Assembly: GCF_003664255.1 (NCBI RefSeq)
Contig: NZ_RCCV01000001.1
Coordinates: 3,906,001 to 3,970,000, forward strand
DNA from: Micromonospora sp. M71_S20
GTDB taxonomy: Bacteria; Actinomycetota; Actinomycetes; Mycobacteriales; Micromonosporaceae
Direction of reading: 5' to 3'
Length of the DNA: 64,000 nt
The notes under the pieces are model-generated. The model made no database searches. It was not told where the DNA came from and was given only the letters and a program-made list of their open reading frames with translations. Below, piece after piece: positions 1-64,000 of the stretch. Both the position numbers and the translations under genes were made by a program. Numbering within the stretch: position 1 is the stretch's first letter; each line of letters begins with the position of its first letter.

Positions 1-281
1 CCATGGTGATCCACCCGGGCTGGTTCGACCGGTCGCCCTGCGGCACCGGCACGTCGGCGCGGATGGCGCAGCTGCACGCCCGGGGCCTGCTCCCGTTCGA
101 CCGGGACTTCGTCAACGAGTCCCTGCTCGGCACCCGGTTCGTCGGGCGACTGGTCGGCACCACCACCGTCGCGGGTCGCCCGGCGGTGGTGCCGACCGTC
201 ACCGGGCGGGCCTGGCTGACCGGCACCGCCCAGTACTTCCTCGACCCTGACGACCCCTTCCCGGCGGGATTCCTGTGGTGA
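1..281 (+). CDS. Proline racemase-family protein, probable 4-hydroxyproline 2-epimerase (C-terminal part)
   Basis: Only the last ~93 codons are present; the gene starts upstream of the window. The fragment contains SPCGTGTSA, the second catalytic-cysteine motif of the proline racemase / 4-hydroxyproline epimerase family. These enzymes use two cysteines to invert C-alpha; the hydroxyproline members turn trans-4-hydroxy-L-proline into cis-4-hydroxy-D-proline in the cytoplasm. Sequence alone cannot separate racemase, epimerase and 3-hydroxyproline dehydratase here. The three-gene D-hydroxyproline dehydrogenase set downstream favours the epimerase. The stop codon overlaps the start region of the aldehyde dehydrogenase gene, so both probably share one transcript. 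Confidence 0.8.
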   Translation, partial: MVIHPGWFDRSPCGTGTSARMAQLHARGLLPFDRDFVNESLLGTRFVGRLVGTTTVAGRPAVVPTVTGRAWLTGTAQYFLDPDDPFPAGFLW

Positions 282-1684
282 GTGAGCTGATTCGGAGTCG
301 TTCCCCGCAGTGCCCGAGCGACGTGGTCGTCCAGCGGGCCGCGGCGACCCAGGAGGAGGTCCGGGCGCTGGCCGCGCGGGCGCGTACCGCACAGGCCGGG
401 TGGTGCCGGGAAGGGCCGGCCGGCCGCGCCTCGGCCCTGCGCGCGGCGGCCGACCGGCTGCGCGACCGGGCCGACGCGGTCGCCGACCTCGTCGTCCGCG
501 AGGTCGGCAAGCCGGTGAGCGAGGCCCGCGCCGAGGTGGACCGCGGCGCGGCCATCCTGGACTACTACGCGCAGGCCTGCTATGCCGCGACCGGTGACGT
601 GCTGGCACCCTCGCTCCCGGCGCACCAGCCCGGCCTGCTCTTCACCGAACGCCGCCCGCGCGGCGTCGCCGGGCTGGTCACGCCGTGGAACTTCCCGCTG
701 GCCATCCCGCTGTGGAAGGCCGCACCGGCGCTCGCCACCGGCAACGCCGTGCTGCTCAAGCCCTCCCCGGACGCGCTCGCCTGCGGCGAGGCCGTCGAGG
801 GGCTGTTCGAAGGGCTGCTGCCGAACGGACTGCTGCACGTCGTACCGGGCGGGACGGAGACCGGACGGGCGGTCGTCGAGGCGAGCGACGTCGTCTCGTT
901 CACCGGGTCCGCGACCGTCGGCGCTCAGGTCACGGTCGCGGCCGCCCGCGCCGGGCTGCCGGTGCAGGCGGAGATGGGCGGCCAGAACGCGGCCCTGGTG
1001 CTGCCCGACGCGGATCTCGGGCAGACCGCCGCGCTCCTGGCCAACGCCGCGATGGGGTACGCCGGGCAGAAGTGCACCGCGACCCGGCGGATCGTCGTGG
1101 TGGGCGACGCGCGGGAGTTCACCGAGGCGCTGGTGGCCGCCGTGGCGTCGTTGCGGTTCGGCGATCCGGCCGAGGCGACCGTGGTCGCCGGCCCGGTGAT
1201 CGACGCGGCGGCGCGCAGCCGGGTCCTCGAGGCCACCGAGGCCGCGCGGGCGAGCGGGGCGCGGCTGCTCACCGGCGGCACAGGAGGCCCGACCACCGCC
1301 GACGACGGCTGGTACGTCGCGCCGGTGCTGATCGACGGGCTCGACCCGGCACACGCCGTGGCCCGGGAGGAGACCTTCGGGCCGCTGGCCACGATCCTGG
1401 CCGTGCCGGACCTGGCCAGCGCAGTCGACCTGGTCAACGACGTGCGGTACGGGCTGGTCACCTCCGTGCACGGCCGCGACGTCGGAGCGCTGCTCGACGC
1501 CGCCCGGCGGGTCGACACCGGCCTGATCCGGGTCAACGCGCCGACGACCGGGGTGGACTTCCACGCGCCATTCGGCGGCGAGAAGGCCTCCAGCTACGGC
1601 CCGCGCGAACAGGGCACCGCCGCCCTGCACTTCTACACCTCGGTTCGCACCGTCACCTTCGCGGCGCCGCCGCGACCCAACTGA
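275..1684 (+). CDS. NAD(P)-dependent aldehyde dehydrogenase, probable alpha-ketoglutarate semialdehyde dehydrogenase
   Basis: A 469-residue protein of normal aldehyde dehydrogenase length. Visible motifs are the cofactor-site TPWNFP (near residue 135) and FTGSATVG (near 210), the general-base glutamate in EMGG (near 232), the catalytic cysteine in GQKCTATRR (near 267) and EETFGPL (near 368). Its place between a hydroxyproline epimerase and dehydrogenase genes suggests it performs the last step of hydroxyproline breakdown, oxidising 2-oxoglutarate semialdehyde to 2-oxoglutarate. That substrate is inferred from context. Two adjacent GTG codons (275 and 278) are possible starts; both overlap the upstream stop, implying translational coupling. 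The deaminase that would supply the semialdehyde is not in the window and may lie upstream. Confidence 0.85.
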
Positions 1685-1719
1685 CCCACCCCACCCACCA
1701 TCCCCGTCAAGGAGCCGCT

Positions 1720-3135
1720 GTGACCCGCGCCGACCTGCGTACCGGCAGCCACGACCTGCCGGTCAGCCCCGCGCTCGAGGAGTTCATGTCGTCCGGCTGG
1801 GCGGACACCGAGCAGTACGACCTGCCGGTCGACGAGGTCGCCGGCTGGGCCGCGACCCGGCGTGCGCGCCTGCACGACCTGTTCGCCGGCCAGCGCCTGG
1901 TGGTCCCGGCCGGGGGCTACAAGCAGCGCTCCAACGACCAGAACTTCCGCTTCCGACCCCACTCGGCCTACACCTGGCTGACCGGCGATCAGTCCTCCGA
2001 CGGCGTCCTGGTGATCGAACCCGACGGAGAAGCCACGCTGTTCCTGCGCCCACGCTCGGGGCGCAAGGACGGCGAGTTCTTCCGGGACCGGGTCTACGGC
2101 GAGCTGTGGGCCGGCCGGCGCCCCACGCTGGGGGAGAGCAGCCGGCGGCTCGCCCTGCCGACCCGCCACGTCGCCGAGCTGGCGCCGGCGCTGGCCGGGG
2201 CGCACACGCCGACCCGGGTGCTGCGCGACGTCGACCGGGGCGTCGACGCGCTGCTCGGCGGCGGGGCCACCGCCGGCGATGCCGAGTTCGCCACGGTGCT
2301 GGCCGAACTCCGCCTGCTCAAGGACCCCTGGGAGATCGCCCAGTTGGAGCAGGCGGTGGCCACCACGACCCGGGGCTTCGAAGACGTGGTGCGGGCGCTG
2401 CCGATGGCGATGCGTACGTCCGAGCGGTATCTGGAGGGGGTGTTCTGGCAGCGCGCCCGGCTGGAGGGCAACGACGTCGGCTACCAGTCCATCGTGGCCG
2501 CCGGCGCGCACGCGGCGACCCTGCACTGGAACGACAACGACGGGCCGGTCCGCGACGGTGACCTGCTGCTGCTCGACGCCGGGGCGGAGACCCGGTCGCT
2601 GTACACCGCCGACATCACCCGGGTGCTGCCGGTCTCCGGCCGGTTCAGCCCCCTGCAGCGTGATCTGTACGAGCTGTGCCGGCGGGCCAACGACGCCGCG
2701 CTGGAGTGCCTGCGGCCGGGCGCGCGGTTCCGGGCGTTCCACGAGGCGGCGATGACCGTGCTGGTGCACGGGCTGGCGGATCTCGGGGTGCTGCCCTGCA
2801 CGCCGGAGCAGTCGTTGGCGGAGGACAGCGGCCTGCACCGCCGGTGGACCCTCTGCGGCTCGGGCCACATGCTCGGTCTGGACGTGCACGACTGCGCCGC
2901 CGCCCGGTCCGACACCTACCTCGACGGCCGGCTGGCGGCCGGCCACGTGCTGACCGTGGAACCGGGACTGTACTTCCAGCCGGACGACGAACTCATCCCC
3001 GCCGAGCTGCGCGGGCTGGGCATGCGCATCGAGGAGGACGTGCTGATCACCGACGACGGATACCGCATGCTCTCCGACGACCTGCCCCGCCGCGCGGACG
3101 ACGTCGAGGCGTGGATGCACCGCATCGCTTCATGA
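1720..3135 (+). CDS. Xaa-Pro aminopeptidase (M24B family)
   Basis: A 471-residue cytoplasmic metallopeptidase predicted to remove the N-terminal residue next to proline or hydroxyproline. An N-terminal aminopeptidase-P-type domain is followed by the M24 pita-bread fold. The five expected dinuclear-metal ligands are visible: Asp in LLLLDAGAE (near 286), Asp in TADITR (near 298), His in GSGHMLG (near 382), Glu in TVEPGLY (near 413) and Glu in MRIEED (near 438). I chose GTG 1720 because AAGGAG lies 5-10 bases upstream. The reading frame stays open further upstream with no plausible start. Embedded in a hydroxyproline operon, it fits trimming of imported collagen-derived peptides. Its stop overlaps the next start (ATGA). 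Confidence 0.92.
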   Translation: MTRADLRTGSHDLPVSPALEEFMSSGWADTEQYDLPVDEVAGWAATRRARLHDLFAGQRLVVPAGGYKQRSNDQNFRFRPHSAYTWLTGDQSSDGVLVIEPDGEATLFLRPRSGRKDGEFFRDRVYGELWAGRRPTLGESSRRLALPTRHVAELAPALAGAHTPTRVLRDVDRGVDALLGGGATAGDAEFATVLAELRLLKDPWEIAQLEQAVATTTRGFEDVVRALPMAMRTSERYLEGVFWQRARLEGNDVGYQSIVAAGAHAATLHWNDNDGPVRDGDLLLLDAGAETRSLYTADITRVLPVSGRFSPLQRDLYELCRRANDAALECLRPGARFRAFHEAAMTVLVHGLADLGVLPCTPEQSLAEDSGLHRRWTLCGSGHMLGLDVHDCAAARSDTYLDGRLAAGHVLTVEPGLYFQPDDELIPAELRGLGMRIEEDVLITDDGYRMLSDDLPRRADDVEAWMHRIAS

Positions 3136-4280
3136 CCACCGCCAGCCCGGACGTCGTCGTCATCGGGGCGGGCATGGTCGGCGTCGCCTGCGCCTACTAC
3201 GCCGCCCGCGCCGGACTGACCGTCACCGTGGTCGACCGGGGCGGAGTGGCCGCCGGCACCACCGGCGCCGGCGAGGGCAACATCCTCGTCTCCGACAAGC
3301 CGCCCGGGCCGGAGCTGGCGCTGGCCCGCCACTCCGTCGCCCTGTGGCGGGAACTCGGGGAGACCCTGGGCGCGGAACGGATCGAGCTGGAACACAAGGG
3401 CGGCCTGGTGGTGGCCGCCTCGCCGGCCGAACACGCCGCGCTGCGGGCGTTCGCCGCGAGCCAGCGCGGGGCCGGGGTCGAGGCGTACGAGGTTGCCGCC
3501 GACGCGTTGCCCGACCACGAGCCGCACCTGGCCCGGGACCTCGCCGGCGGCGTGCACTATCCGCAGGACACGCAGGTGCAGCCGATGCTGGCCGCCGCAC
3601 ACCTGCTGCGCGCCGCCCGGGTGCGGGTGCTGACCGGGACCACGGTCGTCGGTGTGCGCCGCGACGCCGCGGGAGCGGTCCGGGGCGTGGTGACCGACCG
3701 GGGAACGCTGCACACCACGACGGTGGTCAACGCCGCCGGCGTCTGGGCCGGCGAGGTCGCCGCCCTGGCCGGCGTCGAGCTGCCGATCCTGCCCCGTCGC
3801 GGCTTCATCCTCGTCACCGAGGCGCTGCCGCCACTGGTGCGGCACAAGGTGTACGCGGCCGGCTACGTCGCCAACGTCGGCCGCAGCACGGGCGACCTGG
3901 AGGTGTCGCCGGTGGTGGAGGGCACCAGGGCGGGCACGATCCTGATCGGCTCCACCCGGGAACGGGTGGGATTCGATCCGACCTTCCCGCTGCCGGCGCT
4001 GCGCCGGCTGGCGGCGGGAGCGGTCCGGCTCTTCCCGGTCCTCGGCCGGGTCTCGGCGATCCGCGCCTACCGGGGGTTCCGGCCCTACAGCCCCGACCAC
4101 CTGCCGGTGATCGGCGCCGATCCCCGGGCGCCGGGCCTCTACCACGCCGCCGGCCACGAGGGGGCCGGGATCGGTCTCGCCCCGGCCACCGGGCACGCCG
4201 TCGCGGCGCTGCTGACCGGGCGCCGCCCGGACGTGGACCTACGACCATTCGCCCCGGAGCGCCATGATGTTCACCTTTGA
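3132..4280 (+). CDS. D-hydroxyproline dehydrogenase, FAD (DAO-type) subunit
   Basis: A 382-residue FAD-dependent oxidoreductase of the DAO superfamily. The N-terminus has a dinucleotide-binding motif (VVVIGAGMVGVACAYYA) and the C-terminus has the family pattern around YRGFRPYSPDHLP and the flavin-contacting GHEGAGIGLAPATG. In the characterised LhpB/E/F-type dehydrogenase such a subunit oxidises cis-4-hydroxy-D-proline to pyrroline-4-hydroxy-2-carboxylate and works with a [2Fe-2S] subunit and an FAD/NAD subunit; exactly those two genes follow here. The start ATG 3132 overlaps the preceding stop, and the end overlaps the next gene by 17 bases. A plain D-amino-acid or glycine oxidase is the alternative, less likely because of the partner genes. 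Confidence 0.85.
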   Translation: MTTASPDVVVIGAGMVGVACAYYAARAGLTVTVVDRGGVAAGTTGAGEGNILVSDKPPGPELALARHSVALWRELGETLGAERIELEHKGGLVVAASPAEHAALRAFAASQRGAGVEAYEVAADALPDHEPHLARDLAGGVHYPQDTQVQPMLAAAHLLRAARVRVLTGTTVVGVRRDAAGAVRGVVTDRGTLHTTTVVNAAGVWAGEVAALAGVELPILPRRGFILVTEALPPLVRHKVYAAGYVANVGRSTGDLEVSPVVEGTRAGTILIGSTRERVGFDPTFPLPALRRLAAGAVRLFPVLGRVSAIRAYRGFRPYSPDHLPVIGADPRAPGLYHAAGHEGAGIGLAPATGHAVAALLTGRRPDVDLRPFAPERHDVHL

Positions 4281-4518
4281 CGGCCGCCCCGTCCCCACCG
4301 ACGGGCGACGGACGATCGCCGCCGCGCTGCTCGCCGCCGGCGTCCGCTCGTGGCGCCGGACCCGGGTCGGTGGCCGACCCCGGGGGATCTTCTGCGGGAT
4401 CGGAATCTGCTTCGACTGCCTGGTCCGCGTCAACGGGGCGTCGTCTCAGCGCGCCTGCCTGGTCATCGCCCGCCCGGGCGACGTGGTCGAGACCCACGAC
4501 GACGGGCCGCGGCCGTGA
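4264..4518 (+). CDS. Small [2Fe-2S] ferredoxin-like subunit of D-hydroxyproline dehydrogenase
   Basis: An 84-residue protein matching the small (2Fe-2S)-binding subunits of the hydrogen-cyanide-synthase / sarcosine-oxidase / D-hydroxyproline-dehydrogenase group. It has the ligand pattern C-x4-C-x2-C (FCGIGICFDC, near residues 44-53) with a fourth cysteine in QRACLV near 65. It would pass electrons between the flavin subunits. ATG 4264 and 4267 are adjacent alternatives. It overlaps the upstream gene by 17 bases and its TGA overlaps the GTG of the next gene, so the three subunits appear tightly coupled. Confidence 0.85.
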   Translation: MMFTFDGRPVPTDGRRTIAAALLAAGVRSWRRTRVGGRPRGIFCGIGICFDCLVRVNGASSQRACLVIARPGDVVETHDDGPRP

Positions 4519-5908
4519 CCGCGTACGACGTGGTGGTGATCGGCGCCGGACCGGCCGGGCTGGCCGCGGCGGCCTCGGCGGCGCGGGCCGGCTGCCGGGT
4601 GGCGGTGCTGGACGCCGGGCCACGGCCGGGCGGGCAGTTCTGGCGGCACCGGCCCGACGCGGACGGCAGCGGCCACCCCGACTGGTCGACGTTCGCCCGG
4701 CTGCGTGGGCAACTCGGCCGGGTCGACCACCGCGCCGACGCCGCCGTCTGGTTCGTCGAGTTCCGCCGGGCCACGGCGGGCTGCACCGATCCGGAGTTCA
4801 CCGTGCAGACCCGGTCGGGGGCGGTGCGCGGGCGCCGGCTGGTCGTCGCCACCGGCGCCCACGACCGGGTCGTGCCGTTCCCGGGCTGGGACCTGCCCGG
4901 GGTGGTGACCGCCGGCGGCGCCCAGGCCCTGCTCAAGGGCCAGGGGGTGACCTTCGCGCGGCGGATCGTGGTGGCGGGAACGGGACCGTTCCTGCTGCCG
5001 GTCGCGACCGGCCTCGCCGAGGCGGGCGGCACCGTCGTCGGCGTCTACGAGGCGAACGACCCGGCGGGGTACGCCCGCCACCTCCGTGCGGTCGCCGGCG
5101 CGGCCGGCAAGCTCGCCGAGGCCGGCCGGTACGGCTGGCGGATGCTCCGGCACACGGTGCCCTACCACCGCCGGATGGCGGTGGTGGCCGCGCACGGCAC
5201 CGACCACCTGACCGGGGTGACCGTCGCCCCGGTCGGTCCCGGCGGCACCGTGTCGGTCGGCACCGCACCGAGGTGGAGTGCGACGGCCTCGCGGTGGGCT
5301 TCGGATTCACCCCGCAGGTGGAGTTGGCCGTGGCCCTGGGCTGCGCGACCCGGCTGGACTCCGACGGCAGCCTGGTGCTGGCCGTCGACGCGGCCCAGAC
5401 GACCTCGGTGCCGGGGGTGTACGCCGCCGGTGAGGTCACCGGCGTCGGCGGTGCCGCCCTGGCGCTGGTGGAGGGACAGCTGGCCGGGGGCGCCGCCGCG
5501 CTCTCTCTCAGCCGTCCGCCGCCCTGGTCGGCCCGCCGGCACGACCGCCTGCTGCGTGCCCGGCGTCGGCTGCGCCGGTTCGCGACGGCGCTGCACGCGG
5601 TCCATCCCGTGCCGGCCGGCTGGCCGGACTGGTGCGCCGACGACACGCTCGTCTGCCGGTGCGAGGAGGTGCCCGCCGGAGCGGTCCGGCGGGCGGTGCG
5701 GGAGCTGTCCGCCACCGACGCCCGTGGCGCGAAGCTGCTGACCCGGGCCGGGATGGGCTGGTGCCAGGGGCGGGTCTGCGGCTACGCCACCGCCTGCCTG
5801 GCGGCGCGGGAGGCGGGCCGGACGGCCGGTGCGGCCGACCTGGCCGGGTACGCGTCCCGTCCGCTGGCGCAGCCGGTCACGCTCGACGAACTCGCCGCCG
5901 AGGAGTGA
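4515..5908 (+). pseudogene. D-hydroxyproline dehydrogenase FAD/NAD subunit, frameshifted
   Basis: The first part, from GTG 4515, reads as a pyridine-nucleotide-disulfide-type oxidoreductase: FAD motif VVVIGAGPAGLAAAASAARAG, then PGGQFWR, VVATGAHDR and a second nucleotide site at VVAGTGPFLLPVA. Near 5240-5275 the homologous reading jumps by -1 into another frame. It then continues as ECDGLAVGFGF, VYAAGEVTG and a C-terminal BFD-like [2Fe-2S] region with CRCEE and CQGRVC cysteines, ending at 5908. In the original frame the ORF ends at 5741 without that domain. The combined length (~464 codons) equals an intact family member, so one base is missing. This could be a sequencing error or a real lesion. 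If real, the dehydrogenase loses its C-terminal half and iron-sulfur site. Confidence 0.82.
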
Positions 5909-5983
5909 GAGTCACGCGGCGTCGCCGGTCACGTGGTGACCGGCGACGCTTCCTCGCAGCCGGGCCGGGCCCGGCCGGTCGCG

Positions 5984-6036
5984 CGACCTGCGGGTGTGGC
6001 CGCCGCGCGAGCGCTGACTGCCACACCCGCAGGTCG
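5984..6036. terminator. Strong hairpin between convergent genes
   Basis: A perfect 17-bp inverted repeat (5984-6000 with 6020-6036) encloses a 19-base loop. It lies between the stop of the plus-strand dehydrogenase gene (5908) and the stop of the minus-strand collagenase (6049). The symmetric placement suggests a bidirectional terminator; no U-tract is evident, as is common in actinobacteria. Confidence 0.7.
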
Positions 6037-6048
6037 TGGCGCGGGTCC

Positions 6049-8592
6049 TCAGTACTCCGACCGCACGGTGACCCCGCTGAACGCCTGCTTGGCGTGCAGG
6101 CTGACGTAGTGGTAGCCGGGGGCCGGGTTGTTGATCGTGATCGTCTCACCGTTGCCGCTGGTGACCGACCGCTGGGTGTACGTGCTCGTGGTGGCCCAGC
6201 CGCTGGGGCTGTAGTACAGGTCCGCGTCGCCGGTGCCACCGGACGAGGTGATCGTCAGGCTGGCGGTGCCGGCCGGAACCTGGAGGTAGAGGTAGTGCAG
6301 GTTCCCGGCGGTGGCCTGGAGGTTGCCGCGCTGACAGTTGCGGCCCAGCGCCCGCAGGTCGCCGCCGGTGCACTCGGGCAGCGCGGCGGGGTCGCCGGTG
6401 ACGGTGACGCTCCGGGAGGTCCTGGCGGTGGCGCCCTTGTCGTCGGTGACGGTGAGCGTGACCGGGTACGTGCCGGCGGCGCGGTAGGTCTTCGTGGGGT
6501 TGGTCGCCGTCGAGGTGGTGCCGTCGCCGAAGGTCCAGGACCGGGCGGCGATGCTGCCGTCGCCGTCGGTGGACTGGTCGGTGAAGGTGGCGCTCAGCCC
6601 GGTGGTGGCAGACGTGAACGCCGCGACCGGGGCCTGGTTCGCGGGCGGGTTGGTGGCGCCGCCGCAGTTGCCGGCCGAGCAGGCGTCGAGCCAGGCGTAC
6701 CAGTCGGCGTCGTAGCGGCTGCCGATGGTGTCGGTCAACAGCGTGCGGGCGGCGTTCCAGTTGCCCGTGCGGTAGTGCCCGAGCAGCGTGGTGACGTCGC
6801 CGCGGTGCGACTGGAGCATGTACCGCACCGCCAGGTAGCCCCACCGGTAGACGCGGGTGGTGTCGTGGCTGTACGTGGTGTCGAAGAGCGTACGCAGCGG
6901 GTATGTCTTCTTTCCGGCCTCGGTGATCGCGGTGCCGTAGGTCAGCTCCCGGTACGAGTACGACACGTACTCGGCGAAGCCCTCGATCCACCAGATGGTG
7001 GGGGTGGCGATGTTGTCGGTGAAGTCGCCGTACATGTTGAAGCGACCGTCGAGGTAGTGGGTGTACTCGTGGTTGAGGTTCCAGATCTCGAAGGTGGGGC
7101 GCAGCCACTCCGCCTCGTAGGCGATGAAGCGCGGCTGGTTCCCGGCGACCGCCGGGTCGCCTTCGAGGTACATGCCGCCGTTGTTCGTGTCGATGCCGAA
7201 CATCGGCCCGCCGTACGTCTGGTAGTCGGCGCTGGAGTCGAAGACCACCACCTCGATGGTCGTGTTGCGGTCGTCGGCGACCGGACCCTTGTCCGCCGCC
7301 ACCGAGTGGAAGTAGGCGTCCTGGTTGCGCATGCTCGCGCACGCCCAGTCGAGCTGGGCGGAGGTCATCTGCTGGGCGCGGACGCGGATGGTGCTGCCGC
7401 AGGTGAAGGTGACCGGCAGGATCGCCGCGGCCAGGCGCGCCTGGAGGTCGCAGGTGTCGTAGTAGGCGCAGTTCGGCTTGTCGTAGTAGTCGGTCATCTC
7501 CGCGACGCCGACCCAGAGGGTGGCGGTGGAGCCGGTCATCGCGCTCAGGTCGAGCAGGCCCCGGGCCAGCGGCCGCACCTTCGACCGCAGGGCGGTGTGC
7601 TGGAGGAAGCGGCCCAGTTCGCGGCCGGCGTTGGAGACCAGGTAGCCCCGGTCGGTGCCGAGCAGGGCCCGTTTGCCGGTGGCGAAGGCGTACAGCGTGT
7701 CCAGCACGCTCGGATCGGCGGTGACGGCGCTGACGAACTCGGGCAGCTGGTGGCCCCGGAACAGCACGGTGTGGACGTTGTTGACGGCGTTGAGCATCCA
7801 CGACGAAGAGTCGTACGAGCTGTTGTAGCCGGTCAGCAGCCGCTTCACCACGTACAGGTAGCGGGCGTTCTCCTCCGCGCTGTCGATGAGGGTGACCGCC
7901 TCGGCCAGTACCTCGCCGTTGACGTCGTTGACGTCGCCGGAGCGGCCGTTGGCGAAGAACGTGTCCAGCCCGGCGCGGATGGCGGTGCGCAGGGTGGGGC
8001 CGTACGAGCCCACGGTGGCGGGGTGGTTCCACTGCACGTAGTACCCGGCCCGCAGGTACAGCACGAGCTGGGCGGTACCCGTGCCGTTGGTGCCGTCGTA
8101 GGAGGCGGCGTTGTCCCGCAGCCCGTACGCCACGCTGGTCATCTGCGCCTCGCGGAAGGCCTGGGAGGCGTCGCTTCCGGAGAGGCTGAACAGGGTGTTC
8201 ACGCAGTCGGTGGTGGACGCCCTGATCTGCTGCACCAGGGCGCTGCCGGTCCGGCTCGTGAAGTCGCCGACCGCGCAGGGCGCGGCGGCCGCCCCGCGCG
8301 TCGACGGGGCGTTGCGCCGCCCACCGTCGTCGGGCCGGTCGTAGTCGCGGCGCAGTTCCTCGCGGGACGAGGGAAGCGGGGCCCGCTCGCTCAGCGGCAG
8401 CGGCGCCCGCCGGACGTGGGCGTCGCCAGCGCCGGAGCCGAGGCCGGCGTCGCTCGGGGCGGCGCCGGTCGGCCTGGGTGACGCCGCGTGCGCGGTGCCG
8501 GAGGAGGCCATCGGGGTCAGCCCGAGCGCCAGCGCCAGTGCGAGCGGGACGGCGGGCCAGCCGCGTCGGTTTCGTGTTCTCGTGGTTCTCAC
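6049..8592 (-). CDS. Secreted M9-type collagenase with PKD and pre-peptidase C-terminal domains
   Basis: An 847-residue secreted zinc protease. GTG 8592 was chosen because AGGAGG ends six bases upstream and the product then begins with a basic stretch plus a hydrophobic core ending in AHA (signal peptide, residues ~1-34). The catalytic HEYTH (near 508-512) is followed about 30 residues later by WWIEGFAEYVS, whose glutamate is the third zinc ligand of gluzincins. The upstream ~400 residues match the helical activator region of bacterial collagenases. A PKD domain (near 650-735, with WTFGDGTTS) and a PPC domain (near 745-847) follow; both assist binding of insoluble collagen in known enzymes. 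It is convergent with the hydroxyproline operon and divergent from the glycine operon, which supports collagen as the natural substrate. Confidence 0.9.
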   Translation of the reverse strand: MRTTRTRNRRGWPAVPLALALALGLTPMASSGTAHAASPRPTGAAPSDAGLGSGAGDAHVRRAPLPLSERAPLPSSREELRRDYDRPDDGGRRNAPSTRGAAAAPCAVGDFTSRTGSALVQQIRASTTDCVNTLFSLSGSDASQAFREAQMTSVAYGLRDNAASYDGTNGTGTAQLVLYLRAGYYVQWNHPATVGSYGPTLRTAIRAGLDTFFANGRSGDVNDVNGEVLAEAVTLIDSAEENARYLYVVKRLLTGYNSSYDSSSWMLNAVNNVHTVLFRGHQLPEFVSAVTADPSVLDTLYAFATGKRALLGTDRGYLVSNAGRELGRFLQHTALRSKVRPLARGLLDLSAMTGSTATLWVGVAEMTDYYDKPNCAYYDTCDLQARLAAAILPVTFTCGSTIRVRAQQMTSAQLDWACASMRNQDAYFHSVAADKGPVADDRNTTIEVVVFDSSADYQTYGGPMFGIDTNNGGMYLEGDPAVAGNQPRFIAYEAEWLRPTFEIWNLNHEYTHYLDGRFNMYGDFTDNIATPTIWWIEGFAEYVSYSYRELTYGTAITEAGKKTYPLRTLFDTTYSHDTTRVYRWGYLAVRYMLQSHRGDVTTLLGHYRTGNWNAARTLLTDTIGSRYDADWYAWLDACSAGNCGGATNPPANQAPVAAFTSATTGLSATFTDQSTDGDGSIAARSWTFGDGTTSTATNPTKTYRAAGTYPVTLTVTDDKGATARTSRSVTVTGDPAALPECTGGDLRALGRNCQRGNLQATAGNLHYLYLQVPAGTASLTITSSGGTGDADLYYSPSGWATTSTYTQRSVTSGNGETITINNPAPGYHYVSLHAKQAFSGVTVRSEY

Positions 8593-8709
8593 GGGTCGCC
8601 TCCTGGCGTTCGTGGTCCGGCCCGCTGGCCGGCAGGTGGTGGCGGTGTGGGGTGGCTGCGGCGTCGATTCCCGTCGATCAGGTTGGGGTCCGCGCTGTAG
8701 GTGGCCAGT

Positions 8710-8738
8710 ACAATGGCACACATCACACATCGTGTAAA
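8710..8738 (-). promoter_or_regulatory. Candidate collagenase promoter with overlapping palindrome
   Basis: On the minus strand TTTACA (8738-8733) and CATTGT (8715-8710) are 17 bases apart, a weak sigma70-like arrangement about 120 bases ahead of the collagenase start. The -35 overlaps an ACAC-ATC-GTGT palindrome (8725-8735), which could be an operator. This stretch is visibly less GC-rich than its surroundings. It is a prediction only. Confidence 0.35.
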
Positions 8739-8789
8739 GAAATCGCCGATGATCGATATAAGTGACGATCCGACTACGTTCCGTTGCCG

Positions 8790-8819
8790 TTGACAGCCGC
8801 TCAGGCGGTCGCCTACGGT
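8790..8819 (+). promoter_or_regulatory. Promoter of the riboswitch-gcvT operon
   Basis: TTGACA (8790-8795) and TACGGT (8814-8819) are separated by 18 bases. The predicted start, near 8826, lies about 35 bases before the glycine riboswitch, as expected for its leader. Confidence 0.6.
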
Positions 8820-8860
8820 CTGCGGGCAACCCACAAGTACATAGACGCCGTTCGAACCCG

Positions 8861-9025
8861 CGCGGGAGAGATCCCGACCGTCCGTCGGGGCGCCGAAGGA
8901 GCAAACTCCCAAGAAACTCTCAGGCCCCGTTACCGCTCGGGTGAGGCGAACTCTGGAAAGCAGACGATCAGTCGTCTCACCCACGGTGCAAGCCGCCAAC
9001 CGGCGGTGAAGCTCTCAGGTCGATG
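8861..9025 (+). ncRNA. Tandem glycine riboswitch
   Basis: The leader ahead of gcvT carries the conserved blocks of actinobacterial glycine riboswitches in order. Aptamer 1 has GCGGGAGAG (8862-8870), CGCCGAAGGAGCAA (8891-8904) and AACTCTCAGG (8915-8924). Aptamer 2 has GGTGAGGCGAACTCTGGAAAG (8940-8960), the CACGGTGCAAGCC segment near 8983-8995, GAAGCTCTCAGG (9008-9019) and the closing GATGACAGAG. In actinobacteria such elements act as glycine ON switches for glycine cleavage genes. The GAGGGAGG ribosome site (9071-9078) follows closely, so expression may be gated by termination or by RBS access. Glycine from collagen would be a natural inducer. Confidence 0.93.
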
Positions 9026-9083
9026 ACAGAGCGGGAGGCAACCGACCGTACGACGCGACCGCGTCGGGACGAGGGAGGCCTCC

Positions 9084-10211
9084 GTGCATCAAAGTCCGAC
9101 GACTCTGCTCCACCCACCCCTGCACGCCGTGCACGCCGAACTCGGCGCCCGGTTCACCGGCTTCGCCGGCTGGTCGATGCCGCTGCGCTACGGCAGCGAG
9201 ACCGCCGAGCACCGCGCCGTACGCGAACGTGCCGGCCTCTTCGACCTCAGCCACATGGGGCAGCTCGAGGTGTCCGGGCCGCACGCCGCGGCGGCGCTGG
9301 ACCAGGCGCTGGTCGGGCACCTGTCGGCGGTGCCGGTCGGCGGCGCCCGCTACACCATGCTCTGCGACGAGACCGGCGGCGTGCTCGACGACCTGGTCGC
9401 CTACCGGCTCGCCGCCGACCGGTACCTGCTGGTGACCAACGCCGTCAACACCCGCACCGCGCTGACCGCGTTGCACCTACGCTGCGCCGGACACGCGGCG
9501 ACCGTCGCCGACCACACCGCCGGGCGGGCCATCATCGCCGTGCAGGGCCCACGTGCCGCCGACACGGTGCGCGCCGTGGTCGGCGCGGAGCCGACCCGAC
9601 TCCGCTACTACACCGCCACCGCCGTGGACGTCGGTGGACGGCCGGCGATCGTCGCCCGTACCGGATACACCGGCGAGGACGGCTTCGAGTTCTTCCTCCG
9701 GGCCGCAGACGCGGAAGACGTCTGGCGCGCGCTGCTCGCCGCCGGCGCCGGGCACGGGCTGACGCCGGCCGGGCTGGCCTGCCGGGACACGCTGCGCATC
9801 GAGGCCGGGATGCCGCTGTACGGGTGCGAGCTGCACCAGGGCGTCACCCCCTTCGAGGCGGGCCTGGGACGGGTGGTGTCCTTCACCAAACCGGGCGACT
9901 TCGTCGGCCGGGCCGCGTTGGCCGAGCGCCGGGACGCCCGGGCCGCCACCGTCCTCGTGGGACTGACCGGGACCGGGCGACGCGTGCCGAGGACCGGCCA
10001 TCCGGTGGTCGCGCTGGCAGACGGCGTACCGGCGCGACCCGTCGGCGTGGTCACCAGCGGCGCGCTGTCACCGACGCTCGACCGGCCCGTCGCGATGGCT
10101 TACGTCCACGCCGACGCGATCGAGGCCCGGTCCCGGCTGGGCGTCGTCGTCCGAGGAGACACCGAGCCGGTGCGGATCAGCCCGCTGCCGTTCTACCGCC
10201 GTCCGCGCTGA
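9084..10211 (+). CDS. gcvT: Glycine cleavage system T protein (aminomethyltransferase)
   Basis: A 375-residue protein. It transfers the methylene of aminomethyl-lipoyl-GcvH to tetrahydrofolate and releases ammonia. Family motifs visible are GWSMPLRYGS near the N-terminus, FDLSHMGQLEV, the folate-site GYTGEDGFE (near 193-201), CRDTLRIEAGMPLYG and the C-terminal barrel. GTG 9084 is preceded by GAGGGAGG with a five-base spacer. It is the first gene after the glycine riboswitch. P-protein (gcvP) and lipoamide dehydrogenase genes are not in the window, so they must be elsewhere for a working complex. Confidence 0.95.
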   Translation: MHQSPTTLLHPPLHAVHAELGARFTGFAGWSMPLRYGSETAEHRAVRERAGLFDLSHMGQLEVSGPHAAAALDQALVGHLSAVPVGGARYTMLCDETGGVLDDLVAYRLAADRYLLVTNAVNTRTALTALHLRCAGHAATVADHTAGRAIIAVQGPRAADTVRAVVGAEPTRLRYYTATAVDVGGRPAIVARTGYTGEDGFEFFLRAADAEDVWRALLAAGAGHGLTPAGLACRDTLRIEAGMPLYGCELHQGVTPFEAGLGRVVSFTKPGDFVGRAALAERRDARAATVLVGLTGTGRRVPRTGHPVVALADGVPARPVGVVTSGALSPTLDRPVAMAYVHADAIEARSRLGVVVRGDTEPVRISPLPFYRRPR

Positions 10212-10245
10212 CGCGAACCGACCCATCCCCCCAGGAGTGACGACC

Positions 10246-10638
10246 ATGGACGTACCCGCGCGTCTGCGCTACAGCCGCAACCACGAATGGATCGACGACA
10301 CGGCCGAACCGGCGGCCGTGGGCATCACCGCGTTCGCCGCCGCCGCCCTCGGCGACATCATCTACGCCGAACTGCCCGAGCCGGGCACCCACCTGAGCGT
10401 GGGCGAGGTCTGCGGCGAGGTGGAGTCCACCAAGTCGGTGGCCGAGCTGTACATGCCGGTGAGCGGCGAGATCGTCGCCACCAACGAGGCGGTCGTCGCC
10501 GACCCGGACCTGATCGGCACCGACCCCTACGGGGCGGGCTGGCTGGTGCGGGTGCGGCTGACCGACGCGCCGGCGCTGATGACCGCCGACGAGTACCGCG
10601 CCTACCTGGCCGACGCCGACACGGCCGGTGCGGCATGA
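10246..10638 (+). CDS. gcvH: Glycine cleavage system H protein
   Basis: A 130-residue lipoyl carrier that shuttles the aminomethyl group between P, T and L proteins. The lipoyl-lysine motif [19 protein letters not shown] is complete, and the N-terminus (YSRNHEWI) is typical. ATG 10246 has AGGAG eight bases upstream; a GTG at 10237 overlaps that RBS and is less likely. The TGA overlaps the ATG of glyA (ATGA), so translation is coupled. Confidence 0.95.
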
Positions 10639-11908
10639 CCCTCCTCGACCGTGAACTGATCGACGTCGACCCGGAGATCGCCGAGGCGGTCGCCGCCGAG
10701 CTGCACCGGCAGCGGCGGACCCTGGGCATGATCGCCTCGGAGAACCACGCGCCCCGGGCGGTCCTGGAGGCGCAGGGCTCGGTCCTCACCAACAAGTACG
10801 CCGAGGGCTACCCCGGCCGGCGGTACTACGGCGGCTGCGAGCACGTCGACACCGTCGAGCGCCTGGCGATCGAGCGGGCGAGGCGGCTCTTCGGCGCCGC
10901 GTACGCCAACGTGCAACCGCACTCCGGCAGCCAGGCCAACGCCGCGGTGATGGCGGCCCTGCTCGAACCCGGGGACACCATCCTGGGCCTCGACCTCGCG
11001 CACGGCGGCCACCTGACCCACGGGATGCGGATCAACTTCTCGGGCCGGCTGTACCGGGCGGTGGGCTACCAGGTGGACGCCGAGAGCTTCCTCGTCGACA
11101 TGGACGCCGTCGAGCGGCTGGCGCACGAGCACCGGCCGAAGATGCTGGTGGCGGGCTGGTCGGCGTACCCGAGGACCTGGACTTCGCGCGGTTCCGCCGC
11201 ATCGCCGACGCCGTCGGCGCGTACCTGCTGGTCGACATGGCGCACTTCGCCGGGCTGGTCGCCGCCGGGCTGCATCCCAACCCGGTGCCGCACGCCCACG
11301 TGGTCACCCTGACCACCCACAAGACCCTCGGTGGCCCGCGTGGCGGCGCCATCCTCAGCGCGGACACCGACCTGGCCCGGCGTCTCGACTCGGCGGTCTT
11401 CCCCGGCCAGCAGGGCGGCCCGCTGGAACACACCATCGCGGGCAAGGCGGTGGCGTTCCGCATCGCCGCCGGCGAGGAGTTCCGCGACCAGCAACGGCGC
11501 GCCCTGCGCGGAGCGCGGATCGTCGCCGGGCGCCTGGGCGCCGCCGACGCGCACGACGCCGGCATCCGGGTGGTCGGCGGCGGCACCGACGTGCACCTGG
11601 TGCTGGTCGACCTGCGCGCGGCGAAGCTGGACGGCCTCCAGGCGGAGCGGCTGCTCCAGAGCATCGACGTCACCGTCAACCGCAACGCCGTACCGTTCGA
11701 CCCCCGTCCGCCGATGGTGACCTCGGGACTGCGGATCGGCACGCCGGGGCTGGCCACCCGGGGCTTCGACGACGCCGACTTCGCCGAGGTCGCCGACATC
11801 GTCGCCACCGCGTTGACGACGGCCGAGGGCGGCGAGGAACTGCGGGCGCGGGTCCGCCGCCTCGCCGATCGGCATCCGCTCTACGCGGGCCCCACGGCCC
11901 GCCCGTGA
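10635..11908 (+). pseudogene. glyA: Serine hydroxymethyltransferase, frameshifted
   Basis: The product would interconvert glycine and serine using 5,10-methylene-THF. The first part (ATG 10635) shows [19 protein letters not shown] and [13 protein letters not shown]. At 11150-11175, right after [10 protein letters not shown], homology moves by -1 into another frame. It continues as [24 protein letters not shown] and the PLP-lysine motif [12 protein letters not shown], ending at 11908. The two parts sum to ~425 codons, a normal GlyA length, so a single base appears to be missing. Read without correction, the first frame ends at 11312 before the PLP lysine, giving no active enzyme. This is the second -1 shift in the catabolic island; a sequencing artefact is possible. 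Confidence 0.85.
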
Positions 11909-12013
11909 CCCAACCGCCGGGGCGCGTGCGGACGCCGTGCTCCCGGCGGCACCAACCCCGCCCGCCGCCGTCGGGCGACGGCATCGGGATTCGGCTCTCC
12001 GGAAAGGCGTTCC

Positions 12014-12949
12014 ATGCCGAACAAGCTCCTGCTCCTGGCCGCGGAGAACGACCGCATCCGCGCAGTGGTCTCGCGATCGTCCCTGACCCGAGGAATCGTC
12101 CAACGGTTCGTCGCGGGCGAGGAGGATCCTGAGGTGGTCGGGGTGGCCCGCCGGCTCGCCGGGGTGGGCCTCCAGGTCACGATCGACCACCTCGGCGAGG
12201 GGACGACGGCGCTCGCACAGGCCGAGGCCACCCGCGACACGTACCTCGCGCTGCTGTGGTCGCTGCACGCCGCGGACCTGGCCACCGCCGCTGAGGTCTC
12301 ACTGAAGGTCTCGGCGCTCGGTGGGTCGTTGCCGGGCGACGGGTACGGGCACGCCCTGCGGCTCACCCGCGACGTCTGTGCCGCCGCCGCGGCCGTCGGC
12401 TCAGGCGTCACGATCGACATGGAGGACCACACCACCGTCGACGCGACCCTCTCCCTGCTCGGCGACCTGCGGACGGAGTTCCCGTGGGTCGGCGTCGCCC
12501 TCCAGGCGTGCCTGCGCCGCACGGCGGACGACTGTCGGCGGCTCGCCCACCCGGGCAGCCGGGTCCGCCTGGTGAAGGGCGCCTACGCCGAACCCGCCTC
12601 GGTGGCGTTCGTGAAGAAGCGTCAGGTCGACGACGAGTTCCGGCAGTGCCTTCGCATCCTGATGGAGGGGCAGGGGTATCCGATGGTCGCCACCCACGAC
12701 CCGAAGCTCATCGAGTACACCCTGCACCTGGCGCGACAGGGCGGGCGGAGCGTCGAGGACTTCGAGTTCCAAATGCTGTACGGGATCCGCGAGAACGAGC
12801 AGCTGCGACTGGCCTCGGGCGGGAACCGGATGCGGGTCTACCTGCCGTACGGCCGTGACTGGTACGCGTACTTCATGCGGCGACTCGCCGAGAAGCCGGC
12901 GAACCTGCTGCTGCTGGCCCGCTCGTTCACGCCCGGTTCCGCCAATTGA
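12014..12949 (+). CDS. Proline dehydrogenase (monofunctional, FAD)
   Basis: A 311-residue PRODH-domain protein predicted to oxidise L-proline to 1-pyrroline-5-carboxylate with electrons going to quinone. Beta/alpha-barrel motifs are visible: KVSALG near 97, IDMEDH near 136, [10 protein letters not shown] near 190, and the C-terminal substrate site [17 protein letters not shown] near 280-296. The length fits stand-alone actinobacterial enzymes rather than bifunctional PutA. No partner P5C dehydrogenase is adjacent; the aldehyde dehydrogenase at 275-1684 is a conceivable but unproven substitute. A 105-base gap separates it from glyA and a 43-base gap from sdaA on the same strand, consistent with one operon. 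Confidence 0.9.
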
Positions 12950-12992
12950 GCCACCGCCGCCGGGTGCGGCCGACGCGACAGGAAGTGCAGCC

Positions 12993-14363
<1,371 letters not shown>

Positions 14364-14571
14364 ACCGCTGCGGTGCGCGGAGTCGGGCCGGTGACGTCGG
14401 CACCTGCCGCATCCCGGCTCGGGACAACACCTGCGCGTCCCCCGCTCGGGGCCGACGCCTGTGCGACGATCGTCGGGCGTCGCGCCGACCGGTCCGTCCC
14501 GCCGGTCCGCCCACGCTACCGGTCTCTGGCAGGCAGGCGGAAAGGTCCCCGCGTACCCCTTGGAGAGCATG

Positions 14572-15948
<1,377 letters not shown>

Positions 15949-15950
15949 CG

Positions 15951-15979
15951 GGCCGCCGACGCCATCCGGCGCGGCGGCC
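15951..15979 (+). terminator. Hairpin after the flavin monooxygenase
   Basis: An 8-bp GC stem (GGCCGCCG, 15951-15958, with CGGCGGCC, 15972-15979) starts two bases after the stop codon. It is a likely factor-independent or structural terminator. Confidence 0.5.
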
Positions 15980-16096
15980 GCGGCACACGGTCCATCCGAA
16001 CGAGACGGCAGGAATGCATTTCGGGCCGATCGACCGAGAGGCCTCCGACTGGGGACGATCAATAGGTAAGGGGAGGAGATAATTCCCCGGCGCGGG

Positions 16097-16124
16097 TTGA
16101 CAGCCGCCCTCTCGCCGCTAACGT
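16097..16124 (+). promoter_or_regulatory. Promoter of the MFS gene
   Basis: TTGACA (16097-16102) and TAACGT (16119-16124) are 16 bases apart and lie 39 bases before the chosen ATG at 16163. The TTG inside this -35 box would also be an in-frame start codon, but its promoter role argues against that. Confidence 0.55.
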
Positions 16125-16162
16125 CGAGCCAGTTCGACTCGACCATCGGGGGAGGGCGCAGA

Positions 16163-17518
16163 ATGGTGCCGTTGGCCGCCGGGCAGAGGCGCAACGTCGC
16201 TTTGTTCGTCGTGGTCTCCCTGGTTTCCGGATTCGGCGGCACGGCAATGTCCCTGGTCGCCGGGATCTGGGTGATGGCCCTGACCAATTCCGCCAGCCTC
16301 GCCGCGATGGCGGGCTTCTGCGTCTTCTTCCCCACCCTCTTCGGGCCGTTGCTGGGCGCACTCGTCGACCGGTTACCCCGCCGGCCGCTGCTGGTCTGGA
16401 CGAACCTGGTGGTGGCCGCCTCGCTCCTGCTGCTGCTGGCCGTGCGGTCCGCTGATCAGGTCTGGCTGTTGTACGTCGTCATGCTCGGGTACGGGATCAG
16501 TTACGTGTTGCTCGACGCCGGTGAGGCCGCGTGGCTGCCGGCGGCGCTACCCGGTGACGCGCTGGGGCGGGTGAACGGCCTCCGCATGAGCGCGCAGGAG
16601 GGGGCCAAGCTCCTGGCGCCGCTGCTCGGCGCGGGTCTCTTCACGCTGCTGGGTGGGGCGGGGGTCGCGGCCCTTGCGGCCGTCATGCTGATCATCGCCG
16701 CCGCGCTCTACCGCCTCGTCCGGGCACCGGAGTCGCGGCCACCGGTGCGGCGACGGCGGATCGTGGACGAGACCTGGGAGGGCGTCCGGTTCCTGCTGGG
16801 CGATGCCCGCCTGCGGGCGATCGTGCTCGTCGGCGCGCTCGTCGTGACGATGTCCGGACTCACGACGGCCGCCACGTTCGCCGTGGTCGACGAGGGCCTG
16901 GGACTGTCGGTGGCGTTCATGGGCGTGCTGTCCTCCGCGCAGGGCGCCGGTGCTCTGGCCGGGGGCCTGCTCACCGGACGACTGATGGCCAGACGGGGGG
17001 AGGCACTGGTCGGGACGTTGGGCGCGGTCCTGTTCGCAGCCGGAACCGCGGCGCGCCTGCTGCCCTGGACGCCCGGCGTCGTGGCCGGCAGCGTCGTCGT
17101 CGGTGTGGGTCTGCCCTGGGCGGTGGTCGCGGCGATGACGGCGGTGCAACGACAGACGCCGCAGGACCTGCTCGGGCGGGTCGCCGGCACCGCCAGCACC
17201 GTCCTGTTCGGCCCGATGGCGATAGGCATTCCACTGGGCGCCTGGTTCGTCGCCGTCGCGGACTACCGCCTGACCCTCGTCGCGGTGGCGATCCTGACCG
17301 TGATCGGTGGCCTGCTGCTGACGGGCCGTGCGTCCATCACCAGGACCGAAGGTGAAGGCGTGGCAGGCGGAGGCGCGACGCCGGACAGGGCGGGCACGCC
17401 GGAGAGCGGGGTGGCGGTCGAGGGCGGATCCCCCGCGCGGCGGGGGAGCGCCGAGGCCGGCGTTCGCGTGTCGGACGGCGACGCGCACGGCCCGGTGGAG
17501 GCCCGCGAGGTCGGCTGA
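16163..17518 (+). CDS. MFS exporter (MFS_3 / transmembrane secretion effector type)
   Basis: A 451-residue membrane protein with about 12 hydrophobic segments and the MFS loop-2/3 signature DRLPRRPLL after the second segment. It most resembles the EntS-like, drug- and siderophore-exporting MFS group. ATG 16163 has GGGGGAGGG upstream. The last ~50 residues after the final helix are a low-complexity Gly/Ala/Glu tail. Its place just before the peptide cluster suggests product export or self-resistance, but it is followed by 548 bases without a gene and could serve the flavoprotein gene upstream instead. Confidence 0.82.
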   Translation: MVPLAAGQRRNVALFVVVSLVSGFGGTAMSLVAGIWVMALTNSASLAAMAGFCVFFPTLFGPLLGALVDRLPRRPLLVWTNLVVAASLLLLLAVRSADQVWLLYVVMLGYGISYVLLDAGEAAWLPAALPGDALGRVNGLRMSAQEGAKLLAPLLGAGLFTLLGGAGVAALAAVMLIIAAALYRLVRAPESRPPVRRRRIVDETWEGVRFLLGDARLRAIVLVGALVVTMSGLTTAATFAVVDEGLGLSVAFMGVLSSAQGAGALAGGLLTGRLMARRGEALVGTLGAVLFAAGTAARLLPWTPGVVAGSVVVGVGLPWAVVAAMTAVQRQTPQDLLGRVAGTASTVLFGPMAIGIPLGAWFVAVADYRLTLVAVAILTVIGGLLLTGRASITRTEGEGVAGGGATPDRAGTPESGVAVEGGSPARRGSAEAGVRVSDGDAHGPVEAREVG

Positions 17519-18066
17519 CCGCCCGGGGCGAGGGGGCGTCGCCTTCCTCGGTCCCGCCCGGACACCCACGCTCCTCGCCGACCACCCGCGTCGCCGGCTC
17601 TGCTCGTGATCGTCCTGCCCGGTACTTCGCCGGGTCGCCCCCGGCCCGTGTGGCGGGCCGCACCGGCCGACCACTGACTGTGCCCGGTCGGCGCGTGCCT
17701 TGCCGCGCGATACCCGGGCAGCCGGCGCCGCAGCCCGGCCTCGTGGCGAGGGCGCGGCCTGCGCGCTCGACTGCCCTCCACCGTGGACGGCCGGCTCGCG
17801 GTCGACGCCCGCGCCGACGACACCCGCGCCGTCGGATCCCGCCCCGACGGACCCTGGGCCGGCGTGACCGTGTCCCGCCGGCGGGACACGGCGGGCGTTT
17901 CCCGAAGCGTCGGAAACGGTACGGGCGATCCGGCGACCGGCCGACGAAGGTGAGCTGACAGGCCGGCCGAACAGAATCATCGGGACGCCGTACGGCAGCC
18001 GATGTCGAGACCCTGACGGAACTGATCGCGGGTCTCACGTACGGCCCGAATCGAGAGGGCCTGATC
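17519..18066. other. 548-bp gap without a convincing gene
   Basis: No reading frame here has a credible start, RBS and protein-like composition. The notable content is the 18-bp perfect palindrome at 17871-17888. The final ~70 bases are less GC-rich and lead to GAGAGG (18053-18058), the RBS of the aminotransferase gene, so the promoter of the NRPS cluster probably lies in this gap; I cannot place its -35/-10. Confidence 0.5.
17871..17888. repeat. 18-bp perfect palindrome, left copy
   Basis: TGTCCCGCCGGCGGGACA is a perfect dyad with no loop. An identical 18-mer occurs at 44684-44701, beyond the LmbU-type regulator at the other end of the NRPS cluster. It could be a regulator site or a terminator hairpin. 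This copy is 180 bases before the first cluster gene. Confidence 0.6.
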
Positions 18067-19287
18067 TTGACAAGTCCGACGCGGCCCGGAGTTCCGTATC
18101 CCACGCTGGGCAGCATTCTCGGTGACGAGGAAGTAAGGGCCGTCGCCGATGTGCTGTTGTCGCGCGAGCGGTTGTCGCAGGGCTCCTGGAGGCGCAGGTT
18201 CGAGGAAGCGTTCAAGACCTACACGGGTGCCGCGCACGCCCTCACGGTGACCAGTGGAACCGTCGCTCTCCGGCTGGCGATCCAACTCCTGGATCTGCGA
18301 GCGGGCGACGAGGTCGTGGTGACGCCGCAGACCTACCAGGCGACGGCGCAGCCGCTTCTCGACTACCCGGCGACGGTGCGCTTCTGCGACATCGATCCGA
18401 ACTCGCTGAACGTGGACGTGAACAGGCTCGCGGAGTTGGTGAACCACCGCACGAAGGCGGTGATCATCGTTCACTACGGTGGCCTGCCGGCCGACATGGC
18501 CGCCATCCGGGAACTGTCAAAGCGCCACGACTTCGTCATCATCGAGGACTGCGCCCACGCACTCGGTGCCGAGTACCTCGGCGAACGGCCGGGCGTGCTC
18601 GGAGACATCGGTTGCTTCAGCTTCCACTCGACGAAGAACATCACCACCCTCGGCGAGGGCGGCATGCTGACGCTGGACCGCGACGACTGGGCCGAGCGCA
18701 TCACCCGGCTGCGCAACAACGAATGCGACGCGGTGTACCGGCCGGCCGTACCGGACCTGCCAAAGGTGCCCCGCGCCATGTTCGACGGGCTGGCCCACAG
18801 CAGCGAGTGCGTCGGCGTACGCGCCGCCGGCACCAACGCGACGCTGAGCGAGCCGGCCGCCGCCGTCGGCCTGGTGCAACTCCGGAAGCTGGCCGCGCTC
18901 ACCGAGGCGAGGCGACGCGTCGCGGCTCAGCTCGACGAGGCTCTCGCGGCCCATCCGGGTGTACGCCTCCAACTGGCTCCCGACGGCGTTCGACACTCGT
19001 ACCACCTGTACACGATGTTCGTCCGGCCGGAGCAGGGGATCGTGCGGGACCGGGTCGTCGAGCGCCTGGTGCAGCTCGGGGTGGACGTGTGGCTGCGGTA
19101 CTTCCCGGTGCATCTGCTACCCGAGTGGCGTAACCGGGGCAACGGGCTCGGCGACTGCCCGGTCGCCGAACGGTGCTGGTTCGAGGAGCAGATCAACCTG
19201 CCGTGCCACCCGGCCTTCGGCGATGTCGACGTGAAGACGATGGTCGCCGCGCTCGGCGACGCGCTGGACTACGGAACCCGTTCCTAG
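18067..19287 (+). CDS. DegT/DnrJ/EryC1/StrS-family PLP aminotransferase
   Basis: A 406-residue PLP enzyme. TSGTVALRLA (near 60) binds the phosphate, EDCAHALGAEY (near 161-171) supplies the aspartate that pairs with the pyridine nitrogen, and FSFHSTKNITTLGEGG (near 184-199) holds the PLP lysine. Members aminate keto-sugars or make aminated precursors such as 3-amino-5-hydroxybenzoate; no sugar-nucleotide genes are nearby, so a non-sugar keto substrate for the peptide is likelier here. The only reasonable start is TTG 18067, with GAGAGG eight bases upstream. It is the first gene of the NRPS cluster; a flavoenzyme follows 22 bases later. Confidence 0.85.
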   Translation: MTSPTRPGVPYPTLGSILGDEEVRAVADVLLSRERLSQGSWRRRFEEAFKTYTGAAHALTVTSGTVALRLAIQLLDLRAGDEVVVTPQTYQATAQPLLDYPATVRFCDIDPNSLNVDVNRLAELVNHRTKAVIIVHYGGLPADMAAIRELSKRHDFVIIEDCAHALGAEYLGERPGVLGDIGCFSFHSTKNITTLGEGGMLTLDRDDWAERITRLRNNECDAVYRPAVPDLPKVPRAMFDGLAHSSECVGVRAAGTNATLSEPAAAVGLVQLRKLAALTEARRRVAAQLDEALAAHPGVRLQLAPDGVRHSYHLYTMFVRPEQGIVRDRVVERLVQLGVDVWLRYFPVHLLPEWRNRGNGLGDCPVAERCWFEEQINLPCHPAFGDVDVKTMVAALGDALDYGTRS

Positions 19288-19309
19288 TGACGGTTGAGGG
19301 GAGCAGCTG

Positions 19310-20466
19310 ATGGCGAACGCGGACAGGACCTTCGACGTCGCCGTGATCGGCGGTGGTGCCGTCGGGCTCGCGGCGGCGTGGCAGGCGAGCGCCGCGGGGT
19401 TGTCCGTGGTGCTCTTCGAGCGGGGACCGCTCTTCCACGACAACGGAAGCTCCGGCGGTGCCGAACGGCAGTGGCGTGTCCAGTACAGCGAGGAACCGTT
19501 GGCCCGCTTGGTGCTCGCGTCCGTTCCGATGTGGGACCGACTGGAACAGGCCATCGACCGTCCGCTCATCCATCGCACCGGCAGCCTGTGGTTCGGCGAC
19601 ATCGACCAGGACAGCAACGAGGGGCAGATCCGGGCGGCGGCGGACGTACTGGAACGACTGTCGCTCCGCTACGAGTGGCTCGGTGCCCGGGACATCGAGA
19701 AGCGGTACGGGTTCGCCGACCTGCCGGAGCACTACCAGGGTTTCCACCAGCCCGACGGCGGCGTGATCGACGTGCGGGGCACGCTCTGGGCGCTGTACAC
19801 GCTGGCGGTGGCCAGCGGGGCCGAGATCCGACCCCAGGTCACCGTCCTGGGCCTGGAGCCCACCGCCGCCGACGTGGAGGTGGCCACCGTCGACGGCAGC
19901 GTCCGCGCCCGCGCCGTGGTCGTCGCCGCCGGTGCGGGCACCACACCGTTGCTGGAAGCGCTGGGTCTCCGGCTCGGGATGCGGACCTTCGAGATGCCGT
20001 CGGCCTACTTCCGGTTGCGGGACCCGTCGGTCGACTATCCGACGTGGTTCGCCTTCGAACCGACAACCGAGGCCGATGACGCGCTCTACTACGGGTTCGG
20101 TCGCAATCCGTGGGGTCGCCGGGACGTGGTCCGGGTCGCGCCCGACTCGGAGGCGCACCCCCTTCCGGACGCCGCGCAGGCCACCGGCGTGCCCCGGGAC
20201 GACGACCTGCGCGGGCTCTCCGCGTGGGTGGCCCGGCACCTGCCGAACCTCGAGCCGACGCCCCTGCAGGCGTCGACATGCCTGGTCACCCTGCCCGAGG
20301 AGCATCATCAGGCGTTCCGTGTGGGCCGGGTCCCGGGCGCCGAACGAGTCGTCTACTGCACCTCGGGCTGGATCTTCAAGTTCGTCCCGATGCTGGGCCA
20401 GGTCTGTGTCGACCTGGCGCTGCGTGGCGCGGTGGCCCGTGACGTAGCCGACCTCCTGCCGGGCTC

Positions 20467-20470
<4 letters not shown>
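19310..20470 (+). CDS. FAD-dependent amine/imino-acid oxidase (sarcosine-oxidase-like)
   Basis: A 386-residue DAO-superfamily flavoenzyme like monomeric sarcosine, N-methyltryptophan and pipecolate oxidases. It has the FAD motif VAVIGGGAVGLAAAWQA (near 10-26) and the NGSSGGAERQWR segment (near 45-56) that lies by the flavin in this family. The C-terminal CTSGWIFKFVPMLG corresponds to the region that usually carries the covalent-FAD cysteine (Cys in YCTSGW, near 348). It would oxidise a secondary amine or cyclic imino acid to an imine. With an ornithine-cyclodeaminase-like gene and piperazate genes in the same cluster, a proline-, pipecolate- or piperazate-type substrate is plausible. ATG 19310 follows GGGGAG; its stop overlaps the NRPS start (ATGA). 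Confidence 0.82.
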
Positions 20471-25558
<5,088 letters not shown>

Positions 25559-25572
<14 letters not shown>

Positions 25573-26536
25573 CGGTGCGACGGTGCGATCCATGCTGTCG
25601 CCTCAGGACCTGGTGCAAGCGATGGGCGAGGCGCTGGCCGATTTCAGCACCGGTCGCGTCCCGCAACACCCACGGGTGACCGTGGAGTCGACGACCAGCC
25701 CGGGACGGGTACTCATCATGCCGTCGGCCAGCGCCGACGCGGGGATGGGCCTGAAGGTGCTGTCCATGTTCGACCGCAGCGCCGAACGCGGTCTCCCGCA
25801 CGTGCAGGGCGTGCTGATCCTCCTGGATCCGACATACGGGGAGCCGCTCGCGGTCATCGACGGAGTCGCGCTGACCGAGATCCGGACGGCCGCGGTGACC
25901 GCCCGCGCCACCGCGCTGCTGGCCCGGCCCGACGCGTCGCGTCTGGCCGTCATCGGCGCCGGCGTGCAGGGCCGGGCGCATCTGGTCGCCCTCGCCGGCC
26001 TGCGGGACTGGTCACGGATCACCGTGTCCAGCCGGACCGTCGCACGCGCCGAGCAACTCGTCGGGTGGGCACGGCGACAGGGTCTGCCGGCGGAGCTGAG
26101 CGAGGATCCGGACGCGGCCGTCAAGGACGCCGACGTGATCTGCACGACGACCTCCTCGGCCGGCCCGGTCGTCGCGGACAGCAGCATCGCCCCCGAGGGC
26201 GTGCACATCAACGGCGTGGGGGCGTTCGGGGCGACCTGTCGGGAACTGCCGACCGCCCTGGTGCGCCGCGCCGAGGTCTACGTGGACAGCCGCGATGCGG
26301 CCCTGCGTGAGGCCGGCGACGTGCTGGTGCCGATCGCCGAGGGCGCTCTCGACGCCAGCCACATCCAGGCCGAAATCGGCGAGGTGATCGCCGGGCGGCA
26401 CCCGGGCCGTACCGATCCCCGCGCCACCACCCTGTTCAAGTCGCTCGGTCTGGCCGTGGAGGATCTCGTAGCCGCCCGCCTCGTGTACGAGCGGGCGGTC
26501 GAACGCGACGCCGGTGTCGTGGTGGGTGCGAGTTGA
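25559..26536 (+). CDS. Ornithine cyclodeaminase / mu-crystallin family NAD(P)-binding enzyme
   Basis: A 325-residue protein of the OCD/mu-crystallin family. It shows the Rossmann motif AVIGAGVQGRAH (near 128-139), LTEIRTAAVTA (near 107-117) and TTTSSAGPVV (near 196-205). Members cyclise ornithine to proline, act as alanine dehydrogenases, or reduce cyclic imines. In this cluster it could supply proline, or reduce an imine made by the sarcosine-oxidase-like enzyme; sequence alone does not decide. ATG 25559 was chosen because GGGAGGGA lies ~9 bases upstream. It sits inside the end of the NRPS gene, and its TGA overlaps the thioesterase start, indicating tight co-translation. Confidence 0.85.
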
Positions 26537-27363
26537 CCGCCGCGACGCGCGACCCGGCGTCGAACGGCCAGCCCGATGACCGGGACCGGCGGGAGGAGCG
26601 GGCGTTCCGGCCTGTCGGCCGGGTCACGGGCGACCGCCCGCAGATGTTCTGCCTCCCGTACGCCGGCGGGTCGGCGAACGGCTACGACAGTTGGCTGCCG
26701 CTGCTTTCCCGCGCGCTGGACGTCTGGGCCGCCGAGCTTCCCGGCCGGGGCACCCGGTTCCACCTGCCTGCCGCCCGGGACGTCGGCGAACTCACCGGCC
26801 AGCTCGTCGACGAGATCGAGCCCCTGCTGACCGACCAGGTCGTGCTGTTCGGACACAGCATGGGCGCCGTCCTCGCGCTGGAACTGGCCCTCCGCCTACA
26901 GGCCCGCGGGGCACCGCTGTCGTGCCTGGTCGTCTCGGGCCAACCCGCCCCGGCGTGGCCGCGCGAGAACCGCCTGCACCTGCTCGACGACGCGCAGCTG
27001 ACCGTCGCGATGAAGGCGATGGGCGGCACGCCGCCCGAGGTGTTCGACTCCGCCGAACTGCTGGAGCTGATGCTGCCGATCCTGCGCGCGGACCTCCGCA
27101 TGGTCGAGAACCACCGCTTCACGCCGGGGGCGGTCGTCCGGTGCCCCCTTGTCGCGTACGGCTCGGTCGACGACCCAGACGCGACCGAGCCCGCGATCGC
27201 GGGCTGGGCGGACGTCACCGAAGGCACGTTCGAGTCACGCATGTTCCCCGGGGACCACTTCTACTTCCAGCAGCACCCCCAGGCGGTCGCCGTCGATCTC
27301 ACCCGGCGCCTGCTACGTCACCTGTCCACCCCCGACGGGGCGATCTCGGGAGGATCCCAGTGA
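26533..27363 (+). CDS. Type II thioesterase
   Basis: A 276-residue alpha/beta hydrolase of the NRPS/PKS editing thioesterase family. The nucleophile elbow is GHSMG (near 99-103), the acid is in YGSVDDPD (near 209-216) and the histidine is in GDHFYF (near 240). [13 protein letters not shown] near the N-terminus is diagnostic. Such enzymes usually clear misprimed carrier domains. Because no NRPS here carries its own thioesterase, it may also release the finished peptide. The likely start is TTG 26533, overlapping the preceding stop (TTGA); an internal ATG 26644 would remove conserved sequence. The stop overlaps the MbtH start. Confidence 0.92.
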
Positions 27364-27581
27364 GTCAGACCGACCAGGCGTCGACGACCCGGTACCGGGT
27401 CGTGGTCAACCACGAGGAGCAGTACTCCATCTGGCCGCAGGAGCGGGAGAACCCGCTCGGCTGGGACGACGCGGGGTTCGCCGGAACCAAGGAGGACTGT
27501 CTGGCCCACATCCGCGAGGTCTGGACCGACATCACGCCGCTGAGCGTACGCAACGCGCTGGGCAGCGACGAGACGACCTGA
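27360..27581 (+). CDS. mbtH: MbtH-like NRPS accessory protein
   Basis: A 73-residue protein with the family pattern [40 protein letters not shown]. MbtH-like proteins bind the N-terminal part of A domains and are needed for folding or activity of many of them. The start GTG 27360 overlaps the thioesterase stop (GTGA). Its presence implies that at least one of the five A domains is MbtH-dependent. Confidence 0.97.
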
Positions 27582-27589
27582 GGACGGAC

Positions 27590-28393
27590 ATGGCACTGGT
27601 CAGGTACGACCGGCAGATCGACGAGGTGACCGAGAAGTTCCTGGCGGACGCCCGGCGTTCGACGTGGGACCCCAAGGCCACCGCTCGGGCTGCCCTGGAG
27701 AAGATCCGCCCCACCGACCCGCTGCTGGAGCTGACCTGGAACCTGGCCAGCGGGAGCGTCTACGCCGAACAACTGGGCCTGGAGGCGGCGAGCGTCATCG
27801 TGACCGAGAGCCCGGACGCCACCGCCAAGCTCATCGGTGCCACCGCCGTGGGCGACGAGGGACGACACAGCGCCGTCTTCGCCTACTACGCCGAGAGGAT
27901 CGGTGGCGCGGTGGCGCCTCCGCCCGAACCCATCGACGCGCTGTCGCGCGGCCTGATGGCCATGGCGCATCCTGCTGACCGGGCGCTGGCGCACATGCTC
28001 CTCGAGGGCTTCGCTGCCGACGAGTTCCTGTGGTTCGTCCGCGGTCTGCGCTCGACCGGGCTCGCGGACGTCTACCGGCTCGTACGCCGGGACGAGTCGC
28101 GACACGTCGGCCTCGGGATGAACTACCTGACGCGCGGGGTGGGCGCGCGGCTGCTGTGCGCGACGTCCGCGGAGGATCTGTTGCGCAGCGAGGAGTTCGT
28201 CGTGCGCTACAGCGATCTCAACTCGATCGAGACCCTGGTCCGCCAGCTCAACGCGGGCGTGCGCCCCGGGCGCGTCGCGAGTTGGATGCGCCGCCGCCAC
28301 CAGAAGCGAATGTCGATCATTTTCGCCGCCCGCCCGGATGGGCCGGAACTACAGGCGTACCGCCGCAACCATCCGGTGTGGGCCGTCCAGTGA
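27590..28393 (+). CDS. Ferritin-like diiron oxygenase
   Basis: A 267-residue helical protein. I see two E-x-x-H motifs, DEGRH (near 87-91) and DESRH (near 167-171), plus glutamates in YAEQLGLEAA (near 58) and LEGFAADEF (near 142-149). This is the ligand pattern of ferritin-like diiron oxygenases such as AurF-type N-oxygenases and peptide beta-hydroxylases. The exact subfamily is not clear to me. Located between MbtH and NRPS 2, it could hydroxylate or N-oxygenate an amino acid, free or carrier-bound. ATG 27590 has GAGGA upstream; the next gene begins within or just after its stop. Confidence 0.75.
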   Translation: MALVRYDRQIDEVTEKFLADARRSTWDPKATARAALEKIRPTDPLLELTWNLASGSVYAEQLGLEAASVIVTESPDATAKLIGATAVGDEGRHSAVFAYYAERIGGAVAPPPEPIDALSRGLMAMAHPADRALAHMLLEGFAADEFLWFVRGLRSTGLADVYRLVRRDESRHVGLGMNYLTRGVGARLLCATSAEDLLRSEEFVVRYSDLNSIETLVRQLNAGVRPGRVASWMRRRHQKRMSIIFAARPDGPELQAYRRNHPVWAVQ

Positions 28394-28416
28394 CGGCGGA
28401 GACCTCGGGAGATTCC

Positions 28417-31400
28417 ATGATCCGTAGTGCAGGGGACCTGTCCACCGACCGCGCCGAACTGCTGCGACGCCGACTCAACGGGATGGCGAGCGCGCCGGAC
28501 GCCGACGAACAGGGCATCCGGCTGGAGCCGGTGGCGCGGGGCGAGCGGTGGGTGCCGTCGTTCGGGCAGCGGCGGCTGTGGTTCATGGACCAGTTGCAGC
28601 CCGGGATCCTCGCCTACAACATGTCGGACATCGCCTACCGGATTCGTGGTCGGTTGGCGGTGGGGGTGTTGGCGCGGGCGTTGGATGTGGTGGTGCAGCG
28701 GCATGAGGCGTTGCGGTGTTGTTTTGAGGTGGTGGATGGGGAGCCGTTTGTGCGGTTTGGTGCGGTGGCGGGGTTGCGGGTGGTGGATCTGCGGGGGGTG
28801 GGGGATCGGTTTGAGCGGTTGGGGGTGTTGGCGCGGGAGCAGGCGGAGGGTGTTTTTGATTTGGATGGTGGCCCGCTGTACCGGGTGATGTTGGTGCGGT
28901 TGGATGATGAGGATCAGGTGTTGTTGGCGACTTTCCATCATAGTGTTTTTGATGGTTGGTCGATTGGGGTTTTTCAGCGGGAGTTGTCGGCGGCGTATTC
29001 GGCGTTGTTGGTTGGTGGGCGGCCGGAGTTGCCGGAGTTGGTGGTGCAGTACGGCGATTATGCGGTGTGGCAGCGGGAGCGGATGACGCAGCCGGTGGTG
29101 CGGCGGCAGTTGGCGTATTGGCGGGAGCGGTTGGCGGGTGTGCCGGAGGCGGTGCAGTTGCCGGTGGATCGGCCGCGTCCGGCGGTGCCGTCGTATCGGG
29201 GTGGGGTGGTCGAGTTTCGGGTGGATGCCCCGGTGGTGGCGGGGTTGCGGGAGTTGGCCGCGGGTGTCGGGGCGACGTTGTTCATGGTGGGGTTGGCGGC
29301 GTTTCAGGTGTTGTTGGCGCGTTACAGCGGTGTGCCGGATGTGGTGGTGGGTGTGCCGGCGGCGGGGCGGGTGTCGGCGCGGTTGGAGTCGTTGGTCGGG
29401 TTTTTTGTCAATTCGTTGGTGATGCGGTCGGACTTGTCGGACGATCCGAGTTTCGTGGAGTTGTTGGGTCGGGTTCGGGAGACGGTTCTGGACGCGTTTG
29501 CCAATCAGGACGTGCCGTTCGATCGGTTGGTGGAGGAGTTGGCGCCGACGCGCGACCTCAGCCGCAACCCCCTCGTACAGACCTGGTTCGACCTCTTCTC
29601 GCCCGGTGACAGCCTGCCCTTGGAGGGCCTGCAGGTCGAACCCTTCCGAGTCGACTCCGTGACGACGCGGTTCGATGTGGAGTTGCATTGTGTGGGTGGT
29701 GTGGATGGGTGGGATTGTCAGCTGATCTATGCGCGGGATCTGTTTGACGAGGCGAGTATGCGTCGGTTCGCGGGGCACTATCGGCGGTTGTTGGAGTCGG
29801 TGGCTGTTGATGCGGGTCAGCGGTGTTCGGGGCTTGCGGTGGTGCCGGATGACGAGTTGGCGCAGGTGTTGGTGCAGTGGAATGCCACGGGTGTGGACCG
29901 GGCCGGTGGGCAGACGTTGGTGCGGCGTTTCGCGCAGCAGGTGGCGAGGTCCGCGCAGGCGCCGGCGGTGGTCAGTGGTGGGCAGCGGCTGAGCTACGCC
30001 GAGTTGGACGCGCGGGCTGACCGGGTCGCCGGGTTGTTGTCGCGTCGTGGGGTGGGTGTCGAGCAGGTGGTCGGGGTGTGTCTGCCGCGTGGGGTGGACC
30101 TGGTGGTGGCGGTGTTGGGGGTGCTGAAGGCGGGGGCGGCGTATCTGCCGTTGGATCCGCAGCAGCCGGCCGAGCGTAGTGCCTACATGCTCGACAACGC
30201 CGGCGCCCGGCTGGTGCTGACCGATGCCGCACGGGCTGCGGGGTTGCCCGCCGGCGTGGAGGCGGTCGATGTCGGCGCGCTACCGGAGCCGGAGTCCGGG
30301 GCCGACGCCCGGCCGGTGCCGGTGTCGCCGGCCTCACTGGACAACCTGGCCTACGTCATCTACACCTCCGGCTCCACCGGACAACCCAAGGGCGTGGCGA
30401 TGTCGCACCGGCCGTTGGCGAACCTCATCGACTGGCAGTTGCGGCGCAGCCAGGTCGTCGGACCGGTACTCCAGTTCTCGTCGATCTTCTTCGACATCTC
30501 GTTCCAGGAGATGTTCACCGCCTGGCTGGGCGGCAGCTACGTGGTACTCGTGACCGACGAGCAGCGGCGCGACCCGGAACAACTGCTCGACGTGCTCGCG
30601 GCCGAACAGGTGCGGCGGCTGCACTGCCCGCCCGCGGTGCTGGCACAGATCGCGCTCGCGGCGCGGCGTACCGGCCGTCGGCTGTCGCTCGGGGAGGTCG
30701 TACCCGCAGGCGAACAACTCCAGATCACCGCGGAGATCCGCGAGCTGGCGACCGCCGGGGACGGCGTCGTGATCGACAACCAGTACGGCCCCACCGAGGC
30801 CCATGTGATCACCGCCGGCCGGCTGACCGGTGACCCGGCCGGCTGGCCGGAGTTCCCGGGCATCGGCAAGCCGATCGCCAACACCCGGATCTACCTGCTC
30901 GACCAGCAACTCCGGCCGGTTCCACCCGGGGCCGTGGGCGAGATCTACGTAACCGGAGACTGTCTGGCCCGGGGGTACGTGGGCCGTGCCGACCTGACCG
31001 CCGAACGGTTCGTGCCCGACCCGTTCGCCACGACCGCCGGGCAACGCCTCTACCGCACCGGGGACCTCGCCCGCTGGCGCCACGACGGCAACCTGGAGTT
31101 CCTGGGTCGCGCCGACCGCCAGATCAAGATCCGTGGATACCGCGTCGAACCCGGCGAGATCGAAGCCGCCCTGCTCCGTCATCCGGACGTCGCCGAAGCC
31201 CTCGTCGTCGCCGACCAGGGCCGCACCGGTGACACCCGGTTGCTCGCGTACGCCGTCCCCGCGGGGCAGGCCCTGCCACCCGGCTCGGCACTGCGCGCCT
31301 TCCTGCGTGCCTCGCTGCCGGAGTACATGGTGCCGGCGCAGGTCGTCGCGCTGCCGTCCCTGCCACTCACGGCGACCGGCAAGGTCGACCACACGAGCCT

Positions 31401-34400
31401 GCCGAATCCGGCCGACGCGCCGGTCGACGAGGCTGCGGACCGGGTCGCACCCCGCACGGCCGAGGAGGCGACGATCGCGACCATCTGGGCGGAGACCCTC
31501 GGCGTACCGGCCGTCGGCGTCGACGACGACTTCTTCGAACTCGGTGGCCACTCGCTGCTGGCGACGCAGGTCGTGGCACGGGTCCGGGGCGCGCTGGGGA
31601 TCGAGCTGCCGTTGCGGGCGATCTTCGAGAACCGGACCGTGGCCACGCTCGCCCTTGCCGTCGCCGATCGACCGACCGGCACCGACGAGGTGCGGCTGGA
31701 GCCGGTGGTGCGGGGCGAGCGGTGGGTGCCGTCGTTCGGGCAGCGGCGGTTGTGGTTCATGGACCAGTTGCAGCCCGGGCTGATCGCCTACAACCTTCCG
31801 CTGGCGTACCGGATTCGTGGTCGGTTGGCGGTGGGGGTGTTGGCGCGGGCGTTGGATGTGGTGGTGCAGCGGCATGAGGCGTTGCGGTGTTGTTTTGAGG
31901 TGGTGGATGGGGAGCCGTTTGTGCGGTTTGGTGCGGTGGCGGGGTTGCGGGTGGTGGATCTGCGGGGGGTGGGGGATCGGTTTGAGCGGTTGGGGGTGTT
32001 GGCGCGGGAGCAGGCGGAGGGTGTTTTTGATTTGGATGGTGGCCCGCTGTACCGGGTGATGTTGGTGCGGTTGGATGATGAGGATCAGGTGTTGTTGGCG
32101 ACTTTCCATCATAGTGTTTTTGATGGTTGGTCGATTGGGGTTTTTCAGCGGGAGTTGTCGGCGGCGTATTCGGCGTTGTTGGTTGGTGGGCGGCCGGAGT
32201 TGCCGGAGTTGGTGGTGCAGTACGGCGATTATGCGGTGTGGCAGCGGGAGCGGATGACGCAGCCGGTGGTGCGGCGGCAGTTGGCGTATTGGCGGGAGCG
32301 GTTGGCGGGTGTGCCGGAGGCGGTGCAGTTGCCGGTGGATCGGCCGCGTCCGGCGGTGCCGTCGTATCGGGGTGGGGTGGTCGAGTTTCGGGTGGATGCC
32401 CCGGTGGTGGCGGGGTTGCGGGAGTTGGCCGCGGGTGTCGGGGCGACGTTGTTCATGGTGGGGTTGGCGGCGTTTCAGGTGTTGTTGGCGCGTTACAGCG
32501 GTGTGCCGGATGTGGTGGTGGGTGTGCCGGCGGCGGGGCGGGTGTCGGCGCGGTTGGAGTCGTTGGTCGGGTTTTTTGTCAATTCGTTGGTGATGCGGTC
32601 GGACTTGTCGGACGATCCGAGTTTCGTGGAGTTGTTGGGTCGGGTTCGGGAGACGGTTCTGGACGCGTTTGCCAATCAGGACGTGCCGTTCGACCGGTTG
32701 GTGGAGGAGTTGGCGCCGACGCGCGACCTCAGCCGCAACCCCCTCGTGCAGGTCTTCTTCCAACTGTTCCAGACCGAGGAGCGACTGGTCCGTCTGGAGC
32801 TCGACGGCACGCGGGTCACCGCCGCCCCCGAGGAGTCGGTGACGACGCGGTTCGATGTGGAGTTGCATTGTGTGGGTGGTGTGGATGGGTGGGATTGTCA
32901 GCTGATCTATGCGCGGGATCTGTTTGACGAGGCGAGTATGCGTCGGTTCGCGGGGCACTATCGGCGGTTGTTGGAGTCGGTGGCTGTTGATGCGGGTCAG
33001 CGGTGTTCGGGGCTTGCGGTGGTGCCGGATGACGAGTTGGCGCAGGTGTTGGTGCAGTGGAATGCCACGGGTGTGGACCGGGCCGGTGGGCAGACGTTGG
33101 TGCGGCGTTTCGCGCAGCAGGTGGCGAGGTCCGCGCAGGCGCCGGCGGTGGTCAGTGGTGGGCAGCGGCTGAGCTACGCCGAGTTGGACGCGCGGGCTGA
33201 CCGGGTCGCCGGGTTGTTGTCGCGTCGTGGGGTGGGCGTGGAGCAGGTGGTCGGGGTGTGTCTGCCGCGTGGGGTGGACCTGGTGGTGGCGGTGTTGGGG
33301 GTGCTGAAGGCGGGGGCGGCGTATCTGCCGTTGGATCCGCAGCAGCCGGCCGACCGTAGTGCCTACATGCTCGACAACGCCGGCGCCCGGCTGGTGCTGA
33401 CCGATGCCGCACGGGCTGTGGGGTTGCCCGCCGGCGTGGAGGCGGTCGATGTCGGCGCGCTACCGGAGCCGGAGTCCGGGGCCGACGCCCGGCCGGTGCC
33501 GGTGTCGCCGGCCTCACTGGACAACCTGGCCTACGTCATCTACACCTCCGGCTCCACCGGACAACCCAAGGGCGTGGCGGTCACCGTCGGCTCGTTGCTG
33601 AATCTCGTCGACTGGCATGTCGAGCGGTACCGGCTCGACGGCCGCGACGTGGTCAGCCAGGTCGCCAACCCCTCGTTCGACGCCGCGTGCTGGGAGATCT
33701 GGACCGCGTTGCTCTCGGGCGCCCGGATGGTGGTCCCGGACCCGGGCGTGGAGACCTCCGCCGAGCTGCTGACCGAGCACTTCCAGCTCGCGCAGACGAC
33801 CGTGGCGTTCGTTCCCACCCCGATGGCGCAACTGTTGCTGCGCAGAGGGCTCCCGACCACCCGGCTGCGGTACCTGCTCACCGGTGGCGACACGCTGACC
33901 CTGCCGGGCCCGGCCCAGCCGGACTCCGGCACGAGGTTCACGATCTGCAACCACTACGGTCCCACCGAGAACACGGTGGTCGCCACCGCCTGTGCCGTGG
34001 AGCCGGGGCAGGTGCGACCGCCGATCGGCCGCCCCCTGCCGAACGTGACCGCGTACCTGCTCGACGAGCAGGGCACGCCGGTCGGAGTGGGTATGCCCGG
34101 TGAGCTGTACCTCGGCGGCACCGCAGTGGCCCGGGGGTACGTGGGCCGCGCCGACCTGACCGCCGAACGGTTCGTGCCCGACCCGTTCGCCACCGCCGCC
34201 GGGCAACGCCTCTACCGCACCGGGGACCTCGCCCGCTGGCGCCACGACGGCAACCTGGAGTTCCTGGGCCGCGCCGACCGCCAGATCAAGATCCGCGGAT
34301 ACCGCGTCGAACCCGGCGAGATCGAAGCCGCCCTGCTCGCCAACAGCCGCCTGCGCGAGGCGGCCGTGCGGGCCGTCGACGGCCCGGGCGGTGACCCGAT

Positions 34401-34839
34401 CCTCGCGGCCTACGTGGTGGCCAGGGGCATGCTGGCACCCTCGGCGGCGGAGATGCGTGCCGACCTCGCCGAGCGGGTCCCCGAGTACATGGTCCCCTCG
34501 GTCTTCGTGGTGCTGCCGGAACTGCCGCGTCTGCCTTCCGGGAAGACCGACGTCGGTCGGCTTCCGGTGGCGACGCCCGACAGTGACGGCTTCGTGGCCC
34601 CGCGCAACGAGCTCGAAGCGGCGATAGCCGAGGTGTGGGCCCGCATCCTGCACCTGGATCAGGTCGGTGTGACGGACGACTTCTTCGGGCTGGGCGGTCA
34701 CTCCTTGCTCTCCACCCAGGTCGTTGCCGAACTGCGTCGTACGTTCGGGCTGGATCTGCCGCTTCGGGCGATCTTCGACCACCGCACGGTGGCGGCGATG
34801 GCCACCTTCATCGAACGTCACCGAACGGAGAAGCCATGA
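28417..34839 (+). CDS. NRPS 2: C-A-T-C-A-T
   Basis: A 2140-residue, two-module synthetase. Module 1: C with GQRRLWFMDQL (near 50) and HHSVFDG (near 174), A with YTSGSTGQPKG (near 649), FDISFQEMF and NQYGPTEAH (near 788), T with GGHSLLATQ (near 1043). Module 2: C with HHSVFDG (near 1231), A with YTSGSTGQPKG (near 1709), FDAACWEIW and NHYGPTENT (near 1845), T with GGHSLLSTQ (near 2093). The pocket residues I can align in the second A domain (DAW...LG..HVV) look hydrophobic, perhaps Leu-like. Most of the two modules is almost identical DNA except the A-domain core. No thioesterase or terminal C domain follows. I chose ATG 28417 (GGGAG five bases upstream); GTG 28390, overlapping the previous stop, is an alternative. 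The stop overlaps the N-hydroxylase start (ATGA). Confidence 0.95.
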   Translation: MIRSAGDLSTDRAELLRRRLNGMASAPDADEQGIRLEPVARGERWVPSFGQRRLWFMDQLQPGILAYNMSDIAYRIRGRLAVGVLARALDVVVQRHEALRCCFEVVDGEPFVRFGAVAGLRVVDLRGVGDRFERLGVLAREQAEGVFDLDGGPLYRVMLVRLDDEDQVLLATFHHSVFDGWSIGVFQRELSAAYSALLVGGRPELPELVVQYGDYAVWQRERMTQPVVRRQLAYWRERLAGVPEAVQLPVDRPRPAVPSYRGGVVEFRVDAPVVAGLRELAAGVGATLFMVGLAAFQVLLARYSGVPDVVVGVPAAGRVSARLESLVGFFVNSLVMRSDLSDDPSFVELLGRVRETVLDAFANQDVPFDRLVEELAPTRDLSRNPLVQTWFDLFSPGDSLPLEGLQVEPFRVDSVTTRFDVELHCVGGVDGWDCQLIYARDLFDEASMRRFAGHYRRLLESVAVDAGQRCSGLAVVPDDELAQVLVQWNATGVDRAGGQTLVRRFAQQVARSAQAPAVVSGGQRLSYAELDARADRVAGLLSRRGVGVEQVVGVCLPRGVDLVVAVLGVLKAGAAYLPLDPQQPAERSAYMLDNAGARLVLTDAARAAGLPAGVEAVDVGALPEPESGADARPVPVSPASLDNLAYVIYTSGSTGQPKGVAMSHRPLANLIDWQLRRSQVVGPVLQFSSIFFDISFQEMFTAWLGGSYVVLVTDEQRRDPEQLLDVLAAEQVRRLHCPPAVLAQIALAARRTGRRLSLGEVVPAGEQLQITAEIRELATAGDGVVIDNQYGPTEAHVITAGRLTGDPAGWPEFPGIGKPIANTRIYLLDQQLRPVPPGAVGEIYVTGDCLARGYVGRADLTAERFVPDPFATTAGQRLYRTGDLARWRHDGNLEFLGRADRQIKIRGYRVEPGEIEAALLRHPDVAEALVVADQGRTGDTRLLAYAVPAGQALPPGSALRAFLRASLPEYMVPAQVVALPSLPLTATGKVDHTSLPNPADAPVDEAADRVAPRTAEEATIATIWAETLGVPAVGVDDDFFELGGHSLLATQVVARVRGALGIELPLRAIFENRTVATLALAVADRPTGTDEVRLEPVVRGERWVPSFGQRRLWFMDQLQPGLIAYNLPLAYRIRGRLAVGVLARALDVVVQRHEALRCCFEVVDGEPFVRFGAVAGLRVVDLRGVGDRFERLGVLAREQAEGVFDLDGGPLYRVMLVRLDDEDQVLLATFHHSVFDGWSIGVFQRELSAAYSALLVGGRPELPELVVQYGDYAVWQRERMTQPVVRRQLAYWRERLAGVPEAVQLPVDRPRPAVPSYRGGVVEFRVDAPVVAGLRELAAGVGATLFMVGLAAFQVLLARYSGVPDVVVGVPAAGRVSARLESLVGFFVNSLVMRSDLSDDPSFVELLGRVRETVLDAFANQDVPFDRLVEELAPTRDLSRNPLVQVFFQLFQTEERLVRLELDGTRVTAAPEESVTTRFDVELHCVGGVDGWDCQLIYARDLFDEASMRRFAGHYRRLLESVAVDAGQRCSGLAVVPDDELAQVLVQWNATGVDRAGGQTLVRRFAQQVARSAQAPAVVSGGQRLSYAELDARADRVAGLLSRRGVGVEQVVGVCLPRGVDLVVAVLGVLKAGAAYLPLDPQQPADRSAYMLDNAGARLVLTDAARAVGLPAGVEAVDVGALPEPESGADARPVPVSPASLDNLAYVIYTSGSTGQPKGVAVTVGSLLNLVDWHVERYRLDGRDVVSQVANPSFDAACWEIWTALLSGARMVVPDPGVETSAELLTEHFQLAQTTVAFVPTPMAQLLLRRGLPTTRLRYLLTGGDTLTLPGPAQPDSGTRFTICNHYGPTENTVVATACAVEPGQVRPPIGRPLPNVTAYLLDEQGTPVGVGMPGELYLGGTAVARGYVGRADLTAERFVPDPFATAAGQRLYRTGDLARWRHDGNLEFLGRADRQIKIRGYRVEPGEIEAALLANSRLREAAVRAVDGPGGDPILAAYVVARGMLAPSAAEMRADLAERVPEYMVPSVFVVLPELPRLPSGKTDVGRLPVATPDSDGFVAPRNELEAAIAEVWARILHLDQVGVTDDFFGLGGHSLLSTQVVAELRRTFGLDLPLRAIFDHRTVAAMATFIERHRTEKP
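28636..29576. repeat. Near-identical C-domain block, copy 1 (partner 31807-32747)
   Basis: These 941 bases match 31807-32747 with only about one difference that I could find by eye (T at 29524 versus C). They cover most of the first C domain of NRPS 2. The coding strand is unusually rich in G and T at third positions compared with the flanking C-rich codons. Confidence 0.9.
29659..30399. repeat. Near-identical C-end/A-start block, copy 1 (partner 32839-33579)
   Basis: These 741 bases match 32839-33579 with a handful of differences. They run from the end of the C domain to just past motif A3 of the A domain, where the two modules abruptly diverge. Confidence 0.9.
30966..31175. repeat. Near-identical A-end block, copy 1 (partner 34128-34337)
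   Basis: About 210 bases covering A-domain motifs A6-A8 match 34128-34337 almost exactly. They bracket the diverged, substrate-selecting core (30400-30965 versus 33580-34127). Confidence 0.85.
31807..32747. repeat. Near-identical C-domain block, copy 2
   Basis: Second copy of the 28636-29576 block, in the second C domain of the same NRPS protein. Confidence 0.9.
32839..33579. repeat. Near-identical C-end/A-start block, copy 2
   Basis: Second copy of the 29659-30399 block. The ~90 bases between this and the previous block (32748-32838) differ fully between modules. Confidence 0.9.
34128..34337. repeat. Near-identical A-end block, copy 2
   Basis: Second copy of the 30966-31175 block, downstream of the exchanged A-domain core. 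Confidence 0.85.
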
Positions 34840-36194
34840 ACACGGCTGCGGACACCGCAGCGGCGCCCTTCCTCGACGTCGTCGGGGTGGGCTTCGGGCC
34901 GTCGAACCTGGCGCTCGCCGTCGCCCTACGAAGCCACAACGACGCCGTCGCCATGCGGAGCGGGGCCGGGACGACGCCCCAGGACGGTCGACTGACCTTC
35001 GCCTTCGTCGAGAAGCAGCCACGCTTCGGGTGGCACCGCGGCATGCTGATCGACGGAGCGACGTTGCAGGTGTCGTTCCTCAAGGACCTCGCGACGCTGC
35101 GGGACCCGGCCAGTCCGTTCACCTTCCTCAAGTACCTGCACGAGAAGGGGCGGCTGCCGAGCTTCATCAACCACAAGGCGCTGTTCCCCTCGCGTGTCGA
35201 GTTCAACGACTACCTCACCTGGGCCGCAGCGGCGTTCGAGGACGTCGTCCAGTACGGCACCGAGGTCGTCGAGGTCCGTCCGGTGGTGGTCGACGGGCGC
35301 GTCGCCCACCTGGACGTGGTGGCCCAGGCAGGAGGCAGGACCACGGTGTCCCGCACCCGCAACCTGGTCCTCGCCTGTGGCCTGGTCCCCGCGACGCCGC
35401 CCGGTGTCACCCTGTCGGACCGCGTCTGGCACAGCTACGAGTTGCTGGATCGCGCCGACCGACTCGACGAGGCCGCGCCGCTGACCATGACCGTGGTCGG
35501 TGCCGGACAGAGCGCCGCCGAGGTGACGGAGTACCTGCACCGACGGTTCCGGGCGGCGACGGTGTACTCGGTGTTCTCCCGCTTCGGATACAGCCCGGCC
35601 GACGACAGCCCGTTCGTCAACGGCATCTTCGACCCGGCGGCGGTGGACCTGTTCTTCCACTCGCCACCCGCGGTCAAGAAGATGCTGCTGGACTACCACG
35701 CGAACACCAACTACTCGGCTGTCGACGCCGACCTCATCGCCGAGCTGTACCGGCGCGTGTACGACGAGAGCGTGCGCGGACCGCGGCGCCTGCACATGGT
35801 GAACTCCTCCCGGGTGCAGAACGTCGAGCCCGACCCGGCGGGGCTGCGGGTCACCGTCGAGCACCTGCCGACCGGGCAGGTACGGCGGTTCGGCTCGGAC
35901 GTCGTCGTCTACGCCACCGGATACCGGCCGGCCGACCCGATCCCGATGCTCGGCGACTTCGTCCAGTACTGCAAATTGGACGACAGGGGTGCCCTGTGTT
36001 TCGAGCGCGACTATCGTGTGGTCACGACCGGCGGCGTCGACTGCGCCGTCTATCTGCAGGGCGGCACCGAGGAGACGCACGGGATCTCCTCCTCGCTGCT
36101 GTCGAACACCGCGGTCCGGGCCGGTGAGATCACCAGGTCGATCGCAGCCGGATACGGGGACAGGATCCCCGGCGCGCGGACCCTGATGCCGTGA
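34836..36194 (+). CDS. ktzI: L-ornithine N5-hydroxylase (SidA/PvdA/KtzI family)
   Basis: A 452-residue flavin N-monooxygenase. Visible are the FAD site GVGFGPSNLALAVAL (near 12-26), LQVSFLKDLATLRDPASPF (near 80-98), the NADPH site VVGAGQSAAEVTEYL (near 220-234), NTNYSAVDADLIAELYRR and the ATGY motif near 365. Family members hydroxylate the side-chain amine of ornithine (or lysine). In hydroxamate siderophore clusters the product is acylated, but no N-acyltransferase or siderophore transport gene is seen here. In piperazate clusters (kutzneride KtzI) N5-hydroxyornithine feeds a KtzT cyclase, and a KtzT-like gene is present at 42340-42999. ATG 34836 overlaps the NRPS stop. The symbol reflects this inferred role. 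Confidence 0.85.
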   Translation: MNTAADTAAAPFLDVVGVGFGPSNLALAVALRSHNDAVAMRSGAGTTPQDGRLTFAFVEKQPRFGWHRGMLIDGATLQVSFLKDLATLRDPASPFTFLKYLHEKGRLPSFINHKALFPSRVEFNDYLTWAAAAFEDVVQYGTEVVEVRPVVVDGRVAHLDVVAQAGGRTTVSRTRNLVLACGLVPATPPGVTLSDRVWHSYELLDRADRLDEAAPLTMTVVGAGQSAAEVTEYLHRRFRAATVYSVFSRFGYSPADDSPFVNGIFDPAAVDLFFHSPPAVKKMLLDYHANTNYSAVDADLIAELYRRVYDESVRGPRRLHMVNSSRVQNVEPDPAGLRVTVEHLPTGQVRRFGSDVVVYATGYRPADPIPMLGDFVQYCKLDDRGALCFERDYRVVTTGGVDCAVYLQGGTEETHGISSSLLSNTAVRAGEITRSIAAGYGDRIPGARTLMP

Positions 36195-36216
36195 CCTGTA
36201 CCGGGAGGACCGGTTC

Positions 36217-37224
36217 ATGCCGAGGAACGACGTCACCTTCGGTCTTCTGGGCGCCCTGCAGGTGCGGGCCGGCGGGCTGCCCCTCGATGTGCGGGGCACC
36301 GTCGTCAACCACCTGCTCGGCGCCCTGCTGATCCACGCGAACGCCTGGGTGAGCCACAGCCGGCTGGCGTCGTTGACCTGGGGCGAGGCCGACGCGAGCC
36401 GCAACGCCCTGCACTGCGCGGTGGCGCGGCTGCGCCGGATGCTCGGCGACGCCGGCGGCCGGGACGCCGGTATCGAGCACTCCGGGGCCGGGTACCGCAT
36501 CATCGTCGAACCGGACCGGCTCGACGCGGCGCGCTTCTCGGCGCTGGCTCGCCTGGCGGACGAGGCTGACAAGCCGGACACCCGGTTCGAGGCGCTGCTG
36601 CGCGCGCTGCGGACCTGGCGCGGACCGGTCCTCGCGGAGTCCTCGGAATGGTTGCGGATGGACCCCGCCGTGCTGGCCTTGGAGCGCGACCGGCTGGAGC
36701 GCACCTACGAGTTGGGTGACCTGGCGCTGAGGCTGGACCGGGCGAGCCTGGCGCTGCCGCTGGTGGAACAGCTCGCCGCCCACCTGCCGTTCGACGAGCC
36801 GCTGCACGCCAGGTTGTTGACGTTGATGGCGGCCGTCGGGCGGCGGGCGGAGGCGCTGCGGGCCTACGGGCGGGTGCGCCGGCGACTCGCCGACGAACTG
36901 GGCGTAGATCCGTCCGACGTGCTGCGTGAGGCGCACCTGGCGCTGCTGAACGCGCAGACTCGTACGGCCGCGCCGGCCGCGGGGACGGCGGACGGCCGGT
37001 CCGGCCAACGCATCGACCCCCAGGTGCGGGGCCTCGCCGTCGGCCGGCCCTATGCCGACGACGCGCGCTCCGGACGCCGGCCCCGGACCGCCCCCGACCA
37101 CGCGCGGTCCGAGCCCGACGAGGCGCGGCTGCCGGGGGCCGGAGCACTCGCCCTGCCGTTCGCGGACGCGGGCAGGGCGCTGCCGCTGGACCGGATCGCG
37201 GACGCGGTGCTCGGGCGGCGGTGA
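36217..37224 (+). CDS. SARP/BTAD-type transcriptional regulator
   Basis: A 335-residue regulator. The first ~90 residues form an OmpR-like winged helix (TFGLLGALQVRAGG..., SRLASLTWGEADASRNALHCAVARLRRMLG). A BTAD domain of TPR-like helices follows to about residue 250 (ALRAYGRVRRRLADELGVDPS). The remaining ~85 residues are a low-complexity Arg/Ala/Pro tail. SARPs activate antibiotic clusters by binding direct repeats near -35 boxes. ATG 36217 has GGGAGG eight bases upstream. It lies 22 bases after the N-hydroxylase gene, so it may be co-transcribed with the genes it controls. Confidence 0.85.
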   Translation: MPRNDVTFGLLGALQVRAGGLPLDVRGTVVNHLLGALLIHANAWVSHSRLASLTWGEADASRNALHCAVARLRRMLGDAGGRDAGIEHSGAGYRIIVEPDRLDAARFSALARLADEADKPDTRFEALLRALRTWRGPVLAESSEWLRMDPAVLALERDRLERTYELGDLALRLDRASLALPLVEQLAAHLPFDEPLHARLLTLMAAVGRRAEALRAYGRVRRRLADELGVDPSDVLREAHLALLNAQTRTAAPAAGTADGRSGQRIDPQVRGLAVGRPYADDARSGRRPRTAPDHARSEPDEARLPGAGALALPFADAGRALPLDRIADAVLGRR

Positions 37225-37276
37225 CGGCGGCCCCTCATGGGCCGGCCGGGGGCGCCCGGTGCCGTCGGGCGGGACC

Positions 37277-38539
37277 CTACGGTGCCTCGGGCGCGTGGGA
37301 CGCGCGCGTCTGCGGACGCGACGGTGCGGCTCCCTGCGCGTCGAAGAGCACCGTGATCTCGCGGGGGCTGCGCAGCTCGGGCCCCAGCACCCACGCCGTG
37401 TTCCCGGCCGGTGCGGCGAGCCGCAGCGAGGGCAGCCGATCGAAGAGCACGCGCAGGCAGATCTCGCCCTCCAACCTGGCCAGAGGCGCGCCCACACAGA
37501 GGTGGATGCCGTGCCCGAAGGCCAGGTGCGAGGGACGCCCGGCATCGGGGTGGAACAGCGCGGCGTCGGCGAAACGCGCCGGATCCCGGTTGGCGGCGGC
37601 GAGCGAGACGATCACCTTGTCGCCCTTGGCGATGCGTACGCCCCCGAGCTCCAGGTCGGTCAGCGCGTAGCGGCCGACGGAGGTCTGCACCGGTGCGTCG
37701 TAGCGCAGTGACTCCTCCACGACGAGCCGCCAGTTCGTCTCCCGGGCGCGGAGCCTGACCAGGTGTGACGGATCCTCGAGGAGTCGCAGCACCGCGGCGG
37801 CGATCATGGGACCGGTACTCACCTGCCCGGCGCCGAGTATCACGTAGAGCATGCCTTCGAGTTCGGCCTCGCTGTGGATCTCATTGCGGTCGAAGCCGTC
37901 GATCATGACCGTGGCGAGGTCGTCGCCGCGGTGCCGGCGCTTGTAGGCGATGAGTTGCCGGACGTAGCCCATCAACTCGTCCGTCGCCGGTGTCGGACGT
38001 CCCCGGCGCTGCTGTTCGTGGTACCCGGCGACGAGGAAGCGGTCGATGCACCGGCTGGCGGACATCCGCTCCGACTCCGGGATGCCGAGGAGCTCGTGCA
38101 CCACCGCCCACGGGATCGGCCACGCGTACTCGGCGACGAGGTCGGCGGTGCCGCGTGCGGCGAACGCGTCGATGAGCGAGGAGCACACCTCCGTGATGCG
38201 GGGGCGGAGCCGCGCGACCGCACCGCGGCTCAGGACGGGGCTCACCAGCTTGCGGAGCCGGGTGTGCTGCGGCGGGTCCTTGCCGAGCAGATCGCCCTCG
38301 TCCTCGTCCTCACCCTCGGTGGCGGTAGCCGAGTTGCGCCGTTCGTTGCTCAGCCGTGGATCGGCCAGGCAGGCCCGTGCGTGCTCGTACGAGGTCACGA
38401 ACCAGGCGGTGCCCTCACCGTCCGGCCCGACCACCGGGCCCACCGGCATGGTGGACCGCATCCAGTCGAAGTGCCGGTACGGGTCCGGGTCGCCCCGGCC
38501 TTCGCGGCTGACGAACTCCGGCAACTCCACGTGCGCCAT
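37277..38539 (-). CDS. Cytochrome P450 with atypical I-helix
   Basis: A 420-residue bacterial P450. The ExxR motif is EESLRYDAPV (near 285) and the heme-cysteine loop is FGHGIHLCVG (near 345-354). The oxygen-activating I-helix reads GAGQVSTG (near 240) where AG-x-[D/E]-T is usual: the acid is Val and the Thr is Ser. That is seen in some P450s with altered chemistry, but the consequence here is unknown. ATG 38539 has GGAAGG upstream; ATG 38584 is a longer alternative with a poor RBS. It is transcribed convergently with the SARP gene and divergently from NRPS 3, inside the cluster. A tailoring oxidation such as hydroxylation or C-C/C-O coupling is plausible. Confidence 0.9.
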   Translation of the reverse strand: MAHVELPEFVSREGRGDPDPYRHFDWMRSTMPVGPVVGPDGEGTAWFVTSYEHARACLADPRLSNERRNSATATEGEDEDEGDLLGKDPPQHTRLRKLVSPVLSRGAVARLRPRITEVCSSLIDAFAARGTADLVAEYAWPIPWAVVHELLGIPESERMSASRCIDRFLVAGYHEQQRRGRPTPATDELMGYVRQLIAYKRRHRGDDLATVMIDGFDRNEIHSEAELEGMLYVILGAGQVSTGPMIAAAVLRLLEDPSHLVRLRARETNWRLVVEESLRYDAPVQTSVGRYALTDLELGGVRIAKGDKVIVSLAAANRDPARFADAALFHPDAGRPSHLAFGHGIHLCVGAPLARLEGEICLRVLFDRLPSLRLAAPAGNTAWVLGPELRSPREITVLFDAQGAAPSRPQTRASHAPEAP

Positions 38540-38886
38540 GCTGGCCGCCTTCCACACCGACGAGAGCAAGCGTTCCGTCTGCATCCTGGCAACGGAGCCT
38601 GTCGGGGCGCTGTCCGCGCGCTGTCCGGCTCGAGCGGTGCGGTCCGGTCCCACCCAGGCCCGCCGGCGTGTCCGCGCGGCCCGACGTGGGACGCCGACGG
38701 CGGATTGAAAGCCCCGTGACATACCGGATCACGAGAATCGCGACAGTCGCTGACCGCCGGGACGTCCCGGTGAGGCGTCGGCATCAGCCGGGGACGTGCC
38801 AGCGGCTGGCCGGGTGGCCGCGGGTCCAGGGCCACGCTGCCCGGCATCCGCGCCGGAACGTCGGCAGGAACTTCGATCGGAGGGTC
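38540..38886. promoter_or_regulatory. Divergent intergenic region, P450 / NRPS 3
   Basis: This 347-bp gap must hold the promoters of both the P450 gene and NRPS 3. I see no convincing -35/-10 pair. The only clear signals are the GGAAGG site for the P450 (complement of 38548-38553) and the GGAGGG site (38879-38884) directly before the NRPS ATG. Confidence 0.5.
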
Positions 38887-41800
38887 ATGACCGATCCCAC
38901 TCGTACCGAACACCGTCGCGCGCCGCTCTCCTACGCCCAGCGTCGACTCTGGTTCATCGACCGCCTACTTCCCGGACGCACGGCGTACAACATCCCGTTC
39001 GGGTACCGGATCCGGGGCCGGCTCGACCGCGACGCCCTGGGGCGGGCCGTGAAGCATGTCGTCGACCGGCACGAGGTCCTACGCACCCGTATCGAGACGG
39101 TCGACGGTGAGCCGTACCAGGTGATCACCGCGGGCGGCGGCGAGTTGCGGCTCATCGACCTCCGCGACGCGGACGATCCGGAGGCGTCGGCGCGGTGGTT
39201 GGCGGCCGCCGAGGTGGACACGCCCTTCAGCCTGAGCGCCGGGCCGCTGTTCCGGGTCGCGCTGCTTCGCCTCGCCGACGAGGATCATGTCCTGCTGTGC
39301 ACCGCCCACCACGCCGTGTTCGACGGCTGGTCCCTGGTGGTGCTCACGGAGGAGCTGACAGCGGCGTACCGGGCGTACTCGCGGGGGTCTTCGCCGCCAC
39401 CGGAGAAGCCGCCGGTCCAGTACGCCGACTACGCGCTGCGTCAGCACGCCCAGATCGGTGACCGTGAGATGGCGGAACAGCTCGAGTACTGGCAACGCCA
39501 TCTGGCGGACGCCCCGATCACCCTGGAACTGCCGCCCGACCGCCGCCGGCCCGCCGTGCCGTCCGCAGCGGCGGGAGAGTTCACCTTCCCCATCGCCGAC
39601 GAGGTCGCAGGCGGAGTCCGGGCCCTGTGCGCCGAGAGCGGTGTGACCCCGTTCATGGTCACCCTGGCCGCCTACGGACTCCTGCTGTCGAAGCTGGCGG
39701 GCGTGTCGGACCTGCTGGTGGGGTCACCCGTGTACGGCCGGCTCGAGCCGGAACTGCGCGGCGCCGTGGGCTTCTTCGCCAACACCCTGCCGTTCCGCAT
39801 CGACCTCACCGGCGATCCGACGTTCACCGAGCTCGTCGAGCGGGTCCGGGACACCGCACTCGAGGCGTACGCGCGCCAGGCCGTTCCGTTCGACCGGATC
39901 GTCGAGGACCTCGCGCCGGCCCGCGACCTGAGCCGCAACCCGGTGGTCCAGATCCTGTTCGGTCTGCTGAGCACCGGGACCGGTGTCGAGCGCGGCGAAC
40001 TGGACCTGCCGGACCTGGCGGTCGAGGAGTTCCGCAGCGGGACCGTCACCACGCGTTTCGATGTCGAGCTGCACGTGTTCGAAACGCCGGACGGCGGGAT
40101 GCTCGGGCGGGTCATCTTCGCCCGGGACCTCTTCGAACAGGCGACCATGGAGCACTTCGCGCACCAGTACGCGGCGCTGGTCGCCTCCGCCGTGGCGGCG
40201 CCACGCACGCGGATCTCCGAACTGGTGCCCATCACCGACGCGGAGCGGGCGCTGCTGAACGACTGGGGCACCGGGCCGACGGTTCCCGCACCCGCCGCCC
40301 GCACCGTCTCCGAGCACGTGGAGCGTCAGGTCGAGGCGTACCCGGACCGGGTGGCGGTCGTGTCCGGCGGTGAGCAGCTCACCTACCGGCAGCTCAATGC
40401 CGAGGCGAACAGGCTGGCCTGGTACCTGTGCGAGTCCGGGGTGGGACCGGAGGCGGTGGTGGGCGTCTGCCTGCCGCGCGGCACCCGTGCGCTGATCACC
40501 GTCCTGGCCATCATCAAGTCCGGCGGCGCCTACGTCCCGCTGGACCCGTCGGATCCGCCGTCGCGGCTGAGGTTCCTGGTCCACGACTCGCGTGCCTCGC
40601 TGGTGCTGACCGACCCGGAGACGGCGGACCTGGTCACGGGCGGGCCGGTGGGGGCCGGTGCTGGCGTCGGCGCGGCGGCGGAACCGGACGGCGGCGTGGC
40701 GACAGCGGTGCTCTGTCTCGACGAGGCGCTCTGGCAGCGGATCGCGGAACGGCCGGCCGACAACCCGCCGCGACGCGCCGACGTGGACAACCTGTTGTAC
40801 GTGGTCTACACCTCCGGCTCCACCGGACGCCCCAAGGGCATCATGATGACCCACCGCTCCAAGCTGAACATGATGAACTGGATCGTCCGGTGCTACCGCG
40901 GGCAGCCGCGGGTGCTCCAGTTCTACTCCATGAGCCCGGACACCTACCTGTTGGAGGTCATGCTTGCCTGGTGGACCGGCGGCACGCTTGTCGTCGTGCC
41001 GGAGGAGGTCCGGCGCGACATTCCGGCGCTGGGCCGGCTCATCGAGGCGCACCGGGTCACCGCCACGGTGCTTCCGACCGTCGTCGTCGAACATCTCGCC
41101 CGGCACGCCGATCAGCACCCCGAGCAGTTCGTGTCGCTGCGGGACGTGGCCACCACCGGTGACCGGCAGCGCATCGGCCCGTCGGTGCGACAGATGTTCG
41201 CCGCCCTTCCCGAAGCGGTTCTCGACAACCACTACGGACAGACGGAGGCCAACGTCGTCACGCTCAACCGGCTCACCCATCCCACCGACGACTGGCCGGA
41301 CCAGGCCCCGATGGGACGCCCCATCGACAACCTCCGGGTGTACGTGCTGGACACCGCGATGCGGCCGGTACCGGTCGGAGCCTACGGCGAGGTCTATGTC
41401 GGCGGCGCCGGCATCGCCCGTGGTTACCTGGGCCGACCCGACCTGACGGCGGCGGCGTTCGTCCCCGACCCGTTCGGCAACGGCACGGGTGAACGCCTCT
41501 ACCGCACCGGTGACCGGGCGCGGTGGCGGCCGGACGGGATCCTGGAGTTCGCCGGCCGGATCGACTTCCAGGTCAAGATCCACGGATACCGCATCGAGCC
41601 CGGCGAGATCGAGTCGTGCCTGGCCGCCCTGCCGACGGTCGGGGAGGCAGCCGTGGTCTGTGACACGTCGGTGCCCGAGGCGCCTCGACTGATCGGGTAC
41701 GTCACGCCCCGCCCGGGGCGCGAGCTGACCCCTGAGGCGGTGCGCGGCGCGCTCCGCGCCGACCTGCCCGACTACATGCTGCCGGGATTGATTCTCGTGC

Positions 41801-42171
41801 TGGACGAGTTTCCCCGCACCGCCTCCGGCAAGATCGACCGCAAGCGGCTTCCGTTGCCGGACCTGGACCCGGTCGACGGGTACGTCGCGCCGGCAACCGG
41901 CACCGAGAAGGCCGTCGCAGACATCTGGGGCGAGGTGCTCGACATCGCGAGGATCGGCCGGAGAGACAACTTCTTCGGTCTCGGGGGCCACTCACTGATG
42001 GTGACCCGCGTGGTGTACCGGCTGCGGGAGACGCTCGGGGTCGACCTGCCGCTGCGGTCGTTGTTCGAGGCGGCGACCGTCGCGGAACTGGCACACGAGA
42101 TCGACACGGTTCTCGCGGATGCGGACCGGGAACCGCAATCCACGCCGAACGCCGCCGTCGGGGTCTCCTGA
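38887..42171 (+). CDS. NRPS 3: C-A-T
   Basis: A 1094-residue single-module synthetase. C has YAQRRLWFIDRL (near 15) and HHAVFDG (near 141). A has YTSGSTGRPKG (near 641) and ASGKIDRKRLP (near 979). T has GLGGHSLMVT (near 1032). The A domain is unusual: the A4 region is SPDTYLLEVML instead of FDxxxWE, and A5 is NHYGQTEAN, with Gln replacing the normal Pro. Aspartate 235 still seems conserved, so an alpha-amino acid is expected. ATG 38887 has GGAGGG only a few bases away. No thioesterase is attached. Its separate promoter region and different domain style suggest independent origin from NRPS 1 and 2. Confidence 0.95.
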   Translation: MTDPTRTEHRRAPLSYAQRRLWFIDRLLPGRTAYNIPFGYRIRGRLDRDALGRAVKHVVDRHEVLRTRIETVDGEPYQVITAGGGELRLIDLRDADDPEASARWLAAAEVDTPFSLSAGPLFRVALLRLADEDHVLLCTAHHAVFDGWSLVVLTEELTAAYRAYSRGSSPPPEKPPVQYADYALRQHAQIGDREMAEQLEYWQRHLADAPITLELPPDRRRPAVPSAAAGEFTFPIADEVAGGVRALCAESGVTPFMVTLAAYGLLLSKLAGVSDLLVGSPVYGRLEPELRGAVGFFANTLPFRIDLTGDPTFTELVERVRDTALEAYARQAVPFDRIVEDLAPARDLSRNPVVQILFGLLSTGTGVERGELDLPDLAVEEFRSGTVTTRFDVELHVFETPDGGMLGRVIFARDLFEQATMEHFAHQYAALVASAVAAPRTRISELVPITDAERALLNDWGTGPTVPAPAARTVSEHVERQVEAYPDRVAVVSGGEQLTYRQLNAEANRLAWYLCESGVGPEAVVGVCLPRGTRALITVLAIIKSGGAYVPLDPSDPPSRLRFLVHDSRASLVLTDPETADLVTGGPVGAGAGVGAAAEPDGGVATAVLCLDEALWQRIAERPADNPPRRADVDNLLYVVYTSGSTGRPKGIMMTHRSKLNMMNWIVRCYRGQPRVLQFYSMSPDTYLLEVMLAWWTGGTLVVVPEEVRRDIPALGRLIEAHRVTATVLPTVVVEHLARHADQHPEQFVSLRDVATTGDRQRIGPSVRQMFAALPEAVLDNHYGQTEANVVTLNRLTHPTDDWPDQAPMGRPIDNLRVYVLDTAMRPVPVGAYGEVYVGGAGIARGYLGRPDLTAAAFVPDPFGNGTGERLYRTGDRARWRPDGILEFAGRIDFQVKIHGYRIEPGEIESCLAALPTVGEAAVVCDTSVPEAPRLIGYVTPRPGRELTPEAVRGALRADLPDYMLPGLILVLDEFPRTASGKIDRKRLPLPDLDPVDGYVAPATGTEKAVADIWGEVLDIARIGRRDNFFGLGGHSLMVTRVVYRLRETLGVDLPLRSLFEAATVAELAHEIDTVLADADREPQSTPNAAVGVS

Positions 42172-42183
42172 GCGGTGTGGCGG

Positions 42184-42217
42184 GTGCCGGGGCGGGCCGC
42201 CAGGCCTGCCCCGGCAC
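42184..42217. terminator. Hairpin between NRPS 3 and the KtzT-like gene
   Basis: A perfect 10-bp stem (42184-42193 with 42208-42217) with a 14-base GC-rich loop lies 13 bases after the NRPS 3 stop, in the 168-bp gap between convergent genes. A bidirectional terminator is likely. Confidence 0.6.
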
Positions 42218-42339
42218 GTGCCCCGGAGTTGGCAGACGGCGGCGGGTCGGCGGGTGGGCGCTCGCCGGCCCGCGCGCCGGGTCGGCCGGCCGCCATTTCC
42301 GTGCGCCAAATGCTCCGCGCCACCGGCGGACCGGCCCGG

Positions 42340-42999
42340 TCAGGGCTTGTCGCGTCCGGCCGCCCGTGCCATCAGGCGGGCGAGTTCCCGGTGGTGGCCG
42401 CAGTCGGTGGTCACGATGTCGGCCGCGACCCGATCGCGGACGTCCGGCGCCTGTTCCTGGCTCAGCTTGAACATCGCATCGACCCGGTCCACCCGCAGTT
42501 CGAACGCGCCTACACCGGGAAGCAGGCGATCGAAGTAGTCCAGCGACGCCGTCATGTCCCAGCCCGTGCCGTGCCGCTTCTCGAGGGCCTCCACGGTGGA
42601 CCGGATCACCGCCAGCGTCGGTTCGCCAGGCGGTAGCGGCGACAGCCAACCGTCGACGTGAACGGCGGTGAAGTTCCACGTCGGAGCCGCCGGGGTGACG
42701 CCGTAGACGGTGGGGGAGACGTAGCGGTCGGGCCCGGTGTAGACCAGCAGTGCCGGACAACCGGCCCCGATCGCCGCCCACTGTGGGTTCAGGCGGTTCA
42801 TGTGCCCCACGAGAATCGATTGCGAGTCCGCCGGGGCGGTGCCGTCGGCGCGCTCCGGGGCGGGTCGCCTGATGGTCGGCACATGGCTGGCCAGCGGTAC
42901 ACCATCGGTCGCGGTTATCAGCGTGGCCAGGGGATGGGAATCGATCAGCTCCCACGTCCAGGACGGATCTTCCGCCTGGTATTGTTCCGGAACGTACAT
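42340..42999 (-). CDS. ktzT: Piperazate synthase-like protein (KtzT / PaiB-type FMN_bind_2 fold)
   Basis: A 219-residue protein starting MYVPEQYQAEDPSWTWELI, the typical start of the PaiB-like FMN-binding-regulator family; PLATLITATDGVPLASHVP and YVSPTVYG also fit. This family name is historical: the kutzneride member KtzT is a heme enzyme that forms the N-N bond of L-piperazic acid from N5-hydroxyornithine. The ornithine N-hydroxylase in the same NRPS cluster makes that role much more likely than transcription control. The N-acetyl-type alternatives cannot be excluded without an alignment to KtzT. ATG 42999 has AGGAAT about six bases upstream; an in-frame extension to 43170 has no RBS and odd composition. 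Confidence 0.78.
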   Translation of the reverse strand: MYVPEQYQAEDPSWTWELIDSHPLATLITATDGVPLASHVPTIRRPAPERADGTAPADSQSILVGHMNRLNPQWAAIGAGCPALLVYTGPDRYVSPTVYGVTPAAPTWNFTAVHVDGWLSPLPPGEPTLAVIRSTVEALEKRHGTGWDMTASLDYFDRLLPGVGAFELRVDRVDAMFKLSQEQAPDVRDRVAADIVTTDCGHHRELARLMARAAGRDKP

Positions 43000-43905
43000 G
43001 TCATTCCTGTCATGTCTGGTGGCGGCTTCGTTCGTCGAACTATTCGGCGCCCCGAGCTGGCCCTGTCGGCCGCATCGAATTCCGCGACACGCCGTCGTCG
43101 CGCACGACCCGCACGCGAGGCCTTGAATGGCGTACGCCGCGATGAGGGCGGAATGAACCGCCAGCGCCAACGATCTCCCGGTCCTGGAGGCATTGTCAAG
43201 CGGCCCAGCGGGTTATCGGCGTGGAGTGGGCGCGTCCGAAACGGGAGTGGTTCCTATATCCCTCCAATGCCTGACGGCTGCGATTGCGGTGTGCGGCTGC
43301 GTCTCTGGCTGCTGTCGCGCGGCGCCACTGACGTGGGCCAGGGCCGCGAGGTGGCCCGTACCCTGCCGATACACGTGCAGGATGAGGGGTTCGTGGCGAC
43401 CGTCGGACCTCTCCTCGAAGTGATGGTTGGCCATAGCGTTCGGCGGTGCAAGTTCCACGTATCGCCATCTGTCGATCTTGATATCCCGACCGGCAGGCGT
43501 TACGGTTGATGTTGCGGCACCGGTTAGGTGTTTGGCTGGAGATTGCTCATTGTCACGGGGGCAGCGCATGTGTCACGGAAGACTAATTGTGGGTCTTGAA
43601 AGCCAGGCAATGCGGCGTCGCGTTCGTTCGGTCATGGCGCCGTGATGGTCGTTCCTGGCGTAGCATGTCGCGATTGTCGTCCGGCCCGGGGTTGATTGCC
43701 GGAGCCGCCAGATCGATTCAAGGGCAGGCCTTCGGTGCCCTGAGGCCCGATCTGTCCGGCCCATGAATGACGCGTGAACGACGGGGATTTCCCTGCAGTC
43801 GTAGTCGATATCTAGTGGGGCGGTCATATGTCATTCTGGTGATCGAGTAGCGCGGCGGCGGTAGGTCACGAATCCGAGTTCAGCACTCCCGCGAAGGGGA
43901 ACAGG
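43000..43905. other. 906-bp gap without a convincing gene
   Basis: Reading frames exist on both strands (for example 43213-43569 minus), but none has a good RBS, familiar motif or actinobacterial codon bias. The right half (about 43400-43880) is noticeably less GC-rich than the rest of the window. It probably holds divergent promoters for the KtzT-like and LmbU-like genes, and possibly gene remnants or an unrecognised small RNA. Confidence 0.45.
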
Positions 43906-44679
43906 GTGAAGCGTGTACCCAGGCAGACGGCACTCAGTTCGCGGCATCTCGTCAGGCAGCCCGCGAGCCCACTCCTGGGCGAGGAGGAGCAGCAGGAGAC
44001 GTCGGCGCACGGCCACGGCCAGATCCTGACGACCCGGGTGGGCCTGCGATTCCCGTCGGGGATCACGTTCGAGCAGTGGGCGGAGGCGGGGCCGAAGCTC
44101 TCCGGTCTGGTCGACTCGTTCGCCTGGTGCCTCGGCGACTGGTTGGTCTACGGACAGGACAAGTACGAGGGCAGGTACGCCAAGACGGTCGAGAGGATCG
44201 GCCTCGACTACCAGACGCTGCGCAACTACGCCTGGGTCGCACGCAAGTTCGAGTCGGCCAGGCGGCGGGAGAACCTGAGCTTCCAGCACCACGCGGAAGT
44301 GGCCTCGCTGCCCCCTGCCGAGCAGGACGTCTGGTTGGACCGTGCCGAGGAGCGCGGATGGTCTCGGAACCAACTGCGCCGGCACGTCCAGCAGGCGCGC
44401 GGGCGGGGGACGTCCAGCCAGCCCACGGGGTCGGCCCTGCCGCGTGTGCAGGTGGAGGAGGCCCGCCTCGAATGCTGGCGACTCGCCGCCGAGCATGCGA
44501 GCAGCGATCTGGCCTCGTGGATCGTGACGACGCTCGACCAGGCCGCCGAGCGGGCTCTGGGCACGGGCACCACCGGTGACGGGTCCCTGGCACCCTCGGC
44601 CGACCACGGCCGGCCCGGGCTGCCTGGCGGGTCCGCGCCGCCGGGGCAGGTCGCAGGCTCGTCTCTGCTGCGGTTGTAG
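43906..44679 (+). CDS. LmbU-family cluster regulator
   Basis: A 257-residue protein with the pattern of the LmbU family of antibiotic-cluster activators (lincomycin LmbU, novobiocin NovE, himastatin HmtD): GLRFPSGITFEQWAEAG (near 47-63), WCLGDWLVYGQDKYEGRYA (near 76-94), YQTLRNYAWVARKFESARRR (near 103-122) and LSFQHHAEVASLP (near 125-137). A DNA-binding helical core is known for LmbU. The C-terminal ~60 residues are low-complexity. GTG 43906 follows GAAGGGGA. Himastatin also contains piperazate, so this regulator type fits the proposed product class. The gene is the right-hand limit of the cluster; the 18-bp palindrome lies five bases after its stop. Confidence 0.8.
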   Translation: MKRVPRQTALSSRHLVRQPASPLLGEEEQQETSAHGHGQILTTRVGLRFPSGITFEQWAEAGPKLSGLVDSFAWCLGDWLVYGQDKYEGRYAKTVERIGLDYQTLRNYAWVARKFESARRRENLSFQHHAEVASLPPAEQDVWLDRAEERGWSRNQLRRHVQQARGRGTSSQPTGSALPRVQVEEARLECWRLAAEHASSDLASWIVTTLDQAAERALGTGTTGDGSLAPSADHGRPGLPGGSAPPGQVAGSSLLRL

Positions 44680-44683
44680 CCCA

Positions 44684-44701
44684 TGTCCCGCCGGCGGGAC
44701 A
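44684..44701. repeat. 18-bp perfect palindrome, right copy
   Basis: Identical to 17871-17888. It lies immediately after the LmbU-type gene and before the convergent SRPBCC gene, where a terminator would also be expected. Confidence 0.6.
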
Positions 44702-44754
44702 CCGGCGCCGGGTCGGCGGGCCGCCGCGACGGTCGCGCACCGAATGCCGGGCCC

Positions 44755-45219
44755 TCAACGGAGGCTCGCCACCACCCGGGCCAGCCGGTCCATGCTGCCG
44801 TGCGTTTCCGCCTCCATTCCGTACCGCACCGCGTCATCCCGTTGTCCCACCGACTGGAAGATGCACACCGCCTCGTACCGGGTGCCGCCCTCGACCTCTT
44901 CGAAGGTGATCGTCTCGAGCTGCACCTGGCCGGGCATGCCTTCGAACTGGAATGTCTGCACTATCCGCTCAGGTGCGACGACATCGTGGTAGACGCCGCC
45001 AATAGCGAATTCGGTTCCGCGGCCGTCGCGGCTGACGTACCGGTAGGTGCCGCCCGGCCGGACGTCCATCCGGTCCACGCTGTTCTCGAAATCGCTCGAC
45101 CCCCACCAGCGGACGAGCAGGTCCGGCTCCGTGCACGCCTTGAAGACCAGGTGGCGGGGGGCGTCGAAGACGCGCCTGATCACAATGCTCTGTCGGTCTG
45201 GCTCGGCGATGAACTCCAC
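44755..45219 (-). CDS. SRPBCC/AHSA1-domain protein
   Basis: A 154-residue START-like protein. The AHSA1 pattern is clear: VIRRVFDAPRHLVFKACTEPDLLVRWWG near the N-terminus, MDVRPGGTYRYV, ITFEEVEGGTRYE, and a C-terminal helix with MDRLARVVASL. Such domains bind hydrophobic ligands; many homologues are uncharacterised, and some sit in ArsR operons. GTG 45219 was chosen because AGGAG lies seven bases upstream; a longer reading to 45336 adds a non-conserved basic stretch. Its role, and any link to the cluster, is unknown. Confidence 0.85.
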   Translation of the reverse strand: MEFIAEPDRQSIVIRRVFDAPRHLVFKACTEPDLLVRWWGSSDFENSVDRMDVRPGGTYRYVSRDGRGTEFAIGGVYHDVVAPERIVQTFQFEGMPGQVQLETITFEEVEGGTRYEAVCIFQSVGQRDDAVRYGMEAETHGSMDRLARVVASLR

Positions 45220-45594
45220 GCCCTCACTCCTCGGCTCCGGAAGGTCGATGCCGCGTTTCGTCCCGTCTCCTCGGTGCGAAACCCGCTGGACGCTCCAAGC
45301 CTGCCAAGGAGGCCTGTCGCGACGGCTTCGCGGCACTGTCGCCTTTATGGTGGGTGACAGTTTCCGCCGCCCCTTCCCGGAAATTGCCGCAGCGGCAGGA
45401 ATTGCATTCTTCGAAACGATGCGTAACTATGCCCGATAGAGATCCGGGCGCCGCCGGTGAAGCGTCGCACATCGTCCTACCGGGCGGCGGCGCACGAGCC
45501 GGCCCGGCATTGGCCCGGCCCGGCACACCGCCGGAGCGGTACCGCTCCGCGCCTTCGCCCGCCTGTCACTTCCGCCGATCCCGGAGGACGCACC
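45220..45594. promoter_or_regulatory. Divergent gap, SRPBCC / aldo-keto reductase
   Basis: These 375 bases hold no supported gene. A small dyad TGCCGC-A-GCGGCA (45385-45397) sits in a locally less GC-rich stretch and could be an operator. The RBS GGAGG (45582-45586) belongs to the aldo/keto reductase. Confidence 0.4.
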
Positions 45595-46617
45595 ATGACG
45601 ACGCTGCCATCGGTACGACTCGGTTCATCCCCGCTTACCGTCACCCGGCTCGGTCTCGGCACCTGGGCGCTCGGCGGTGACGGCTGGGCCTTCGGCTGGG
45701 GGCCGCAGGACGCCTCGGAGGCGATCGCCACCATCCGGTACGCGGTGGAACACGGGGGCCTGAACTGGCTCGACACGGCACCGGTCTACGGCCTTGGGCA
45801 GGCGGAGGAGCTGGTGGGTGAGGCGCTCGCCGATCTCCCCGAGGATGTCCGCCCGTACGTGTTCACGAAGTGCGGCGTGGTGTGGGGTGGAGACGCCGAG
45901 CCGGGCACCGTCGCCGGCCGGCGACAGAGCATCGAGCGTGAACTGGACGAGTCTCTCCGTCGGCTCCGGCTCGACTGCATCGACCTGTACCAGATGCACT
46001 GGCCCGCCACAGATGGAACTCCGCTGGAGGAGTACTGGCAGACCCTTGCCGACCTGCGTCAGAAGGGCAAGATACGGGCGGCGGGGCTGTCGAACCACCG
46101 CCTCGACGAACTCCAGCGGGCGCACGACGTCGCGCCGGTGGATTCGTTCCAGCCGCCGTTCTCCGCTCTTGCGCGAGGCGCTGCGGAGGAGATCGGTTGG
46201 TGTGCGTCGCACAGCGTGGGGGTCATCACCTACGGCGCGTTGGGTTCCGGGCTGTTGACCGGGACGTTCACGCCCGAGCGAGCCGCTGCCCTGCCGCCCA
46301 GCGACTGGCGGTCCCGCGACCCCGGTTTCCGGGGGCACGGACTGGAGAAGACGATGCGGCTGACCCGCACCCTGGCGGATGTCGCCGCCGCGCACGGCGT
46401 CAGCACCAGCGCCGTGGCCATCGCGTGGGTGCTGGAGTGCCGTGGCGTGACCGGCGCCATTGTCGGAGCGCGTCGACCCGAGCAGATAGCGGACTGGCGG
46501 GCGGCGGCGACGGTGCGATTGTCGGCTGCGGATCTTGACAGGATCGCGGCCGTGATCCGACAGGAGGGCATCGGCTCCGGGCCGAGCCACCCGCGTACGG
46601 GAAGCTGGAGCGCCTGA
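45595..46617 (+). CDS. Aldo/keto reductase
   Basis: A 340-residue NADPH-dependent (beta/alpha)8 reductase. The catalytic tetrad is visible: Asp and Tyr in LDTAPVYG (near 62-69), Lys in FTKCG (near 93-97) and His in YQMHWP (near 133-138). SNHRLDEL and GVTGAIVGARRPEQI (near the C-terminus) fit the YajO/IolS/Gpr-like group. ATG 45595 has GGAGG nine bases upstream. The substrate is unknown; it may be a housekeeping enzyme, since it lies outside the palindrome-bounded cluster. Confidence 0.88.
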   Translation: MTTLPSVRLGSSPLTVTRLGLGTWALGGDGWAFGWGPQDASEAIATIRYAVEHGGLNWLDTAPVYGLGQAEELVGEALADLPEDVRPYVFTKCGVVWGGDAEPGTVAGRRQSIERELDESLRRLRLDCIDLYQMHWPATDGTPLEEYWQTLADLRQKGKIRAAGLSNHRLDELQRAHDVAPVDSFQPPFSALARGAAEEIGWCASHSVGVITYGALGSGLLTGTFTPERAAALPPSDWRSRDPGFRGHGLEKTMRLTRTLADVAAAHGVSTSAVAIAWVLECRGVTGAIVGARRPEQIADWRAAATVRLSAADLDRIAAVIRQEGIGSGPSHPRTGSWSA

Positions 46618-46706
46618 CCGGAGGCGTCATGTCGTCGGCGGCGGTCCGCTCCTGACGGGACCGGCGACGCTCGTCACCGTGGGCCCGGACAAGGCCGCAT
46701 GTCGAT

Positions 46707-46740
46707 CGTCCCCGCCGTGATCACAGCCACGGCGGGGACG
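46707..46740. terminator. Hairpin between aldo/keto reductase and M23 genes
   Basis: A perfect 13-bp stem (46707-46719 with 46728-46740) with an 8-base loop lies between the convergent stops at 46617 and 46756. It is a likely bidirectional terminator and ends the wall-hydrolase operon. Confidence 0.7.
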
Positions 46741-46752
46741 ACGGGATTCCGT

Positions 46753-47712
46753 GGTTCAGAGGGTGGTTTCGCCGTTGAGGCCGAAGAAGTCGTGCCATTT
46801 GGTGCTGGGGTTGAAGGTGGTGCCGGTGGAGAGTCCGACGTAGACGTCGTTGGTGGTGCCTTTGGTGAAGACGATGATGTCGTCTTTGTTGTCGCCGTTG
46901 ACGTCGGCGAGGTAGGGGAATTCGCCGTTGAGGCAGAAGAAGTCGTGCCATTTGATGGTGGTGCCGGCGAAGGATGTGCCGGTGGAGGTGGCGGCGTAGA
47001 CGTCGGCGTTGGTGTTGCAGGTGAAGGTGACGATGTCGTCGCGGCCGTCGCCGTTGATGTCGCCGACGCGGGGTTGTTCGGTGCCGACGGCGAAGAGGTC
47101 GTGCCATTTTTGGGGTGGGCCGAAGGTGGTGCCGGTGGAGAGGGCGATGATGACGTCGGAGGCGGTGTTGGGGCCTTGGGTGAAGGTGATGATGTCGTCT
47201 TTGCCGTCGCCGTTGACGTCGCCGAGGGCGGGGTGTTCGCCGGGGATGGAGAAGTAGTCGTGCCACTTCACGGCGGTTCCGGTGAATGACGAGCCCGTGG
47301 AGAGTGCCACGTAGACGTCGGCGTTGGTGTCGTGGGTGAAGGTGATGATGTCGTCGCGGCCGTCGCCGTTGACGTCGCCGACTGCGGCGACTTCGTTGTG
47401 GGGGGCGAACCAGTCGTGCCATTTGGTGCTGGTGGTGAAGCCGGTGCCGGTGGAGAGTGAGACGTGGACGTCGGCGAGGGTGCCGTGGGTGAAGGCGACG
47501 ATGTCGTCGCGGTTGTCGCCGTTGAAGTCTCCGGTGAGCAGTGTTTCGCCGTTGAGGCCGAAGAAGTCGTTCCATTTGACGGAGGTGCCGGCGAAGTTGG
47601 TGCCGGTGGAGGTGGAGACGTAGACGTCGTTGAGGGTGCCCTGGGTGAAGGCGACGATGTCGTCGCGGCCGTCGCCGGTGAAGTCCGTCGGCGAACCCGC
47701 CAGATACCGGCC
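46753..47712. repeat. 960-bp near-identical block, copy 1 (partner 49451-50410)
   Basis: This block encodes the six FG-GAP/VCBS-like repeats of the M23 protein. It matches 49451-50410 with a single difference noted (G at 47179, A at 49877). Both ends of identity are sharp: just before the stop codon, and where the catalytic domain begins. Confidence 0.92.
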
Positions 47713-48276
47713 ACCCGTCGGCGACGTACCGCAGTTGTCGCTGACCAGGTACTTCTGGTGGTACTGGCCGGGATACGGCGCCAGCGACGTCCCGTTGATC
47801 ACGATCGTCTGTCCCACGCCGTTGTAGAGCTGTTCGTAGTGGATGTGCGGCCCCGACGAGTTGCCGGTGCTGCCCGTGGTGCCGATCTGCTGGCCCTGCT
47901 GCACGTACGCCCCGTCGGGCACGGAGTAGGTGCTGAGGTGGAAGTAGTAGGTGGTCCAACCGCCGCCGTGGTCGATGACGATGTAGTTGCCGGCGCCGCT
48001 GGGCTGCGAGTACCGCCGGGCGACGCCCGCCGCCGAGGCGACCTGTGGCGTGCCCGCGGTGGCACCTCCGTCGGCCCGCACGAAGTCCAGGGCCTGCCGG
48101 ACCTCGGCGCTGTGGTGGTCGTAGGTCCACCGCTGCCCGCACGGGAACGGGGCCTTGAAGTTCGGTGCGGCGAGCGCGGGGGACGATGTCGCCACCGCGC
48201 CGGTCAGGACGCCCACCGCCAGGGTGAGCAGGGCGGCCAGGACGCGACGCGCCCCGGTCCTCAAATGCCGTGACAT
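46756..48276 (-). CDS. Secreted M23 peptidase with six FG-GAP/VCBS-like repeats
   Basis: A 506-residue exported protein. Signal peptide ~1-36 (ends SPALAA). The M23/LytM-like domain (near 40-175) has GNYIVIDHGGGWTTYYFHL and the distal zinc motif SGPHIHYEQ. The proximal motif is irregular: HHSAEVRQALDF, with Arg where the H-x3-D His normally stands, so a histidine further upstream may serve. It would cut peptide cross-links in peptidoglycan. From ~190 on, six repeats of about 50 residues carry calcium-loop sequences such as DVNGDGRDDI and end KWHDFF. They probably form a beta-propeller that binds wall or sugar. It is the last gene of the minus-strand operon. ATG 48276 starts the signal peptide. 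Confidence 0.88.
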   Translation of the reverse strand: MSRHLRTGARRVLAALLTLAVGVLTGAVATSSPALAAPNFKAPFPCGQRWTYDHHSAEVRQALDFVRADGGATAGTPQVASAAGVARRYSQPSGAGNYIVIDHGGGWTTYYFHLSTYSVPDGAYVQQGQQIGTTGSTGNSSGPHIHYEQLYNGVGQTIVINGTSLAPYPGQYHQKYLVSDNCGTSPTGGRYLAGSPTDFTGDGRDDIVAFTQGTLNDVYVSTSTGTNFAGTSVKWNDFFGLNGETLLTGDFNGDNRDDIVAFTHGTLADVHVSLSTGTGFTTSTKWHDWFAPHNEVAAVGDVNGDGRDDIITFTHDTNADVYVALSTGSSFTGTAVKWHDYFSIPGEHPALGDVNGDGKDDIITFTQGPNTASDVIIALSTGTTFGPPQKWHDLFAVGTEQPRVGDINGDGRDDIVTFTCNTNADVYAATSTGTSFAGTTIKWHDFFCLNGEFPYLADVNGDNKDDIIVFTKGTTNDVYVGLSTGTTFNPSTKWHDFFGLNGETTL

Positions 48277-48382
48277 GGGGTGACTCCCGTCAGGGAAGGC
48301 TCGGATGGGCTGGGCGAGGTAACGACGACGCGCCGCCGGCCGCGACGGGTCTCCGCGGCGGCGGCGCGTCGTACGACGAGGG

Positions 48383-49378
48383 TCAGCCGGCGCGGCGCAG
48401 GCGTCCGAGCATCCCGTTGAGATCCTGGACGAAGATCTCGTGCCGGAAGTAGTGGCCGCCGGGGAGCTCGCGCCACTCGTGCGGAATGCCGGCCCGGCCC
48501 AGGGCCGCCCGGAATTCGCGCTGACCGGCCAGCACCTGCGTCTCGTTGACGTAGTCGAACCAGTTGATCGGGTCGGGCGAGGTGCCGGCGACCAGGAAGA
48601 TGCGCTTGTTGCGGTAGCTCTCGATGCGCTGGACCGGGTTGTCGGCGGTGACCCGCGCCTCGTCCCACAGCGGCGCGCCGTAGACGGTGCCGCCGCCGAG
48701 GTCCATCGCGGCCGAGGTGGTGTTGGCCCAGTGCACGACGAGGCCGAAGTCGCGGCGCAGGCTGGCCGGTCCGGAGTGGGAACTGACCGAGCAGAAGTGG
48801 CCGTAGTACTTCGCGGTGTACTTCAGGGCGCCGAACCCGCCCATCGAGAAGCCGGCGACGGCGCGGCCGTTGTACTCGGGGAAGGTGCGGAAGTTCGACT
48901 CGATCCAGGGCAGCAGCTGCGCGATGTGGAAGGTCTCCCAGTTGCGGGGACCGGTGTTGCTGTGGACCGGGTTCGAGTACCAGCCGGTGGAGGCGTCCGG
49001 CATGACGACGATGATCTCCCTGCCGGCGGTCAGGTTGATGATGTTGTCCTGCATGTGGAAGGTCCGGAAGTCGGCCGCCCCGCCGTGCAGCAGGTACAGC
49101 ACCGGGTAGCGCTTGCCGCTGGTGTGGTAGCCGTCGGGCAGCAGGACGTTGACCGCCGGGTCCCACTCGATGGCATCGGTGGCGAACCGGTAGTACTGCA
49201 GGCGGCCACCGTTCTCGTTGCGGTCGACGATGCGCAGGCCGTGGCCGTCGCGGGCTGCGGACGCGGGCAGCGGTGCGGCGAGGGCGCCGGCGAACGTGCC
49301 GGCGGCGGCGACTCCCGCGGCGCCGGTCAGGAGCCGTCGACGGCTGACGGGCCGGCGGGCGGCAGGGGTGTTGTCCAT
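48383..49378 (-). CDS. Tat-exported esterase, esterase-D/antigen-85 fold
   Basis: A 331-residue alpha/beta hydrolase of the PF00756 group, which includes S-formylglutathione hydrolase, feruloyl esterases and the mycolyltransferase antigen 85. A twin-arginine signal (SRRRLLTGAAGVAAAG, near 11-26) ends near ASAA (~43). VLYLLHGG (near 83), the nucleophile elbow AGFSMGGFGALK (near 178) and GGHYFRHE (near 310) give serine, oxyanion hole and histidine. ATG 49378 follows GGAGG at four bases; ATG 49402 is possible. Surrounded by peptidoglycan hydrolases, a cell-envelope ester (mycolate or acetyl) is a reasonable but unproven substrate. It is the only operon member without the repeat domain. Confidence 0.85.
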   Translation of the reverse strand: MDNTPAARRPVSRRRLLTGAAGVAAAGTFAGALAAPLPASAARDGHGLRIVDRNENGGRLQYYRFATDAIEWDPAVNVLLPDGYHTSGKRYPVLYLLHGGAADFRTFHMQDNIINLTAGREIIVVMPDASTGWYSNPVHSNTGPRNWETFHIAQLLPWIESNFRTFPEYNGRAVAGFSMGGFGALKYTAKYYGHFCSVSSHSGPASLRRDFGLVVHWANTTSAAMDLGGGTVYGAPLWDEARVTADNPVQRIESYRNKRIFLVAGTSPDPINWFDYVNETQVLAGQREFRAALGRAGIPHEWRELPGGHYFRHEIFVQDLNGMLGRLRRAG

Positions 49379-49450
49379 GGATCCTCCATCGGGTGAAGCC
49401 ACGCCGGGCGGACGAGAACTGTGGCGCGGAGCTTGCTGTCTACGCGGGAC

Positions 49451-50410
49451 GGTTCAGAGGGTGGTTTCGCCGTTGAGGCCGAAGAAGTCGTGCCATTTGG
49501 TGCTGGGGTTGAAGGTGGTGCCGGTGGAGAGTCCGACGTAGACGTCGTTGGTGGTGCCTTTGGTGAAGACGATGATGTCGTCTTTGTTGTCGCCGTTGAC
49601 GTCGGCGAGGTAGGGGAATTCGCCGTTGAGGCAGAAGAAGTCGTGCCATTTGATGGTGGTGCCGGCGAAGGATGTGCCGGTGGAGGTGGCGGCGTAGACG
49701 TCGGCGTTGGTGTTGCAGGTGAAGGTGACGATGTCGTCGCGGCCGTCGCCGTTGATGTCGCCGACGCGGGGTTGTTCGGTGCCGACGGCGAAGAGGTCGT
49801 GCCATTTTTGGGGTGGGCCGAAGGTGGTGCCGGTGGAGAGGGCGATGATGACGTCGGAGGCGGTGTTGGGGCCTTGAGTGAAGGTGATGATGTCGTCTTT
49901 GCCGTCGCCGTTGACGTCGCCGAGGGCGGGGTGTTCGCCGGGGATGGAGAAGTAGTCGTGCCACTTCACGGCGGTTCCGGTGAATGACGAGCCCGTGGAG
50001 AGTGCCACGTAGACGTCGGCGTTGGTGTCGTGGGTGAAGGTGATGATGTCGTCGCGGCCGTCGCCGTTGACGTCGCCGACTGCGGCGACTTCGTTGTGGG
50101 GGGCGAACCAGTCGTGCCATTTGGTGCTGGTGGTGAAGCCGGTGCCGGTGGAGAGTGAGACGTGGACGTCGGCGAGGGTGCCGTGGGTGAAGGCGACGAT
50201 GTCGTCGCGGTTGTCGCCGTTGAAGTCTCCGGTGAGCAGTGTTTCGCCGTTGAGGCCGAAGAAGTCGTTCCATTTGACGGAGGTGCCGGCGAAGTTGGTG
50301 CCGGTGGAGGTGGAGACGTAGACGTCGTTGAGGGTGCCCTGGGTGAAGGCGACGATGTCGTCGCGGCCGTCGCCGGTGAAGTCCGTCGGCGAACCCGCCA
50401 GATACCGGCC
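49451..50410. repeat. 960-bp near-identical block, copy 2
   Basis: Second copy of 46753-47712, forming the C-terminal repeat domain of the amidase. A third, diverged version of the same domain lies at 51541-52490. Confidence 0.92.
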
Positions 50411-51520
50411 GCCGGAGCCGCCACCGGCGTTGACCAGCGAGATGTAGTGGTTCCAGTTCCAGTGGGGACCGGGATCGGTGTGGTCGTTGCCCGGCAGCTC
50501 GTGGTGGCCCCTGATGGCGGTGCGGTTCTTCGGCAGGCCGTACTTGTCGCAGAGGTAGCGGGTCAGCGCGGCCGACGAGCGGTACATGGACTCGGTGAAC
50601 CAGCTCGGGTTGTCGACGTAGCCCTCGTGCTCGATGCCCACCGAGTACGGGTTGGCCGACCGCGCGTGGTAGGCGGTGTCGCCCTCGCGCACCATCTGGG
50701 TGATCTCGCCGTTGCTCGACTTCACCACGTAGTGCGCGCTCACTCCCGCCGACGGGTTCTGGAACCAGCTCACCGTGCCGGCGTACGAGCCCTGGGTCAC
50801 GTGCACCACGACCGTGGTGATCCGCGAGGAGCGACCCGCCGCGTAGTTGCCGCCGTACGCCGAGATCCACCGGGCCGGCGCGTACTCCGGCACCGCCGCG
50901 GCGAGGGCGGCCGGTGCGGCCGTCCCGGCGGGGGCGACGCGGGCGTAGCGGCCGAGTTCCGGCTGCACCCGCCGGGGCGCGACCCGCACGGAGGCCGCGG
51001 TGATGCCGTCGCGCAGGAGGTCGTAGACGTGGTCGGCGTACAGGCGGGCCGTCGCGTCGTCGGCGGCGTGCGCGTACCGCGCGACCACCGGATACCAGGC
51101 GGAGAGCCGGTCCCGGTCGGCGGCCGTGAGCCGCTCGGCGTCGGCGATGTCCCGCAGGAGGGCCGCGCCACCCCTGATGTTGGCCGAGGTCACCGACTTC
51201 AGGGCGGCCACCGGCTGCCCGGTAAGCTCGGCCGCCCGCTCCAGGCTGCGCTGCCGGGGATTGCTGACCAGGTGCATGACGCCGTAGCCGTTGGCCTGGC
51301 TGGGCCGCCCCTCGTGCCCGTCGAGCCGGGTCTCGCCGTAGCCGACGGCGACCAGCAGGTCCCTGGGCACGTCGAACTCGCCGGCCGCCCGGGTGAAGGC
51401 CGTGTCCAGCGGACCGGTGGGCCCGGCCGGTGCGGCGGTGGCCGGCGCGACGGGGCTCAGTAGCGCCGCCGCGAGGACGGCGGCGGCGCCCCCGCGCCAG
51501 GAGAGTCTGCTGGGTCTCAT
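49454..51520 (-). CDS. Secreted N-acetylmuramoyl-L-alanine amidase fused to lysozyme-like and repeat domains
   Basis: A 688-residue exported protein. Signal peptide ~1-29 (ends ATAA). The next ~160 residues contain DVPRDLLVAVGYGETRLDGHEG and GYGVMHLVSNP, which look like a lysozyme/transglycosylase-type domain with Glu in YGETR as candidate acid. Residues ~220-370 are an Amidase_2/PGRP domain with zinc ligands in VVVHVTQG, GHHELPG and HTDPGPHW, plus the catalytic-type YSVGIEHEG. The last ~320 residues are six FG-GAP/VCBS-like repeats, identical in protein sequence to those of the M23 protein. It would cleave the stem peptide from muramic acid. ATG 51520 follows GGGAG; it is only 20 bases after the upstream gene, so they are co-transcribed. 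Confidence 0.9.
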   Translation of the reverse strand: MRPSRLSWRGGAAAVLAAALLSPVAPATAAPAGPTGPLDTAFTRAAGEFDVPRDLLVAVGYGETRLDGHEGRPSQANGYGVMHLVSNPRQRSLERAAELTGQPVAALKSVTSANIRGGAALLRDIADAERLTAADRDRLSAWYPVVARYAHAADDATARLYADHVYDLLRDGITAASVRVAPRRVQPELGRYARVAPAGTAAPAALAAAVPEYAPARWISAYGGNYAAGRSSRITTVVVHVTQGSYAGTVSWFQNPSAGVSAHYVVKSSNGEITQMVREGDTAYHARSANPYSVGIEHEGYVDNPSWFTESMYRSSAALTRYLCDKYGLPKNRTAIRGHHELPGNDHTDPGPHWNWNHYISLVNAGGGSGGRYLAGSPTDFTGDGRDDIVAFTQGTLNDVYVSTSTGTNFAGTSVKWNDFFGLNGETLLTGDFNGDNRDDIVAFTHGTLADVHVSLSTGTGFTTSTKWHDWFAPHNEVAAVGDVNGDGRDDIITFTHDTNADVYVALSTGSSFTGTAVKWHDYFSIPGEHPALGDVNGDGKDDIITFTQGPNTASDVIIALSTGTTFGPPQKWHDLFAVGTEQPRVGDINGDGRDDIVTFTCNTNADVYAATSTGTSFAGTTIKWHDFFCLNGEFPYLADVNGDNKDDIIVFTKGTTNDVYVGLSTGTTFNPSTKWHDFFGLNGETTL

Positions 51521-51540
51521 GGTGGTCTCCCGTCCGCGGG

Positions 51541-52992
51541 TCACAGGGTGGTCTCGCCGTTGAGGCCGAAGAAGTCGTGCCACTTGGCGCTGGCGCCGAA
51601 GCCGGTGCCGGTGGAGAGTCCGACGTAGACGTCGTTCGTGGCGCCCTTGGTGAAGACGACGATGTCGTCCTTGCCGTCGCCGTTGACGTCGGCGAGGTAG
51701 GGGAACTCGCCGGCGAGGCAGAAGAAGTCGTTCCACTTGACGGTGGTGCCGGCGAACGACGTGCCGGTGGAGGTGGCGGCGTAGACGTCGGCGTTGGCGT
51801 CGCAGGTGAAGGTGACGATGTCGTCGCGGCCGTCGCCGTCGACGTCGCCGACGCGGGGCAGTTCGGCGCCCACGGCGAACAGGTCGTGCCACTTCCGGGA
51901 GGCGCCGAAGGCGCTGCCGGTGGAGAGGGCGACGATGACGTCGGAGGCGGTGTTGGGGCCCTGGGTGAAGGTGATGATGTCGTCGCGGCCGTCGCCGTCG
52001 ACGTCGCCCAGGGCCGGGTACTCGCCGGCGATGGAGAAGTACTCGTGCCACTTCACGGCGGTTCCGGCGAACGAGGACCCGGTGGACAGCGCCACGTACA
52101 CGTCGCCGGCCGCGTTGTGGGTGAAGGCGACGATGTCGGCGCGGCCGTCGCCGTTGACGTCGCCGACCGCGCCGATCTCCGCGCCGGGGGCGAACCAGTC
52201 GTGCCACTTCTGGCCGCCGCCGAAGCTGGTGCCGTTCGACAGCGCCACGTACACGTCGCCGGTGTTGCCGTGCGCGAAGGTGACGACGTCGTCCCTGCCG
52301 TCGCCGTCGACGTCGCCGGTCGAGGCCGTCTCGCCGCCGATGGAGAAGAAGTCGTTCCACTTCACCGAGGTTCCGGCGAAGCCCGCGCCCGTGGACGTGC
52401 TGACGTAGACGTCGGCGAGGGCGTTCTGGGTGAAGCTGACGATGTCGTCGCGCCCGTCGCCGCTGACGTCGGTGGCGGACCCGCCGGCGATGGCGTGGGT
52501 CCGTACCGCCTCGTTGAGCAGGGTCCGCGCCTTGGTCGCCACCTGGTCGTAGCGGTCGGGGAAGCCGGAGCGCTGCACACACTGGGCGACCTGACCGGCG
52601 GTGTAGCGGGGGTTGTTCCGGTCGCAGACGATCGCGCGGGTGATGTACTGCGTGCTGGCGTAGACCGGGTCCATGATCTGCTCCGGCGTGCCCCAGCCGT
52701 AGTCCCACCGTTGCTGGAAGACCCCGAGCGAGGACTTGTCGCCGCACGGCAGGTTGTTCATGTGCGACTCGACCCAGCCGGCCTCGAACGCGGACAGCAT
52801 GACCTTGTCGTTGACGTTGTGGGCACGGGCGACCCGGTAGACGATCACGCTGATCGCGGGGTCGTGGTTGGCGGGGATGGAGGAACAGGCCAGCGTGCCG
52901 ATCGGAGCGTCGGCCTGCGCCGGCGCGGTCGCCACGACCGACGCGAGCGCGGTGCAGAGGCCGACCAGCAGGGCGAGGGGGGTACGTCTCAC
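51541..52992 (-). CDS. Secreted lysozyme/transglycosylase-like protein with FG-GAP/VCBS-like repeats
   Basis: A 483-residue exported protein, first gene of the minus-strand operon. Signal peptide ~1-28 (ends AQA). Residues ~35-165 show [16 protein letters not shown] and [23 protein letters not shown], the pattern of small actinobacterial lysozyme-like domains in which the Glu in VES is the candidate catalytic acid. Six FG-GAP/VCBS-like repeats follow with calcium loops such as [10 protein letters not shown]. They are the same family as in the next two repeat genes but with C-rich codons and more divergence. GTG 52992 has GAGGAG about five bases upstream. Its promoter with operator is at 53114-53159. 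Confidence 0.82.
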
Positions 52993-53005
52993 GATGCTCC
53001 TCTGA

Positions 53006-56562
<3,557 letters not shown>

Positions 56563-56563
<1 letters not shown>

Positions 56564-58686
56564 TGCGCGCGCCCCGGATGCTCGCGGTGCTCCTGCTCGC
56601 CGCCGCCCTGGTGACCGTCCCGGCCGGACCGGCCGCCGCGGAGGACGTCGTACGGGCCGAGGCGGAGTCGCTGGCGGTGACCTCGTCCACCGCCCCGGTC
56701 GAGGCGCAGGCCAACTGCTGCGGGGTCGCCTGGTCGGCCGGCCGCCAGCTGTGGCTGCGCGCCGCCCGGGCGGGGGACTCGGTCACCGTGTCGCTGCCGC
56801 CCGTGCCGGCCGGGCAGTACGACATCGGCGGCGTGCTCACCCGCGCCGCCGACTACGGCACCCTGCGCTTCGCCGTCGACGGCGTGGCCGTCGGTCAACT
56901 CTTCGACGGCTACGCCCCGACCGTCCGGCGCGTCGAGGCCGTACCGCTGGGGTCGGCCTCGCTCACCGCCGGCACCCACCGGCTGACGGTGACCGCGACC
57001 GGCCGCTCGGCGTCCTCGACCGGCTTCTTCGCCGGCCTGGACACGGTCACCCTGCGCCGCGTCGGCCCGCTGGCGGCGGTCACCACCACGCCGTACGAGA
57101 CGGTGGCCGAGACGCCGGCGCGGGGGCCGCTGACCCGGGTCTACGACCCGGGCGTGGGGGAGCCGACGGCGTGGTACTACAACGACCACACGATCGTGCG
57201 CGACCAGCGGACCGGGCTGTGGCACGCCTTCGCCATCGCCCACGCGGAGCCCGGCGCGCCCCAGGACGAGAAGAGCTTCGGCCACGCCACGGCGCCCACG
57301 CCCACCGGGCCGTGGACGAAGCAACGACCGGCGCTGACGGCCGACCCGGCGAGGGGTGAACAGTGGATCTGGGCGCCCCACGTCGTCTACGACCAGGGCG
57401 TCTACCACATGTTCTACGCCGCCGGCAGCCCCGACTACGCGAACTACCGCATGCACCTGGCCACCTCGACCGACCTGTTCACCTGGACCCGCAGCCCGGC
57501 CAACCCGCTGTTCACCGACGGCTGGGAGGGGCGCGACCCGATGGTGACCCGGGTCGGCGACCGCTGGGTCATGTACTACACGGCGACCTCCGACCCGCAG
57601 GGCGGCAACCACGTGGTCGCCTACCGCACCAGCACCGACCTGCGGACCTGGAGCGGCCGGGGCGTCGCGTACGCGTCGCCGCACACCGGCCGGGCCGCGG
57701 GGCAGACGGAGTCGCCGTTCGTGGTGCGCCGGGGGGACTGGTGGTACCTCTTCGTCTGCTGCGACGGCACCGACTACGGCGCGGCGTACCGGCGCACCGC
57801 CGTCTACCGCAGCCGCGACCCCCTGCGCTTCGACGGGGCGGAGAAGGTGACCGTGCTCGACGCGCACGCCGCGGAGGTCGTGGTGGACGGGGGGAACTGG
57901 TACCTGAGCCACGCCGGCTGGGGCCAGGGCGGGCTGTGGCTCGCCCCGCTGACCTGGTCCACTCAGGTCGTCGCCCGCGGCTACCAGGTGAGCACCGGAT
58001 TCCTGCGCGCCGACGTGCGCACCTGGCCGCACACCCGGATCGCGTCCCTGGCGGTCGACCCGGCCGGCGGCGGGGCGTACCGGCCGGCGCTGGACTCGTC
58101 GCACCGGGGGACCGGGCCCTACCTGGCGGTCGGCCGCTTCGATGTCACGGACCGGGCGGGTCCGCCGGCCCGGGTGGACGTCTCCGCCGACGGTTCCCGG
58201 ATCAACCTGGTCGGCATGCGGATGGGCGACGAGCCGGTCACCGCCGACTGGCTGCTGACGGTGGCGCCGCGCTGGACCGGGCCGGCGTTGCAGAGCGACG
58301 TCACCTGGTCGGTGACCGGCCCGACGACCGCGCCGGTGTGGGAGGTGGCGTTCAACGTCGACGGTGCCCTGCCGGCGGTCGGTGATCCCGCCGTGGCGGC
58401 CCGGCCGAGCGGGGACGTGCCGGGGATGCCGACGTGGTCGATGACCTCCGGTGCGGGTCTGTCCCTCGTGGCCGCGCACCGCTGGGCCTCGGCGTGGCGC
58501 GGCGACAACACCTGGTACGACGCCGGCCACGCGATGGCGGCCTGGCAGCCGCTGTGGCGCAACGGGGGCACCGCGTGGCCGGCGGGGTCTTACCCGGGCG
58601 GGACGTGGCGGTTCGCCGCCAGCGGGACGGCGCGGGACACCGCGTTCGCCGAGAACGTCCACGCCGCCGTCAACGCCGTGCCGTGA
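56563..58686 (+). CDS. Secreted GH43/GH32-like beta-propeller glycosidase
   Basis: A 707-residue exported protein. Signal peptide ~1-26 (ends AAAE). Residues ~27-165 form a beta-sandwich likely to bind carbohydrate. From ~185 there is a five-bladed-propeller pattern typical of clans F/J: WYYNDHTIV with candidate Asp near 207, IWAPHVVYDQG (near 270), EGRDPMVTRVGDRWVMYYT (near 323-341) with Asp, and QTESPFVVRRGDWWYLF (near 385-401) with Glu. These match the three acidic residues of GH43/GH32 enzymes. The C-terminal part, near 500-700, resembles the GH32-type beta-sandwich. Substrate candidates are arabinofuranosyl, galactofuranosyl or fructosyl linkages. It is coupled to the GH172 gene, which suggests successive action on one glycan. 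Confidence 0.8.
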
Positions 58687-58695
58687 GGGGCCGTA

Positions 58696-58731
58696 CCGGT
58701 GCGGGTCGGGCGGTGGCCCGGCCCGCACCGG
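58696..58731 (+). terminator. Terminator after the GH43-like gene
   Basis: A 16-bp stem (58696-58711 with 58716-58731, one G-U pair) with a 4-base loop begins ten bases after the stop. It ends just before the -35 of the importer operon, separating the two units. Confidence 0.75.
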
Positions 58732-58736
58732 GGGCC

Positions 58737-58783
58737 TTGACAGCAATTAGACACTCCTCTATGTTTCGCCAGAAATCGATTTC
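58737..58783 (+). promoter_or_regulatory. Promoter and operator of the sugar importer operon
   Basis: TTGACA (58737-58742), a 17-base spacer and TATGTT (58760-58765) form a strong sigma70-type promoter. A perfect palindrome GAAATCGATTTC (58772-58783) sits on the expected start site, the same geometry as at the two divergent promoters near 53114 and 53242. A LacI-family repressor released by an imported sugar is the simplest model. Confidence 0.8.
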
Positions 58784-58804
58784 CGATCCCCCTCGGAGGC
58801 CCGC

Positions 58805-60367
58805 ATGAGCGACCAGGTGATCGTCGCCATGTCCGGCATCGCCAAGCGCTTCGGCGGCGTGCACGCCCTGCGCGGCGTCGACCTCACCCTGCGCGCCGGC
58901 GAGGTGCACGCCCTGCTGGGGGAGAATGGGGCCGGCAAGTCGACCCTGATCAACATCCTCTCCGGCGTCGTCACCGACTACGACGGGGAGATCTCGATCG
59001 GCGGTGCGCCCACGCGCTTCGCCGGCCCGGCCGCCGCCCAGGCCGCCGGCATCGCCACCATCCACCAGGAACTCGACCTGGTGCCCGCGCTCTCCGTGGC
59101 CGAGAACCTCGTGCTCGGCCGGGAACCGCGCACCCGGCTGCGGATGCTCGACCGGCGGGCGATGACCCGCGCCGCCCGGGACTGGCTGGGCCCGCTCGGC
59201 GCGCAGATCGATCCGCGCCGGCCCGTCGGTTCGCTGCGCGTCGGCGAGCAGCAACTCGTCGAGATCGCCAAGGCGCTCTCCCTCGACGCCCGCGTGCTCA
59301 TCATGGACGAGCCGACCGCCGCGCTCGCCGACGCCGAAGTGCGGCGGCTGATGTCCACCATCCGCGCGCTGCGCGAGCGCGGCGTGGCCGTCGTCTACAT
59401 CTCCCACCGGCTCGAGGAGATCGAGCACATCGCCGACCGGGCCACCGTTCTGCGCAACGGCGAGGTGGCCGGCACGCTGCGCCCGGACCGCGCCGACCGG
59501 CAGAAGATCATCACGCTGATGGTCGGCCGCCCGGTGGAGACGCTGTTCGGCGCGGGATCCGGCGGTGCCGCCCCGGCGAGCCCCGCCGGGCCGGCCGTGC
59601 TGGAGGTCGACGACCTCGCCGTACGGCCCCGAGGCACCCGGCCCGGGCGCTGCGAACCCGCCGGCGTCAGCCTGACCGTCCGCGCCGGGGAGATCGTCGG
59701 CCTGGCCGGCCTGATGGGGGCGGGCCGCACCGAGCTGCTGGAGACCCTGTACGGCGCCGGCCCGCCCGGTCGCCGCAGCGGCCTGGTCCGGCTCGCCGGC
59801 CGCCCGTACGCCCCGCGGGGCCCCCGGTCCGCGCTGCGCGCCGGCGTCGGCTTCGTGCCGGAGGACCGCCGCCGCTCCGCCCTGGTGCTGGAACATCCCG
59901 TCGGCCGCAGCATCGTGCTGGCCGCCCTGCGCCGGCTCAGCACCGCCGGAATCGTCCGCAACGGACGCGAGCGGGACGCGGTGCGCCAGCAGGTCGCCGC
60001 CCTGGCGATCAAGACGTCGTCGGCCGCCGCGCCGGTCGGCTCGCTCTCCGGCGGCAACCAGCAGAAAGTCGTCTTCGCCCGGCACCTGCTCACCCGCCCC
60101 CGCCTGCTGCTGCTCGACGAGCCGACCCGCGGGGTCGACGTCGGCGCCAAGGCGGAGATCTACCGGCTGCTGCGCCGGCTCGCCGACGACGGGATGGGCA
60201 TCCTGCTCGCCTCGTCGGAGCTGCCCGAGCTGACCGGCGTCTGCGACCGGATCGTGGTCCTGCGGCGCGGGCGGGCCGTCGCGGAACTCCCGGCAGACGG
60301 GTGCACCGGCGAGGACATCCTGACCGCGGCCATGGGCGGCACGGCCGCCGGAAGGGACGACCGATGA
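58805..60367 (+). CDS. Sugar ABC importer, tandem ATPase subunit (RbsA/MglA type)
   Basis: A 520-residue protein with two fused ABC domains, as in ribose, galactose and related monosaccharide importers. The first has the Walker A GENGAGKST (near 39-47) and DEPTAALADAEV (near 166). The second has the modified GLMGAGRTELLE (near 302), LSGGNQQKVV (near 415-424) and LLLDEPTRGVDVG (near 435-447). It would power uptake of a pentose or hexose at the inner face of the membrane. ATG 58805 follows CGGAGG. It is the first gene of the importer operon; its stop overlaps the permease start (ATGA). Confidence 0.95.
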   Translation: MSDQVIVAMSGIAKRFGGVHALRGVDLTLRAGEVHALLGENGAGKSTLINILSGVVTDYDGEISIGGAPTRFAGPAAAQAAGIATIHQELDLVPALSVAENLVLGREPRTRLRMLDRRAMTRAARDWLGPLGAQIDPRRPVGSLRVGEQQLVEIAKALSLDARVLIMDEPTAALADAEVRRLMSTIRALRERGVAVVYISHRLEEIEHIADRATVLRNGEVAGTLRPDRADRQKIITLMVGRPVETLFGAGSGGAAPASPAGPAVLEVDDLAVRPRGTRPGRCEPAGVSLTVRAGEIVGLAGLMGAGRTELLETLYGAGPPGRRSGLVRLAGRPYAPRGPRSALRAGVGFVPEDRRRSALVLEHPVGRSIVLAALRRLSTAGIVRNGRERDAVRQQVAALAIKTSSAAAPVGSLSGGNQQKVVFARHLLTRPRLLLLDEPTRGVDVGAKAEIYRLLRRLADDGMGILLASSELPELTGVCDRIVVLRRGRAVAELPADGCTGEDILTAAMGGTAAGRDDR

Positions 60368-61446
60368 CCCACCTGCGCGCACCGGACCAGGGGCCCGGCA
60401 CGCCGCTCGCCCCGGCCGGCGGCGGCCCGGCGGCCGGCGCCGGCCGGTGGCGGCGGCCCGGCGGCCGGGGCGACCTCGTCGAGCGGCTCTTCGCCGTGCA
60501 GAGCCTCTTCGCGCTGCTGCTGGTGTTCGTGCTGGCCATCGCCGTGTCGCCCCGCCGCAACGGCGAGATCCTGTTCCTGTCCACGGAGAACCTCGGCAAC
60601 ATCGTCCGCGCGGTGTCCGAGATCGGGATCATCGCCATCGGCATGACGTTCGTCGTCCTGCTCGGCGGCATCGACCTCTCCGTCGGCGCCATCCTCGGCC
60701 TGTCCGCCGTCGGCACCGCGACGCTGATGGTCGACTCCGGGCTCGGCATCCTGCCCGCGGTCACCGTCGTCCTGCTTATCGGCGCCCTCTTCGGTGCGTT
60801 GCAGGGCTACGCGACGGCCCGGCTCGGCATCCAGTCGTTCATCGTCACCCTCGCGGGACTCCAGGTCGCGCGCGGTCTCGCCCGGATCTGGTCGGGCGGG
60901 CTCGGCATCCCGATCGCCTACGGCGACGGCCCGCAGGAGGCGCCCCCGGCGTTCGAGATCCTCAACGGCACCGTCAACGGGGTGCTGCCCGTGCCGGCGG
61001 TGCTGTTCATCGGCATCGGCGTGGCCGCGATCGTCGTGCTGCGCAAGACGGCGTTCGCCCGCCACGTCTACGCCATCGGCGGCAACGAGAAGGCCGCCCG
61101 GCTCTCGGGCGTGCCCGTGCTGCGGGTGAAGGTCGCGGTCTTCGCGATCGCGGGCCTGCTCGCCGCGGTGGCCGGCATCATCCACGCCGGACAGCTCAAC
61201 CAGGGCAGCCCCAACGACGGCGCCGGCTACGAACTGGACGCCATCGCCGCGGTGGTCATCGGCGGCACCAGCCTGGCCGGGGGCACCGGCTCGATGGGCG
61301 GCACGCTCGCCGGGGCGCTGCTGCTCGGCATCCTCAACAACATCCTCGCGCTCAACAACATCGACGCCAACGTGCAGCTACTGATCAAGGGACTGGTGAT
61401 CGTGGCCGCCGCCGGGCTGCAGAAGCTACGCCGCAGCATCGTCTGA
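60364..61446 (+). CDS. Sugar ABC importer permease (RbsC type)
   Basis: A 360-residue membrane protein with about nine hydrophobic segments after a ~40-residue Pro/Gly/Arg-rich N-terminus. GIDLSVGAILGL (near 100-111), GGNEKAARLSGV (near 239-250) and the C-terminal GGTSLAGGTGSMGGTLAGALLLG (two parts near 300-322) are typical of the RbsC/BPD_transp_2 group. It forms the membrane channel with the RbsA-type ATPase. ATG 60364 overlaps the previous stop. Confidence 0.95.
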   Translation: MTHLRAPDQGPGTPLAPAGGGPAAGAGRWRRPGGRGDLVERLFAVQSLFALLLVFVLAIAVSPRRNGEILFLSTENLGNIVRAVSEIGIIAIGMTFVVLLGGIDLSVGAILGLSAVGTATLMVDSGLGILPAVTVVLLIGALFGALQGYATARLGIQSFIVTLAGLQVARGLARIWSGGLGIPIAYGDGPQEAPPAFEILNGTVNGVLPVPAVLFIGIGVAAIVVLRKTAFARHVYAIGGNEKAARLSGVPVLRVKVAVFAIAGLLAAVAGIIHAGQLNQGSPNDGAGYELDAIAAVVIGGTSLAGGTGSMGGTLAGALLLGILNNILALNNIDANVQLLIKGLVIVAAAGLQKLRRSIV

Positions 61447-61472
61447 ACCGCCACCGAACAAGGAGCGTCATC

Positions 61473-62474
61473 ATGCGCACCCGTACCGTCCTGCTCGCGC
61501 TGCTGTGCACCGGCGCGCTCGTCAGCTCCACCGCGTGCAGCGTGGAGAAGCCGTCCGACAGCGGCGACGCCGCGGCCGCGAACTGCGGCGCCGGCAAGGA
61601 TTTCCTCATCGGCATGTCGCAGGCCAACAACGCCGAGCCCTACCGGCAGGTCATGAACAACGACGTGCAGACGGCGGCGAAGTCCGTCCCCGGGTTCAGC
61701 GTGGTGGTCTCCGACGCGGCGCAGGACAACAGCAAGCAGGTCGCCGACGTGGAGAACTTCCTCACCCAGAAGATCGACCTGCTGATCATCTCGCCGAACG
61801 AGGCCAAGCCGCTGACCGCGGTGGTGCGCAAGGCGTACGACCGGGGCGTCCCGGTGATCGTGCTCGACCGCAAGGTGGAGGGCGAGGCGTACACGGCCTT
61901 CATCGGCGGGGACAACGTCGCCATCGGCAGGGCCGCCGGCGAGTTCTACGCCAGGACGCTGCTGCCCGCCGGCGGCAAGGTCATCGAGATCGCCGGGCTG
62001 CCCGGCTCCACGCCGGCGGCCGAACGCGCCCAGGGCTTCCGGGAGGGCATCGCGGGCAACCCGAAGATCGAGGTCGTCGCCTCCCAGCCCGGGGACTGGC
62101 TGCGGGAGAAGGGCCAGTCGGTGGCCGACGCGCTGCTCAAGGCGCACCCGGACGCCGCCGCCGTCTACGCCCACAACGACCCGATGGCCGAGGGCGCGTA
62201 CCTGGCCGCGAAGGCGGCCGGGTTGCACACGAAGGTGAAGTTCACCGGCATCGACGCGCTGCCGGTGCCGTCGGGCGGCATCAAGGCCGTCGAGCAGGGC
62301 CGGCTCGCGGCGACCTTCCAGTACGCCACGGGCGGCCGGGAGGCCGTCGACCTCGCCCGCCGGATCCTGGTCGACTGCGACAAGGACGTCCCGCGTGCCA
62401 CCACCCTCGACACGATGCAGATCACCAGGGAGAACGCCGCCGAGACGTACGCGAAGCTCGGTGGCGTCGCCTGA
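61473..62474 (+). CDS. Sugar-binding lipoprotein of the ABC importer (RbsB type)
   Basis: A 333-residue periplasmic-binding-protein-like lipoprotein. The signal ends in a lipobox-like SSTAC with the acylated Cys near residue 22. The mature part is a type 1 sugar-binding fold: FLIGMSQANNAEPYRQVM, LLIISPNEAKPLTAVV, GVPVIVLDRKV, and VYAHNDPMAEGAYLAA. It would capture the sugar released by the secreted glycosidases and hand it to the permease. ATG 61473 has AGGAG seven bases upstream; the gap from the permease is 26 bases. The ligand cannot be named from sequence. Confidence 0.94.
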   Translation: MRTRTVLLALLCTGALVSSTACSVEKPSDSGDAAAANCGAGKDFLIGMSQANNAEPYRQVMNNDVQTAAKSVPGFSVVVSDAAQDNSKQVADVENFLTQKIDLLIISPNEAKPLTAVVRKAYDRGVPVIVLDRKVEGEAYTAFIGGDNVAIGRAAGEFYARTLLPAGGKVIEIAGLPGSTPAAERAQGFREGIAGNPKIEVVASQPGDWLREKGQSVADALLKAHPDAAAVYAHNDPMAEGAYLAAKAAGLHTKVKFTGIDALPVPSGGIKAVEQGRLAATFQYATGGREAVDLARRILVDCDKDVPRATTLDTMQITRENAAETYAKLGGVA

Positions 62475-62537
62475 CCGCCGAGCCGGCACGGGCCCACGGG
62501 CCACGACCCGGACCTGGAAGATCGGGGGAGACCTGGC

Positions 62538-64000
62538 ATGACGGTGGCCGCGGTGCTCGGAGTCGACATCGGCACGTCCAGCAGCAAGGGCGTCCTGGTC
62601 GACCTGTCCGGGTGCGTGCTGCGCTCCGCGGTGCGGGAGCACCGGGTGGACCGGCCGCGACCCGGCTGGGTGGAGATGGACGGCCGCATCTGGTGGAACG
62701 AGTTCGTCGCCCTCACCCGTGAGCTGCTCGCCCCCGGCGACGCCCACGTGGTGTCGGTCGGGGTCAGCGGCATGGGGCCGTGCGTGCTGCTCACCGACGC
62801 CGCCGGCACACCCCTGCGGCCGGCCATCCTCTACGGCGTCGACACCCGCTCCACGCCGCAGATCGCCCGGCTCACCGAGCGCTTCGGAGCGGACGAGATC
62901 CTGCGCCGGTGCGGCTCGACGCTGTCGACCCAGGCGGCGGGGGCGAAGGTCGCCTGGGTCGCCGACGCCGAGCCGGAGCTGTTCTCCCGGGCCCGGCGGC
63001 TGTTCATGCCGAGCTCCTGGCTGGTCTTCCGGCTGACCGGCCGGTACCTGCTCGACCAGCACTCGGCCAGCCAGTGCACGCCGCTGTACGACAGCGCGGC
63101 GCAGGACTGGTACCGCCCCTGGGCCGACGAGATCGCCCCGGGGCTGGAGCTGCCCGAGCTGCGGTGGCCCGGCGACGTGGCCGGCACGGTCACCGCCGGG
63201 GCCGCCGCGGCCACCGGGCTGCCGGCCGGCACCCCGGTCGTGACCGGGACGATCGACGCCTGGTCGGAGGCGGTCAGCGTGGGCGCCCAGGGCGTCGGCG
63301 ACCTGATGCTCATGTACGGCACCACGATGTTCCTCGTGCACACGGTGCCGCACCGGCTGACCAGCCCGTCGCTGTGGGGCACGGTCGGCGCGCTGCCGGG
63401 CACCCGCAACCTGGCCGGCGGCATGGCGACCTCCGGGGCGATCACCGGATGGCTGCGGGAGCTGTTCGACGCCGCCGACTACCCCGAGCTGCTGCGCCTG
63501 GCCGAGCTGTCCGGGCCGGGCGCGCGGGGGCTGCTCATGCTGCCGTTCTTCGCCGGCGAGCGGACCCCCATCCTCGATCCCGACGCCCGGGGCGTGATCG
63601 CCGGCCTGACGCTCTCGCACGGGCGCGGCGACATCTACCGCGCGGCGCTGGAGGCGACCGGGCTGGCGGTGCGCCACAACATCGAGACGATCGAGGCGGC
63701 CGGCGGCGACATCCGGCGCGTCGTGGCGGTGGGCGGCGGCACCCGGGGCAGCCTCTGGACGCAGATCGTCTCGGACGTCACCGGCCGGGCGCAGCACATC
63801 CCGTCGGTCACCATCGGCGCGAGCTACGGCGCCGCGTTCCTCGCCGCCGGCGCCGTGCGGCGGGTCGACATCCACCGGTGGAACCCGGTCCGGGAGGTCC
63901 GCGAGCCGCGCCCGGCCCTCGCCGCCGACTACGCGGAGCTGTACGGGCTGTACCGGCAGCTGTACGCCGGCTCGAAATCCGTCGCCCACGCGTTGGCCGC
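62538..64000 (+). CDS. FGGY-family sugar kinase, C-terminally truncated by the window
   Basis: The reading frame is open from ATG 62538 to the window end (487 codons visible). FGGY hallmarks are present: phosphate loop GVDIGTSSSKGVLVD (near 8-22), GVSGMGPCVLLTD (near 73-85), candidate catalytic Asp in GTIDAWSEAVSVG (near 236-248), and AVGGGTRGSLWTQIVSDVTGR (near 396-416). It resembles xylulokinase/ribulokinase-type enzymes; the exact sugar is uncertain. Its place after the importer indicates that it phosphorylates the incoming sugar or its keto isomer. GGGGGAG lies about nine bases upstream of the start. Confidence 0.92.
   Translation, partial: MTVAAVLGVDIGTSSSKGVLVDLSGCVLRSAVREHRVDRPRPGWVEMDGRIWWNEFVALTRELLAPGDAHVVSVGVSGMGPCVLLTDAAGTPLRPAILYGVDTRSTPQIARLTERFGADEILRRCGSTLSTQAAGAKVAWVADAEPELFSRARRLFMPSSWLVFRLTGRYLLDQHSASQCTPLYDSAAQDWYRPWADEIAPGLELPELRWPGDVAGTVTAGAAAATGLPAGTPVVTGTIDAWSEAVSVGAQGVGDLMLMYGTTMFLVHTVPHRLTSPSLWGTVGALPGTRNLAGGMATSGAITGWLRELFDAADYPELLRLAELSGPGARGLLMLPFFAGERTPILDPDARGVIAGLTLSHGRGDIYRAALEATGLAVRHNIETIEAAGGDIRRVVAVGGGTRGSLWTQIVSDVTGRAQHIPSVTIGASYGAAFLAAGAVRRVDIHRWNPVREVREPRPALAADYAELYGLYRQLYAGSKSVAHALA

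Follow-up and report, generated by a model that had tools for sequence, protein, structure and literature searches.

A divergent gene locus of Micromonospora sp. M71_S20 probably constitutes an inducible regulon that dismantles foreign D-arabinan-bearing cell walls, such as those of mycobacteria, corynebacteria, rhodococci, and their kin, and uses the D-arabinose. In the 64,000-nucleotide stretch analysed (the window), four minus-strand wall-enzyme genes lie opposite genes for a GH172 enzyme, a GH32/43-like enzyme, an RbsABC importer, and an FGGY kinase. The coordinates and gene content given by an earlier sequence-only reading held on domain search and gene models. Its overall interpretation, that the products strip mycolate, arabinan, and peptidoglycan and import the pentose, gained an operator-defined regulon, a D-arabinan signature, and pentose-use genes and lost two of its parts, mycolate stripping and the lysozyme label.

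Peptidoglycan hydrolases and esterase

An amidase, an M23 peptidase, and an esterase were recognised among the four wall enzymes, and the remaining protein has an unrecognised domain. w31 (46756..48264, minus strand) encodes a secreted M23 endopeptidase (PF01551, 9e-22; signal assigned by inspection) with an FG-GAP propeller (3e-25), and w33 (49454..51520, minus strand) encodes a secreted N-acetylmuramoyl-L-alanine amidase (Amidase_2, 5e-32) with the same type of propeller (1e-24). AmpD is among the solved relatives of the amidase, whose unrecognised N-terminal part spans ~200 aa. The first gene of the minus-strand group, w34 (51541..52992), encodes a secreted protein with a putative, lysozyme-like-looking N-terminus and an FG-GAP propeller (5e-25). 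The N-termini of w34 and w33 matched no Pfam family and no solved structure, and the one fold model of w34 was poor (pLDDT 60), with a strand-rich repeat region modelled at low confidence. The lysozyme label therefore rests on appearance and was not retained as an assignment.

The product of w32 (48383..49378, minus strand) is a PF00756 esterase (1.9e-46) with a Tat-like signal and no propeller. It had been described as having an antigen-85 fold, which is correct at the level of PF00756, but its nearest solved proteins were feruloyl and other esterases, with the mycolyltransferase Cmt1 ranking lower. Mycolate stripping by w32 is accordingly not supported.

Sugar-cutting enzymes

On the plus strand, w35 (53288..56563) encodes a secreted GH172 protein (PF11175, 5e-63) with a weak fn3-like region and an FG-GAP propeller. 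Its DUF2961 domain scored 213 bits against a curated cut-off of 27. Glu423 and Glu444 are spaced by 21 residues, as is the catalytic pair Glu270/Glu291 of αFFase1, and the pair was kept at a spacing of 20–22 in 61 of 61 GH172 gene calls from the loci compared. The GH172 enzymes tested in the available part of one report act on D-arabinofuranosides (PMC10115798), and w35 is a candidate exo-α-D-arabinofuranosidase. The next plus-strand gene, w36 (56563..58686), encodes a secreted binding domain joined to a five-bladed GH43/GH32-like furanosidase candidate (PF04616, 2.6e-13; PF00251, 7e-8). Its model (pLDDT 89) had endo-levanases including BT1760, and also MiXBM, as top fold matches, and it weakly matched GH43 L-arabinanases. 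The NDH, RDP, and ES residues of w36 were invariant across 34 sequences.

No GH183 gene was found in the cluster. The genome holds a single full GH183 gene ~160 kb away, with nothing resembling the operator ahead of it (5 mismatches at best), and one further match that is weak, partial, and below cut-off. GH116 (PF04685) was absent from the genome, so the usual enzyme set would be incomplete unless w36 fills the gap. In several relatives, GH116 adjoins the regulon, and its best match was an exo-β-D-arabinofuranosidase (3e-70); in the GH116 of L028, as we read the alignment, the His recognised in ExoMA2 has its counterpart but Arg483 has no Arg opposite it (numbering of PMC10509167). A Streptomyces gene for GH183 with a propeller adjoins one for GH172 with a propeller, and its best match was an endo-α-D-arabinanase (2e-107). 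In G011, GH183 adjoins an esterase and an M23 peptidase with a propeller, and no operator was present in the intergenic regions of this group (best, 4 mismatches).

The shared propeller

The FG-GAP propeller is carried by four of the six secreted enzymes (w31, w33, w34, and w35). The claim that four proteins share a repeat domain was thus right, and the sharing is beyond chance; a whole-genome search with the w34 repeat region (E≤1e-5, with the same outcome at E≤1e-30) matched no protein beyond these four. The copies in the M23 and amidase genes are 99.8% identical in DNA over 960 bp. In sequence, the repeats are weakly similar to 8w20_C from an umbrella toxin particle, which we take to be UmbA1. 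UmbA proteins are the β-propeller lectins of Streptomyces umbrella toxins, and the UmbA4 propeller, in the available text, binds a wall polymer of a competitor (PMC11062931, PMC13274773). The propellers here are joined to hydrolases, whereas the UmbA lectins, as described there, are part of a toxin particle.

In a comparison of 61 GH172 loci, 10 of 15 propeller-type loci and none of the 46 others had wall hydrolases next to GH172, a split that leaves aside 7 of 68 loci without a GH172 gene call (L099, L104–L108, and L111). Within the stretch examined, they were absent from the other five propeller-type loci and from two more in G040 (L038 and L039). The propeller is presumably a targeting domain common to the wall-cutting and sugar-cutting enzymes.

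Pentose import and catabolism

The importer genes follow on the plus strand: w37 (58805..60367) for an RbsA-type sugar ABC ATPase, assigned by family match, w38 (60364..61446) for an RbsC-type permease (PF02653, 5e-40), and w39 (61473..62474) for an RbsB-type lipoprotein (PF13407, 2e-50; lipobox by inspection). Solved relatives of w39 include ribose-binding proteins and, as the best, 2x7x, which is named a sensor protein and presumably binds fructose. The kinase candidate w40 (62538..64000, plus strand) runs beyond the window end and belongs to the FGGY pentulose kinases (PF00370/PF02782); it fell below every NCBIfam equivalog cut-off, and its sub-cut-off matches include L-ribulokinase models. 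Directly after it, beyond the window end in the extended locus L026, lie a fucose-isomerase-family gene and then a LacI repressor gene. The match of the isomerase to Fucose_iso_C was borderline (29.6 bits; cut-off 29.3), with no match among solved structures at E≤0.01 or to E. coli FucI by profile comparison (probability 1.4%). A FucU homologue sits in an operator-bearing operon.

The pentose import predicted from the sequence thus has its genes for importer, isomerase, and kinase, and together with GH172 these form the combination of a D-arabinan locus, the isomerase being the borderline member. Neither an L-arabinose isomerase family nor a ribulose-phosphate epimerase family turned up among the proteins scanned. 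By sequence, D-arabinose suits this set of catabolic genes better than either fructose or L-arabinose does, subject to the borderline isomerase match.

A candidate common operator before the wall-enzyme, GH172, and importer genes

The LacI-type operator 12-mer GMAATCGATTKC occurs exactly three times in the 7.8-Mb genome, and all copies are at this locus: GAAATCGATTGC (53114..53125) ~120 bp upstream of the wall-enzyme operon, GCAATCGATTTC (53242..53253) ~35 bp upstream of GH172, and GAAATCGATTTC (58772..58783) ~20 bp upstream of RbsA. A fourth site upstream of the LacI gene has the core only. Four of the seven genomic copies of the core AATCGATT fall within 13.8 kb at the locus (Poisson ~1e-9, for a region picked after the sites were seen). 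With a LacI gene in the locus and a common palindromic operator ahead of its units, these results support a regulon that joins the wall-enzyme operon, GH172, and the importer; the LacI protein would bind the operators and be released by a sugar.

In 85 loci, counting genes that start at least 60 bases from a locus end, the core lay ≤300 bp upstream of GH172 in 33 of 75 cases, LacI in 17/36, lysozyme-like genes in 5/9, kinase in 7/27, RbsA in 6/36, GH116 in 3/6, and M23 in 2/8, against 35/877 for other genes. The loci are all related and some are duplicated (at least L036/L046 and L037/L045 are each one genome stretch present twice), so P values are indicative only. Among 37 genomes of the genus, our strain included, the 12-mer occurred in all nine with the long GH172 and in 5 of the 28 others. 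No regulon gene was present in 5 of the 12 12-mer regions retrieved, a survey that left out, among others, G005:C163, G067, G068, G078, G083, a second site in G071, and one site each in G022 and G027.

Alternative explanations

The wall-hydrolase genes and the operon for D-arabinose could be neighbours under separate control, with the operators of the divergent region serving GH172 only. Both operators here do lie in one divergent region, and sites ahead of lysozyme-like genes are absent or weak in most congeners examined: of 11 genus genomes with the lysozyme-like gene (nine near full length, two partial), an operator ≤420 bp upstream was exact in two and had one mismatch in one. However, operators also stand beside wall hydrolases unlinked from GH172 (L147 and L150). 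In G016, one lies between genes for an M23 peptidase and a lysozyme-like/amidase protein, both with propellers; in G027, one lies upstream of an M23 gene with a propeller and an esterase gene that is an 89% orthologue of w32. Genes for M23 peptidases or lysozyme-like proteins also have a site upstream in Asanoa, Dactylosporangium, Catellatospora, and G019. We consider separate regulation unlikely. The co-regulation of wall hydrolases with the importer assumed in the sequence-only reading is supported here by the same operator before both, but many congeners lack a good site at the corresponding gene.

The wall polymer could also be the producer's own arabinose polymer, turned over or recycled, and the hydrolases would then be autolysins. 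Arabinose occurs in wall hydrolysates of Micromonospora. Mycobacteria have GH172 relatives at 51–54% identity and, in the available text of PMC10115798, GH183 enzymes as well. Against such turnover, a search for two arabinosyltransferases found no Emb in 25 genus genomes, our strain included, and no AftA in its own genome, which makes the target probably foreign. The long GH172 is moreover patchy (9/37 genomes), unlike a genus-wide wall trait, and apparent LacI control with pentose catabolism suits feeding better, leaving own-wall turnover rather improbable. Use of fructan or difructose anhydride, with GH172 as an α-D-fructofuranosidase, the GH32-like protein as a levanase or inulinase, and RbsABC as a fructose importer, carries a similarly low probability. 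The endo-levanase matches of w36 and the 2x7x match of the RbsB protein agree with it, as does αFFase1, the GH172 founder, which acts on α-D-fructofuranosides (available text of PMC8605356). Yet fructose requires neither a fucose-type isomerase nor an FGGY kinase, and levan is not a wall polymer, which leaves the amidase and M23 peptidase with the same propeller unexplained. Use of plant L-arabinan or arabinogalactan-protein, with which the weak L-arabinanase match of w36 and the L-ribulokinase matches of w40 agree, is very improbable given the D-arabinofuranoside activity of the GH172 enzymes tested in PMC10115798 and the lack of L-arabinose isomerase and ribulose-phosphate epimerase families among the proteins scanned, and it too would leave the peptidoglycan hydrolases unexplained. 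Rather than action of the GH172 and GH43-like enzymes solely on fructan or plant arabinan, the sequences favour D-arabinan, through the fucose-isomerase-type gene (borderline) and the regulon-linked GH116 and GH183 of relatives, which are closest to D-arabinanases.

Comparison with known systems

The D-arabinan locus of Microbacterium arabinogalactanolyticum has, as here, GH172, an ABC importer, an isomerase, and a kinase, and D-arabinose and mycobacterial wall extract act as inducers for several genes of that locus (PMC10509167, available text). According to the same text, its GH183 endo-enzymes are secreted and its GH172 and GH116 lack signal sequences, whereas GH172 here is secreted with a propeller; its importer is of the SBP_bac_8 rather than the RbsABC type; and the present cluster lacks GH183 and GH116 and adds peptidoglycan hydrolases and an esterase to the regulon. 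PUL42 of the Bacteroidete Dysgonomonas gadei includes DUF4185/GH183, and the available part of the report mentions no wall hydrolases (PMC10115798). The αFFase1 operon of Bifidobacterium dentium combines GH172, GH32, and LacI, as here, in a fructan-type context, and the available part of its report names no isomerase, FGGY kinase, or wall hydrolases (PMC8605356). No published account of such a combined regulon was found among the matches listed from the open-licence PMC literature. The locus appears, from its genes, to be a variant of known D-arabinan loci, to which wall hydrolases in the same regulon have been added.

Proposed function

For the D-arabinan regulon, we propose that a LacI-type repressor would occupy the divergent-region and pre-RbsA operators until D-arabinose or a derivative appears. 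On induction, the amidase, M23 peptidase, lysozyme-like protein, and esterase would be secreted from one side, and GH172 and the GH32/43-like furanosidase from the other. The propeller, acting as a lectin, would keep the enzymes for peptidoglycan and those for arabinan together on one wall polymer. RbsABC would take up free D-arabinose, which the fucose-isomerase-family enzyme would convert to D-ribulose and the FGGY kinase to D-ribulose-5-phosphate.

More tentatively, Micromonosporaceae and some other actinomycetes might possess one repressor-controlled secreted system directed at the entire arabinogalactan-peptidoglycan layer of mycolic-acid bacteria as prey. Layer-specific hydrolases would then carry a D-arabinan-binding propeller kept identical partly by gene conversion, and w36 would represent an uncharacterised D-furanosidase family that replaces GH116 or GH183. 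Of the mycobacterial wall, known D-arabinan loci account for no more than the sugar component. Peptidoglycan hydrolases that apparently belong to an arabinan regulon and carry the same propeller hint at how a soil bacterium may open whole walls. For experiment, the locus supplies enzymes, a lectin that is a candidate for wall binding, and a promoter that may respond to D-arabinose. It also opens to direct test which organisms in soil prey on mycolic-acid bacteria or recycle them.

Layout of the locus and its operator

The genes named in the sequence-only reading were confirmed, in existence and position, by gene models and domain matches. The genome is 7.8 Mb in size, and the window (GC content, 72%) has Micromonospora as its closest named relatives. 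A divergent region of 295 bp separates two sets of genes. On the reverse strand, it is followed by w34 (a propeller protein whose N-terminus looks lysozyme-like), w33 (amidase and propeller), w32 (esterase), and w31 (M23 and propeller); because the gaps between them are only 20, 75, and 118 bp, these genes may form a single transcript. On the forward strand, w35 (GH172, fn3-like domain, and propeller) precedes w36 (binding domain and GH43/32-like domain), followed by RbsA, RbsC, RbsB, and an FGGY kinase. Beyond the window end, the kinase gene is followed by a fucose-isomerase-family gene and, on the strand opposite to it, a LacI repressor gene. Large multi-domain genes upstream of the locus (18151-42171) had the appearance of an NRPS-type cluster on inspection. 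Two DUF4127 proteins around a secreted-looking protein of 530 aa with no Pfam match (4105-9920 of L026, the stretch running past the window end) lie near a second LacI-type regulator gene and form a separate locus.

The short operator AATCGATT, lying within a longer palindrome, was common to the divergent region and the upstream regions of RbsA and LacI. Four of its seven genomic copies fall inside 13.8 kb at the locus; one of the other three lies within a coding frame (window position 42814), and two lie elsewhere with no visible link. All three genomic copies of the longer form GMAATCGATTKC are at the locus: ~120 bp upstream of w34, ~35 bp upstream of the GH172 gene, and ~20 bp upstream of RbsA.

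We surveyed 85 loci for the short operator within 300 bp upstream of each gene. It preceded GH172 (33/75), LacI (17/36), lysozyme-like (5/9), M23 (2/8), GH116 (3/6), kinase (7/27), RbsA (6/36), and isomerase (1/17) genes, compared with 35 of 877 other genes. It was not found upstream of RbsB (0/32), RbsC (0/30), GH43-like (0/22), amidase (0/6), or GH183 (0/2) genes, most of which sit within gene rows. The strongest cases of predicted co-regulation are wall hydrolases unlinked from GH172, in two congeners. In G016, a site lies between M23-propeller and lysozyme-like/amidase-propeller genes, ~320 and ~450 bp from their starts, a second contig carries a site at the start of a kinase-isomerase pair, and a third carries GH172. 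G027 has a site ~130 bp upstream of esterase and M23-propeller genes, with GH172 on a different contig. G010, which has no GH172, carries three operators, which precede kinase-isomerase genes, LacI, and a FucU homologue (37% to Escherichia coli FucU) accompanied by an ABC importer.

Two of the 11 genomes carrying a lysozyme-like gene in this genus (nine near full length, two partial) have an exact site within 420 bp upstream of it: this genome and G019. G004 has one mismatch, G034 and G028 have two, and the remaining six have at least three; these include G016, whose exact site lies farther out, and G033, whose gene directly follows GH172 and GH43-like genes. Regions fetched around GMAATCGATTKC sites held regulon genes in 7 of 12 cases and none in 5; in G003 and G005, this site lies between gene ends and the short operator lies upstream of LacI. 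The sequence-only reading had staked its regulon on co-regulation of wall hydrolases and importer. The common operator argues for this in this genome and some relatives, but since exact sites precede lysozyme-like genes in few congeners, shared control of wall enzymes and sugar genes appears clear in some species and is not visible in others. In M. yasonensis, a gene for a propeller protein (L057, 3-2294; 763 aa, end cut off) is preceded at 37 bp by an operator; the protein matches no Pfam family ahead of its repeats and is a candidate further wall-glycan enzyme.

A predicted propeller shared by wall hydrolases and GH172

The w34 repeat region, searched against the whole genome, matched the four locus proteins only (E ≤ 1e-5), bearing out the proposed common repeat domain. 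The M23 (46756-47715) and amidase (49454-50413) genes share 960 bp of propeller DNA with two mismatches (99.8% identity). The corresponding pair in G019 is 99% identical across 321 residues, yet each protein is only ~80% identical to its counterpart here, which points to gene conversion inside each species. The locus repeats matched 8w20_C (E = 7e-9), a chain of an umbrella toxin particle that we take to be UmbA1. UmbA proteins are described as bearing propeller-fold lectins (PMC11062931), and the UmbA4 propeller as binding a wall polymer of a competitor (PMC13274773). We infer that the propeller here would bind D-arabinan or the wall.

Of the 61 loci with a GH172 gene call, 10 of the 15 with propeller-type GH172 and none of the other 46 also encode M23, amidase, or lysozyme-like relatives. 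GH172, M23, lysozyme-like, and amidase genes, all with the propeller, adjoin one another in Actinophytocola gossypii, and GH183 and GH172 genes, both with the propeller, are neighbors in Streptomyces lycii. A short, apparently truncated frame in Catellatospora tritici (L053, 19956-20615) matches part of GH183 and continues into propeller-like sequence.

The antigen-85-fold assignment of w32 stood as far as its PF00756 match, which is sound; among solved proteins, feruloyl and other esterases are closest, with Cmt1 further down, and cleavage of mycolyl esters is a guess. Its orthologue in G027 has the operator upstream. LGFP repeats occur in corynebacterial wall proteins, and in G015, a 73% relative of w32 follows a lysozyme-like protein with LGFP repeats in place of the propeller. 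Such lysozyme-like relatives adjoin PF00756 esterases at loci L178 and L179 (the latter with an additional weak NlpC/P60 match), where the presumed targeting module would have been exchanged.

Identity of the sugar

GH172 includes D-arabinofuranosidases (PMC10115798, PMC10509167) and an α-D-fructofuranosidase that also accepts α-D-arabinofuranosides (PMC8605356). The catalytic Glu pair of w35 has the same spacing as in the latter, and the spacing is within one residue of this in all 61 GH172 genes of related loci. Similarity to solved GH172 members did not separate the two activities, whereas gene context does so and fits D-arabinose. A fucose-isomerase-type step converts D-arabinose to D-ribulose, and the isomerase with the FGGY kinase would fit conversion of D-arabinose through D-ribulose to D-ribulose-5-phosphate, also the end product proposed in PMC10509167. 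The carbohydrate-active enzyme of top abundance in D. gadei on D-arabinan was reported to be a fucose isomerase (PMC10115798). The operator-preceded FucU homologue of G010 also fits D-arabinose. Relatives of the isomerase are named fucose isomerase in public records; its family match is borderline (29.6 bits; cut-off, 29.3), and profile comparison gave no match to FucI. GH116 beside a related operon (L028) is far closer to exo-β-D-arabinofuranosidase (3e-70) than to β-glucosidases (8e-19), and S. lycii GH183 is closest to endo-α-D-arabinanase (2e-107). A family search found no GH116 in this genome, and its single full GH183 gene lies ~160 kb from the locus (L043, 9425-10606) with no operator upstream. 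The missing GH116, the distant GH183, and the lack of a FucI match count against the D-arabinan reading. The G011 orthologue of this GH183 (86%; L172) directly adjoins M23-propeller and esterase genes.

The w36 model (good confidence; pLDDT, 89.4) combines a MiXBM-like binding domain with a five-bladed catalytic domain of the GH32/43 type and a C-terminal part rich in strands, with endo-levanase BT1760 as its best predicted fold match; in the catalytic domain, N207-D208-H209, R324-D325-P326, and E383-S384 are invariant across 34 sequences. D-Fructofuranose and D-arabinofuranose have the same ring configuration, so action of a GH32-like enzyme on D-arabinofuranose is plausible. Our guess, which could equally well be wrong, is a β-D-arabinofuranosidase or endo-D-arabinanase. 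Several Kribbella, and also Isoptericola (L066, L068, L074, L076, and L102) encode GH172 and GH43/32-like domains in a single polypeptide.

Own or foreign wall

With Corynebacterium glutamicum as positive control, no Emb arabinosyltransferase was found in 25 genomes of the genus, this one included, and no AftA in this genome; of 37 genomes of the genus, 9 carry the long GH172. Attack on a foreign wall, whether in predation or scavenging, is therefore more likely than own-wall turnover. Mycobacterium species (L058-L064) encode GH172 relatives (51%-54% identity) with no wall-hydrolase, importer, or isomerase neighbors within the stretches examined.

GH172, importer, isomerase, kinase, and regulator probably work as the core of a D-arabinan utilization locus, which differs from usual D-arabinan loci in lacking GH183 and GH116 in cis. 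Its new features, as predicted, are the operator joint with peptidoglycan hydrolases, the propeller common to these and GH172, a predicted-secreted GH172 paired with an importer of the monosaccharide type, and w36 as a component; no regulon joining D-arabinan genes and peptidoglycan hydrolases was described among the literature matches listed. Because most congeners examined lack such sites upstream of their wall hydrolases, our confidence is slightly reduced, but we consider it fairly likely that the locus is a repressor-controlled regulon for dismantling foreign D-arabinan-bearing walls.
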